A stretch of 45,560 bases of DNA, taken from the NCBI GenBank assembly GCA_016787285.1, contig JAEUUV010000207.1, positions 1 through 45,560 on the forward strand. Direction: 5' to 3'. This document shows, piece by piece, positions 1-45,560 of the stretch; position 1 is the stretch's first letter; every line of letters begins with the position of its first letter. This stretch comes from Saprospiraceae bacterium (GTDB taxonomy: Bacteria > Bacteroidota > Bacteroidia > Chitinophagales > Saprospiraceae). The translations under genes were made by a program, and so were the position numbers. The notes below the pieces were generated by a model that saw only the letters and a program-made list of their open reading frames with translations, did no database searches and was not told where the DNA came from.

Positions 1-66
1 ACAACCCCTTCAGGGTTGGTACTTGTACTACTTGCCATCTATAAATATACAACCCCTTCGGGGTTT
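1..66. repeat. Two short REP-like palindromes
   Basis: Two short inverted repeats of the form CAACCC-loop-GGGTTG lie at 2-18 and 51-65 (AACCCC TTC GGGGTT), separated by a short AT-rich stretch. They resemble the small intergenic palindromes common in Bacteroidota genomes. No gene is visible at this edge; a short reading frame at 66-257 has no recognisable protein features and I regard it as non-coding. Confidence 0.6.
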
Positions 67-149
67 TGGGTTTTGTAACATCAGCAATCATCGCGCGCCG
101 GTACCGAGGTCGTGTAAACGACAAGAATGACCGTTTTCTACCAATGTTT

Positions 150-164
150 GACCTCTCCGAGGTC
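150..164. repeat. Short palindrome GACCTC-TCC-GAGGTC
   Basis: A perfect 6-bp inverted repeat with a 3-nt loop lies between the edge repeats and the RhuM-Fic gene. It is of the same style as the palindromes at 2-18 and 51-65. It may be a REP-like element or a weak terminator for a gene off the left edge. Nothing else is recognisable in positions 66-227. Confidence 0.4.
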
Positions 165-231
165 GTTATCTTGTTTGATGCGTTTGCCCTGAGGGGTAGG
201 GGGCAACAGGTAAATTATTTACCACAATTTG

Positions 232-263
232 TTTGTTGTTGTAAAATGGTTTGTTGATGTTTG
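232..263 (+). promoter_or_regulatory. Candidate Bacteroidota promoter for the RhuM-Fic gene
   Basis: TTTG at 232-235 and GATGTTTG at 256-263 are separated by 20 nt. This fits the Bacteroidota consensus TTTG-N19/20-TAnnTTTG with one mismatch in the -7 box. Transcription would begin near 270, very close to the ATG at 281. Confidence 0.4.
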
Positions 264-280
264 TGGCAAAATAAGACACC

Positions 281-1279
281 ATGGAAAACAAAGGCGAAGT
301 GCTCATTTATGAAAGTGCCGACCATCAAACTCAAGTGGAGGTTAAGTTGGAAGCAGAAACCATCTGGCTGACCCAAAAGCAAATTGCCTTACTTTTCGGC
401 ACACAACGACCGGCAATCACCAAACACCTGAAAAACATCTTTGCGACCCGTGAGTTGGATGAGCAGTCAGTTAGTTCCATTTTGGAACATACTGCCGGCG
501 ATGGCAAGGCTTATCAAACGCAGTTTTATAGTCTTGATGCAATCATCTCGGTTGGTTACAGGGTAAATTCTCAGCGAGCGACCCAATTCCGAATATGGGC
601 CACCCAACGGCTGAAAGACTACCTGGTGCGCGGCTACGCGTTGAATGAAACACGGCTGCAGCAACTGGCCCACAACCTGGGCGAACTGGAGCAGACCGTG
701 CAGCGTATCCGGCTAGCCGGCGACACGGAGGCCCTGCAACTCACCGAAGCCAGGGGTTTGCTGGAGATTATCGGCCACTATACCCGGAGTTTTGTGCTGC
801 TCAACCAGTTCGACAGCCACACGCTGGAGCCGGGCGAGGTGAATGAAAACATCACCTACGAAATCGCCTTCGAGGAAGCCGAGGCTGCAATTGAAGAACT
901 AAAACTGGGCTTGATCGCTCAAAAAGAAGCCACGGCGCTGTTTGGCAACCAGAAGGACGGAAGTTTCCGGGGCATCCTCGGCAGTATTGTCCAGACCTTC
1001 GGCGGTGAGTACCTGTACCGCAGTATCGAGGAGCAAGCCGCCAACCTGCTGTACCTGACCATCAAGAACCATCCATTCAGCGATGGCAACAAACGCATCG
1101 GCGCGTTTTTGTTTGTGTGGTTTTTGGAGAAAAACAAACACCGCTTCAAAAAGTCGGGCGAACTGAAAATCAATGACAACGCCTTGGTGGCGCTGGCCCT
1201 GCTGGTTGCCCAAAGCGATCCCGCTGAAAAAGAACTGATGATAAAACTGATTATGAACCTGATCGACAGCCGAGCATGA
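281..1279 (+). CDS. rhuM: RhuM family virulence/defence protein fused to a Fic/Doc domain
   Basis: A 332-residue protein. The N-terminal half (about 1-130) has the RhuM pattern, with IWLTQKQIALLFGTQRPAIT followed by a YSLDAIISVGYRVNS segment, a probable DNA-binding region. The C-terminal half carries a Fic/Doc motif at about 264-278, HPFSDGNKRIGAFLF. Fic domains transfer AMP, or phosphate in Doc, to target proteins. Here the second arginine of the classical HxFxDGNxRxxR motif is absent, as in some Doc-like members, so the exact reaction is open. RhuM-Fic fusions are known neighbours of type I restriction-modification genes, which fits the downstream ATPase, RloB and HsdM. The ATG at 281 follows the candidate promoter at 232-263. 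Confidence 0.88.
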   Translation: MENKGEVLIYESADHQTQVEVKLEAETIWLTQKQIALLFGTQRPAITKHLKNIFATRELDEQSVSSILEHTAGDGKAYQTQFYSLDAIISVGYRVNSQRATQFRIWATQRLKDYLVRGYALNETRLQQLAHNLGELEQTVQRIRLAGDTEALQLTEARGLLEIIGHYTRSFVLLNQFDSHTLEPGEVNENITYEIAFEEAEAAIEELKLGLIAQKEATALFGNQKDGSFRGILGSIVQTFGGEYLYRSIEEQAANLLYLTIKNHPFSDGNKRIGAFLFVWFLEKNKHRFKKSGELKINDNALVALALLVAQSDPAEKELMIKLIMNLIDSRA

Positions 1280-1280
1280 T

Positions 1281-1340
1281 ATGGCGGCAGGGCGGGGGGT
1301 ATTGAAGCGGGCGTTTGAGGGTGAAATAAATTACAAATAC
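1281..1340 (+). pseudogene. Possible vestige of the hsdS C-terminal tail
   Basis: The frame directly after the RhuM-Fic stop reads GRGVLKRAFEGEI. This closely resembles the conserved C-terminal helix end of type I specificity subunits (pattern LrqaILkrAFeGel). It is open into the following ATPase frame but lies upstream of the likely ATPase start at 1389. I infer that an hsdS gene once lay between the RhuM-Fic and ATPase genes and was deleted except for its last codons. The match is only about a dozen residues, so chance is possible. Confidence 0.45.
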
Positions 1341-1355
1341 AAATCAAAAAACCAA

Positions 1356-1379
1356 TACATTTGTGAAAAATTCACAAAT
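1356..1379 (+). promoter_or_regulatory. -7 box overlapped by a 9-bp dyad operator
   Basis: TACATTTG at 1356-1363 is a perfect TAnnTTTG box, 26 nt before the ATPase start at 1389. A perfect inverted repeat, ATTTGTGAA at 1359-1367 and TTCACAAAT at 1371-1379 with spacer AAA, overlaps the box and the expected start of transcription. This is the geometry of a repressor operator. No clear TTTG -33 box was found at the proper distance. Confidence 0.55.
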
Positions 1380-1388
1380 AGCAGCGCC

Positions 1389-2723
1389 ATGTTAATTGAA
1401 TTCAGTGTAGAAAACTTTCGTTCGTTCCGGGAGATGCAGACCCTGCACCTGCAGGCGGCCCCCATCAAGTCGAAAAATTCGAAGTTGGATGAGCAGAATG
1501 TTTGCCGGCTTACCGACAAACTGAGCGTTGTCAAAAGCAAGGTGATCTATGGCGCCAATGCGAGTGGCAAAAGCAACCTTGTGAAGGCGATGGCGACGTT
1601 TGTCCGGATATTCCGGCATTCCCTGCAAGACGCGACCATTTTGCAGGCATCGTTGTCGCCGCACCTGATGGATACGGAATCCTTCAAAAAACCGACTTTT
1701 TTTCAGATTCTATTCCGACTGGACGACCGCAATTACCGCTACGGTTTTGAAGCGACAGGGACTGCCATTGTCAGCGAGTGGCTTTATTCAAGCGACGGCA
1801 AGAAGCCGGAGTCATACCACTTTCGACGCAACGAGAACGGCATCGAGGTGAACCCCCGCACGTTTAAAGAAGGTGCCAGGCTGATTATCGGCAAAGACGA
1901 GATGCCGCCACTATACCGTTCCAACGCCTTGTTCTTGCCGTTGGTGGCTGCCTTCAATGGCCCGACTGCGCTCAGGATTAATCGTTATTTTTTAGAGCAT
2001 TACGCCGTGTATAGTGGGATCGAGGACATCTTGGCACAGGCCATTGCGATGGAGGCATTCCGGGAGGAACGTATGCGGGAAAAGATGGCCGACGTACTGA
2101 AGCAGGCGGATCTCGGCATCGAAGACCTCGGCAATGCAGAGATAGCGGAGGAAGACTTGAGTGGGGCAGCCAGAGAGTATTATCAAAAAATGCGTGCCGA
2201 AGGAAAGAAGCCGTTTGTCGTGGTGACCAAAAGGAGCATCCTGGATCAAACGGGGAAACATAAAACAGAGGTGCCGTTTTTCCTCAACGAAGAATCCTAC
2301 GGAACACAGAAACTGTTTTGGATGAGCCCGTTTTTGATCAATACCCTGGAACACGGCGGAGTGCTGGTTGTGGACGAATTTGGCTCCAGTATGCACGTGC
2401 AGTTGATCCGTGCCATTGTTGAACTTTTCCATTCTCCGGTCACCAATCCGCACAATGCGCAACTCATAGCGGCTACGCACGATACGCACCTGCTGGATCA
2501 GGGCCTGTTCCGCCGCGACCAGATAGCATTTGTGGAAAAATCCCGAAGCGGCCAAAGCATCCTGACCGACCTTGTGGAATTCAAAGGGGTTCGCAACGAC
2601 GCTTCTTTGGAAACCGACTATTTGCACGGCAGGTACGGGGCCGTCCCGTTGACGAACCAATTTGACTGGGCATTTACCTTTGAAACCAATGGCAAAACAC
2701 GTCAAGAAAACGGATCAGAATAA
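1389..2723 (+). CDS. rloA: AAA15-type ATPase of an RloAB/AbiL-like defence pair
   Basis: A 444-residue ABC/SMC-like ATPase of the kind annotated AAA_15 or RloA. The N-terminus LIEFSVENFRSFREMQTL is typical of OLD/RecF-like ATPases. Walker A is GANASGKS at about 55-62, Walker B is VLVVDEFGSS with D329 and E330, and a final LIAATHDTHLLD segment matches the switch region. The frame is open from 1281, but I chose the ATG at 1389 because it begins the conserved N-terminus and follows a -7 box by 26 nt. The gene overlaps the downstream rloB-like gene by 35 nt, so the two are probably co-translated. Pairs of this ATPase with RloB are known from type I restriction loci and from the abortive-infection system AbiL. 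A defence role is inferred from this. Confidence 0.85.
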   Translation: MLIEFSVENFRSFREMQTLHLQAAPIKSKNSKLDEQNVCRLTDKLSVVKSKVIYGANASGKSNLVKAMATFVRIFRHSLQDATILQASLSPHLMDTESFKKPTFFQILFRLDDRNYRYGFEATGTAIVSEWLYSSDGKKPESYHFRRNENGIEVNPRTFKEGARLIIGKDEMPPLYRSNALFLPLVAAFNGPTALRINRYFLEHYAVYSGIEDILAQAIAMEAFREERMREKMADVLKQADLGIEDLGNAEIAEEDLSGAAREYYQKMRAEGKKPFVVVTKRSILDQTGKHKTEVPFFLNEESYGTQKLFWMSPFLINTLEHGGVLVVDEFGSSMHVQLIRAIVELFHSPVTNPHNAQLIAATHDTHLLDQGLFRRDQIAFVEKSRSGQSILTDLVEFKGVRNDASLETDYLHGRYGAVPLTNQFDWAFTFETNGKTRQENGSE

Positions 2724-3384
2724 AGCCTGGAACCGCCGGACAGGTAATGCAAGAGCCTACGATCTGGAGAGCCGCGCGGCGAATGCGAAACGTTTCCTCA
2801 TCATTTGCGAGGGCGTGAACACTGAGCCATGCTATTTCAAATCTTTTCCCGTGCAGACAGCCCAAGTGGAGGCGTTTGGCATTGGGCGTTCGAAAACGAG
2901 TCTCGTCGAGCACGCGATAGAATGGGTACAACAAAAGCCTCCTGATTCTGAAAGAGAGGTCTGGGTAGTGTTTGACATGGATTTTGATCCATCGGAAGAT
3001 GCAACGTTGCAGCGCAACGACTTTAATGAGGCGATCCGATTGGCTAAAGACAACAGGTTTCGAGTGGCGTATTCCAATGACGCCTTTGAGTTGTGGTTTG
3101 TGTTGCATTATCAATTTCTGGAAGCCGCGTTGGACAGAGCCGCGTATTACAACCTCTTGGGCAACCATTGGGGAATGTCGTATGAGCGCGACTGCAAAGG
3201 ACTGCAGTTCTGTCGGGCAATATATCAGCGGTTGTTAAGCGACCCTAATGCCGATCAGCAGGCCGCTATCCGCCATGCGGAACGATTATTTGCACAGCAC
3301 GCCGGGTACCTGCCGGCCGTCCAAAATCCGTGTACCACCGTATTCCAATTAGTCGTCGAACTCAACAAATACCTGAAAAAGTGA
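2689..3384 (+). CDS. rloB: RloB-like protein with TOPRIM-type motifs
   Basis: A 231-residue protein of the RloB family. The motifs are LIICEGVNTEPCYFKSF (glutamate of a TOPRIM-like fold), VWVVFDMDFDPSED (DxD pair) and a conserved SNDAFELWFVLHY segment. RloB is thought to be the nuclease or effector partner of the AAA15 ATPase; this is family knowledge and inference. A longer frame starts at 2662, but the ATG at 2689 begins a lysine-rich N-terminus typical of the family. The start lies inside the ATPase gene. The stop TGA at 3382-3384 overlaps the GTG start of hsdM, which couples the defence pair to the methyltransferase gene. Confidence 0.85.
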   Translation: MAKHVKKTDQNKAWNRRTGNARAYDLESRAANAKRFLIICEGVNTEPCYFKSFPVQTAQVEAFGIGRSKTSLVEHAIEWVQQKPPDSEREVWVVFDMDFDPSEDATLQRNDFNEAIRLAKDNRFRVAYSNDAFELWFVLHYQFLEAALDRAAYYNLLGNHWGMSYERDCKGLQFCRAIYQRLLSDPNADQQAAIRHAERLFAQHAGYLPAVQNPCTTVFQLVVELNKYLKK

Positions 3385-4895
3385 TCGAATCTAAAAACTC
3401 TGCTTCCATCGTCACCAAAGTCTGGTCCTTCTGCAACACCCTGCGCGACGACGGCGTGGGCTATGGCGACTACCTCGAACAACTGACCTACCTGCTCTTC
3501 CTCAAAATGGCCGACGAGTACAGCAAGCCGCCCTACAGCCGGACATTGCCCATCCCGCCCGCCTACAACTGGGGAAGCCTCGTGGACCTGAAAGGCGCCG
3601 AACTCGAAACACACTACAACACCATGCTTCGGGAACTGGGCAAGGGAAAGGGCATTCTGGGGCAGATTTTCACCAAGAGCCAGAACAAGATTCAGGACCC
3701 CGCCAAACTCTCCAAAATCATCGCCATGATAGAGGCCGAGCAGTGGCTGATGATGGGCGTGAAGGACAAGGGCGACATCTACGAGGGCCTGCTGGAAAAA
3801 AATGCGGAGGACACCAAAAGCGGCGCCGGGCAGTATTTCACCCCCCGCGCACTCATCCGCGCGATGGTCGAATGTGTGCGCCCCGAACCGATGCGTACCA
3901 TCGCCGACCCGGCCTGTGGAACGGGCGGGTTCTTTTTGGCGGCCTACGATTTTCTGACCGAACACCACCAGATGGACAAGGAGGAACGGGAATTTTTGAA
4001 ACACCGGACGTTTTTCGGCAACGAAATCGTGGCCGGTACTCGCCGCCTGGCGCTGATGAACCTGTTTCTGCACAACATCGGCGACATAGACAGCGACAAC
4101 TTTATTTCCCCCGCCGATGCCCTGATCGCGGACTCGGGCGCACGCTACGACTACGTGCTGGCCAATCCGCCGTTCGGCAAAAAAAGCAGCCAAACCTTCA
4201 CCAACGAGGAAGGCGAGCAGGAAAAGGAAGACCTCACCTACAACCGCCAGGACTTCTGGGCCACCACCAGCAACAAGCAACTCAACTTCGTGCAGCACAT
4301 CCGCACCATGCTCAAAGCCACCGGTGTGGCGGCGGTCGTGCTCCCCGACAACGTGCTGTTCGAGGGCGGCGCCGGCGAAACCGTGCGCAAAAAACTGCTG
4401 GAAACGACCGACGTGCATACCATCCTGCGACTGCCTACCGGCATTTTCTACGCCCAGGGCGTGAAGGCCAACGTGGTTTTTTTCGACAACAAACCCAGCA
4501 GCAAAACGCCCTGGACGAAGGAAATCTGGGTGTACGACTACCGCACCAACATCCACCACACCCTCAAGAAAAACCCGCTAAAACTGGACGACCTGCGCGA
4601 TTTTATCGCGTGCTACAACCCCGGCAACCGCCACAAACGCACGGCAACCTACCACCCCGAAACCAACCCGGAGGGCCGTTGGCGGATGTTCACCTACGCA
4701 GAGATCATCGCTCGCGACAAAACCAGCCTCGACATTACCTGGCTCAAAGACCAATCGCTCGCCGACCTCGACAACCTGCCCGACCCGGACGTGCTGGCCT
4801 TGGAAATTATCGAGAACCTGGAAGCGGGTCTGGCGAGTTTTCGGGAAGTGGCAGCGGGGTTGAGCTGGGCGGAGACAAGTCCTGCCTCTGCCTGA
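3381..4895 (+). CDS. hsdM: Type I restriction-modification N6-adenine methyltransferase subunit
   Basis: A 504-residue HsdM. An N-terminal helical domain (VWSFCNTLRDDGVGYGDYLE, about 11-30) precedes the Rossmann methyltransferase domain. That domain has the AdoMet motif DPACGTGGF at about 176 and the catalytic NPPFGKK at about 262. The subunit methylates adenine when joined to HsdS. A GTG start at 3381 gives a GTGA overlap with the rloB stop. An upstream ATG at 3330 would add 17 residues from within rloB that do not look like HsdM. The length is normal. No hsdS or hsdR follows; housekeeping genes begin at 5014. The specificity and restriction subunits must be to the left or missing. Confidence 0.92.
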   Translation: MIESKNSASIVTKVWSFCNTLRDDGVGYGDYLEQLTYLLFLKMADEYSKPPYSRTLPIPPAYNWGSLVDLKGAELETHYNTMLRELGKGKGILGQIFTKSQNKIQDPAKLSKIIAMIEAEQWLMMGVKDKGDIYEGLLEKNAEDTKSGAGQYFTPRALIRAMVECVRPEPMRTIADPACGTGGFFLAAYDFLTEHHQMDKEEREFLKHRTFFGNEIVAGTRRLALMNLFLHNIGDIDSDNFISPADALIADSGARYDYVLANPPFGKKSSQTFTNEEGEQEKEDLTYNRQDFWATTSNKQLNFVQHIRTMLKATGVAAVVLPDNVLFEGGAGETVRKKLLETTDVHTILRLPTGIFYAQGVKANVVFFDNKPSSKTPWTKEIWVYDYRTNIHHTLKKNPLKLDDLRDFIACYNPGNRHKRTATYHPETNPEGRWRMFTYAEIIARDKTSLDITWLKDQSLADLDNLPDPDVLALEIIENLEAGLASFREVAAGLSWAETSPASA

Positions 4896-4932
4896 CAATG
4901 CCGGGCAAAAGATAAAAACAGGTGTTTTTCGC

Positions 4933-4978
4933 AGGGGCGGGGCTTATCCCCGCCTGGATGTACACCACCGGAGTGGTG
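4933..4978. repeat. Partial GC-rich element arm plus palindrome CACCAC-CGGA-GTGGTG
   Basis: Positions 4933-4954 resemble one arm of the larger GC-rich palindromic element found at 15171-15295 and about 37152-37258 (GGGGCGGGGCTTATCCCCGC). It is followed at 4963-4978 by a separate perfect 6-bp inverted repeat with a 4-nt loop. The region lies between hsdM and the inositol-monophosphatase-like gene and marks the right end of the accessory cluster. Confidence 0.5.
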
Positions 4979-5013
4979 AGATACCGTACCTTCACCCCAA
5001 AACACCCACTCCC

Positions 5014-5820
5014 ATGCCCACGCACGATCTCGAACACCTCACCCGCCACGCTAATGCCGCCGTACTCGAAGTAGCCGTCTTTTTGCGGCAGGAAGCCACG
5101 CGCGTTCAGCCCGGACAAATTGAAGAAAAGCACCTCAACGGCCTCGTGTCATACGTGGACCGCACCGCTGAGGAAATGCTCGTGGAGCGCCTCGGGAAAC
5201 TGCTCCCCGAAGCAGCGTTCATCACCGAAGAAGAAACCGTGGAGCAGCGCAAATCCGCCGACCTGTGCTGGATCATTGATCCGCTCGACGGCACCACGAA
5301 CTACCTGTACGGCTTGCCGCACTATTCCATCAGTGTGGCACTACAGGCCGGCGGCGAGTTGCTGTCGGGCATTGTGCTGCACGTGCCGAACAACGAACTT
5401 TTTTTCGCCTGGCGCAACGGCGGCGCCTGGTGCAATGACCGGCCCATTCAGGTCAGCAAGCGGAATACCATGCGTCAGGCGCTGGTGGCCACGGGTTTTC
5501 CATACCACAATTTCAGCCGGGTGGATGCCTGGTTACAGGTGTTGCGTACCCTGCTGGCCGAAGGCCGCGCGGTGCGGCGCTATGGTTCCGCCGCGCTCGA
5601 TCTGGCCTACGTGGCCTGCGGGCGATTCGATATTTTTTTCGAGTACGGACTCAATGCCTGGGATGTAGCCGGCGGAGCACTGCTCGTGCAGGAAGCAGGC
5701 GGGCGTGTCGGCGATTTCCGCGGGGGCAACGACTTCGTTCACGGCGGGGAAATGCTGGCCTGCAACCCGGAGGTATACGCCGACATGCTGCGCATCGCCG
5801 GGGAGGCTTTCGGAACGTAA
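5014..5820 (+). CDS. Inositol monophosphatase family protein
   Basis: A 268-residue Mg-dependent phosphatase of the inositol monophosphatase/SuhB superfamily. The metal-site motifs are present in order: EEE at about 70-72, WIIDPLDGTTNY at about 87-98, and NAWDVAGGALLVQEAGG at about 214-230. Family members dephosphorylate inositol phosphates, 3'-phosphoadenosine nucleotides or sugar phosphates; the substrate cannot be fixed from the sequence. The length is typical. It converges with the GH3-like gene across a heptamer repeat. Confidence 0.88.
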   Translation: MPTHDLEHLTRHANAAVLEVAVFLRQEATRVQPGQIEEKHLNGLVSYVDRTAEEMLVERLGKLLPEAAFITEEETVEQRKSADLCWIIDPLDGTTNYLYGLPHYSISVALQAGGELLSGIVLHVPNNELFFAWRNGGAWCNDRPIQVSKRNTMRQALVATGFPYHNFSRVDAWLQVLRTLLAEGRAVRRYGSAALDLAYVACGRFDIFFEYGLNAWDVAGGALLVQEAGGRVGDFRGGNDFVHGGEMLACNPEVYADMLRIAGEAFGT

Positions 5821-5863
5821 TTTCCTTACCTCCCTTCCACCTGGGCATCCTGCAACACGGCCA

Positions 5864-5898
5864 ACTCAAAACCCAAAACTCAAAACTCAAAACTTAAA
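5864..5898. repeat. Five tandem ACTCAAA heptamers
   Basis: Five 7-bp units follow one another: ACTCAAA, ACCCAAA, ACTCAAA, ACTCAAA, ACTTAAA. They lie between the convergent ends of the phosphatase and GH3-like genes. The same heptamer occurs four times, in the other orientation, in the recQ leader at 17483-17510. Confidence 0.85.
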
Positions 5899-5908
5899 AC
5901 CTGGTTTT

Positions 5909-7444
5909 CTACCAGCCTTCCGCGTGGGCATACTGTAGCACCTCCTCCACAAATTGCCGGTGGTTGGCTAAGCGCGGCACCTTGCTCTGGCTGCCAAATT
6001 TGCCGCGGGCTTTCATCCAGCGCTGGAAAGTGCCGGGCGGTACAGGGTGCAGGCGCAGGCAGTCGAGCGCCATGCCCCGGAAACGTTTGGCCTCGTAGTC
6101 GGAGTTGATGCGCTGGAGCGTCTCGTCGAGCAGGTGGTTGAAGCGGTTGAGGTCGGCAGGGGCTTTTTCAAATTCCACCACCCATTCGTGTCCGCCCTTG
6201 CTGCGGCCCCCGGAAAAATATACGGGCGCGGCGGTGTACTCGGACACGAGCGAATCGGTCTGGCGGCAGGTTTCGGCGAGCGCCTTGTCGGTGTCGCCCA
6301 CCATGACTTCTTCGCCGAAGGCGTTGATAAACTGTTTGGTGCGGCCTGAAATCCGGAAACAGAACGGGTATTTCCGGGTGAACACCACGGTGTCGCCCGG
6401 CGTGTAGCGCCAGAGGCCGTTGTTGGAAGAAATGACCACAGCGTAGTCTTTGTCCGTTTGCACATCGGCCAGCAACACCGTGCGGGGGTGCTCTTTGTCC
6501 CACTCTTCGGAGGGGATAAACTCGTAAAAAACGCCGTTGTCGGCCAGCAGGAGCATATCGTTCCGGCCGAGGTCGCACTGGGCGCCGAAGTAGCCTTCGG
6601 AGGCGTTGTAAATTTCCTGATAAACAAAGTTGTCGCTCGGGATCAGTTCCCGAAACGTGCGGCGGTACGGCTCAAAGCCCACGCCGCCGTGCATGTAGGC
6701 CTGGAGGTGCGGCCAAACCTCCAGCAAATTGGTCTTGCCGGTTTTTTCCAGCACGAGGCGAAACAACACCAGCAGCCAGGTCGGCACTCCGCCGAACATG
6801 ACCAGATCGTCGGTTTGGCTGACCAAATCGGCAATGCGTTCGATCTTTTTTTCAAAATCAGGCATCAACGCCGTATCGAAATCGGGGGTGTAAAACATGC
6901 GCCCGATGGCAGGCATGTGGTAGGTCAGAATAGCGCTCACGTCGCCTGTGCGGGATTTCGGGTACTCCGGCACGGAAGCGAAAGAGCCGGGCATGACCAG
7001 GTTCCGGCGGCGGAAAATTTCCATATCCGGCCGGTTGTGGTACAGCAAGGCGATGGAGTCCCAGGTGCCGGCGATGTGGGCATGCACCAGATTCGCCATC
7101 GGCACGGGGATGTATTTGCTTTTGTCGCTGGTGGTGCCGCTGCTTTTGCTGTACCAGTTGATTTCGCCGGGCCAGAGCACGTCGCGCTCGCCGCGCATCA
7201 TTCGGGCAATGAACGGTTTGAGGCTGTCGTAATCGGTTACAGGAACCTGGCGGGCGAAATCGGCGGTATTTCGGATGTCGGAAAACCGGTGGGCGCGCCC
7301 GAATTCAGTGTGCCGTGCGGTTTCGATGAGTTTGCGAAACCAGCATTCCTGCGCAGCTTCCGGCCGGTACATATACCGCTCAATGCGTCTCATGCGCAGG
7401 CGCAACAGGTACTGTTTGACCGTGGCATTTATCAGCCATTTCAT
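5909..7444 (-). CDS. GH3 family acyl-adenylate-forming protein
   Basis: A 511-residue protein of the GH3 (auxin-responsive promoter) family, distant relatives of acyl-CoA synthetases in the ANL superfamily. It has the ATP-binding loop SKSSGTTSDKSKYIPV, the motif YQEIYNASEGYFG, and the segment WRYTPGDTVVFTRKYPF followed by RISGRTKQFINAFGEE. Plant members conjugate amino acids to acyl hormones, and Bacteroidota homologues are common but lack an assigned substrate. The length is typical of bacterial members. The minus strand has a near-consensus -7 box, TACCTTCG, at 7479-7486, giving a short leader. Confidence 0.88.
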   Translation of the reverse strand: MKWLINATVKQYLLRLRMRRIERYMYRPEAAQECWFRKLIETARHTEFGRAHRFSDIRNTADFARQVPVTDYDSLKPFIARMMRGERDVLWPGEINWYSKSSGTTSDKSKYIPVPMANLVHAHIAGTWDSIALLYHNRPDMEIFRRRNLVMPGSFASVPEYPKSRTGDVSAILTYHMPAIGRMFYTPDFDTALMPDFEKKIERIADLVSQTDDLVMFGGVPTWLLVLFRLVLEKTGKTNLLEVWPHLQAYMHGGVGFEPYRRTFRELIPSDNFVYQEIYNASEGYFGAQCDLGRNDMLLLADNGVFYEFIPSEEWDKEHPRTVLLADVQTDKDYAVVISSNNGLWRYTPGDTVVFTRKYPFCFRISGRTKQFINAFGEEVMVGDTDKALAETCRQTDSLVSEYTAAPVYFSGGRSKGGHEWVVEFEKAPADLNRFNHLLDETLQRINSDYEAKRFRGMALDCLRLHPVPPGTFQRWMKARGKFGSQSKVPRLANHRQFVEEVLQYAHAEGW

Positions 7445-7618
7445 CGTGTGTGCAAGGTTAGTCCACTCGTTTCGTTGGCGAAGGTAGATAACTGCCGGGA
7501 AAGTATGCTACCGGAAAGTTTGCCGAAGCCCTTGCGAGGGGTTGCATGCATTTTACAGACGGATAATTTTCTGCGAAACCTGTTTCTTTGCCGCGCCTGC
7601 ACTTCATTCCGTAGCATG

Positions 7619-7728
7619 AAGTTTCACAGAGGCTCACAGAGTTTGAGAGGGCACAGAGTTTTTGTTCTTGCGAAGAAAACTTTTTTAACTCTGTGTTCTC
7701 TCAAACTCTGTGAGCCTCTGTGAAACTT
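7619..7728. repeat. Palindromic CACAGAGG-type element, copy 1
   Basis: Two 42-nt arms (7619-7660 and 7687-7728) are inverted repeats with 40 of 42 matches and a 26-nt loop. Outer CCGTAG and CTACGG segments extend the stem. A related copy with arms of 45 nt lies at 42638-42734. The rest of the gap 7445-7763 holds only the likely GH3 promoter. The element provides a spurious in-frame start for the membrane protein that follows. Confidence 0.85.
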
Positions 7729-7763
7729 TCCTCTACGGCGGTTCCCGGCAAAGTTTTGAAACT

Positions 7764-10127
7764 ATGCGCGCACTCGAAAATATCCTGCAACAGCTCACCT
7801 CTCCCAAGCGCTCGCACACGTTCTGGGGGCTGCTCGCAGTACTCGTTTTATGTTTTGGGCTGTTCTGGCTGAAGCATGGTCACTGGCTTCAGTCGCCCAA
7901 CGACCACATGCTGGGCGGCTCGCCGGACTGCTTCAAAAACTACATGACCGGCGTTTGGCATGTGCGCCACGATTCCACATTTGCGCACTACGGCGGCATG
8001 AACTACCCCTACGGTGAGCACGTGCTGTTCACCGACAACCAACCGATCCTCAGCTCGGCCATGCAATGGTGGAGCCGGAATGTGTCGGATTTGACAGGAC
8101 GCACGGTGGGAGCAATCAACCTGTTTCAGGTAATATCGGTGTTGCTGGGCTGTGCAGTGCTGTTTTTGTTGCTGCGCAAATTACACCTCCCGGTGTGGTA
8201 TGCCGGCATGATCACGCTGGGGATGGTATTTCTGAATCCGCAGTACGGACGCTTCGATGCGCATTTCGCGCTGTCGCATACCTGGGTGTTCCCGTTGTTG
8301 CTCCTGCTGTTGAGCAGTTATGAGGAACGGTACAGCAGGCGTTATCAAAGTTTGCTGATCGGGTTGTTGCTTTGGGTAGCTGCGCAGTTTCACTTTTACT
8401 ACTTCGGAATATGCGCCCTGTTTTTGGGGCTATACACGGCGTATCAGTTGATTCGCGACCCTTCACTGCGCAACTTGCGCGTACGGGTCAGCCACCTTGT
8501 GGTGATGGTAGCGGTGCCGTTTGCCCTGCTCAACATCTGGCTGCACTGGGCGGACTACGCCACCGACCGTCCGGGCAGCCCGTACGGGTTCACGACTTAC
8601 ATCGGCGAATGGGAAGGCGTGCTTCTGCCGTATGAGGATTTCCCGCTGTACCACTGGATTGACGAGAACATCATTTCCATTCGCCGGGTCAACGGCGAGG
8701 CGAAGGCTTATGCCGGAGCGCTTTCCTTTTTATTCACCCTGTGGTTGTTGATCTCGGGTTTTCGCATGTTTGGCAAATCCTGGGACGAGGCCGCCTACCA
8801 CCGCGTGCACAAACGTTACCTGCAAGGCATTTTCGCGGCAGCGCTGGCGCTTTTGGTATTCGCCTGCGGCTTTCCGTTTGCCATCAAAGGCAACGAATGG
8901 ATGGTGGACTACATGGGGCCGCTACGGCAGTTCCGCGGGTTGGGGCGGTTCACCTGGGCGTATTTTTACGTGATCAATGTGCTGGCGTTTTATGTGTTGT
9001 GGAACTGGAGTGTGCGGTTCAAGGGCTTCGAGGGCGGCCGGGGGCGTGGGTTGCGCTGGGTGATCGCCCTGGCGCCTGTGGTGCTGCTGTGTTGGGAGGC
9101 GTACACCTTTCAGAAATTGCGCCCGATCGGGCGGATGGACAACATGGAAAAGCGCGACGTAGCGGCGCCGACGCCGGAACACTGGCTGAATAAGGTGGAT
9201 TTTTCAAAATATCAGGCACTGTTGCCGCTGCCGTACTACCACTTCGGTTCGGAAAACGTGTGGTTGAACTTTGACTTTGCCCAGTTTATCCGCAACGAAA
9301 CCACCGCCCTGCACACCGGCATACCCGACATGGGCGTGAACATGAGCCGAACCTCCTGCGCCCAAACTTTGAACTCCGTGCAATTCGTCCTCGAACCCTG
9401 CCGCCCGCCGGTGATGCTCAATGACTTGCTGGACAACCGCCCGCTGGCAATACTCGTCCACGGCCCGGCCTGGGAAGAAGTCCGGCAGCGATACCCACAC
9501 TTGGTCGGCAAAGCCGAACCGGTGTACGACAGCCCCGACCTGAAAATTTTGTCGCTCCCGCTGGACAGTATTCGCGCATACGTGTATGCCCGAAGCGAAG
9601 CCATTGAGCAGGAACATGTATCCCGTGCCTTGACTCCGCAGGGCGCCTGGCAGGTATCACAAACGGGGTTTTTGCATTACCTGTCCTTCGATTCGCTCTC
9701 AACGGCCAAACGGAAATTTCAGGGCGCCGGCGCCTACACCGGCAACATGCAGGACACCACCTGGATGTGGCAAGACCAGCTCCCGAAAGGGCAGTATGTG
9801 CTGAGTTTCTGGATGTATGCCCGGCAAGACCTCGGGATGAACCACGAGTTGAAAATTTATGAAAACGACCTCGGCAACGGCAATGAAATTCAGTTCCGGC
9901 ATGAGGGCATGCGGTTTCATCTCAAAACAATTGTGAACGACTGGGGCTTGTTCGAATTGCCGTTCGAGGTTCGGGGGGACAACTCCCGCCTGAAGGCGTT
10001 TTTGTTTAAAGAGCACGCCAACCAGCCGTTTTTTCTGGACGAGGTGCTCCTGCGTCCGCAGCAAACCGATGCATACCGGCGCGAAGAAGATTGGGTAGTA
10101 CGCAACAATTATTGGTATCTCCGCTAA
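7764..10127 (+). CDS. Large multi-pass membrane protein, GT-C-like
   Basis: A 787-residue protein with about ten hydrophobic segments in its first 450 residues. The first is at about 19-36, and later ones include FPLLLLLLSSYEE, LLIGLLLWVAAQFHFYYF and YVINVLAFYVLWNW. A soluble, probably periplasmic C-terminal part of about 330 residues follows. An early acidic loop (SPNDHMLGGSPDCFKNYMTG) and the overall layout resemble polytopic GT-C glycosyltransferases, but I cannot identify a family or substrate. The last 150 residues look like a beta-sandwich, possibly carbohydrate-binding. The frame is open from 7710, but its first 18 codons are within or next to the palindromic repeat, so I chose the ATG at 7764. 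Confidence 0.7.
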   Translation: MRALENILQQLTSPKRSHTFWGLLAVLVLCFGLFWLKHGHWLQSPNDHMLGGSPDCFKNYMTGVWHVRHDSTFAHYGGMNYPYGEHVLFTDNQPILSSAMQWWSRNVSDLTGRTVGAINLFQVISVLLGCAVLFLLLRKLHLPVWYAGMITLGMVFLNPQYGRFDAHFALSHTWVFPLLLLLLSSYEERYSRRYQSLLIGLLLWVAAQFHFYYFGICALFLGLYTAYQLIRDPSLRNLRVRVSHLVVMVAVPFALLNIWLHWADYATDRPGSPYGFTTYIGEWEGVLLPYEDFPLYHWIDENIISIRRVNGEAKAYAGALSFLFTLWLLISGFRMFGKSWDEAAYHRVHKRYLQGIFAAALALLVFACGFPFAIKGNEWMVDYMGPLRQFRGLGRFTWAYFYVINVLAFYVLWNWSVRFKGFEGGRGRGLRWVIALAPVVLLCWEAYTFQKLRPIGRMDNMEKRDVAAPTPEHWLNKVDFSKYQALLPLPYYHFGSENVWLNFDFAQFIRNETTALHTGIPDMGVNMSRTSCAQTLNSVQFVLEPCRPPVMLNDLLDNRPLAILVHGPAWEEVRQRYPHLVGKAEPVYDSPDLKILSLPLDSIRAYVYARSEAIEQEHVSRALTPQGAWQVSQTGFLHYLSFDSLSTAKRKFQGAGAYTGNMQDTTWMWQDQLPKGQYVLSFWMYARQDLGMNHELKIYENDLGNGNEIQFRHEGMRFHLKTIVNDWGLFELPFEVRGDNSRLKAFLFKEHANQPFFLDEVLLRPQQTDAYRREEDWVVRNNYWYLR

Positions 10128-10205
10128 GACTTGCGCAGGGCGCAGTCATTGTTACCGGAATTTCACCCCAATGACAAATTTGGATTAAAAAAATGCCGGA
10201 GAAAA

Positions 10206-10225
10206 GAGCAGGTTTGCCACTGCTC
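10206..10225. other. Small hairpin in the leader region of susC
   Basis: GAGCAG at 10206-10211 and CTGCTC at 10220-10225 form a perfect 6-bp stem with an 8-nt loop. It lies in the 160-nt gap between the membrane protein and the susC homologue. Just downstream is a weak -7-like box, TTCCTTTG, at 10230-10237. It could be a weak terminator of the upstream gene or part of the susC control region. Confidence 0.3.
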
Positions 10226-10287
10226 TGATTTCCTTTGCAGACGTAATTGAAGTTTAATCATTTATTCACTAACCAAACTTTCTGAGT

Positions 10288-13200
10288 ATGAACAGGATTT
10301 TACTTGGGCTCGCGCTCATCCTGATGAGCGCTGGCTATGCCTTCGGGCAAAACCGTACCGTCACCGGCATGGTGAAATCCAATGAGGGCGATCCCCTTAT
10401 TGGCGCAACGGTAGCCGTACTGGGTACGGCAACAGGTACCCGTACCGACATTGAGGGCAAATTCCGCGTGGAGATACCCGCCGGCGCCACCGCGCTCCGG
10501 TTCTCCTACACCGGCTACCTTGCCCAGGAAGTGCCGATTACCGGTGAGAGCGAATACAACATTGTGCTGGAAGCCAGTAGCGCTTACCTCGACGAGGTAG
10601 TGGTGGTGGGTTACGGTACGCAGTTGAAACGCGACGTGACCGGCTCCATTTCGCAAGTAAAAGGCGACGCACTCGCCAACCTGGCTACGCCTAGCTTCGA
10701 CGCACAGCTGGCCGGCCGCGCTGCGGGTGTACAGGTGACGCCTCCGAGCGGTATTCTCGGCGCTCCGCCGCAAATCCGCATTCGCGGGGTCAACTCGATC
10801 TCTTCGGGTACGTTCCCGCTGGTTGTGGTGGACGGTGTGCCTATTTTCGACGGCAATCAGGGCGGTTTCACACCGATGAACGCGTTGGCCGACTTGAACC
10901 CCTCCGACATCGAGTCTTACGAAATTCTGAAAGACGGCGCCGCTACCGCTATCTACGGTTCGCGTGCCGCCAACGGGGTCATGCTGATCACGACCAAGCG
11001 CGGTAAAAAAGGCAAGCCGAAGTTCAACTACGACATGTATGTGGGCGTAGCGCAGGCTACCAACTTGTTCGATCTGTTGGGTGCAGAAGATTTCGTAACG
11101 ATCAACAACGAAAAAAGCCGGAATACCGGCGACACCATTCCGATCGCCAACCTGATGTACGATGCTAACGGTAACCTGGTGGAAACCGACTGGCAGGACG
11201 CCATCTTCCGCAATGCTACCCAGCACAGCCACGTGCTGTCGGTATCGGGCGGCAGCGATTTCACCAACTACTACTTCTCCCTCGGTTTCTCCGATCAGGA
11301 GGGTATTGCGGTGTCAAACAGTCTGCGCCGCTACACCTTCCGCGCCAACATTGACCAGAAGGTGAACAAGTGGCTCAAGATCGGTTTCTCCAGCGGCGTT
11401 TCCCGCCAGGAAAACTACGGCCCGTTGACCGGTTCAAACAGCCTGTCGGGCAACACCTTTGCCGTGATGCGTATGCTCCCCAACGTACCGGTGTACGATG
11501 TGAACGACCCGACCGGCTACAACCTCGACTCGATCAACCCGCGTACGCTGGGCCGCGGCAACAACCGCATTGAAATTGCCAACGGTATTCCGAATCAGCG
11601 TTTTGTGCTGGACAACGACCTGCGCAAATCCATCAACACCCGCTTGCTGGGTAATATTTATGGCGAAGTCGGCCTGCTGAAGGGTCTCACGTTCCGCACT
11701 CAGGTCGGTATTGACGGTAACTATGTGGACGACTATTACTTCCAGGATCCGCGCCACGGCGACGGCTACTCGGCCAACGGCCGGATCGGCCAGGCGTTTT
11801 CGCCTTCCTTGCGCTGGAACTGGCAGAACATGCTGACGTACAGCGTATCCATTGCGGAAAAACACAACCTCGATCTGACGGCCCTGCAAGAATATCAGAA
11901 ACAGCGCAACACATTCTACCAGAGTACGGTGTCCAACCTCTCGGATCGTTTCTTCCAGGAAAACATCGTATCGGGTACGTATTCCAACCAGGCTATTGAC
12001 GGTGGTATCGGCGAAAACGGCATCGCTTCCTACCTGGGTCGCGTGAACTACAACTTTGCTCGCAAGTACTACATCAGCGCCTCCATCCGTCGCGATGCAT
12101 TGTCGTCGCTGGCTGAAGCCAACCGCGTAGGTTACTTCCCCGGCGCATCGTTCGCATGGCGTATTTCGGAAGAAGGCTTCTGGGGCGAAAGTATTTCCAA
12201 AGTGATTTCCGACCTGCGTCTGCGCGGTTCGTATGCCGAGGTGGGCAACGTGCGCATCGGCAACTATCCGTACATCGGCTCCTACGGTTCGGCTCCGTAC
12301 GGCCTGCAAAACGGTATCACCTACAGCAACTTCGGCAACGACGGCCTGCAATGGGAAGCCCAGAAAAAACTCGACTTCGGCATTGACTTCGGTTTGTTCG
12401 ACAACCGCATCAACGGTTCCGTGGCCTACTGGCGTCAGGACAACGACGACATCATCCTGAGCGCGCCGACGGCTCCGTCGCTGGGTATCCCCGGCAACCG
12501 GATTTTCCAAAATATCGGCAGCATGCGCGGCGACGGTATTGAGGTAACCCTCGACGCTTTGGTGATGCGCAGCGGCAACTTCCGCTGGAACTCCAGCCTG
12601 AACTTCTCCACGCAGAACAACGAGGTTACCTCGCTAGTGAAAAACATAGACGGCAGCGATCAGGATCAAATCAGCGAAAACAACATCATTCGCGCCGGCG
12701 AATCCATCAACGCCATCTACGGATACGACTACTACGGCGTCAACCCTGCCAACGGCAACCCGGTTTATCAGAAAGCCGACGGGTCGTATGTCCAGCAAAA
12801 CATCGTTTCCGGCGCTTTCACCGTGTTCAATCCGGATGAGCCCGGCGCTACGGGTGCAGCCGCCACGCTCTCCTCGGCATTGGATCGCCGCGTCCTGGGT
12901 TCAGCGCTTCCGACGTACTTCGGTGGTTTCGACAACAACTTCTACCTCGGCTCGTTCGACCTGAACATTTTCTTCCGCTTCTCCGGCGGCAACGTGATTA
13001 TGAACCGTACCCGTATTGACCTGCTTGACATGGGCTTCAGCAACAACGGCACGGAAATCCTGGGCCGCTGGCAAAGCCCGGAAAACCCCGGCGACGGCAA
13101 GACGCCGAAACTGCGCCTGAACGCCGGCAACTCAATCAACAACCCGAACGTGGCTTCCACGCGCTGGGTTGAAGACGGCGACTTCATCCGCCTGGGCAAT

Positions 13201-13407
13201 ATAGCACTGGGCTACACCATGCCCAAGTCGCTCACACAGCGCCTCAGCATCGAATCGCTGCGCATTTACGTGCAGGCCCAGAACCTGCTCACGATCACCG
13301 GCTACACGGGCCTTGATCCGGAAACCAACACCAACGGTTTTGGGGTGGACTGGAACGGCAACCCCCAACAGCAAGTGTTTACGGTAGGCGCTAACCTTGG
13401 TTTCTAA
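10288..13407 (+). CDS. SusC/RagA family TonB-linked outer-membrane transporter
   Basis: A 1039-residue outer-membrane receptor. A signal peptide (to about 21, ending YAFGQ) is followed by a CarboxypepD_reg-like domain (about 24-95, RTVTGMVKSNEGDPLIGATV) and the SusC signature DEVVVVGYGTQLKRDVTGSI at about 101-120. Then come the TonB plug (IRIRGVNSIS, VVDGVPI, ATAIYGSRAANGV) and a long beta-barrel ending in QVFTVGANLGF. The length is normal for the family. It imports oligosaccharides or peptides together with the SusD-like lipoprotein encoded 18 nt downstream. No glycoside hydrolase, protease or regulator gene is next to it, so the substrate cannot be inferred from context. Confidence 0.95.
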   Translation: MNRILLGLALILMSAGYAFGQNRTVTGMVKSNEGDPLIGATVAVLGTATGTRTDIEGKFRVEIPAGATALRFSYTGYLAQEVPITGESEYNIVLEASSAYLDEVVVVGYGTQLKRDVTGSISQVKGDALANLATPSFDAQLAGRAAGVQVTPPSGILGAPPQIRIRGVNSISSGTFPLVVVDGVPIFDGNQGGFTPMNALADLNPSDIESYEILKDGAATAIYGSRAANGVMLITTKRGKKGKPKFNYDMYVGVAQATNLFDLLGAEDFVTINNEKSRNTGDTIPIANLMYDANGNLVETDWQDAIFRNATQHSHVLSVSGGSDFTNYYFSLGFSDQEGIAVSNSLRRYTFRANIDQKVNKWLKIGFSSGVSRQENYGPLTGSNSLSGNTFAVMRMLPNVPVYDVNDPTGYNLDSINPRTLGRGNNRIEIANGIPNQRFVLDNDLRKSINTRLLGNIYGEVGLLKGLTFRTQVGIDGNYVDDYYFQDPRHGDGYSANGRIGQAFSPSLRWNWQNMLTYSVSIAEKHNLDLTALQEYQKQRNTFYQSTVSNLSDRFFQENIVSGTYSNQAIDGGIGENGIASYLGRVNYNFARKYYISASIRRDALSSLAEANRVGYFPGASFAWRISEEGFWGESISKVISDLRLRGSYAEVGNVRIGNYPYIGSYGSAPYGLQNGITYSNFGNDGLQWEAQKKLDFGIDFGLFDNRINGSVAYWRQDNDDIILSAPTAPSLGIPGNRIFQNIGSMRGDGIEVTLDALVMRSGNFRWNSSLNFSTQNNEVTSLVKNIDGSDQDQISENNIIRAGESINAIYGYDYYGVNPANGNPVYQKADGSYVQQNIVSGAFTVFNPDEPGATGAAATLSSALDRRVLGSALPTYFGGFDNNFYLGSFDLNIFFRFSGGNVIMNRTRIDLLDMGFSNNGTEILGRWQSPENPGDGKTPKLRLNAGNSINNPNVASTRWVEDGDFIRLGNIALGYTMPKSLTQRLSIESLRIYVQAQNLLTITGYTGLDPETNTNGFGVDWNGNPQQQVFTVGANLGF

Positions 13408-13425
13408 ACAAAAAAACTTAACACA

Positions 13426-15018
13426 ATGAAGAATACTCATCAATCTATCATACTCCTGCGTACAATCGCAGCAGCGCTGGTCATCAGCGCGGCAACGGTT
13501 GCCTGCGACAAAGACGTAACAGACTTGCAGCCGTTCGACCGCATCACGGAAACGGCGGCATTTGCCACAGCGGCTCGCTGTGAACTTTCGATGGTCGGCG
13601 TGTATGATGCCGCTCAGAGCGGTTTCTATGCCGGTGGCGCCGTTCGCGGCTACCCGTTCGGCGCAGCCAATGTGGAACAAGGCGACTGCCGCGGAGAAGA
13701 CATGCTCAACGTGGCTGCATTTTATGCGTTCACCTATGAGTCCACGTACAACCCGACTACGGCAAACAACCAGTACCACTGGGAAACACTGTATGGCTTG
13801 ATCAACAAGGCCAATATCGTCGTCGAAGGCGTTCAAAGCGCTCAAACCAATGGCGTGCTGACCGAGGCTCAGGCGAAAGCCTACGAAGGGGAAGCGCGTT
13901 TCCTGCGTGCATTGGCGCACCATGAGCTGTTGATCCACTTTGCCCGTCCGTATGCGCACACCGGCGACGCATCGCATCTGGGTGTGCCTTACCGCACCCG
14001 CGCTGTAAATACTTCCGGTTCCAAAGATGCCGCTCAGGAGCAAGGCCGCAATACGGTCAAGGAATGCTACGACCTGTTGATTGCCGATCTGGACTTCGCC
14101 GAGGCAAACCTGCCTGCCACCCGCGCCGGTACGCTCAAAATCAGCCGGGCAACGAAAGGGGCCGCTATCGCACTCAAAACGCGTGTCTACCAGCACAAAG
14201 GAGACTGGGCGAATGTCATCACGGAAGGCAATAAGCTGATCCCCGGAGGCGGCTACAGCCTGACGGCTGCACCGGAAGGACCATTCGCCAGCTTCACGTC
14301 CAACACGGAGTCCATTTTCTCGATTGAAAACTCCAATGTGGATAATCCGTTTGTAAACGGCGCCCTGCCCGTGATGTACGCTATCGCTCCCGGCCGTGCA
14401 CTGGTGGCCATCAGCCCCATCATTTTCAATGCTCCGTTCTGGGATTCCACCGACCTGCGCCGCACGCAGTTGACCAAGCCCAACACCCGCGCGTATTTCA
14501 GCCACAAGTACCGCAATGTGACGAATCAGGACGACTGGAACCCGATCATTCGCTATGCAGAAGTAGTCCTGAACGTGGCCGAAGCACACCTGCGCGTGCC
14601 GTCGCCTGACGTCGCTACGGCACTTGGCTTGCTCAACCAAGTACGCAATCGCGCCGTAACAGATGTGGCCAAGCAATACACCGCCGGCACCTTTGCCGAT
14701 GCCAAGGCTATGTTGAAAGCCGTATTGCAGGAGCGCCGCATTGAGTTTCTGGCTGAAGGCCGCCGTTGGGCCGACATCCACCGCCTGGCGAAAGACCCGG
14801 ACTTCTCTACGGGCGGTATACCGGCCAAGGTATTCTACAACCAGACTACCCTCGCCAGCTGGGGCCCCGGCGTCAACTACGACATGAATGGTAACTACAC
14901 CGGCACGCTGGGTCTTCCGGCGATTCCGTACGACGACTACCGTTTTGTGTGGCCTTTGCCGATTTCCGAGCTCAACACCAATCCGGTGCTGGCTGCTCAG
15001 CAAAATCCAGGTTGGTAA
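13426..15018 (+). CDS. SusD/RagB family substrate-binding outer-membrane lipoprotein
   Basis: A 530-residue lipoprotein with a signal peptide ending in the lipobox ATVAC (Cys27). It shows the helical SusD pattern: an N-terminal domain with LINKANIVVEGVQ and EARFLRALAHHELLIHF (the conserved RALAY-like helix), and a C-terminal RagB domain with IRYAEVVLNVAEAHLR, LLNQVRNRA and LQERRIEFLAEGRRWADIHR. It caps the SusC-like barrel and binds the imported ligand at the cell surface. The two genes are 18 nt apart and clearly form an operon, closed by a strong terminator at 15048-15081. Confidence 0.95.
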   Translation: MKNTHQSIILLRTIAAALVISAATVACDKDVTDLQPFDRITETAAFATAARCELSMVGVYDAAQSGFYAGGAVRGYPFGAANVEQGDCRGEDMLNVAAFYAFTYESTYNPTTANNQYHWETLYGLINKANIVVEGVQSAQTNGVLTEAQAKAYEGEARFLRALAHHELLIHFARPYAHTGDASHLGVPYRTRAVNTSGSKDAAQEQGRNTVKECYDLLIADLDFAEANLPATRAGTLKISRATKGAAIALKTRVYQHKGDWANVITEGNKLIPGGGYSLTAAPEGPFASFTSNTESIFSIENSNVDNPFVNGALPVMYAIAPGRALVAISPIIFNAPFWDSTDLRRTQLTKPNTRAYFSHKYRNVTNQDDWNPIIRYAEVVLNVAEAHLRVPSPDVATALGLLNQVRNRAVTDVAKQYTAGTFADAKAMLKAVLQERRIEFLAEGRRWADIHRLAKDPDFSTGGIPAKVFYNQTTLASWGPGVNYDMNGNYTGTLGLPAIPYDDYRFVWPLPISELNTNPVLAAQQNPGW

Positions 15019-15047
15019 GTTTACCTCAGCGCTTAAGCGCAACAACA

Positions 15048-15081
15048 AGAACGGCAACCGGTGTTTTCCGGTTGCCGTTCT
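15048..15081 (+). terminator. Intrinsic terminator after susD
   Basis: A perfect 14-bp stem (15048-15061 with 15068-15081) encloses a 6-nt loop. It is followed by CTTTGT rather than a long T-run. The position, 29 nt after the susD stop, supports a terminator of the susCD operon. Confidence 0.8.
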
Positions 15082-15170
15082 CTTTGTGCGTGTTCATTTC
15101 CGTTTTAATGGCCATCCGCTATTAGGAAAAAATCCTGATTGCGGATTGAACTTGATCGTTTTATTTGTCA

Positions 15171-15295
15171 TTCCGCTCGCGAGTAGGGCGGGGACAAGCC
15201 CCGCCCCTTCAGGATTTGCATGGACAATTTAGGCAGAATTAAACCTTTTTTTGTCGTAGGGGCGGGGCTTGTCCCCGCCCTACTCGCGAGCGGAA
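15171..15295. repeat. GC-rich palindromic MITE-like element, copy A
   Basis: Two perfect 37-bp inverted arms lie at 15171-15207 and 15259-15295 around a 51-nt centre. An 11-bp direct repeat, ATTGCGGATTG, flanks it at 15138-15148 and 15314-15324, the latter abutting the recQ stop. A related copy lies at about 37152-37258 and a lone arm at 4933-4954. No transposase is nearby, so this looks like a non-autonomous element. Both copies create spurious reading frames. Confidence 0.85.
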
Positions 15296-15324
15296 CACAA
15301 AGGTTGTTTTCTAATTGCGGATTG

Positions 15325-17469
15325 TCATTTCCGTTTCCCCCGCTTTGCATCCGCTATCGCAAAACGAATAGCCTCGTAGGAAAACCGGTGCTCGAAGTGT
15401 TCGAAAATTTCCTTCAACTGGTACGGCTCTTCGAACAAAGACAAGGCCCCCTGCACCAGATCGAGTGCCTCGGGCGAAGCCCAGGGACTGATGTCCACCA
15501 GTTCGCCGCGTTCGTACATGGTGGCTAAGTGGCTGACCACGGTAATGGGGCTGATTTCTCGCAGTCGGGCAATTTCTTCCACCGGTTTCCCTTGCTGAAA
15601 CAAGTCCCAACTGAGCAGGTAGGTACTTCCGGGCACGTTCAGTCCCTCCTCCGATTTTTCGCGTACAAACCGGCGGATTTCCGAAATGAACGCATCGCCA
15701 TAGAGTTGCAACTTGCGTTCGCCCACCCCGCTCACGTACAGCAGATCAGCATCCGTGACCGGGCGTTTTTGGGCCATTTCTTCCAGTGTGGCATCGCTGA
15801 AAATCAGGTAGGGCGGCACCCCCTGTTGCTGACCGACCTTGCGCCGGAGCGCCACTAAGCGTTCAAAAAGTTCGTCGCGAAGCACCGCGGTTCGACTGGG
15901 CTGGCGCTGTGCGGCGACGCGTTCGGCGGCTTTTTCTTCGGGCTTTGGGGGCAAGGCAAGGCGCACCGGCTGCTTTCCGAACACTACGGCACGACCGGCT
16001 TCGGTGGCTTTCAGGCAGTTATTTTCGTCGTATGCGATTTCGATCAGGCCGTGGTGCAGCATTTGCGCAAGCAGGAACTGCCACTCTTCAAAACTGTACT
16101 CTTTGCCGGCGCCGTATGTTTTGATTTGATCGTACCCGGCCTGGAAAATCTCCTGCCGCCGGCTGCCTCGCAACACGTCAATCAGCATATTCATGCCTAC
16201 CCGCTCTCCACTGCGCAGGATAGCCGAGATGGCTTTTTGTGCGGCGGTGGTGCCGTCAAATTCCTTTGGCGGGTTTTGGCACACATCGCAGTTGCCGCAG
16301 TTTTTGTCATAGGCTTCGCCAAAATAATGAAGCACCGTTTTCCGTCGGCACACGGGCGCTTCGGCAAACTGGTACATGCGGTTCAGTTTGGCAATTTTCA
16401 GTTCTTTCTGCTCCGCTGTAGCCTCGCCTTCCTCGAACATTTGCCGGTAGGTCATCACGTCCTGGTAACTGAAAAACAGCAGGGCATCCGCAGGCAGCCC
16501 GTCGCGACCGGCCCGGCCGATCTCCTGGTAGTAGCCCTCCAGATTGCGCGGCAGGTTGTAGTGGATGATGAAGCGCACATTGCTTTTATCAATGCCCATC
16601 CCGAACGCGATGGTGGCGCAAATGACCGGCACCCGGTCGTTGATGAAATCTTCCTGCACGCGGTTGCGCTCCTGGGGCGACATTTGGGCATGGTACGCAG
16701 CCGCTTTGAACCCGCGGGAATTCAGTTTTTCGGCCACCTCCTCGCAGGTACGGCGAGCCAGGCAATAAATAATGCCCGATTGTCCGGGGCGTTTTTTCAG
16801 AAATTCGGCGATCTGCTCGAAGCGGCGCTGACCGGGGCGCACGGTCAGCGAGATATTGGGCCGGTCGAAAGAGGCAATGAACACAACGGGATCATTCAGT
16901 TGGAGTTGCGCGGCAATATCCCGTCGTGTCACTTTGTCGGCGGTGGCGGTGAGCGCCAGTACGGGCACATCGGGGTACTGTTCCTTGATAAATTTGAGTT
17001 GGGTGTATTCCGGGCGGAAGTCGTGTCCCCATGCGGAAATGCAATGCGCTTCGTCCACGGCAAAAAGGCTGATTCGGAGGCGTTTCAGGAGCGGTTGGAA
17101 GCCTTGTGAAACCAACTTTTCGGGGCTTACGTACAGCAGTTTTATCCGACCGGCTAACAGTTCATCTTCCACATCCCGCACCTGATTTGGACTGAGCATG
17201 CTGTTGATAAAGGCTGCCGGGGCGCCGTTGCCGCGCAGGCCTTCCACCTGGTCTTTCATCAGCGCGATGAGCGGACTGACCACCACGGCAGTGCCTTCCA
17301 GCGTGAGTGCGGGTATCTGGTAGCAGATGCTCTTGCCGCCGCCGGTAGGCATGAGCACCAGCGTGTCGCGCCGGTCGTACACGGTTTGGATGATGTCGGC
17401 CTGCAAGGGACGGAAAGCGTCGTAGCCGAAAATTTTTTTTAGGGTGGATTGTGCGAGTGTCAGGGTCAT
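15325..17469 (-). CDS. recQ: ATP-dependent DNA helicase RecQ
   Basis: A 714-residue 3'-5' DNA helicase for recombination and repair. The domains in order are a SF2 helicase core with Walker [15 protein letters not shown] and the DEAH box [18 protein letters not shown], then motif VI ([10 protein letters not shown]). The RecQ-Ct zinc region follows ([19 protein letters not shown]) with a winged helix, then an HRDC domain (about 525-605) and a C-terminal helix-turn-helix-like tail. The frame is open up to 17625, but the added residues are encoded by the ACTCAAA repeats and AT-rich DNA, so I use the ATG at 17469. A -7 box lies at 17513-17520. Confidence 0.95.
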
Positions 17470-17482
17470 GGGTTGAAACAGT

Positions 17483-17510
17483 TTTGAGTTTTGAGTTTTG
17501 AGTTTTGAGT
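17483..17510. repeat. Four tandem heptamers in the recQ leader
   Basis: Four perfect TTTGAGT units (ACTCAAA on the recQ strand) lie between the recQ -7 box at 17513-17520 and its ATG at 17469. They therefore fall across the expected transcription start and 5' leader. The same heptamer occurs at 5864-5898. Confidence 0.85.
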
Positions 17511-17512
17511 TG

Positions 17513-17520
17513 CAAAAATA
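17513..17520 (-). promoter_or_regulatory. -7 box TATTTTTG for recQ
   Basis: On the minus strand this reads TATTTTTG, a perfect TAnnTTTG match. It is followed by the heptamer repeat and then the recQ start. The -33 region is a T-rich tract with TTTG copies but not at the ideal 19-20 nt. Confidence 0.45.
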
Positions 17521-17562
17521 TGTACAAAAAACAAAAAAATTGTTTTGAAAAACTATTTGTTT

Positions 17563-17570
17563 TATGTTTG
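17563..17570 (+). promoter_or_regulatory. -7 box TATGTTTG for the glucosaminidase-like gene
   Basis: TATGTTTG is a perfect TAnnTTTG match on the plus strand. A TTTG at 17544-17547 is 15 nt upstream, shorter than the usual spacing. The coding start is at 17708, which would leave a leader of about 130 nt with nothing recognisable in it. Confidence 0.4.
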
Positions 17571-17707
17571 TCGCCTCAAACAACAACGGTAGGGAAAACC
17601 GGAGGGAAAACAACCGGTTCCGCACACATTTTTTAAAAAATCATATCGCCTGGCGGCGCGGCATTTTGCCGTTTCATGCGGCCACAAGCGATAAAAACGC
17701 ACCTGCC

Positions 17708-18364
17708 ATGATACAGGAATTTGTCAAAAAACGCTGGTTCTCGCTTGCCCTGCTGCTGCTGCTGTTAGCCGCCATACTGCGCAAGAACATACGCTTTCAG
17801 TCCGACGATGTTTCCAGGCCGCCGGCTACCGAAATCCGGGAAAAATACACCGATGCCTCTTCGGCGCCCAAAGCAACCGCCCTGCTGAACGTAGGCGACC
17901 ACGGTGCAACCACCGTTCGTTTCCCCGAGGTGGATGAGGCGGCCACGGTGGCTTTTTTGAAACGGTTCGCGCAAGTAGCCGTGACGGAGCAGGAAAAATT
18001 CGGCATGCCGGCTTCCGTGTTGCTGGCCGCCGCTTACGTGAACAGTTTCGGCGGCGGGCGGGCCTGTGCCGTCCAAGCAAACAACTACCTCGCCACGCGC
18101 TGCTCCGCCGGCTGGAACGGCCCGGAAGCAAATATCTCCGGCACGTGTTTCCGGCAATACGAAACGGCTTGGGAAAGCATCCGCGATTTCGGCGCCGTAC
18201 ACAGCCGAAAAGACTGGTACAAGGCGCTGAAACAGGACGCCAAAGACTGGAAAAAGTGGGTGCAGGCGCTCGTCGCCCACCGGGTATCCGATGTGGAAAA
18301 CGCAGAAGCGGAGATGGTTCGGGTGATTGAGGAGTACCGGTTGTTTGAGTTGGATGGGGAGTGA
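17708..18364 (+). CDS. Glucosaminidase-domain protein, catalytic glutamate apparently missing
   Basis: A 218-residue membrane-anchored protein. A basic start and one hydrophobic segment (about 11-24, SLALLLLLLAAIL) precede a domain of about 150 residues like the N-acetylglucosaminidase domain of flagellar and cell-wall hydrolases. The helix normally written ILAQAxLESGWGxS reads LLAAAYVNSFGGGR here, with asparagine at the expected glutamate. ANNYLATRCSAGWNG and FRQYETAWESIRDFG match the later core. If the alignment is right the protein may bind peptidoglycan without cutting it. I chose the ATG at 17708 because it puts the membrane segment at the N-terminus; the frame is open from 17564. It converges with metF with only 14 nt between the stops. 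Confidence 0.7.
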   Translation: MIQEFVKKRWFSLALLLLLLAAILRKNIRFQSDDVSRPPATEIREKYTDASSAPKATALLNVGDHGATTVRFPEVDEAATVAFLKRFAQVAVTEQEKFGMPASVLLAAAYVNSFGGGRACAVQANNYLATRCSAGWNGPEANISGTCFRQYETAWESIRDFGAVHSRKDWYKALKQDAKDWKKWVQALVAHRVSDVENAEAEMVRVIEEYRLFELDGE

Positions 18365-18378
18365 GCCGGGCGTAACCC

Positions 18379-19335
18379 TCACACCACCGCCTTTGTTATC
18401 CTTCGGATCGTATCCGTGTCGCCCATCGTGTAGTAATGCAGGCAGGGCACGCCCGATTTTTTGAGTTCCAGCGACTGCTGGATACACCATTCGATACCGA
18501 TTTGGCGCACGGCTTCGTCGTCGCCGGCTTTCATGGCCGCGTCCACGAGGTCTTTGGGCATGTTGACGAAAAACTTGCGCGGGATGGCGTTCAGTTGGTA
18601 GCGCCTGGTGAGCGGCTTGAGGCCGGGCACGATCGGTACGTTGATGCCGGCGTTGCGGCAGGCGTCCACGTATTCAAAAAAGCGGGCATTGTCGAAAAAC
18701 ATCTGGGTGACGATGTAGTGCGCCCCGGCGTCCACCTTCATTTTGGTGTAGGCCAGGTCGGTGTCGAAGTTGGGCGACTCGAAGTGTTTTTCCGGGTAGC
18801 CGGCTACGCCGATGCAGAAGTCGGTTTTTTCGCCGTTCACGATGTCGGGGTCGAGGTAGTGGCCCTGGTTCATGCCGGCGATCTGACGTACCAGATCAAG
18901 GGCGTATTTGTGCCCGTCTTCGTGCGGGGTAAAACGCTCTTCAAACTGACGGGCGTCGCCGCGCAGCGCGAGCACGTTGTTTATGCCGAGGAAATTCAGG
19001 TCAATGAGTGCGTTTTCCGTTTCATCCCTGGAAAAACCGCCGCAGATGAGGTGCGGCACAGCGTCCACTTTGAAGCGGTGCATGATGGCCGCACAAATGC
19101 CGACCGTTCCCGGGCGTTTCCGGATGGCGGCTTTTTCATAATATCCCGAAGGCCGCACCTTGTAGATAAATTCTTCCCGGTGGTAGGTCACGTCAATGAA
19201 CGGCGGCTTGAACTCCATCAGCGCGTCCAGGGTGTTGAAAATAGCCTGCATGCTCCCGCCTTTGAGCGGCGGCAGCACTTCAAAGGAAACCAGGGTCTTG
19301 CCCTTGGCTTTGGCAAAATGGTCGGTAACTTTCAT
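18379..19335 (-). CDS. metF: 5,10-methylenetetrahydrofolate reductase
   Basis: A 318-residue FAD-dependent TIM-barrel enzyme that reduces methylenetetrahydrofolate to 5-methyl-THF for methionine synthesis. The family features are the N-terminal SFEVLPPLKG (catalytic glutamate), HLICGGFSRDE, NNVLALRGDAR, IGVAGYPEKH, and AHYIVTQMFFDNARFFEYVD. The length is normal for the bacterial enzyme. Its start is 11 nt downstream of the ftsK stop, so the two probably share a transcript. Confidence 0.95.
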   Translation of the reverse strand: MKVTDHFAKAKGKTLVSFEVLPPLKGGSMQAIFNTLDALMEFKPPFIDVTYHREEFIYKVRPSGYYEKAAIRKRPGTVGICAAIMHRFKVDAVPHLICGGFSRDETENALIDLNFLGINNVLALRGDARQFEERFTPHEDGHKYALDLVRQIAGMNQGHYLDPDIVNGEKTDFCIGVAGYPEKHFESPNFDTDLAYTKMKVDAGAHYIVTQMFFDNARFFEYVDACRNAGINVPIVPGLKPLTRRYQLNAIPRKFFVNMPKDLVDAAMKAGDDEAVRQIGIEWCIQQSLELKKSGVPCLHYYTMGDTDTIRRITKAVV

Positions 19336-19346
19336 AATTGCGGATC

Positions 19347-21833
19347 TTACGGTTTGCGTGCGCGGAGTTCTGTCAAATAGCGCTCCAATTCCGTCACATC
19401 GTAGTACAACACCTCGCGGGGCTTGGAACCTTCGGCGGGGCCGACGATGCCAAGTCCTTCCAGTTGGTCCATGATGCGCCCGGCCCGGTTGTAGCCGAGT
19501 TTCAGCCGGCGCTGGATCATGCTGGTGGAGCCGTGCTGGGTTTCCACCACGAGGCGGGCCGCGTCGTCGAGCATATCGTCTATGTCAGCCAGGCTGACGT
19601 GCTTGGCGCTGCCGCCCTCGTCGTCGCCGTGGAATTCGGGCAGGAAGAACGGCTCGGGGAAGCCCGTCTGGTTGGCGATGAACTCAATGACACGCTCCAC
19701 TTCCGGCGTGTCCACGAAAGCGGATTGCAGGCGAATCACGTCGCCGCCGACGGACAAAAGCATGTCGCCCTTGCCGGTAAGTTGTTCGGCGCCGCCGGCG
19801 TCAAGGATGGTACGGCTGTCCACTTTGGACACTACCTTGTACGCGATACGGGCCGGGAAGTTGGCTTTAATGACCCCGGTGATGATGTTCACCGAGGGGC
19901 GTTGAGTGGCGATGATGAGGTGGATGCCCACAGCCCGCGAGAGTTGTGCGAGACGCCCGATGGGAAGTTCGACTTCCTTGCCGGCGGTCATGATGAGGTC
20001 GGCAAATTCGTCAATCACCAGCACGATGTAGGGCAGGAAACGGTGGCCCTTGAGCGGGTTGAGGCGGCGGGCCACGAACTTGTCGTTGTACTCGGCGATG
20101 TTGCGCACCTCGGCGCTTTTGAGCAGGTTGTAGCGCGACTCCATTTCGATGATGAGGGAATTGAGCGTATGCACGACCTTCTGCGTGTCGGTTACAATCG
20201 GTTCCACCTGATCGGGCAGGAAGGTGAGGAAGTGGTTTTCCAGGCGCGCGTATGGGAACAGTTCCACCTTTTTCGGGTCAATGAGAATGAGTTTGACCTG
20301 CGAAGGGTGTTTTTTGTACAGCAATGAATTCAGGATCACGTTGATACCCACTGACTTACCTTGGCCGGTGGAACCTGCGATGAGCAGGTGCGGCATCTTG
20401 GTCAGGTCGGCCACAAACACCTCATTCTGAATGTTTTTGCCCAGTGCGATGGGCAGTTCCATCTTGGCGCGTTTGAAACGGTCGTCCATGAGCACCTCGC
20501 GCATACCCACCGTCTGGCGTTTTTTGTTGGGCACCTCGATCCCGATGGTGCCTTTGCCGGGGATGGGCGCGATGATGCGGATACCAAGGGCCGATAGGTT
20601 GAGCGCGATGTCGTCCTCCAGGTTTTTGATTTTGGAAATACGGATGCCCCGGGCCGGAACTATCTCGTACAGCGTAACAGTGGGGCCGATGGTCGCCTTG
20701 ATCTTCTCGATGTCAATCTTGAAGTTCATCAGCGTGTGCAGAATCTGGTTTTTGTTCTGCTCCAGTTCGTCGCGGTCAATTTCGAGGTGGGTATTGTCGT
20801 ACTCGTGCAGGAGTTGCAGGTGCGGGTATTCGTAGTGGGAAAGTTCGAGCGTGGGGTCGTACGGCTCCGAGAGGTTGGGCGTGTCCTCCTGAATGGCCTC
20901 CACGGGCGGCTTGTAGGCGGGCGCCTCGTCAGGCAGCACGGGTGCGGGCTGTTCCGGCGGCAGATTGATTTCCAGTTCGGTGTCTTCGATGGCGTCGCCT
21001 TTTTTGGTTTTGCCCTCATCTTCGGCAAAAAGCGCACTTTTCCGGGTCAGGTCGAACGACATCTGACCGCCTTTCGGCACCGTGGACACCTCCGGCGTTG
21101 GGGGGACAGACGTGGCGGTGCTATCTGCACTATCTTCCGTGTGGGAGAATGTGCTTTCCGAACTGCGGTCCACTTTTTTGACCAATGCCGAACGCGAGGC
21201 CCGGTACCGTTTGCCGTATTCGCCGCTGAGCAGGTCGCGCCAGGCGCGCTGGGTTTCGTACCAGAGCTGTCGCCAGGTAAAGTCCGACAAGTCGGGGTTG
21301 TTGTTCCAGACAAAGGTTGCCACGAGCGAAAAAATCAGCAGTGCCACTGTGCCGGGAATGCCGAGAAATTTCTGAATCCATTCGCTCACCGCCTGGCCAA
21401 ACACGCCGCCGACCGGGAACTCCAGGGTTTGTAAAAAAAACGACGATACCACGGACACAATCACCATCCAGATAACCGTACGCTGAAGCGTGAGATACAG
21501 GTGGCTCAGCGGCACCCTGCGCATGAGGGCCAGACCGTAGTTGTACAGTAAGTAGACGAAACCGAACGAGGCAAGACCAAAACCCCAGTACACGATGCTG
21601 TCGGCTAAATAAGCGCCGAGGCGGCCCAGCCAGTTGTCCACCTCCACGTCGCCGAGGAAATTTTCCCAGGTGAAATGCATCACGATGTCGTGATCCTTTT
21701 CCCAGGTGAAAATGTAGGATGTGAAGGCGATCAGGAAATAAAACGACAGGAAGAGCAGGAACATCCCGATGAGTTTCGGGGTGCGCTCGCCATCGAAGTT
21801 GAGGCTGGACTGTCCGCGTCTGCTATTGGCCAT
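19347..21833 (-). CDS. ftsK: DNA translocase FtsK/SpoIIIE
   Basis: An 828-residue translocase that moves chromosomal DNA through the division septum. An N-terminal part with four hydrophobic segments (about 20-190) is followed by a variable linker and the motor. The motor has Walker A GSTGQGKS at about 487-494 and Walker B VLVIDEFADL. A C-terminal winged-helix gamma domain (STSMIQRRLKLGYNRAGRIM) reads the orienting sequences. The size and order are standard. A perfect minus-strand -7 box lies at 21886-21893. metF follows closely. Confidence 0.96.
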   Translation of the reverse strand: MANSRRGQSSLNFDGERTPKLIGMFLLFLSFYFLIAFTSYIFTWEKDHDIVMHFTWENFLGDVEVDNWLGRLGAYLADSIVYWGFGLASFGFVYLLYNYGLALMRRVPLSHLYLTLQRTVIWMVIVSVVSSFFLQTLEFPVGGVFGQAVSEWIQKFLGIPGTVALLIFSLVATFVWNNNPDLSDFTWRQLWYETQRAWRDLLSGEYGKRYRASRSALVKKVDRSSESTFSHTEDSADSTATSVPPTPEVSTVPKGGQMSFDLTRKSALFAEDEGKTKKGDAIEDTELEINLPPEQPAPVLPDEAPAYKPPVEAIQEDTPNLSEPYDPTLELSHYEYPHLQLLHEYDNTHLEIDRDELEQNKNQILHTLMNFKIDIEKIKATIGPTVTLYEIVPARGIRISKIKNLEDDIALNLSALGIRIIAPIPGKGTIGIEVPNKKRQTVGMREVLMDDRFKRAKMELPIALGKNIQNEVFVADLTKMPHLLIAGSTGQGKSVGINVILNSLLYKKHPSQVKLILIDPKKVELFPYARLENHFLTFLPDQVEPIVTDTQKVVHTLNSLIIEMESRYNLLKSAEVRNIAEYNDKFVARRLNPLKGHRFLPYIVLVIDEFADLIMTAGKEVELPIGRLAQLSRAVGIHLIIATQRPSVNIITGVIKANFPARIAYKVVSKVDSRTILDAGGAEQLTGKGDMLLSVGGDVIRLQSAFVDTPEVERVIEFIANQTGFPEPFFLPEFHGDDEGGSAKHVSLADIDDMLDDAARLVVETQHGSTSMIQRRLKLGYNRAGRIMDQLEGLGIVGPAEGSKPREVLYYDVTELERYLTELRARKP

Positions 21834-21885
21834 GCGTGGTATTGGGCGAGTTTTTTGTTTGCCTTCAAAAAGGGGTGATGCCGCG

Positions 21886-21893
21886 CAAAAGTA
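21886..21893 (-). promoter_or_regulatory. -7 box TACTTTTG for ftsK
   Basis: Minus-strand TACTTTTG is a perfect TAnnTTTG box about 52 nt before the ftsK ATG. No good TTTG -33 box was found at the standard distance. Confidence 0.5.
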
Positions 21894-21928
21894 ACGTGTG
21901 GCGGGAAAATGCGGGTTTTTAAATCAGA

Positions 21929-24124
<2,196 letters not shown>

Positions 24125-24157
24125 GGACAACGGGTTTGAAAAGGCGGCAAGATCGGA

Positions 24158-24165
24158 CAAATGTA
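24158..24165 (-). promoter_or_regulatory. -7 box TACATTTG for the mutase gene
   Basis: Minus-strand TACATTTG is a perfect TAnnTTTG box ending 33 nt before the ATG at 24124. It supports that start over longer in-frame choices. Confidence 0.55.
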
Positions 24166-24226
24166 GCGCAAGTTGGCGTGGCAACCGAAGGGACATTTTT
24201 TTCGCCAACCAATAAAACGCTATGCC

Positions 24227-25450
24227 ATGTACACACAACTGCTGGTTTTCCTGACCCTGCTGCTGCACATTTTTGTGCCGGTGCTCCGTGCCCAAACCAC
24301 CGACGGCTCCGAAATCATCCGAGCCTTAAACCCACGCATCGCTGCTGTGGAAAAGGGTGTGTTCACCATTGACGCGCGCTACAAGTTTGCCGATGGCGAG
24401 GACACCCTTGTGCACCGCGGCACATGCTATTTTTTCCGAAAATCAAATCCCGACTCGCTGGCGCCATTCGTCGTCATTTCCGAGGGGAAGCCCGTGTTCG
24501 CCTTCGACGGAGAAAACTTTTACCAGGAGGCCGGCCCTGAAGTGTTCTGGGTAACTGCCGTCAAGGACGTGGGTGGCTTGCGGCGCATGCTGCGCGGCAA
24601 CGTCAAAAAAAGCAATCTGATCTACGAGCCGCTGCTCCGCGTGGATCGGCCGAACCTTCGCCCCGGCGGATTTGATTCGGTAGAGCTCACCGCCGCTCGC
24701 CTCAATGACCTGCCGATGCTGCGGCTAACCGTGCGGGATACCAGCATTGAGGAGGCTCTCGGCGATGTGGCCAACAACAAAATCATTGCAGCCTACCATT
24801 GGGATATTGCGATACCGGACTTCTATTTGGCCCGTGTGGGCAGCGAAGTCTGGCTGTTCGACGGCTGGCAGTACGAGGAGAAACTGTTTTCAGCAATTAC
24901 CCCACTTCCTGACGAAGCGCAATTTTCCGATTATTTCAACCCCGAAAAGTTAGCGGCAACATTTTCGTTCGAGCAGTACGACCCTAACGCCCCGGTGAAA
25001 CGCGAACAAGAACTCATTCAGGCAGGGGCAACACTTCCCGATTTTACTCTGAGCGATTTGCAGGGGCAAACATATTCGGCGAGCGAACAGCAGCAGGGCT
25101 TGCTCTTGCTCGACTTTTGGTACAAAGGCTGTTTCCCCTGCCAGATGGCCATGCCTAAACTGGAAAATTTGCACCAAAAATACGCCTCGAAAGGCCTTCA
25201 AGTGCTGGGCATAAACCCGTTCGACAAAAACAACGACGCGCTGAAGGAATGGCTTAAAACGCGCAAGGTCACCTACAACACCCTGTTTGATCCGGAGAAA
25301 ACCCTGCCCCAAGCGGTTGGCATCATCGGGTACCCCCTGCTGATCATTGCCGACGCAAAAACCAAGAACGTGCTCCATGTCCACTCCGGGTTCAGCGAAG
25401 AAATGGAGGCCGAACTGGAGCCGATACTTGTCAAGCATTTGAAAAAATAG
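24227..25450 (+). CDS. Secreted TlpA-like thioredoxin-fold protein
   Basis: A 407-residue exported protein with a signal peptide (about 1-23, ending VLRAQ). It has a family-specific N-terminal region of about 230 residues that I do not recognise. A C-terminal TlpA/AhpC-TSA thioredoxin domain (about 265-405) carries the redox motif GCFPC, preceded by [17 protein letters not shown], and the cis-proline segment [13 protein letters not shown]. Such proteins act as periplasmic thiol-disulfide oxidoreductases. The substrate is unknown. The frame opens at 24173, but the ATG at 24227 begins the signal peptide. It is divergent from the mutase gene. Confidence 0.85.
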
Positions 25451-25494
25451 GCGCGGGGAATCATGGCTGGTTTATGCATCAAGACGTGTCTACC

Positions 25495-25513
25495 AACCCC
25501 GAACAGGGGGTTT
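25495..25513. repeat. Short REP-like palindrome
   Basis: AACCCC-GAACAG-GGGGTTT forms a small inverted repeat. A near copy, AACCCGAACCGGGGATTTC, lies at 26544-26562 on the other side of the glycosyltransferase gene. Confidence 0.45.
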
Positions 25514-25516
25514 CAC

Positions 25517-25582
25517 AAAGATGCCATCAAAGCTGCGATCAACCAGTATATCGTGGGTACGCGAAGGAAGAATTGCAAGTAA
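25517..25582 (+). pseudogene. Internally deleted remnant of an NTF2-like gene
   Basis: The frame from 25517 to the stop at 25580-25582 reads KDAIKAAINQ joined directly to YIVGTRRKNCK. The first part matches KAAIKAAINQ near the N-terminus, and the second matches YIIDTRRKMCK at the extreme C-terminus, of the intact protein encoded at 26625-27083. A large internal deletion in a duplicated paralogue explains this best. The DNA identity of the first block is also high. Confidence 0.75.
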
Positions 25583-25602
25583 CGGTGTTCGGTGCAAACA
25601 AA

Positions 25603-25610
25603 TACATTTG
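25603..25610 (+). promoter_or_regulatory. -7 box TACATTTG for the glycosyltransferase gene
   Basis: A perfect TAnnTTTG box 26 nt before the ATG at 25637. No clear -33 box was found. Confidence 0.45.
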
Positions 25611-25636
25611 CTGCTCAAATCAGCGCACCTGCATCC

Positions 25637-26521
25637 ATGTGTCCCAAAGTCTCCGGCTTTACTTTTATCCGAAATGCCCTGCTTTACGACTACCCGGTTG
25701 TGGAAGCCATTACCTCCATTCTACCTGTTTGCGATTATTTTCTGGTAGCGGTAGGCAAGTCCGACGACGATACGCTCGCCCTCGTACGTAGCATCGGCGA
25801 TGCCCGAATTCACATCCTGGAAACGGAATGGGACGACAGTTTGCGCGAAGGCGGTCGCGTGCTGGCCGAAGAAACCAACAAAGCCTTCGACGCCATCCCG
25901 CCGGAGTACGACTGGTGCTTTTACATTCAGGCCGATGAGTGTGTGCATGAAGTTGATTTGCCCGCCATCCGCGCCGGTATGGAACGCTGGCTCGACGACC
26001 CGGATACCGATGGTTTGCTCTTGCAATACCGGCATTTTTACGGGTCATACGATTATGTCGGAGTCGGACGCCGGTGGTATCGCCGGGAAGTACGCATCAT
26101 TCGCAACGACAAACGCATCCGCTCGTACCGCGATGCCCAGGGGTTCCGGATCGGCGACGATGCCCGAAAACTGCGCGTACGCCTGCTGGATGCGCATATG
26201 CACCACTACGGATGGGTGCGACACCCGGCGGCGCAACAACGCAAACAACTAAATTTCAACCGCCTGTGGCACTCCGACGAAAAAGTGCAGGCGAAAGTGG
26301 GCAACGCAGAGGTGTTTCGCTACAACGGCACAGAGCCGCTCGAACGGTATGCGGGTACCCATCCGGCAGTGATGCTGCCCCGTATTCAGGCGGTGAACTG
26401 GCAGTTTGAGGGCAATCCCGAGCAAATGCGCTGGTCGTGGAAAGACCGCCTCTCCCGTTTTGTGGAAAAACACACCGGATGGAGGCCGGGCGAGTACAAA
26501 AATTACATGTTGCGACGGTAG
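25637..26521 (+). CDS. Glycosyltransferase family 2-like protein
   Basis: A 294-residue probably cytoplasmic protein with a GT-A-like start (SGFTFIRNALLYDYPVVEAI), an acidic WCFYIQADECVHEVD segment in the place of a DxD motif, and a conserved MHHYGWVRHPAAQ histidine region. This pattern is seen in family-2-like transferases that modify glycans in Bacteroidota. Donor and acceptor are unknown. The frame opens at 25592; I chose the ATG at 25637 because it begins the conserved N-terminus and follows a -7 box. Short palindromes flank the gene, and the NTF2-like remnant and the intact NTF2-like gene lie on either side, hinting at local rearrangement. Confidence 0.72.
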   Translation: MCPKVSGFTFIRNALLYDYPVVEAITSILPVCDYFLVAVGKSDDDTLALVRSIGDARIHILETEWDDSLREGGRVLAEETNKAFDAIPPEYDWCFYIQADECVHEVDLPAIRAGMERWLDDPDTDGLLLQYRHFYGSYDYVGVGRRWYRREVRIIRNDKRIRSYRDAQGFRIGDDARKLRVRLLDAHMHHYGWVRHPAAQQRKQLNFNRLWHSDEKVQAKVGNAEVFRYNGTEPLERYAGTHPAVMLPRIQAVNWQFEGNPEQMRWSWKDRLSRFVEKHTGWRPGEYKNYMLRR

Positions 26522-26543
26522 CCGGGCCAAGTTGCGCCTATCG

Positions 26544-26562
26544 AACCCGAACCGGGGATTTC
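26544..26562. repeat. Short REP-like palindrome, second copy
   Basis: AACCCGAACCGGGGATTTC closely matches the palindrome at 25495-25513 and lies just past the glycosyltransferase stop. Confidence 0.45.
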
Positions 26563-26624
26563 ATCGAAAAACCGGGAAGCCACCCACCAGACTGGTCATT
26601 TTTGCACAACACAACCGGACAACG

Positions 26625-27083
26625 ATGACTTTTTTCCGAACTCTTTTTCTGCTCGCTGCGCTTGGAGCGCCGTATCTGATTGCCGCCCAAAAACATGATA
26701 AAGCCGCCATCAAGGCTGCGATCAATCAGTTCTTCGAAGGTATGGCCAAGGGCGACAGCACGCTCTTGCTTGGCGCCTGTACAGAAGCGCCGGTTTTGCA
26801 AACCATAAGCGTAGACAAGCAAGGTGCCGTACAGGTGCGCGACGAAGATTTTAGGGAATTCGTCCGCCACGTCACCACGCCCTCCAAAAACACGCTGGAC
26901 GAACGCATTGAATTTGCCGCCATTCATGCCGAAGAATTACTGGCAAGCGTATGGACACCGTACAAGTTTTACCTGAACGGCAAGTTGTCGCACTGCGGCA
27001 CCAATTCGTTTCAGTTGGTGAAAACCGGTGCCGGCTGGAAAATTCAGTACATCATAGATACGCGTCGAAAAATGTGCAAGTAA
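26625..27083 (+). CDS. Secreted NTF2-like/lumazine-binding-like small protein
   Basis: A 152-residue exported protein with a signal peptide (about 1-22, ending LIAAQ). It has a fold pattern like NTF2/SnoaL or Lumazine_bd_2 proteins: an initial helix AAIKAAINQFFEGMAKGDSTLL and later strands ending FQLVKTGAGWKIQYIIDTRRK. Such proteins often bind small ligands, and the function is unknown. The frame is open from 26406 through the end of the glycosyltransferase gene, but the ATG at 26625 begins the signal peptide. A damaged paralogue lies at 25517-25582. Confidence 0.75.
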   Translation: MTFFRTLFLLAALGAPYLIAAQKHDKAAIKAAINQFFEGMAKGDSTLLLGACTEAPVLQTISVDKQGAVQVRDEDFREFVRHVTTPSKNTLDERIEFAAIHAEELLASVWTPYKFYLNGKLSHCGTNSFQLVKTGAGWKIQYIIDTRRKMCK

Positions 27084-27151
27084 GTTTCCGGAACCTTTGC
27101 CCCCCTGCATCGGTTTTCTTGCCTTTCTTTCAAAAAAATCAAGACCGACCT

Positions 27152-27577
27152 ATGCGCGCTGTTGCTCTTTGCTTGCTGGAACACCAGGGCCGGCTCCTGT
27201 TGCAGGAGTTTTGGCACGAACACGAACAATACCACTACTACCGCCCGCCGGGGGGCGGCATCGAACACGGCGAGCGCGCCGGCGATGCGGTACGCCGTGA
27301 GATGCGCGAGGAACTAAACACGGAAATTTCCGAGCCGGAACTGATTGACGTGCTGGAAAATATTTTCGAGTACGGCGGCGAGCAAAAGCACGAGATCGTA
27401 TTCCTGTTCCGCGCGGAGTTGCAGGATGAGCGCATCACCGGTGTCCCGGAACTGCAACTGACGGACAATACCTATAATTTTCGGGCGGTTTGGAAGCCAC
27501 TGGATGAATTGATTCGCCAGGAAGTAGTGCTGTACCCGGTAGCGTTGCGGGAGCAGTTGGGGGTGCTATTCAAGTAA
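27152..27577 (+). CDS. NUDIX hydrolase
   Basis: A 141-residue NUDIX protein. The signature helix GGIEHGERAGDAVRREMREE fits Gx5Ex7REUxEE, although the usual glycine after the EE pair is asparagine. NUDIX enzymes cleave nucleoside diphosphates linked to other groups; the substrate cannot be assigned. The frame is open from 26951, but the ATG at 27152 (MRAVALCLLE) is the natural domain start. It converges with the VWA gene, with 14 nt between the stops. Confidence 0.88.
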   Translation: MRAVALCLLEHQGRLLLQEFWHEHEQYHYYRPPGGGIEHGERAGDAVRREMREELNTEISEPELIDVLENIFEYGGEQKHEIVFLFRAELQDERITGVPELQLTDNTYNFRAVWKPLDELIRQEVVLYPVALREQLGVLFK

Positions 27578-27591
27578 ACAACCAAGAGTGT

Positions 27592-29013
27592 TTACCATTC
27601 CAGCATTTTCGATACAGTTTCGCCGATTTTTATCTCCACATCCACTGATTTGACGGCTAACCCCGCAGGTTTCACGGGCTTCAAGTCCACCCGGTATTTT
27701 CCCGGTTCCAGTACAAACGATTTCGGGTTATTTTTGACATCGGTGTAGGTACGTCCGCTGGCGACCGACTTGCCGTTACGGAAAATACTGACGGTCGCAT
27801 CCACCAGTTCAGCGCCTTTACGGGCTCCGATTTTTATCTCGCCGGACTCGAAGTTGTGCGAAAGCGAAATCATACCGCCACCCACAAGGGTCTGGCTCTC
27901 GAAGCGTTTTGTCGGTTTCCCGGCAATTTCCAGTCCGCCGATCTCGATGTCGTATGTACCGGGCAAAATCTGGTATCTGGCAGGATTGTGGCTGGCGGAA
28001 TTGTACGACCGCCCCTGTGCTGTCGTTCCCGACTCGCCCTTTTTGTAGATACCGATGGTGGCATCGGAAAGAACACCGTTTCGGGTCACCCGGATTTCGA
28101 AGGTGCCTTGGGCGAAATCTACCATTTTATATATGGTGTCATTTTCGACGATTCGGATGTCGGCTAAGGTTTGGGTGGGTTTGCCGTCCATCGTAACGGA
28201 GGTTACACTCGCGATATATTCTCCGGCCGGGAGCAGCATAATGCGGGGATTGGTTTGTTCTCCCGTGTACGTCCTGCCGGTGAGCAGTTCTTTTGTTTCT
28301 CCTTTTTTAAACACTTTTATGGTGGCATCCATCAGGTTTTCGCCTTGCGTAGCTTTTACGGACAGATACCCGCCCTGAGCAGGTGGCGCTTCCACAGTTT
28401 TTATCAAGGCCTCGTTTAGTTCATTGGCATTATTTGCCGGCAGGTATTGGCCTTCACCAGCCTGAGCGATACACTCCAGAGGCGATTGGTCTTTTTCCTC
28501 AATGCCGAATCCAACGACATGCACTGTAATGTGGACGCCCTGCCCTTTTGCTTTTTGCACCAGATCACATGCATTTCCCTCACAGGTTTCCAGACCATCG
28601 CTGATGAGCACGATGGTCACGGGTTCTTTTTCGCTGCGGATCAACGCAAGTGTGTGGTTGATGGATTTAGCGATAGGCGTTTTGCCCAGCGGGTTGATGG
28701 CGTCTATTTTTGCAGTAAAACTTGTTTTGTTCAGGCGCTCCAGGGGCATCAGCGTTTCGATGTCGGCACAATCGCTTTTGCTCTTGTGGCCATAAGCCAC
28801 CAAACCAATGCGGGCATCATCCGGCAGTTGGGCAACCAAGTTTTTCAAGACTTTTTTGGCTGTCGTGATTTTATACTCGCCCTCCAATTTTTGCCACATG
28901 GAACCAGAGGCATCCAGAATAACAAGAATGTTTGCCGGAGGGTGGTTGGTGGAAGCGGGCAGTATGGTCGGGAAAGCAAAAAGGAGGAGCAGGAATACGT
29001 AAATCGGTTTCAT
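27592..29013 (-). CDS. Secreted von Willebrand factor A protein with three internal repeats
   Basis: A 473-residue exported protein. A signal peptide (about 1-22) precedes a VWA domain (about 28-210) with the metal-ion site DASGS. Three tandem repeats of about 80 residues follow, beginning near GGYLSVKATQGENLMDATI, GTFEIRVTRNGVLSDATI and GEIKIGARKGAELVDATV. Each continues with GR(T/S)Y, NP and a PG(E/T/K)Y segment like a surface beta-sandwich. VWA domains mediate metal-dependent protein binding, and the partner is unknown. I chose the ATG at 29013 because it begins the signal peptide; an in-frame start at 29067 adds a basic stretch. Confidence 0.85.
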   Translation of the reverse strand: MKPIYVFLLLLFAFPTILPASTNHPPANILVILDASGSMWQKLEGEYKITTAKKVLKNLVAQLPDDARIGLVAYGHKSKSDCADIETLMPLERLNKTSFTAKIDAINPLGKTPIAKSINHTLALIRSEKEPVTIVLISDGLETCEGNACDLVQKAKGQGVHITVHVVGFGIEEKDQSPLECIAQAGEGQYLPANNANELNEALIKTVEAPPAQGGYLSVKATQGENLMDATIKVFKKGETKELLTGRTYTGEQTNPRIMLLPAGEYIASVTSVTMDGKPTQTLADIRIVENDTIYKMVDFAQGTFEIRVTRNGVLSDATIGIYKKGESGTTAQGRSYNSASHNPARYQILPGTYDIEIGGLEIAGKPTKRFESQTLVGGGMISLSHNFESGEIKIGARKGAELVDATVSIFRNGKSVASGRTYTDVKNNPKSFVLEPGKYRVDLKPVKPAGLAVKSVDVEIKIGETVSKMLEW

Positions 29014-29097
29014 TTTTTGCCGTTTAAAAGATGAACAATAATTCAGGCGGGAAGGGATTAGGAGCATGAAGGTAGACGAACGACCTCAGAGCAAACG

Positions 29098-30708
29098 TTA
29101 AAATTTCAAAAGGCTTGCGAGATTATTCCCCACCACCTGCGCCACCCGCTGCCCGTCCATAGCCGCCGATAATATCCCGCCGGCATACCCGGCGCCCTCG
29201 CCGCAAGGGTAAAGCCCGACAACTTCCGGGTGCATAAGCGAAACCGGATCGCGCGGGATACGCACCGGTGCGCTGGTGCGGCTTTCCGTGCCTACCACCA
29301 CGGCTTCGGCGGTGTGGTAGCCGCGCATCATTTTCCCGAATTGAGCCAACCCGTCGCGCAGGCGTTTGTAAATAAACGGCGGAAGCAGCGTGTACAGCGG
29401 CGCCGGAAACAAGCCTGGAATATAGGAGGAGGCCGGAAGGTCGGCTGACAAACGTCCGGCGATGAAGTCGGGCAAACGCAGCGCCGGCGCTTTCTGGCTG
29501 CCGTCGCCGGCTTCGAACATGCGGCGCTCTACCTCGGCCTGAAACTCCAGGTGTGCAAACACGCCGTGTTTTTGCCAGTCCTGCAAATCTTCCGGCTCCA
29601 CGGCCACCACTACGCCGGAATTTGCAAAAGGTGAATCGCGCCGGCTCATGCTCATGCCGTTGGTCACGATTTCGCCGGGAGCAGTGGCGGCAGGCACGAT
29701 GAGGCCGCCCGGACACATGCAAAAGGAAAACACACCCCGTTCGCGCACCTGGCAGACCAGACTGTAACTCGCTGCAGGCAAGTGTTCGCCGCGCGGACTT
29801 TGGCGATATTGTGTGTTGTCCACCATTGTCTGGGGATGCTCCACCCGCACGCCCAGCGCAAAGGGTTTGGCCTCAATGCGGACATTCCGCATATGCAGGA
29901 GTCGGTAAATATCGCGGGCGGAATGGCCTGTGGCTAGAATGACGGCATCGGCAAGCCATTCCCGTGTGGTATTGCCGGCGCCGGTTTTTTCCGGCGAAAC
30001 ATCCTGTGTGACTACGCCCGCGATGCGGTTGTTTTTCAGGATAAAATCCATGACTAACTGCCCGAAATGCACCTCGCCACCGTAGTGGACGATGGTTTCG
30101 CGGATATTCTGCACTACGCCGGGCAGTTTGTTGGAGCCGATATGCGGATGCGCCTCGGTGAGGATGTCGGACTTGGCGCCGTGTTCCACCAGCAGGCGCA
30201 GGGCCTTGCGCAAGTCGCCTCGTTTGGCCGAGCGGGTGTACAGTTTGCCGTCGGAATAGGTGCCGGCGCCGCCTTCGCCGAAACAGTAATTGGAGTGCGG
30301 ATTTACTTCGCCGAACTGCTGGATAGCGCGCAGGTCGCGGCGGCGGGTGCGGGCGTCCTTGCCGCGGTCGAGTACTATGGGTTGGATGCCCAGTTCGATC
30401 AGTTCGAGTGCGGCGAAATAACCCGCCGGCCCGGCGCCGACGATGAGCACCCGACCGTGTTTGCCGTCCACAGGGCAAAAACCCTGAAGCAAGGCTGGTT
30501 CCGGGACAAACACCTCTCCGGGGCCGTACACGTCTGCCCGCAGGCGGAAAACGGGATCGCGTCCGCGGGCATCAAGCGAGGCTTTCAGAATCTCTACGTG
30601 CGAAATTTTTTCGAGGGAGAGACCCGTTTGCCGGGCGGCCTGTTGCCGCAAACGGGCATTGTCGTAGCGCTCCTCCGGGGGGAGTACAAGTTCGATTGTG
30701 GTGGGCAT
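29098..30708 (-). CDS. COG2509-type FAD-dependent dehydrogenase
   Basis: A 536-residue flavoprotein. An N-terminal accessory region of about 85 residues is followed by the FAD-binding motif VLIVGAGPAGYFAALEL at about 87-103. Later come FGEGGAGTYSDGKLYTR, a second nucleotide segment VILATGHSARD, and a C-terminal GLYPCGEGAGYAGGI(L)SAAMDG flavin-contact region. This is the pattern of the widespread uncharacterised FAD-dependent dehydrogenases (COG2509). The substrate is unknown. Confidence 0.88.
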   Translation of the reverse strand: MPTTIELVLPPEERYDNARLRQQAARQTGLSLEKISHVEILKASLDARGRDPVFRLRADVYGPGEVFVPEPALLQGFCPVDGKHGRVLIVGAGPAGYFAALELIELGIQPIVLDRGKDARTRRRDLRAIQQFGEVNPHSNYCFGEGGAGTYSDGKLYTRSAKRGDLRKALRLLVEHGAKSDILTEAHPHIGSNKLPGVVQNIRETIVHYGGEVHFGQLVMDFILKNNRIAGVVTQDVSPEKTGAGNTTREWLADAVILATGHSARDIYRLLHMRNVRIEAKPFALGVRVEHPQTMVDNTQYRQSPRGEHLPAASYSLVCQVRERGVFSFCMCPGGLIVPAATAPGEIVTNGMSMSRRDSPFANSGVVVAVEPEDLQDWQKHGVFAHLEFQAEVERRMFEAGDGSQKAPALRLPDFIAGRLSADLPASSYIPGLFPAPLYTLLPPFIYKRLRDGLAQFGKMMRGYHTAEAVVVGTESRTSAPVRIPRDPVSLMHPEVVGLYPCGEGAGYAGGILSAAMDGQRVAQVVGNNLASLLKF

Positions 30709-30744
30709 ATTGTGTTCCGTTTTTATCGGAAAAAAATATAGAAA

Positions 30745-31218
30745 TCACTCATCACTCTTGGGCGCCGGCTTTCGGCGAAGCGTTTTCGGTTTGTCGGTTT
30801 GTTCGGGCGTCCATTCAGCAGGGTCGAATTCGTAGATATCCGGCACGAATACTTTGATTGTGGTTTGTTCGACGAACTTGCTGGGTGTGCCCTGGCGGCG
30901 CACATCTTCGCGTTTGCGTTGTTTGGTGAAAATCCGAAGCAAATCGCCCGCCTTTTCCGACTCAAATTCATAGCGGCCTGCTTTGATCATGTCGTTCACA
31001 ATTTCGGGCGACGCATCCCAAACCTGAATATTGGCTTCGGTCAGCACGCTGTTCCCGGCCCAAATGTGAAGCTCCGGGTATGTGAAATTGACGATGTCCA
31101 ATGTGATGGTTTGCACGGAATCTACCTCAAAAACCTGGTACACGGTGCGTTCCATTTGCGCGGATACCCCTGTGGCAATCCAAAGGGCGCAAAGGGTAGG
31201 GATCAAACGGTTGCTCAT
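30745..31218 (-). CDS. Small secreted protein, paralogue of the next gene
   Basis: A 157-residue exported protein with a signal peptide (ending TGVSAQ). Its core has the pattern ELHIWAGNSVLTEANIQV, then MIKAGRYEFESEKAGDLLRIF, and TIKVFVPDIYEFD. The same order of segments appears in the protein encoded at 31333-31761 (DLKIWHQATIRVEISVDL, KVGRYDLSAENVNGELVV, YVIYVPKDMDVV). This layout resembles DUF4097-like putative adhesins. The start at 31218 begins the signal peptide; a -7 box TACTTTTG lies at 31240-31247 on the minus strand. Confidence 0.65.
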   Translation of the reverse strand: MSNRLIPTLCALWIATGVSAQMERTVYQVFEVDSVQTITLDIVNFTYPELHIWAGNSVLTEANIQVWDASPEIVNDMIKAGRYEFESEKAGDLLRIFTKQRKREDVRRQGTPSKFVEQTTIKVFVPDIYEFDPAEWTPEQTDKPKTLRRKPAPKSDE

Positions 31219-31239
31219 AGCGGTATAATCTTTTCGGGA

Positions 31240-31247
31240 CAAAAGTA
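31240..31247 (-). promoter_or_regulatory. -7 box TACTTTTG for the small secreted protein
   Basis: Minus-strand TACTTTTG is a perfect TAnnTTTG box 21 nt before the ATG at 31218. Confidence 0.5.
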
Positions 31248-31275
31248 CATCATTTGATCCCGGAGTACACTAAAA

Positions 31276-31305
31276 CGCCGGCAGCCGAAAAAACGGCAGC
31301 CGGCG
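31276..31305 (-). terminator. Intrinsic terminator between the two paralogues
   Basis: A GC-rich stem of 11 paired bases with one A-A mismatch encloses a 6-nt homopolymer loop. On the minus strand it is followed by TTTTAG. It lies 28 nt past the stop of the 31333-31761 gene, so the two paralogues are probably separate transcripts. Confidence 0.75.
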
Positions 31306-31332
31306 CAGGAGGTATCCGGGGGCGGGTGTGTT

Positions 31333-31761
31333 TTATTTGTTTTGGATATCGGCCAAGGCGGCAGCCGAGTTGAGCAAAACGACATCCATGTCTTTGGGCA
31401 CGTAGATCACATAGGAGAGGTTTTCCCGGAGTTTTTCACCTTTGACGCGCACAACGCGGTGCATGTTTGGAGATGTCACGACCAATTCGCCGTTTACATT
31501 TTCAGCGCTCAGGTCATACCGGCCAACCTTGGCAAGTTGGTCGAGCATGGAGGTACTGCCGGACGGCAAGTCTACGCTGATCTCGACGCGGATGGTAGCC
31601 TGATGCCAGATTTTAAGATCAATAGGCCCCGGCAGGTCGAATTTGATTCGCTCCGCTCCGTCTGTAGAGAACGGTTTCGTGAACGTTTTGCCGGGGTTTT
31701 GTGCCGAAACAATGCCCATAAGCATCAGCGATAGTGCGAGTACTGCAATATGTTTTGTCAT
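31333..31761 (-). CDS. Small secreted protein, DUF4097-like adhesin pattern
   Basis: A 142-residue exported protein with a signal peptide (about 1-20, ending GIVSAQ). The segment order matches the neighbour at 30745-31218, pointing to an old tandem duplication; see that entry. Strand-rich repeats with RVKGEKL and YVIYVPKDMDVV resemble putative autotransporter-adhesin head domains, but the protein is much shorter than typical members. It ends with a terminator at 31276-31305. Confidence 0.65.
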   Translation of the reverse strand: MTKHIAVLALSLMLMGIVSAQNPGKTFTKPFSTDGAERIKFDLPGPIDLKIWHQATIRVEISVDLPSGSTSMLDQLAKVGRYDLSAENVNGELVVTSPNMHRVVRVKGEKLRENLSYVIYVPKDMDVVLLNSAAALADIQNK

Positions 31762-31934
31762 GGCGGGTCTTGTTTTAAAATTGCTCCAAAATAAAGTGTT
31801 TGATCTGGAAAAAGCAAGTGTTTTGTAAAATTAAATTTTTATTAAAAACAAAAAAATGGAACCCTGTAAGGAAACTGCCTGACGGATTCGGATGCGTTCA
31901 AGTTTACTTAACGCGGGAAAACTCAGGTTTGCGT

Positions 31935-31942
31935 TACCTTTG
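31935..31942 (+). promoter_or_regulatory. -7 box TACCTTTG upstream of the PhoD-like gene
   Basis: A perfect TAnnTTTG box in the 289-nt gap before the phosphatase gene at 32051. The leader would be about 100 nt. TTTG at 31928-31931 is too close to be the -33 box. Nothing else recognisable was seen in 31762-32050, which is AT-rich at its left end. Confidence 0.45.
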
Positions 31943-32050
31943 ACGCCTTGACTACAAGAAGGTTAACCCGGCTCTGATCTATGGATTGGATTTTCCTTTA
32001 AGTGATTCACATTATCAGCGCCGGCACGTTTACTTATTTATTTTTCGCTT

Positions 32051-33394
32051 ATGATGCGCCCGTGTTTTCCCCTGCTTTTTACGCTGGTTCTTTTCGGCTA
32101 CCAGTCTGTCATGGCCCAAAACGAGTTGCTCCAGTCCGGCCCGATGCTTGGTTATGTGGATATGAAAGAGGCACTGTTGTGGACGCAAACTACCCGCGCG
32201 GCAACGGTGGAATTTGTGTACTGGGATAAAAACAACCCATCTGAAAAGTACGCGACCGACCCCGTCCGGACGGAAAAAAACACCGGCTATACAGCCAAAT
32301 GCATCGCCGACCGCGTGGAGCCGGGGCGGCAATATGTGTACGAGCTGCGTATCAACGGCAAGCCGGTAAAACTTTCGTATCCGACTGAATTCAAGACTCA
32401 GCCACTATGGGAATGGCGCACGGATCCGCCGAATTTTTCCCTGGCAACGGGTAGTTGTGCGTACGTCAATGAAACCGAGTACGACCGCCCGGGCAAGCCA
32501 TACGGAAGCAACTACCGCATATTCTCCACCATTGCGGCCCAAAAGCCTGATCTCATGCTTTGGCTTGGCGATAACACCTACCTGCGGGAGCCGGACTGGA
32601 CGACCAGAACGGGTGTCTTCCACCGGTTTACCCACAGCCGTTCCCTGCCCGAATTGCAACCCTTGCTGGCTTCGACCCAACACTACGCCATCTGGGATGA
32701 CCACGATTTCGGGCCTAATGACAGTGATGGTTCCTGGATACACAAAGACATTTCATGGGAGGCTTTCCGCGCATTTTGGGGTAACCCCACCTTTGGCGTG
32801 AACGGGCAAAAAGGCTGTACTACGTGGTTTCAGTACGCGGATGTAGATTTTTTTCTGCTAGACAACCGGACATTCCGCACGCCAAACGACTGCGAATCAT
32901 GCCCCCGTACCATGCTGGGCCGGGAGCAACTGGATTGGTTTAAAGCCGCACTGGCAGCAAGCACCGCTCCGTTTAAGGTAGTTGCTATCGGCGGGCAGGT
33001 GCTGAGCACTCAGAAATTGAACGAACGATACATCAATCTGTTTCCGGCCGAACGGGACAGTATCCTGGCACATATCGAACGCGAGGATATCAAAGGCGTA
33101 ATTTTCCTCACAGGCGACGTACATCTGACCGAGTTCAGCGCCCTGAAAAATGCCCGCGGAAACTGGGTATACGACCTTACTACATCGCCGCTGACATCGG
33201 GAGTGAACACCTACGGGAAACCGGACGACAATGCGCTTCGGGTGGACGGCACCCTCGTCATGGAGCATAACTTTTCGATACTGAACTTTTCCGGCCCTCG
33301 TAAAGAGCGGCGTTTAGAAATAAAAGTAGTCAACGCCGAGGGCAAAGAACTTTGGAAAAAGACGATTCTTCCTAACGGAGCATTAGAGGAGTAA
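32051..33394 (+). CDS. PhoD-like alkaline phosphatase family protein
   Basis: A 447-residue exported metallophosphatase with a signal peptide (about 1-23, ending SVMAQ). An N-terminal Fn3-like region with MKEALLWTQTTRAATVEF is followed by the PhoD catalytic domain. That domain has LMLWLGDNTYL, HYAIWDDHDFGPND and VIFLTGDVHLTEF, which supply the metal ligands. Family members cleave phosphodiesters and phosphomonoesters in the periplasm or outside the cell. The gene is 14 nt upstream of gpsA, suggesting co-transcription, though no functional link is obvious. Confidence 0.9.
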   Translation: MMRPCFPLLFTLVLFGYQSVMAQNELLQSGPMLGYVDMKEALLWTQTTRAATVEFVYWDKNNPSEKYATDPVRTEKNTGYTAKCIADRVEPGRQYVYELRINGKPVKLSYPTEFKTQPLWEWRTDPPNFSLATGSCAYVNETEYDRPGKPYGSNYRIFSTIAAQKPDLMLWLGDNTYLREPDWTTRTGVFHRFTHSRSLPELQPLLASTQHYAIWDDHDFGPNDSDGSWIHKDISWEAFRAFWGNPTFGVNGQKGCTTWFQYADVDFFLLDNRTFRTPNDCESCPRTMLGREQLDWFKAALAASTAPFKVVAIGGQVLSTQKLNERYINLFPAERDSILAHIEREDIKGVIFLTGDVHLTEFSALKNARGNWVYDLTTSPLTSGVNTYGKPDDNALRVDGTLVMEHNFSILNFSGPRKERRLEIKVVNAEGKELWKKTILPNGALEE

Positions 33395-33408
33395 GCAACA
33401 CTGAAAAC

Positions 33409-34458
33409 ATGGATTCAACAAAAAAACCGGTCGGGGTAATTGGTGCGGGCAGTTTCGGCACCACCGTGGCCAATATTCTGGCACAAAATGCCGATGTTTT
33501 GCTGTTTAGCAGGAAGGATGAAATCGTGGAAACGATCAACCGGACACACCGGCACCTGGGCGTGCAACTCTCGCCGCGCATTGTAGCTACCAGCCATTTG
33601 GAAGAACTGGCGCACAACTGTGTGCTGCTGTTCCCGATCGTACCGTCTACGACTTTCCGCCGGATGATGCAAGCGCTGGGGCCACACCTGCGTCCGCACC
33701 ATATCGTGATTCACGGGACTAAAGGTTTTGACCTGAAGGACATGGAAGAGGACGACCTGAATACCCCGGGCATCGTGGTTACCCGCGCCAATGTGCGCAC
33801 CATGAGCGAGGTCGTGCTGGAGGAAAGCAGCGTGGCCCGGGTAGGGTGTCTGTCAGGCCCGAATCTGGCTGCCGAAATCATGGCCGGACAGCCGGCAGCC
33901 ACACTCGTGGGCAGCCGCTTCCGGGAGGTGATTCAGGCCGGACAGAATGCGCTGAACAGCCCCCGCTTCCGGGTATTCGGTTCGTACGATTTGCTGGGCG
34001 CGGAACTGGCCGGAGCGCTGAAGAATATTATTGCCGTTGGGTCGGGTGTGCTCGGCGGACTGGGGCTGGGGCGAAATATCCAGGGGCTGCTGATTGCCCG
34101 GGGACTGGCCGAGATGGTGTATTTTGGGAAATCACTCGGAGCCACCAGTCAGGCGTTCATCGGCGTGGCCGGCATCGGCGATCTGGTAGCAACCGCCACC
34201 AGCGCCAACAGCCGGAACTATACCTTCGGAACCCGTCTGGCTATGGGCGAAACTGCCGCACAAATCCGGGAAACTATGCCCGAACTGGCTGAGGGGGTAA
34301 GAACCTTGCGCATTGCGCACCAACTGGCACGGCAGTACAAGCTGCACGTGCCCATCACGTCCACGCTACACGGCGTAGTCTTCGAAGGATTGCCGGTAGA
34401 AAAAGCCCTGGAGTACCTGATGAGTTACCCGTATGCGATTGACGTGGATTTTCTGTAG
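33409..34458 (+). CDS. gpsA: NAD(P)-dependent glycerol-3-phosphate dehydrogenase
   Basis: A 349-residue cytoplasmic enzyme making sn-glycerol-3-phosphate for phospholipids. The N-terminal Rossmann motif is GVIGAGSFGTTVANIL (about 9-24). The catalytic helix is ELAGALKNIIAVGSGVLGGL with the conserved lysine, followed by FIGVAGIGDLVATATSANSRNY. Length and motif order are standard. It follows the PhoD-like gene by 14 nt. Confidence 0.95.
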   Translation: MDSTKKPVGVIGAGSFGTTVANILAQNADVLLFSRKDEIVETINRTHRHLGVQLSPRIVATSHLEELAHNCVLLFPIVPSTTFRRMMQALGPHLRPHHIVIHGTKGFDLKDMEEDDLNTPGIVVTRANVRTMSEVVLEESSVARVGCLSGPNLAAEIMAGQPAATLVGSRFREVIQAGQNALNSPRFRVFGSYDLLGAELAGALKNIIAVGSGVLGGLGLGRNIQGLLIARGLAEMVYFGKSLGATSQAFIGVAGIGDLVATATSANSRNYTFGTRLAMGETAAQIRETMPELAEGVRTLRIAHQLARQYKLHVPITSTLHGVVFEGLPVEKALEYLMSYPYAIDVDFL

Positions 34459-34538
34459 CCGACGAACATGGGAACGACGCCGGAATCCTCCTCACGCCAT
34501 TCCCTGACAGGCAATCACCCAATATCTGAATTCAATTC

Positions 34539-34571
34539 AACCAGAAACCTGCTAACCCAAAACCAGAAACC
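34539..34571. repeat. Two AACCAGAAACC units between gpsA and the NifU-like gene
   Basis: AACCAGAAACC occurs at 34539-34549 and 34561-34571, in the gap between two convergent genes. The same unit occurs twice at 37311-37336, again just past a minus-strand gene end. Confidence 0.8.
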
Positions 34572-34574
34572 TTT

Positions 34575-35192
34575 TTACCCCATTTCCTGCACGACTTCCG
34601 TCACCTCCGGCACCATACGTTTCAGCATACCTTCGATGCCGGCTTTCAACGTAACGGTGGAGGAGGGGCAGCCGCTGCAGGAGCCTTGCATGGTCACGAA
34701 CACGCGACCTTTTTCGAAGGCTTTGAATTCGATGTTGCCACCGTCCATCTCCACGGCAGGTTTGACGTACGTGTCAATCAGTTCTTTTACTTTCCGGGCA
34801 ATCTCCCCGTCTTCGCCTGAAAACTGTGCGGCATTGCTGTGCGCCATCTGCGCGTCCCAGTATTCGGTGAAGCCCTCGCGTACCACCTCGCCCCCGTTTT
34901 CCACGTATTCCTTGATGAACTCTTTCAACTTGAGCATGATCTCAGCCCAATCGTAGTTCATCTCCTTGGTGACGGTGACGTAGTTGTTGTTGAAATACAC
35001 GCTCTTGACGTAGGGCAGTTCCATGAGCGTGTTGGCCATGGGACTCCACTCGGCAGCCAGATCTTTTTCCTTGAAATCGGCAATGCCCCGGTACAGGAGG
35101 CGATTGGTGACATATTTGAGTGCCTCCGGGTTGGGTGTTTGCTCGGTGTAGAGCATGACCGGACTTTTTACGGCAGGTGCAGCAGGTTCCAT
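34575..35192 (-). CDS. NifU-like iron-sulfur scaffold protein
   Basis: A 205-residue Nfu/NifU-family protein. An N-terminal Nfu domain (about 12-95, PNPEALKYVTNRLLY) is followed by a C-terminal NifU domain (about 130-200) with the cluster-binding CSGC in GSCSGCPSSTVTLKAGIEGM. It carries and transfers Fe-S clusters to target enzymes. The ATG at 35192 fits a -7 box at 35226-35233; an upstream in-frame start at 35240 would begin within or above that box. Confidence 0.92.
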   Translation of the reverse strand: MEPAAPAVKSPVMLYTEQTPNPEALKYVTNRLLYRGIADFKEKDLAAEWSPMANTLMELPYVKSVYFNNNYVTVTKEMNYDWAEIMLKLKEFIKEYVENGGEVVREGFTEYWDAQMAHSNAAQFSGEDGEIARKVKELIDTYVKPAVEMDGGNIEFKAFEKGRVFVTMQGSCSGCPSSTVTLKAGIEGMLKRMVPEVTEVVQEMG

Positions 35193-35225
35193 ATTTGTTA
35201 TCCTTGTGTTTGGATTAATTCCAGG

Positions 35226-35233
35226 CAAAAGTA
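35226..35233 (-). promoter_or_regulatory. -7 box TACTTTTG for the NifU-like gene
   Basis: Minus-strand TACTTTTG is a perfect TAnnTTTG box 33 nt before the ATG at 35192. Confidence 0.5.
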
Positions 35234-35264
35234 ACAACACCTCCCGGATTCGGTTCAGGCAGTT

Positions 35265-35561
35265 TTACATTTTGAAAAAAACAGTGCCATCCGGCAACGC
35301 GTATATGTGCACGGTGGGGTATCGGAAAAGGATGTTTGCGAAAACAATATGGTAGTCTTTTGCCGTGATATTACCGGCATCCGCCGGGTTAAGATGCAGC
35401 TGCTGAAGCCGGCGAAAAATATTTTCCGGTATCTGAGTATCGTAACTCAGGGCTTTTAACCGCACCTGCAACGGGCAGGCTTCCAACACCTGAATGAGCT
35501 GAGCGAGCAGTCTCGAGAGGTAAAATTTGTCCTGAATGCGGGCCGGATATATGCGTTTCAT
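35265..35561 (-). CDS. Hypothetical 98-residue protein
   Basis: A small soluble protein with no signal peptide or recognised domain. It is rich in arginine and leucine in its first half (MKRIYPARIQDKFYLSRLLA) and ends in short strands. It follows comF by 21 nt on the same strand and is probably co-transcribed. The close spacing and clean start support a real gene; the function is unknown. Confidence 0.6.
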   Translation of the reverse strand: MKRIYPARIQDKFYLSRLLAQLIQVLEACPLQVRLKALSYDTQIPENIFRRLQQLHLNPADAGNITAKDYHIVFANILFRYPTVHIYALPDGTVFFKM

Positions 35562-35582
35562 GGCTGCTGTTTTTTCAAAATT

Positions 35583-36299
35583 CTAATGCACGGCTATAGC
35601 GATGGTGGCCATGCTCAGCTGTACGGACGGCACGTCGAGCAGCGCGCTCCCGCAGGCTTCCAGGGTTGCACCGGTGGTCAGCACATCATCTACCAGAAGC
35701 AGGTGCTTTCCCCGGATGCGGTCGGGCTGTTGTACGGCGAATACCTCCTGAACATTGTCAAAGCGAGCCATACGTTTCTTCCGTGTTTGCGACTCGGACT
35801 GCGCTGTGCGAATCAGCACATTGGTCATCACGGGTACCTGGAGCGCATCTGCCAGCCCCCTGGCCAGCATGGCGCTTTGGTTGTACCCCCTCAGGTGTTC
35901 TTTTTTGGGGTGAAGCGGCACCGGCACAATGCCCTCAAGTTCCTGGTAAAACGGGGATTGCTTCAGCAAACGTCCGTAGACATTCCCGAGACGTACCCCG
36001 ATCTCCGCCTGATTCTGGTACTTCAACCGGTGCAGCGCCTTTTGGATGGGGCTTTTCCTGCTGAAATAATACAAGGCGGAGCCGGTTACAATCGGCAAAC
36101 GTCCCCAAAACCGTTCGGTGAATGCGTTTGACTGCACTAAATGCATATCCGTCGGATGCAGTTTTCGGCGGCAGGACAGGCAAAAGCAGTGTCCGCTGCC
36201 GGGCAGGTCATGTTCGCAGCCGACACACAAGTTTGGGTAAAGCAGGTGGAGCAAGCCCGCGCATAGTTCGCTCCAGTTTGGGGGTGTAATTCGCATCAT
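35583..36299 (-). CDS. comF: ComF family phosphoribosyltransferase-like protein
   Basis: A 238-residue ComF-family protein. An N-terminal zinc-ribbon-like region has four cysteines in CVGCEHDLPGSGHCFCLSC. The phosphoribosyltransferase domain has the PRPP loop LLLVDDVLTTGATLEACG and a LRGYNQSAMLARGLA helix. ComF homologues are linked to DNA uptake, but many act elsewhere. The start at 36299 has a TACTTTTG -7 box at 36312-36319 on the minus strand. The frame is open further upstream to 36422, but those residues show no family similarity. Confidence 0.9.
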   Translation of the reverse strand: MMRITPPNWSELCAGLLHLLYPNLCVGCEHDLPGSGHCFCLSCRRKLHPTDMHLVQSNAFTERFWGRLPIVTGSALYYFSRKSPIQKALHRLKYQNQAEIGVRLGNVYGRLLKQSPFYQELEGIVPVPLHPKKEHLRGYNQSAMLARGLADALQVPVMTNVLIRTAQSESQTRKKRMARFDNVQEVFAVQQPDRIRGKHLLLVDDVLTTGATLEACGSALLDVPSVQLSMATIAIAVH

Positions 36300-36311
36300 A
36301 ATTTTTTTTAC

Positions 36312-36319
36312 CAAAAGTA
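36312..36319 (-). promoter_or_regulatory. -7 box TACTTTTG for comF
   Basis: Minus-strand TACTTTTG is a perfect TAnnTTTG box 12 nt before the ATG at 36299. The short distance implies a very short leader. Confidence 0.45.
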
Positions 36320-36496
36320 GGCAGAGTAGCGCCGCGCGGCCATCCCCGGTAACACATTCAAATAAATTTAATGTGGCTGATTGGCGCCGTCGCTGAGGCA
36401 CTATCGAAGGATTGGAGGCCAAAAAACGAAGCAGCCCGATACACGGTGAACGCCGTTTTCAGGGCCTGAAAAACTCGTTTTTAAAAAACCGCTCTG

Positions 36497-36551
36497 CACA
36501 GTTACAGGCGAAAATGACATAGTTACAAGCTGAACCTACATAGTTACAAGC
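36497..36551 (+). promoter_or_regulatory. Three iterons with an exact 21-bp period
   Basis: CACAGTTACAGGC at 36497-36509, CATAGTTACAAGC at 36518-36530 and CATAGTTACAAGC at 36539-36551 are direct repeats. Each start is 21 bp from the next, two turns of the DNA helix. They lie 65 nt before the start of the 141-residue unknown protein, in the 317-nt gap that also holds the comF promoter. Evenly phased iterons of this type are usually protein-binding sites. No TAnnTTTG box was seen for the downstream gene. Confidence 0.7.
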
Positions 36552-36616
36552 TCGCTCTTGTGCGAATGACCCGGCCGGACGAAACTCGCTCATCGTTTAA
36601 TAAAAAAATGTAAACC

Positions 36617-37042
36617 ATGAAACGAGTTGCACTTTCCGATTTCCCCGACATGAAGTCGCTCTCCTGGGCGCTCGACCAGGCGCTGTTTCTCCTGGCCAAT
36701 TCCTCCTACGCATTCCGGGGTTCGGACCTTTGCCGAATCGTGGGCATTCGTCCTACCGAGTTGACACGTATGAAACTTGCCCACGCCAACCCCGGCTACT
36801 GCCGGATCGTCTGCCGGCGACTGCTGTATAATCTACTGCGGTATTTGTTCGAGCATTACTCCGGTCTTTCTGCATGGAAAATGAAAGATGGCCGCTTTGT
36901 GATCCGCCTCGCTAAAACATCGTCCGGCAAAAAGATTGTCCATCCTCCCGCTCGGGATTTGCCAACAATAAAACTGCCAAAGCGGGGTGATCCCAAGCCC
37001 GGCTCGACGCGGTGGTTTTTGACTCAAGCCGGTCTGAATTAA
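36617..37042 (+). CDS. Unknown 141-residue protein, possibly DNA-binding
   Basis: A basic soluble protein that I do not recognise. Residues about 32-60 (YAFRGSDLCRIVGIRPTELT and what follows) have a helix-turn-helix-like rhythm, then a second helical stretch rich in arginine (CRRLLYNLLRYLFEHY). The C-terminal 40 residues are lysine- and proline-rich. Three phased iterons lie just upstream, which suggests, but does not show, an autoregulated DNA-binding protein. It has no signal peptide. The GC-rich element copy B follows the gene. Confidence 0.6.
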   Translation: MKRVALSDFPDMKSLSWALDQALFLLANSSYAFRGSDLCRIVGIRPTELTRMKLAHANPGYCRIVCRRLLYNLLRYLFEHYSGLSAWKMKDGRFVIRLAKTSSGKKIVHPPARDLPTIKLPKRGDPKPGSTRWFLTQAGLN

Positions 37043-37151
37043 CTTCTTTCACTCCGGAGTAAACGTAATACCCGCCCCTGAGAAAACAGTCACTTAGCTG
37101 CGCCAGGCAGCCATGCTACCTTCAGGATAAACCCTGCCGTATTGCGGGCAG

Positions 37152-37258
37152 CGAGGGCGGGGACAAGCCCCCCCAACGATGCAAAAGGCTTAACTCCACC
37201 TAAATTATCCATACAGACCGGTTGGGGCGGGGCTTGTCCCCGCCCAACCGCGAGCAGA
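37152..37258. repeat. GC-rich palindromic MITE-like element, copy B
   Basis: Two GC-rich arms with GGCGGGGACAAGCC and its complement surround a centre that matches the centre of copy A (15171-15295) in the opposite orientation, sharing CCTAAATTrTCCATrCA. The right flank also resembles that of copy A (GGTTGTTT, GCGGATwGTCAT). The gap 37043-37338 holds nothing else apart from the AACCAGAAACC units at its right end. Confidence 0.75.
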
Positions 37259-37310
37259 AAACATCGGTTGTTTCGTAAAGGCGGATAGTCATATCCCCAA
37301 ATGTAGAACA

Positions 37311-37336
37311 AACCAGAAACCCTCCAACCAGAAACC
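37311..37336. repeat. Two AACCAGAAACC units
   Basis: AACCAGAAACC at 37311-37321 and 37326-37336, just past the stop of the minus-strand CarboxypepD_reg gene. They match the pair at 34539-34571. Confidence 0.8.
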
Positions 37337-37338
37337 CT

Positions 37339-38712
37339 TCACTCCACAAACTTGAAAATATTCGCCTTGTACAACTGCTTGTTGGGCACGTTCACGTCCG
37401 GCTGGCCGATGCAGTAGAGCGTGCCGCTACGAATTTTGAAATTTTCGGCAAGGTAGGGCAAGGTCGTCGGGCGGTATATTTTCCCGACCAGCCCTGAGCA
37501 CAGGTCAATTTCTTTCAGGATCAGGTAGCCGCCACGGCCCTGAAACCGCCCATACACGCGCTCCAGAGCGGCATCCACCAGCACTTCCTTTTTCCAGCCG
37601 GCACTTTGGTGGTAGGTGAGCGAGCCGGACTCGTCTTGCCAGGGCGCTACGTTGAACCGCAACAGGCGGTTGTTCTGATGGTCGAGCAGGTACAGTTCCG
37701 CACCGATTTTGAACAACGGCGCGTACACCGAATCCTGCGCCAACTGGCTGAAAAAACCGATCTCGGTCACCAGCGCATTGGTCTCGGCCATTTTCGTGAG
37801 GTTGTCGGGATTGAGCGCCTGCATCGGATCGGCTAGCGGGCTTTTACCCTCAAGGATGTCGTCTTTGTCCACATCGGGGATGGTCTGCATGTACGCCGCC
37901 AGGATATTCCGATAGCGGCGCAGGAGCTGCGCTTCGACCACCTCGTCGCGGATTTGGGCCAGCAGGTGCTGCTTCCGTTCCGGATCAAAGTACGTGTACT
38001 GCACCGATTGGCGGAACGGGCCGGATTTTCGGAAAAAATAATGCTCCCGGTGTTCCAGTACACAGGGTTCCACCAGGCGGTGAAACTCTGCTGCGGCATA
38101 GCGGGGAAACGTGTCGAGCCGGTTTTCCGAGCGGGTGAATTCCCAGGCCCGGTTTTCACCGACGGCATGAAAATCGCCGGTGCAACTCTGGTGCAGGCGT
38201 TCGACAACACCGGGCAATTCCAGCGAAGCAATGGTGCGCCCATTGTCGTCGGTAAGACGCAGCACATATTTTTTGCCTTCATGCACCAGCAGCACCAGGT
38301 CTTTGCCGGCAAAAACGTAGTCCAGCAGGTTGGTTTTGAAATCTTCCTCGAAAATAGACTCGACGGGTTTGCTGGAAATGGCCACCTCGGGCAGGGAAAC
38401 CGTGTTGGGCTGCAAGGCAATTGTCAGGCGGATACTCCGGCCGGATGTGGGAACGGTGTCGAGTACGATTCGATGCGCAAAATAACCGATGCAGCGGACA
38501 GTGAGTTGCTTTGGCCTGAGAGTCGCGCGCAGTTGAAAGGCACCGACGGCATTTGTCATGGTTTGAGCGCTATCGTCCAGATGCACCGTGGCGCCCGGCA
38601 ATGCTTCGCCGAATTCGTCCATCACAGTGCCCGATACCGTCCAGCCGGGGGATTGTGCCGCGAGGGTTAGCCCGCCGAGCAGGCAGAAGCAAAAACAAAG
38701 CAGTCGTTTCAT
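37339..38712 (-). CDS. Secreted protein with CarboxypepD_reg-like domain
   Basis: A 457-residue exported protein. A signal peptide (about 1-20, ending TLAAQ) precedes a carboxypeptidase-regulatory-like domain at about 25-100 (WTVSGTVMDEFGEALPGATV, an Ig-like beta-sandwich). A C-terminal part of about 340 residues is of unknown fold, with no TonB plug or barrel. The first domain is shared with SusC-type receptors, but this protein is too short to be one. The function is unknown; a cell-envelope role is inferred. Confidence 0.75.
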   Translation of the reverse strand: MKRLLCFCFCLLGGLTLAAQSPGWTVSGTVMDEFGEALPGATVHLDDSAQTMTNAVGAFQLRATLRPKQLTVRCIGYFAHRIVLDTVPTSGRSIRLTIALQPNTVSLPEVAISSKPVESIFEEDFKTNLLDYVFAGKDLVLLVHEGKKYVLRLTDDNGRTIASLELPGVVERLHQSCTGDFHAVGENRAWEFTRSENRLDTFPRYAAAEFHRLVEPCVLEHREHYFFRKSGPFRQSVQYTYFDPERKQHLLAQIRDEVVEAQLLRRYRNILAAYMQTIPDVDKDDILEGKSPLADPMQALNPDNLTKMAETNALVTEIGFFSQLAQDSVYAPLFKIGAELYLLDHQNNRLLRFNVAPWQDESGSLTYHQSAGWKKEVLVDAALERVYGRFQGRGGYLILKEIDLCSGLVGKIYRPTTLPYLAENFKIRSGTLYCIGQPDVNVPNKQLYKANIFKFVE

Positions 38713-38827
38713 CGGGCTGAAATTCTGAAAAATACCCGACGAGCAATCGGGTCAATTCGTGAATGCCCTGTTGTGGTGTGCGAATGGTGCAAACCAGCGA
38801 GTATCGGTTTGTACTCCCCCAAACTGT

Positions 38828-38917
38828 TTTGTCATTTTGAAGAAATCCGTCCGCTCTGCGGGCACTCGTTATGTAGAAGTCCCTCGTAGAGTGGGCGGAT
38901 TTATTCAAAATGACAAA
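38828..38917. repeat. TTTGTCATTTTGAA-type palindromic element
   Basis: Two 30-nt arms (38828-38857 and 38888-38917) form an inverted repeat with three mismatches around a 30-nt centre. It lies in the gap between the cytochrome c and CarboxypepD_reg genes. It is a different family from the GC-rich and CACAGAGG elements. Confidence 0.8.
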
Positions 38918-38941
38918 AGGAAGTGAGCGCACCAACCTGAT

Positions 38942-39304
38942 TTACTTGGCAAAACCGCCCCGCGCCCAGTTTTTCAGCAGGGTAATTTCATCGGGCGTAA
39001 GCGCCGGCTTTTTCATCTTGAACGGCATAAACCTGGGATCATCCTGCGGCAACTCGACCCGGGAAATAACGGCGTTGATGTGTTTTTGAGCGGCTTCGTA
39101 GGTGTCCAGCGCCTCTTTTTTACCGTTTTGAGCCGGGTAATGGCAGGGAGCGCATTTGCCGAGCAGCAGCGGGCTGATGTCGGCAGCGTAGGTGACTTTG
39201 GGTACTGCCGGAGCCGATTTTTCCGCAGAAGTCGGCGCCGTTTTCGGTGAACAGGCTACAGCCAGAATGGCCATGAATAGCAGCAGAGCAGACAGGTGTT
39301 TCAT
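38942..39304 (-). CDS. Small cytochrome c-like lipoprotein
   Basis: A 120-residue lipoprotein with signal peptide and lipobox AVAC (Cys18). It has a single heme-binding motif CAPCH at 51-55 and a likely axial methionine in DDPRFMPFK. The architecture is that of Bacteroidota c-type cytochromes anchored in the envelope, probably for electron transfer. It lies 20 nt downstream of phoH on the same strand and may be co-transcribed. Confidence 0.85.
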   Translation of the reverse strand: MKHLSALLLFMAILAVACSPKTAPTSAEKSAPAVPKVTYAADISPLLLGKCAPCHYPAQNGKKEALDTYEAAQKHINAVISRVELPQDDPRFMPFKMKKPALTPDEITLLKNWARGGFAK

Positions 39305-39324
39305 AGAAAAATGTATAGAAAAGT

Positions 39325-40356
39325 TTAATTGTTTCCTTCTTCTGATTTGGCGCGCTCCTCGGCTTCTCTTTTCAGGCGGTTTTGCTCGCGTTTGGTGCGT
39401 TCTTCGGCTTCGATTTTGTCGTAAGCCTTGATGATATCCTTGACCAGGCGGTGGCGCACCACGTCTTCGGTCGTAAGCGAAAGCACCTCGATGCCGCTCA
39501 CCCCGTCAAGGATTTCCATGGCCTGCCGGAGGCCCGACTTCTGGTGGCCTGGCAGGTCAATCTGGCTCAGGTCGCCGGTGATAATGCACTTGGCGCTGGG
39601 GCCGAGTCGGGTGAGGAACATCTTGATTTGCAGCGGTGTGGCGTTTTGTGCCTCGTCGAGAATGATGTAGGCGTTGTCTAATGTGCGGCCGCGCATGAAG
39701 GCTAGCGGGGCGATTTCAATGACACGGTTGTCCATGAAAAACTGGAGCTTGTCCATGGGCAGCATATCGTCGAGCGCGTCGTAGAGCGGGCGCAGGTAGG
39801 GGTCTACCTTTTCCTTGAGGTCGCCGGGCAGAAAGCCAAGGTTTTCGCCGGCCTCCACGGCCGGGCGGGTAAGCACAATCTTTTTGACCATCTTGTTCTT
39901 CAGCGCACGCACGGCAATAGCCACGGCGGTATAGGTTTTGCCGGTGCCGGCCGGGCCGATGGCGAATACGATGTCGTTGGTTTCGCACACCTCCACGAGG
40001 CGTTTCTGGTTGCGGGTTTTGGCCTTGATGGGCCGCCCGTCGCGCCCGAACAGGATGGCGTTGCTGGACTCCCCGTTCACGGGGATGCGTACCTCGAAGG
40101 GATTTTCGCCACCGAGCAGGTCTTCCACCGTCTGCACCGACAATTCCTGATGTTCGCGCAGGTAGCGCACCATCATTTCGAATTTGGCCTTGGCCGGCTG
40201 GGTGTATTTTTTTTCGCCGGAAAGTTTCAGGCTGTTGCCCCGGGAGGTAATGGTCACGTCAGGGAAGGCTTTGCGCAGCAGATTCAGTTTTGCGTTGTTT
40301 TCGCCGTAGAGCTCGACGGGGTCAATGCCCTCGACGGTGAGAATAATTTCGCTCAA
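39325..40356 (-). CDS. phoH: PhoH-like ATPase
   Basis: A 343-residue cytoplasmic ATPase of the PhoH family, thought to act in RNA metabolism. Walker A GPAGTGKT is at 134-141; the later motifs are [20 protein letters not shown] and the Walker B region [12 protein letters not shown]. The N-terminal region resembles a KH-like domain, and a charged C-terminal tail of about 25 residues is rich in KR and E. Length and order fit the family. Confidence 0.93.
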
Positions 40357-40449
40357 TTTTCAGTGTTGATTTAGCAGCAGCGGGAGGGGATGGAATTTAT
40401 TTTCCAGTTTCCGGGGGCATAAAACGCCATGCCTCCATGCTTTTGTCCA

Positions 40450-40457
40450 TACTTTTG
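40450..40457 (+). promoter_or_regulatory. -7 box TACTTTTG for the DUF62 gene
   Basis: A perfect TAnnTTTG box 75 nt before the ATG at 40533. No -33 box was found at the standard distance. Confidence 0.4.
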
Positions 40458-40532
40458 TGTGCTGTTTTTTACGCCTGTAAAAGTAGGGTGAAAAACGAGT
40501 TGCCGAACAACAATTTATCCGCTAAAGTTTCC

Positions 40533-41315
40533 ATGGAACCAAGGCCCATCATTACCCTGACCACCGATTTCGGCACCCAGGACCACTATGCAGGCGCCCT
40601 GAAAGGCGCCTTGCTCCGGGCTTGCCCGAACGCACGTTTGATTGATATTTCACACGAAGTCAAACCATTCGACATCGTGCAGGCGGCGCTGGTAGCCCGC
40701 CATGCCTGCCCGGAATTTCCCGAAGGAACCATCCATCTTGTGGCGGTAAATTGTGTGTACGACACGCATTTTCGTTTCGTGGTCGCTCGCTCGAACGGGC
40801 ATTTTTTCCTGGCTCCCGACAACGGTGTGCTGACCCTGCTGTTTGAGCAACTGCCTGAAGCGGACGTGCGGGTGCTGACCGATTCCGACCCGGCACATTT
40901 TCCTGGAAAAACCGCCTTTTCCGCTGCCGCTGCGCACCTTGCCGCCGGCCGGCCTTTCGAAGAAATCGGCCCGACTGCCGGCCCACTGACCGAGCGCATC
41001 GGTTTGCGGCCCGTCATTACCCCAACCCGGATCCGCGGCACGGTCATTCACATTGACAACTTTGAAAACGCCTTGGTCAATATTGACCGGAATACGTTTG
41101 AAAACGCCGCTCAGAACCGCCCGTTCTCGTTGTTCTTCAAACGCAACGACCCGATTACCCGCCTGTCGCAGCGCTACTGTGATGTGCCCGTAGGCGAGCC
41201 GCTCTTCCTGTTCAACAGCGCCGGACTGCTCGAAATTGCCGTGAACATGGGCCGGGCAGCCACGTTGCTGGGGCTGAAGGTGGAGGATGTGGTGGAACTG
41301 GTTTTTGAGGAATAG
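40533..41315 (+). CDS. DUF62 S-adenosylmethionine hydrolase (adenosine-forming)
   Basis: A 260-residue protein of the SAM hydroxide adenosyltransferase family (DUF62), which hydrolyses S-adenosylmethionine to adenosine and methionine. The N-terminal ITLTTDFGTQDHYAGALKG holds the conserved aspartate; later motifs are LIDISHEVKPFD, FFLAPDNGVLT and GTVIHIDNFENALVNI. I prefer the ATG at 40533, the usual domain start. A longer in-frame start at 40437 would add a short lipoprotein-like leader, which is unlikely for a cytoplasmic enzyme. Confidence 0.9.
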   Translation: MEPRPIITLTTDFGTQDHYAGALKGALLRACPNARLIDISHEVKPFDIVQAALVARHACPEFPEGTIHLVAVNCVYDTHFRFVVARSNGHFFLAPDNGVLTLLFEQLPEADVRVLTDSDPAHFPGKTAFSAAAAHLAAGRPFEEIGPTAGPLTERIGLRPVITPTRIRGTVIHIDNFENALVNIDRNTFENAAQNRPFSLFFKRNDPITRLSQRYCDVPVGEPLFLFNSAGLLEIAVNMGRAATLLGLKVEDVVELVFEE

Positions 41316-41367
41316 TTTTGCCCGCCTTCCCCGAATTTCCCGGACATTTGCGCGCAACGAAAACACC

Positions 41368-42633
41368 ATGCAACTACTACTGAGAAACATTCGGGTTTGT
41401 ACCGAAAAAGAAACCACCCCGTCGGTGGACATTCGCATTGGCGATGGTATCATTCGCGCCGTGGGCAAAAAACTGCCTATGGAAGCCGGCGTGCACGAGG
41501 TGATTTTTGAGCAGGAAACTTGTGCGTCACCGGGCTGGATGGATGTAGGGCCGCAGCCGGGCGAACCGGGCTTCGAGCATCGGGAAGCGCTGCGCACACT
41601 CGCCGATGCTGCGGCTGCCGGCGGGTTCACGGCGTTGGCGCCGATGCCGAACACAGCGCCCGCGGTGGATTCCAAATCGGGCGTGACGTACCTGCACAGC
41701 AAAACCGCCGGCTACGCCACTCATTTCCACCCCATCGGCGCTGTCTCGGTGGGCACGGCCGGCAAAGACATGGCCGAACTGTACGACATGCACGCAGCGG
41801 GCGCCGTGGCATTTTCCGACGGCTCGCACCCCGTGCAGGATGCAGGGCTGTTGCTGCGGGCCTTGCAATATTCCAGAGCATTCAACAGTCTGATTTTCGA
41901 CTTTCCGCACCACAAAAGCATCGCCGGGAGCGGCATGATGCACGAGGGAATCATCAGTACCCGATTGGGCATGAAAGCGATTCCGGCACTGGCCGAAGAG
42001 ATTGTGGTTCAGCGCGACTTGAGTTTGTTGGAGTATTCCGGCGGGCGTTTGCACTTACACCTGATCTCTACCCGCAAAGGGGTGGAAATGGTGCGACGGG
42101 CCAAAGCCGCCGGATTGGCTGTGACGGCTTCTGCAGCCGTGGCAAACCTGTGCTTCACCGACGAGATGCTTGCCGATTTTGACAGCAACTGGAAAGTAAT
42201 GCCTCCTCTGCGTAGTGCCGAACACCGCGAGGCTCTGCTGGAAGGCGTGGCCGACGGCACCATTGATTTTCTCTGCACCAACCATACACCCTGGGACCCG
42301 GAGGCCAAAAACCTGGAATTTCCTTACGCTGAATTCGGCATGACCGGACTGGAAACAGCCTTCGCGCTGTGCCGGACGTATTTGGACAAACAACTTTCCC
42401 TGCAAGACCTGGTTCGCCTTTGGGCCATCGGCCCGCGCAAGGTATTGGGCCTGCCTGTTCCGGAAATCAAGCCCGGCGCTCCGGCAGAGTTGACGCTGTT
42501 CAGCCCCGATGTATCGTGGACGTTCTCCGCAGCCGGCATCCGCTCCAAATCGGCCAACACGCCGTTTGTGGGAAGTGATTTCAAAGGCAAGGTGGTCGGG
42601 GTGGTGAGCAAGGGGCAGTTTTGCCCGGCGTGA
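41368..42633 (+). CDS. Dihydroorotase-like protein without metal ligands
   Basis: A 421-residue member of the dihydroorotase/amidohydrolase family. The opening pattern PGWMDVGPQPGEPG at 55-68 stands where active enzymes have PGFIDMHVHLREPG, so the HxH zinc ligands and the substrate arginine are replaced (G61, Q63, G65). Later positions are also changed: ASAAVANLCFTDE in place of the His-rich segment, and CTNHTPWDPE in place of ATDHAPH. It is probably a non-catalytic homologue, perhaps a structural partner of aspartate carbamoyltransferase as in the inactive PyrC' of some bacteria. The ATG at 41368 begins the conserved start. The gene ends at the palindromic repeat 42638-42734. Confidence 0.82.
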   Translation: MQLLLRNIRVCTEKETTPSVDIRIGDGIIRAVGKKLPMEAGVHEVIFEQETCASPGWMDVGPQPGEPGFEHREALRTLADAAAAGGFTALAPMPNTAPAVDSKSGVTYLHSKTAGYATHFHPIGAVSVGTAGKDMAELYDMHAAGAVAFSDGSHPVQDAGLLLRALQYSRAFNSLIFDFPHHKSIAGSGMMHEGIISTRLGMKAIPALAEEIVVQRDLSLLEYSGGRLHLHLISTRKGVEMVRRAKAAGLAVTASAAVANLCFTDEMLADFDSNWKVMPPLRSAEHREALLEGVADGTIDFLCTNHTPWDPEAKNLEFPYAEFGMTGLETAFALCRTYLDKQLSLQDLVRLWAIGPRKVLGLPVPEIKPGAPAELTLFSPDVSWTFSAAGIRSKSANTPFVGSDFKGKVVGVVSKGQFCPA

Positions 42634-42637
42634 CCCA

Positions 42638-42734
42638 AAAAAAAGTGCCACAGAGGCTCACAGAGTTTTAGAGAGCACAGAGATAAAAACTCTGTGTCCT
42701 CTAAAACTCTGTGAGCCTCTGTGGCACTTTTTTT
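42638..42734. repeat. Palindromic CACAGAGG-type element, copy 2
   Basis: Two 45-nt arms (42638-42682 and 42690-42734) form an inverted repeat with two mismatches and a 7-nt loop. The same sequence core as copy 1 at 7619-7728 (CACAGAGGCTCACAGAG). It ends in T-rich runs on both strands and lies between two convergent genes, so it may also act as a bidirectional terminator. Confidence 0.85.
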
Positions 42735-42755
42735 AATCTACGGTAAGGCAAAGGC

Positions 42756-43280
42756 TTATTCTGCCTCCATGTCTACCGGCTCCTGACGGGTATCGCCCGT
42801 GTCGTTGCCGCTGCTGCTGTCGGTATCTTCAGCAGCATCCGTGACCACATTGAATTTGACGGTAGCAATCACTTCCGGGTGGAATTTGACCTGCGCCTCG
42901 TAGCTGCCGAGTTCTTTTACTTCCTCGGGCATTTCCACGATGCGTTTTTCGATGGTGAGGCCGACCTGTTCGCGGATAGCGTCCACGAGATGCTGGGCGG
43001 TTACGGAGCCGAAGAGGCGGCCACTTTCGCCGGCTTTCGCCACAATTTTGAGCGCTTTGGCGGCCAGTTTGGCGGCGTACTCTTTGTACGTGCCCACCAT
43101 GGCGGCCTCTTTTTTGTCGGACTGTTTCTTCAGCCCTTCCAGGCGCGCTTTGTTGGCTTTGTTGGCCACAATGGCCATCCCGCGCGGGATGAGGTAGTTG
43201 CGGCCATAACCGTCTTTGACTTTGACGATGTCGTGCTTGGCGCCTACTTTTTCGATATGTTCGAGGAGAATGATATCCAT
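42756..43280 (-). CDS. rplI: 50S ribosomal protein L9
   Basis: A 174-residue L9, starting MDIILLEHIEKVGAKHDIV with the conserved YGRNYLIPRGMAIVA. The C-terminal domain has EVKELGSYEAQVKFHPEVIA. It carries an acidic tail of about 25 residues beyond the usual end (DAAEDTDSSS, EPVDMEAE). It is the third gene of the rpsF-rpsR-rplI operon. A long upstream extension of the frame is out of place; the ATG at 43280 is clearly the L9 start. Confidence 0.95.
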   Translation of the reverse strand: MDIILLEHIEKVGAKHDIVKVKDGYGRNYLIPRGMAIVANKANKARLEGLKKQSDKKEAAMVGTYKEYAAKLAAKALKIVAKAGESGRLFGSVTAQHLVDAIREQVGLTIEKRIVEMPEEVKELGSYEAQVKFHPEVIATVKFNVVTDAAEDTDSSSGNDTGDTRQEPVDMEAE

Positions 43281-43350
43281 CTCGTTTTGAAAATTTTTGA
43301 TTGATGAAATTGACAGCCTCCGGCGATATGCCGGCACGCCGCAGTACAAT

Positions 43351-43620
43351 TTACTTGAGCAAGTCGCCCACGAACGGCAGCATACCGAGGTGGCGGGCGC
43401 GTTTGACGGCGGTAGCCACGCGGCGCTGGTATTTGAGGCTGTTGCCGGTGATGCGGCGGGGCAGCAGTTTGCCTTGTTCGTTGATGAACTGAATGAGGAA
43501 ATCGGGGTCTTTGTAATCAATGTACTTGATGCCGAATTTGCGGAAACGGCAGTATTTTCTCTGATTCAGCCCGATTTTCGGATTGCTGAGAAATTTTACG
43601 TCTTCTCTCGAAGCAGCCAT
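43351..43620 (-). CDS. rpsR: 30S ribosomal protein S18
   Basis: An 89-residue S18 with conserved [20 protein letters not shown] and [20 protein letters not shown]. It sits in the classical order rpsF-rpsR-rplI. Confidence 0.96.
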
Positions 43621-43671
43621 ATTGTTGTAAAATTGGAAAGTGAACGAATAGGTGGTTTTGGTCGGGGTTGT

Positions 43672-44118
43672 TTAAGCCTCGGCGGTTTCTTCAACTTCGG
43701 CGGTGTCAAGATCAACAACTACGGGAGCCGCAACAACGGTTTCCGGAGCGGGGGCAATGGCAGATTGGCTCTTCTTGCCACGCTTGCCGATGCGGCCGTT
43801 GCGCTTGTCGTCGTTGTACTTGATGCCGTACTTGTCGAGTTTGACGGTGAGGAAACGCAGCAACTTTTCGTTGCGCTTGAGGCCAAGTTCAAACTTGACA
43901 AGCCATTCGGCTTCCAGGCAACCGAACTCCACGCAGTAATAAACGCCGCTGGAACGCCGGTTGATCGGATAGGCCAATTGCTTAAGCCCCATTTCATCCA
44001 CAGCCACGATGGTGGCGCCGAAATTTTTCAATTCGTTCAGGATGTGGTCTGCTGTCGATTTGACTTCATCGCCCGACAGCACTGGATCTACGATGAAGGT
44101 GACTTCGTAATGTCTCAT
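43672..44118 (-). CDS. rpsF: 30S ribosomal protein S6
   Basis: A 148-residue S6, starting MRHYEVTFIVDPVLSGDEVK with the typical GLKQLAYPINRRSSGVYY core. A C-terminal tail of about 40 residues, alanine-, valine- and acid-rich, is longer than in Escherichia coli. A good promoter precedes it at 44167-44197. I did not recognise an S6:S18 leader motif in the short leader. Confidence 0.95.
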   Translation of the reverse strand: MRHYEVTFIVDPVLSGDEVKSTADHILNELKNFGATIVAVDEMGLKQLAYPINRRSSGVYYCVEFGCLEAEWLVKFELGLKRNEKLLRFLTVKLDKYGIKYNDDKRNGRIGKRGKKSQSAIAPAPETVVAAPVVVDLDTAEVEETAEA

Positions 44119-44166
44119 TTTCAGATACTTGTGTAGAAATAAATGAACGTTTGCTAAAAGCGGGTG

Positions 44167-44197
44167 CGAAGGTAGGCCATTGTGCCGGAAATGCCAA
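44167..44197 (-). promoter_or_regulatory. Promoter of the rpsF-rpsR-rplI operon
   Basis: On the minus strand TTGG (44194-44197) and TACCTTCG (44167-44174) are 19 nt apart. Each differs by one base from the Bacteroidota consensus TTTG and TAnnTTTG, and the spacing is ideal. Transcription would start near 44160, about 40 nt before rpsF. Confidence 0.65.
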
Positions 44198-44231
44198 GCG
44201 CTGAATTATTTTTTCCCGCGTCAACCGGACA

Positions 44232-45560
44232 TTATTTCGCAAACAGGATACCGTTCAGGCTTTGCATGCGCATTTCTTTTTTATCGAACCGGGCTTGCGA
44301 AACATACAACCGTACTGCCGACTTTTTGCCACGCAGTTCCAGTATCGCCGCGCTGTCGGGCATGGCGAAGTAGTCGTTGCTGCCGGCAGCAGTTGTCCAG
44401 CTGCGCATGGCCGGCTCAAGCGGGATGGAGTCGGTGGTTGTTTTCCCGCCGGCACCAAGAAGCAGCAACGCTTTGCCGTCAGGTGAAAACACTGCAAAAT
44501 GACCGGCAGGACGGTTGAGCGCATCGCCACCCTCGTGCAGTTCAATCCGGTAAAATGTGCGGTAGCCGGCGATGATGCCGCTCTGCGGTTTGGGTTGTTG
44601 CGGGTACACCGATACCATCGCGAGTTGTCCATCTGCCGCCACTCCTGCCGGCTCCGCCTTGAGCCAGCGGGCGATATCTGTGGCCCGGGAATAGTACCCG
44701 TTTTTGCTGGTATCGGTAGCAATCGTCCGGATGGGTACGGGGAACCACGGCTCAATCCGGTCAAGTGCATCGTGTTTGCTCAGGAGCAGCAGGCAGGAGT
44801 GGATTCGTTCGGCGTCTTCCTTTGGTGCGGCGCTGCCGGCAGCCTTGAGCACACCGCCTTCAAACCGCCCGTTTTTTTCAAGCAGACTGTGCAAAATGGT
44901 TGTCTGGTTGCGCTCCGACACCTCGAATGCGCTGATCGGACCGATCACCGCCACCAGCACAAAAAGCCCCAACGAGATGGGGATGAACTTGATGTTGTCG
45001 GTTTTAGACCATAAAAAATACCCGCACATGACCAGCAGCCACACCCCGGCATGTGCCACGAAATAGCGCTCCGGGGTGATGCCGTAGTCGGAAATACGCC
45101 GCCCGATGGCCACAAACAGCAGCCCGACCATCGGCAGCAGCACCCACCAGAACCACTTGCGGTAGGCCTGCACGATCTTGCTGTCGGAATACTCCGGCAG
45201 GAGGTAGTTGATCAGGTAGGTGAAAATTCCCGCCACCGAAAAACCCAGCACCAGTGATGATACCCAGCCCTGCGGCAGGTCCCAAGTGACAAGAATTTTG
45301 ATCGAATAGGCATACAAAATCAGGAAGTACAACCCCACGATGGGGATAAGGATGTACTGACACAGGTTTTTAAACACCACATTGTAACTACGTTCCTTTT
45401 CCTCAAACTGAAACCTTGCGGGAAAGTGGTAAAGGAAAAATGTGGTCTGAAACACACCCGTCAGCACAGCAAACAAATGGACATACATTTTCCCGCTGAT
45501 ATCGAGGTTAAACAACTCGTTCACGGCCAGCAAAGCAAGCGAGAGTCCACTGTGCAGAAT
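44232..45560 (-). CDS. DUF4153 membrane protein, 5' end off the window
   Basis: A protein open to the right edge; the true start is beyond the window. The visible part has five or six hydrophobic segments (for example LCQYILIPIVGLYFLILYAY, VSSLVLGFSVAGIFTYLINY, FIPISLGLFVLVAVIGPISA). A central RISDYGITPERYFV segment typical of DUF4153 is present, followed by a soluble C-terminal region of about 230 residues. The function is unknown. A TTG at 45533 is within the frame and need not be the real start. Confidence 0.85.
   Translation of the reverse strand: MLHSGLSLALLAVNELFNLDISGKMYVHLFAVLTGVFQTTFFLYHFPARFQFEEKERSYNVVFKNLCQYILIPIVGLYFLILYAYSIKILVTWDLPQGWVSSLVLGFSVAGIFTYLINYLLPEYSDSKIVQAYRKWFWWVLLPMVGLLFVAIGRRISDYGITPERYFVAHAGVWLLVMCGYFLWSKTDNIKFIPISLGLFVLVAVIGPISAFEVSERNQTTILHSLLEKNGRFEGGVLKAAGSAAPKEDAERIHSCLLLLSKHDALDRIEPWFPVPIRTIATDTSKNGYYSRATDIARWLKAEPAGVAADGQLAMVSVYPQQPKPQSGIIAGYRTFYRIELHEGGDALNRPAGHFAVFSPDGKALLLLGAGGKTTTDSIPLEPAMRSWTTAAGSNDYFAMPDSAAILELRGKKSAVRLYVSQARFDKKEMRMQSLNGILFAK

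Follow-up and report, generated by a model that had tools for sequence, protein, structure and literature searches.

Introduction

Type I restriction-modification systems require HsdS for both restriction and modification (PMC11411939), and several of their loci are described as hosting further defense units, including TgvAB (PMC11411939), DarTG2 with its repressor RptR (PMC12255303), and PrrC (PMC12707154). In Campylobacter jejuni M1, rloA and rloB lie within a type I hsd locus (CJM1_1490-1494; PMC2928727), and the residence of this gene pair in such a locus is thus already known. AbiL and PARIS both combine an ABC ATPase with a TOPRIM nuclease (PMC12409363).

Results

Genes of the cluster

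The window analyzed here is 45,560 bases long and is the whole of contig C187 (window position 1 is contig position 1), from a Saprospiraceae assembly of 345 contigs that is 96.65% complete. Its left end carries the following features:

1-203, no strand: interspersed repeat at the left end of C187, 98% identical to the start of contig C188
281-1279, plus strand: guest gene for a RhuM-Fic fusion, a PDC-S23 candidate in PADLOC (PADLOC, Pfam, translation)
1290-1321, plus strand: hsdS 3'-end relic, reading ...GVLKRAFEG... (DNA matches to the hsdS ends of relatives)
1356-1363, plus strand: candidate -7 promoter box TACATTTG (sequence; consensus TAnnTTTG)
1360-1378, no strand: 19-bp palindrome TTTGTGA-N5-TCACAAA, candidate rloAB operator (motif conservation)
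1389-2723, plus strand: RloA/AbiLi, Rad50-like ABC ATPase (PADLOC, Pfam, Foldseek)
2689-3384, plus strand: RloB/AbiLii, probable TOPRIM nuclease (PADLOC, Pfam)
3381-4895, plus strand: HsdM, DNA methyltransferase subunit of type I systems, starting with GTG and closing the locus (PADLOC, Pfam)

An earlier note on this DNA had described these four genes as a co-oriented series, and its gene calls are borne out by PADLOC and Pfam matches: all lie on the plus strand without internal stops, with overlaps of 35 nt between rloA and rloB (2689-2723) and of GTGA between rloB and hsdM (3381-3384). The PADLOC search that it proposed matched MTase_I, AbiLi, AbiLii, and PDC-S23. RloA matches Pfam AAA_21 and AAA_15 and PADLOC AbiLi (E 3.1e-91), and RloB matches Pfam RloB (E 5.5e-40) and PADLOC AbiLii (E 1.5e-26, covering only profile positions 14-90 of 170); the overlapping genes therefore have the AbiL arrangement of an AbiLi-type ABC ATPase adjoining AbiLii/RloB. 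Of the PARIS profiles in PADLOC, RloA weakly matches AriA (E 3e-29), and RloB does not match AriB, AbiLii being its sole PADLOC match; neither protein has a match in NCBIfam. Against solved structures, RloA has 66 Foldseek matches and four weak ones by sequence, and RloB has none at E<=0.001 and none by sequence; a TOPRIM fold for RloB is weakly supported. Model alignments took 54 of 57 RloB and 52 of 53 RloA references.

The methyltransferase belongs to the HsdM family of type I systems, matching PADLOC MTase_I (E 3.3e-193) and both Pfam N6_Mtase and HsdM_N above cutoff; it scores 82.5 bits against the NCBIfam hsdM equivalog, under the cutoff of 242.75. Assignment as a MADS-like methyltransferase was rejected (MAD2 equivalog, 91.6 bits against a cutoff of 720). 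The first gene is a full-length fusion of Virulence_RhuM and Fic domains that matches PDC-S23 over residues 1-329 of 332 (E 2.3e-128), contains HPFSDGNKR, and is a further candidate toxin-like unit. A start for rloA at 1281 was also rejected: the real start is the ATG at 1389, because the N terminus of RloA in aligned relatives begins there and the preceding codons match hsdS ends. The in-frame codons from 1281 to 1388 are accounted for by the hsdS relic and the rloA promoter.

As in C. jejuni M1, rloA and rloB overlap slightly and appear to belong to a type I locus having hsdR, hsdS, and hsdM. The arrangement differs, however: locus numbers give hsdR-rloA-rloB-hsdS-hsdM in C. jejuni M1, whereas in the window rloAB lies directly before hsdM, beside RhuM-Fic and an hsdS scar. 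TgvAB, DarTG2, and PrrC are likewise defense units within type I loci, although their guest genes differ from those here. DarTG2 is accompanied by a distinct small repressor, RptR, whose site is TAGCTA, whereas no separate regulator was seen regularly beside rloAB in the loci surveyed.

Contig C139 and the same-genus loci

Because the window begins at the start of contig C187, DNA to the left of the cluster is beyond view, and the appearance of an HsdM lacking HsdS and HsdR is most likely a contig-end effect. Positions 1-280 have at least 40 matches in the same genome, themselves included, many of them near contig starts (40 of 55 candidates scored). HsdR_N has a single match in the genome, on contig C139, whose right end reads HsdR, PDC-M19A, PDC-M19B, and the first 47 nt of hsdS; this HsdR is full-length, with ResIII and EcoEI_R_C (EcoEI_R_C, E 1.7e-38). 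The earlier note saw no hsdS, but positions 1290-1321 match the hsdS 3' end of relative L015 with 93.75% identity over 32 nt (E 1e-6) and that of L143 with 96% over 26 nt. The assignment is based on these DNA matches, the relic being too short for tblastn, which reported nothing. Two hsdS pieces are present, the 3' relic in the window and the 47 nt of gene start that close C139, and the body would fall in the assembly gap. The assembly contains no complete hsdS of this type, its sole Methylase_S match being on another contig (C159). No overlap was found between the ends of C139 and C187, and the last 100 nt of C139 have no second match elsewhere in the assembly. The right end of C139 would most likely be the 5' half of the same locus. 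A search with the window HsdM found no other HsdM in its own genome above 93 bits, compared with 1168 for itself.

Eight same-genus loci encode a related HsdM, two of which are cut by contig ends. All six readable loci have the order hsdR...hsdS...cargo...hsdM, with HsdM 75-92% identical to that of the window, and the slot between hsdS and hsdM holds RloAB in two of them and RhuM-Fic in one. Identities to the C139 HsdR and the window HsdM fall together across the six (89/91, 87/92, 81/90, 64/79, 60/75, and 61/75%). The two rloAB-containing relatives, G064 (L138/L016) and G060 (L139/L015), read hsdR...hsdS...rloA-rloB-hsdM, the order proposed for the window, and share with it an HsdM 91-92% identical, an rloB stop/hsdM start overlap (4 nt and 1 nt), and the same palindrome before rloA; unlike the window, they have a complete hsdS and no RhuM-Fic. 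The PDC-S23 family also sits between hsdS and hsdM in G009 (L142). Since rloAB within a type I locus is already in print for Campylobacter and recurs in these relatives, the cluster belongs to a known kind. We consider it probable that the cluster forms the 3' half of such a restriction-modification locus of type I, with an HsdR of EcoEI-type C terminus and the order hsdR...hsdS...hsdM, in which the hsdS-hsdM slot holds two guests, RhuM-Fic and an AbiL-type RloAB.

The same comparisons bear on the other readings of the cluster. The earlier note had suggested that RloAB and a methyltransferase without its specificity subunit may form a distinct composite module. In such a module, RloAB would work with an HsdM lacking HsdS, perhaps to mark or sense DNA independently of type I specificity. 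The tight coupling that the note described is real, and the rloB/hsdM overlap kept in both rloAB-containing relatives is in favor of such a module, but a missing specificity subunit is not supported, given HsdR_N and the hsdS start on C139, the relic in the window, and the order of the six readable loci. Comparison of gene order, which the note had named as a check, goes against it as well: hsdR and hsdS are present in the same loci of those two relatives. Moreover, 57 of 64 rloAB loci have no Hsd gene seen nearby (Hsd presence being a lower bound), in L141-L144 it is other cargo that precedes an HsdM of this family, and both type I activities require HsdS, as introduced above. On the same-genus loci and the gene content of C139 we set this composite aside as the least credible of the readings.

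Decay of the type I locus, with a deletion or the RhuM-Fic insertion having removed or truncated hsdS and HsdM persisting as a relic read behind rloAB, is unlikely but deserves more weight. Immediately behind RhuM-Fic, hsdS is reduced to little more than 30 nt, in an assembly of high completeness with no full hsdS of this type; yet C139 holds a full-length hsdR and the beginning of an hsdS, HsdM is itself full length and closely similar to that of two relatives with hsdS in the locus, and an entire hsdS could lie in the gap, in which case the relic would be a scar of an earlier copy. The sequence of hsdS varies between strains, and the RhuM-Fic/relic junction (1270-1330) lies at the edge of this variable gene in a fragmented assembly whose contig C187 ends in a repeat, all of which would suit an assembly chimera joining two guests that are not true neighbors. 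We regard this as very improbable, as the junction 20-mer is unique in the assembly (exact once in the genome, with one further place at three mismatches) and G009 also has RhuM-Fic between hsdS and hsdM.

A palindrome over the rloA promoter

The candidate -7 box fits the consensus TAnnTTTG (PMC9723704), and the palindrome overlaps this candidate rloA promoter. Among 42 same-genus genomes, five contain the exact motif, each a single time and in every case ahead of rloA, and a reversed-pattern control gave 0; because the motif was derived from sequences including four of the five positive genomes, the fifth (L023) having been seen in the first pass, the value of this count is the absence of any other site in the 42 genomes. 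At least nine further genomes of the genus, whose RloB match is more distant, lack the exact site. Similar forms are found repeatedly ahead of rloA across Bacteroidota: at <=1 mismatch, 19 of 50 loci have the palindrome no more than 120 nt ahead of rloA, window included (10 sequences dropped), and it occurs at none of 760,198 positions outside rloA promoters in the loci examined. The first pass, with a narrow rloA-start rule, dropped 29 sequences and found the motif at spacing 3-7 in 7 of 31; the third, whose model was loosened once the 19/50 result was known, gave 31 of 55 and dropped L031, L034, L049, L069, and L074. Loci with a called adjacent RloA made up all three passes, others being left out.

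Among the 31 sites of the third pass, positions 6/14 of the palindrome are complementary in 25 (shuffles, mean 16.8, with 1 of 5000 reaching 25), and positions 5/15 in 20, a count not above that of shuffled sites (mean 20.3). The symmetry is therefore only partly supported, and the palindrome may act as an RNA hairpin. Literature searches on the genes themselves, in a library with few subscription journals, gave one paper placing rloAB in an hsd locus and no description of an rloAB operator.

Discussion

The genes, their overlaps, the hsdS relic, the gene order of relatives, and the conservation of the palindrome are direct observations; the connection of C139 to C187, the restriction and abortive-infection activities, autoregulation, and co-transcription are inferred from them. 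On the probable reading given above, a methyltransferase that looked like an orphan is part of a type I locus of which only half is visible. Acting together, HsdR, HsdM, and HsdS would mark the cell's own DNA by methylation and cleave DNA that lacks the mark. RloAB would form an abortive-infection unit of its own, whose ABC ATPase, RloA, may sense infection and hold or release the nuclease RloB, by analogy with AriA and AriB in PARIS.

With its own predicted promoter and palindromic operator, rloAB may be autoregulated, and because rloB overlaps hsdM, hsdM is probably read at least partly from the rloA promoter. The position of the palindrome over that promoter and its conservation before rloA thus suggest possible self-regulation of rloAB together with the hsdM downstream of it. 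In a more specific and tentative form of this proposal, which we regard as possible without favoring it, RloA and/or RloB binds the 19-bp palindrome, a site dedicated to the rloAB promoter, without a separate repressor; the type I methyltransferase comes under the same, possibly infection-responsive, switch, and expression of the abortive-infection pair is tied to that of DNA self-marking. The motif predicts DNA binding by RloA or RloB and offers a direct handle on the control of an AbiL-type pair.

In this genus, the hsdS-hsdM interval appears to be a slot for the exchange of defense units that leaves short hsdS or hsdM scars. Such scars border the cargo at different genes: an hsdS 3' end in the window and, in G060, a repeated hsdM 5' end instead, also before rloA. 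The relative bearing the repeated hsdM 5' end has an rloAB-free counterpart.

Gene organization of the cluster and related loci

The contig forming the window (C187, 45,560 bp in full, from a 5.56-Mb assembly of 345 contigs that is 96.65% complete) carries four genes in one direction, as the earlier note had them, with rloA and rloB overlapping by 35 nt and rloB and hsdM sharing GTGA.

Features of the cluster
281-1279, +, RhuM-Fic gene; profile match to PDC-S23
1290-1321, hsdS 3' scar (leftover gene end)
1360-1378, palindrome TTTGTGA-N5-TCACAAA, just 5' of rloA and over its promoter
1389-2723, +, rloA; profile match to AbiLi
2689-3384, +, rloB; profile matches to AbiLii and Pfam RloB
3381-4895, +, hsdM; profile match to type I methyltransferase family, score under the NCBIfam hsdM cut-off

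RloA carries GANASGKSN as its Walker A stretch together with D329/E330, and RloB has E46, D96, and D98; these residues vary little or not at all across 52 aligned RloA and 54 aligned RloB sequences. The closest named relatives of RloB are from Saprospiraceae metagenome genomes; the same genome has two more distant RloB-like matches (C42:2830-3432 and C154:631-1053, in loci L104 and L107; 34% and 28% identity). The next gene after hsdM encodes an inositol monophosphatase (Pfam), and hsdM is thus the last gene of the locus.

Searching the window HsdM against 42 same-genus genomes, its own included, identified eight other HsdM loci at 55-92% identity, spread over seven genomes; the remaining matches are at 44% or below, except for a scar in genome G060 (77% over 22 residues). 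All eight loci were fetched, with L140 and L145 beginning just before hsdM, and the six that are readable upstream all have the order hsdR...hsdS...hsdM (hsdR of L138 is cut by a contig end), which argues against the earlier view of an HsdM without hsdS or hsdR. Between hsdS and hsdM, these loci carry varied genes.

Content of the hsdS-hsdM slot
L138 (genome G064): rloA-rloB
L139 (G060): putAbiC protein, AAA_5 protein, McrBC, IS200-transposase-like gene (weak, under Pfam cut-off), rloA-rloB
L141: PDC-M56A/B
L142 (G009): RhuM-Fic
L143: 229-residue frame, no Pfam match
L144: GIY-YIG protein

The hsdR gene and remnants of hsdS

The only HsdR_N match in the genome is on a second contig, C139, in a 955-residue frame with EcoEI_R_C. 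The right end of C139 reads HsdR, a DUF488 protein, a further protein, and a final 47 nt whose translation, MNELPKGWTWKKLGE, is an HsdS start; the last 100 nt of the contig have no match elsewhere in the assembly. The sole Methylase_S match in the assembly lies on another contig, C159 (L012 6216-7439, a 407-residue frame), which places the hsdS body of the locus in an assembly gap. The left end of the window (1-203) is an interspersed repeat that, counting this copy, matches at least 40 places in the genome; because many of these are near contig starts, it probably breaks the assembly. Presumably C139 joins the window contig, and identities to its HsdR and to the window HsdM fall in parallel across six loci.

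Identity to C139 HsdR / window HsdM
G060: 89/91%
G064: 87/92% (HsdR in part)
G022: 81/90%
G009: 64/79%
G021: 60/75%
G022, second locus: 61/75%

The two proteins between hsdR and the hsdS start (L013 8983-10782) match a PADLOC candidate pair, PDC-M19A/PDC-M19B, and are a further guest unit (candidate defence genes inside a type I locus). Elsewhere in the assembly, the 4.4-kb contig C213 is filled by two tandem N6_Mtase (HsdM-like) genes from other families, separated by a 384-residue frame (L011 82-4318).

Although no hsdS had been noted as visible, the window retains an hsdS 3' end as a scar. The frame upstream of rloA is open to 1281, with the protein start at 1389, and the codons 5' of that start read GRGVLKRAFEGEI; relatives' HsdS proteins end in LRAGVLKRAFEGQLV (L015, from G060) and RAGVLKRAFEGRLVG (L016, from G064). 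The scar assignment comes from DNA comparisons. Positions 1290-1321 align with the hsdS end of L015 at 93.75% over 32 nt (E 1e-6) and with that of L143 at 96% over 26 nt; the core 20-mer has a single exact copy in the genome, plus one further place with three mismatches.

Proposed exchange of guest genes

Identity to the G060 and G064 proteins is only 63-70% for RloA and RloB versus 91-92% for HsdM, as would be expected if the guest pair were exchanged separately from its host locus. G060 carries two copies of the hsdM 5' end, one a 21-codon fragment before rloA (E 2e-8; L015 8538-8600, contig C620) and the other in the real gene after rloB. In G025 (L140 1-470), a similar transposase-like gene end adjoins the hsdM start without rloAB, and a 620-nt stretch aligns twice to G060, for 331 nt (76%) over the transposase-like gene and hsdM fragment and for 216 nt (91%) at the hsdM gene proper. 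The G060 rloAB pair therefore sits exactly at the hsdM start, preceded by an hsdM scar; in the window, an hsdS scar separates RhuM-Fic from rloAB. The simplest reading, which we infer together with the direction of change between G025 and G060, is that recombination at the conserved hsd gene ends replaces whole blocks.

Among 66 rloB loci, 64 with a called RloB gene, an Hsd gene lies near rloB in at least seven of the 64 (L015, L016, L025, L043, L045, L047, L069), and none is in the displayed neighbourhood (up to seven frames before and five after) of the other 57. Seven is a lower bound, because the search used few Hsd seeds and many of the contigs are short; rloAB thus seems to be more often free-standing and sometimes lodged in type I loci. 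Published work describes slightly overlapping rloA and rloB in the Campylobacter jejuni M1 hsd locus (PMC2928727), and TgvAB (PMC11411939), DarTG2 with the repressor RptR (PMC12255303), and PrrC (PMC12707154) as guests in type I loci. This kind of locus is therefore already known; what the present one adds is its nested cargo, its scars, and, most of all, the palindrome of rloAB.

A palindrome upstream of rloA

The palindrome overlaps TACATTTG, a match to TAnnTTTG, the -7 box reported for Flavobacterium (PMC9723704). The exact motif is present in five of the 42 same-genus genomes, once in each and always before rloA (the window's own genome, G060, G030, G024, and G064), and is absent from those with more distant RloB matches, such as G012 and G023; a reversed-pattern control gave no sites in the 42 genomes. 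Allowing one mismatch, 19 of the 50 loci with a located rloA start have a site within 120 nt upstream of it; the remaining 760,198 positions in these loci contain none. A model relaxed after seeing these data places a site between -70 and -19 in 31 of 55 loci, compared with 12 sites among 860,210 other positions. Of those 31, 20 have the TA required by the -7 box.

Such sites precede both free-standing and hsd-linked rloAB (the latter in L015, L016, L025, L043, L045, and L047), and no third gene was seen regularly beside the pair in the rloB loci inspected by eye. Given this lack of a regular third partner and the association of the site with rloAB, RloA or RloB is the likeliest binder of this candidate site. 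Half-site symmetry is statistically supported at positions 6/14, and not at 5/15, and the palindrome may have a role in RNA. The exact palindrome also lies 5' of rloA in loci L014, L015, L016, L023, L024, L027, L033, and L045.
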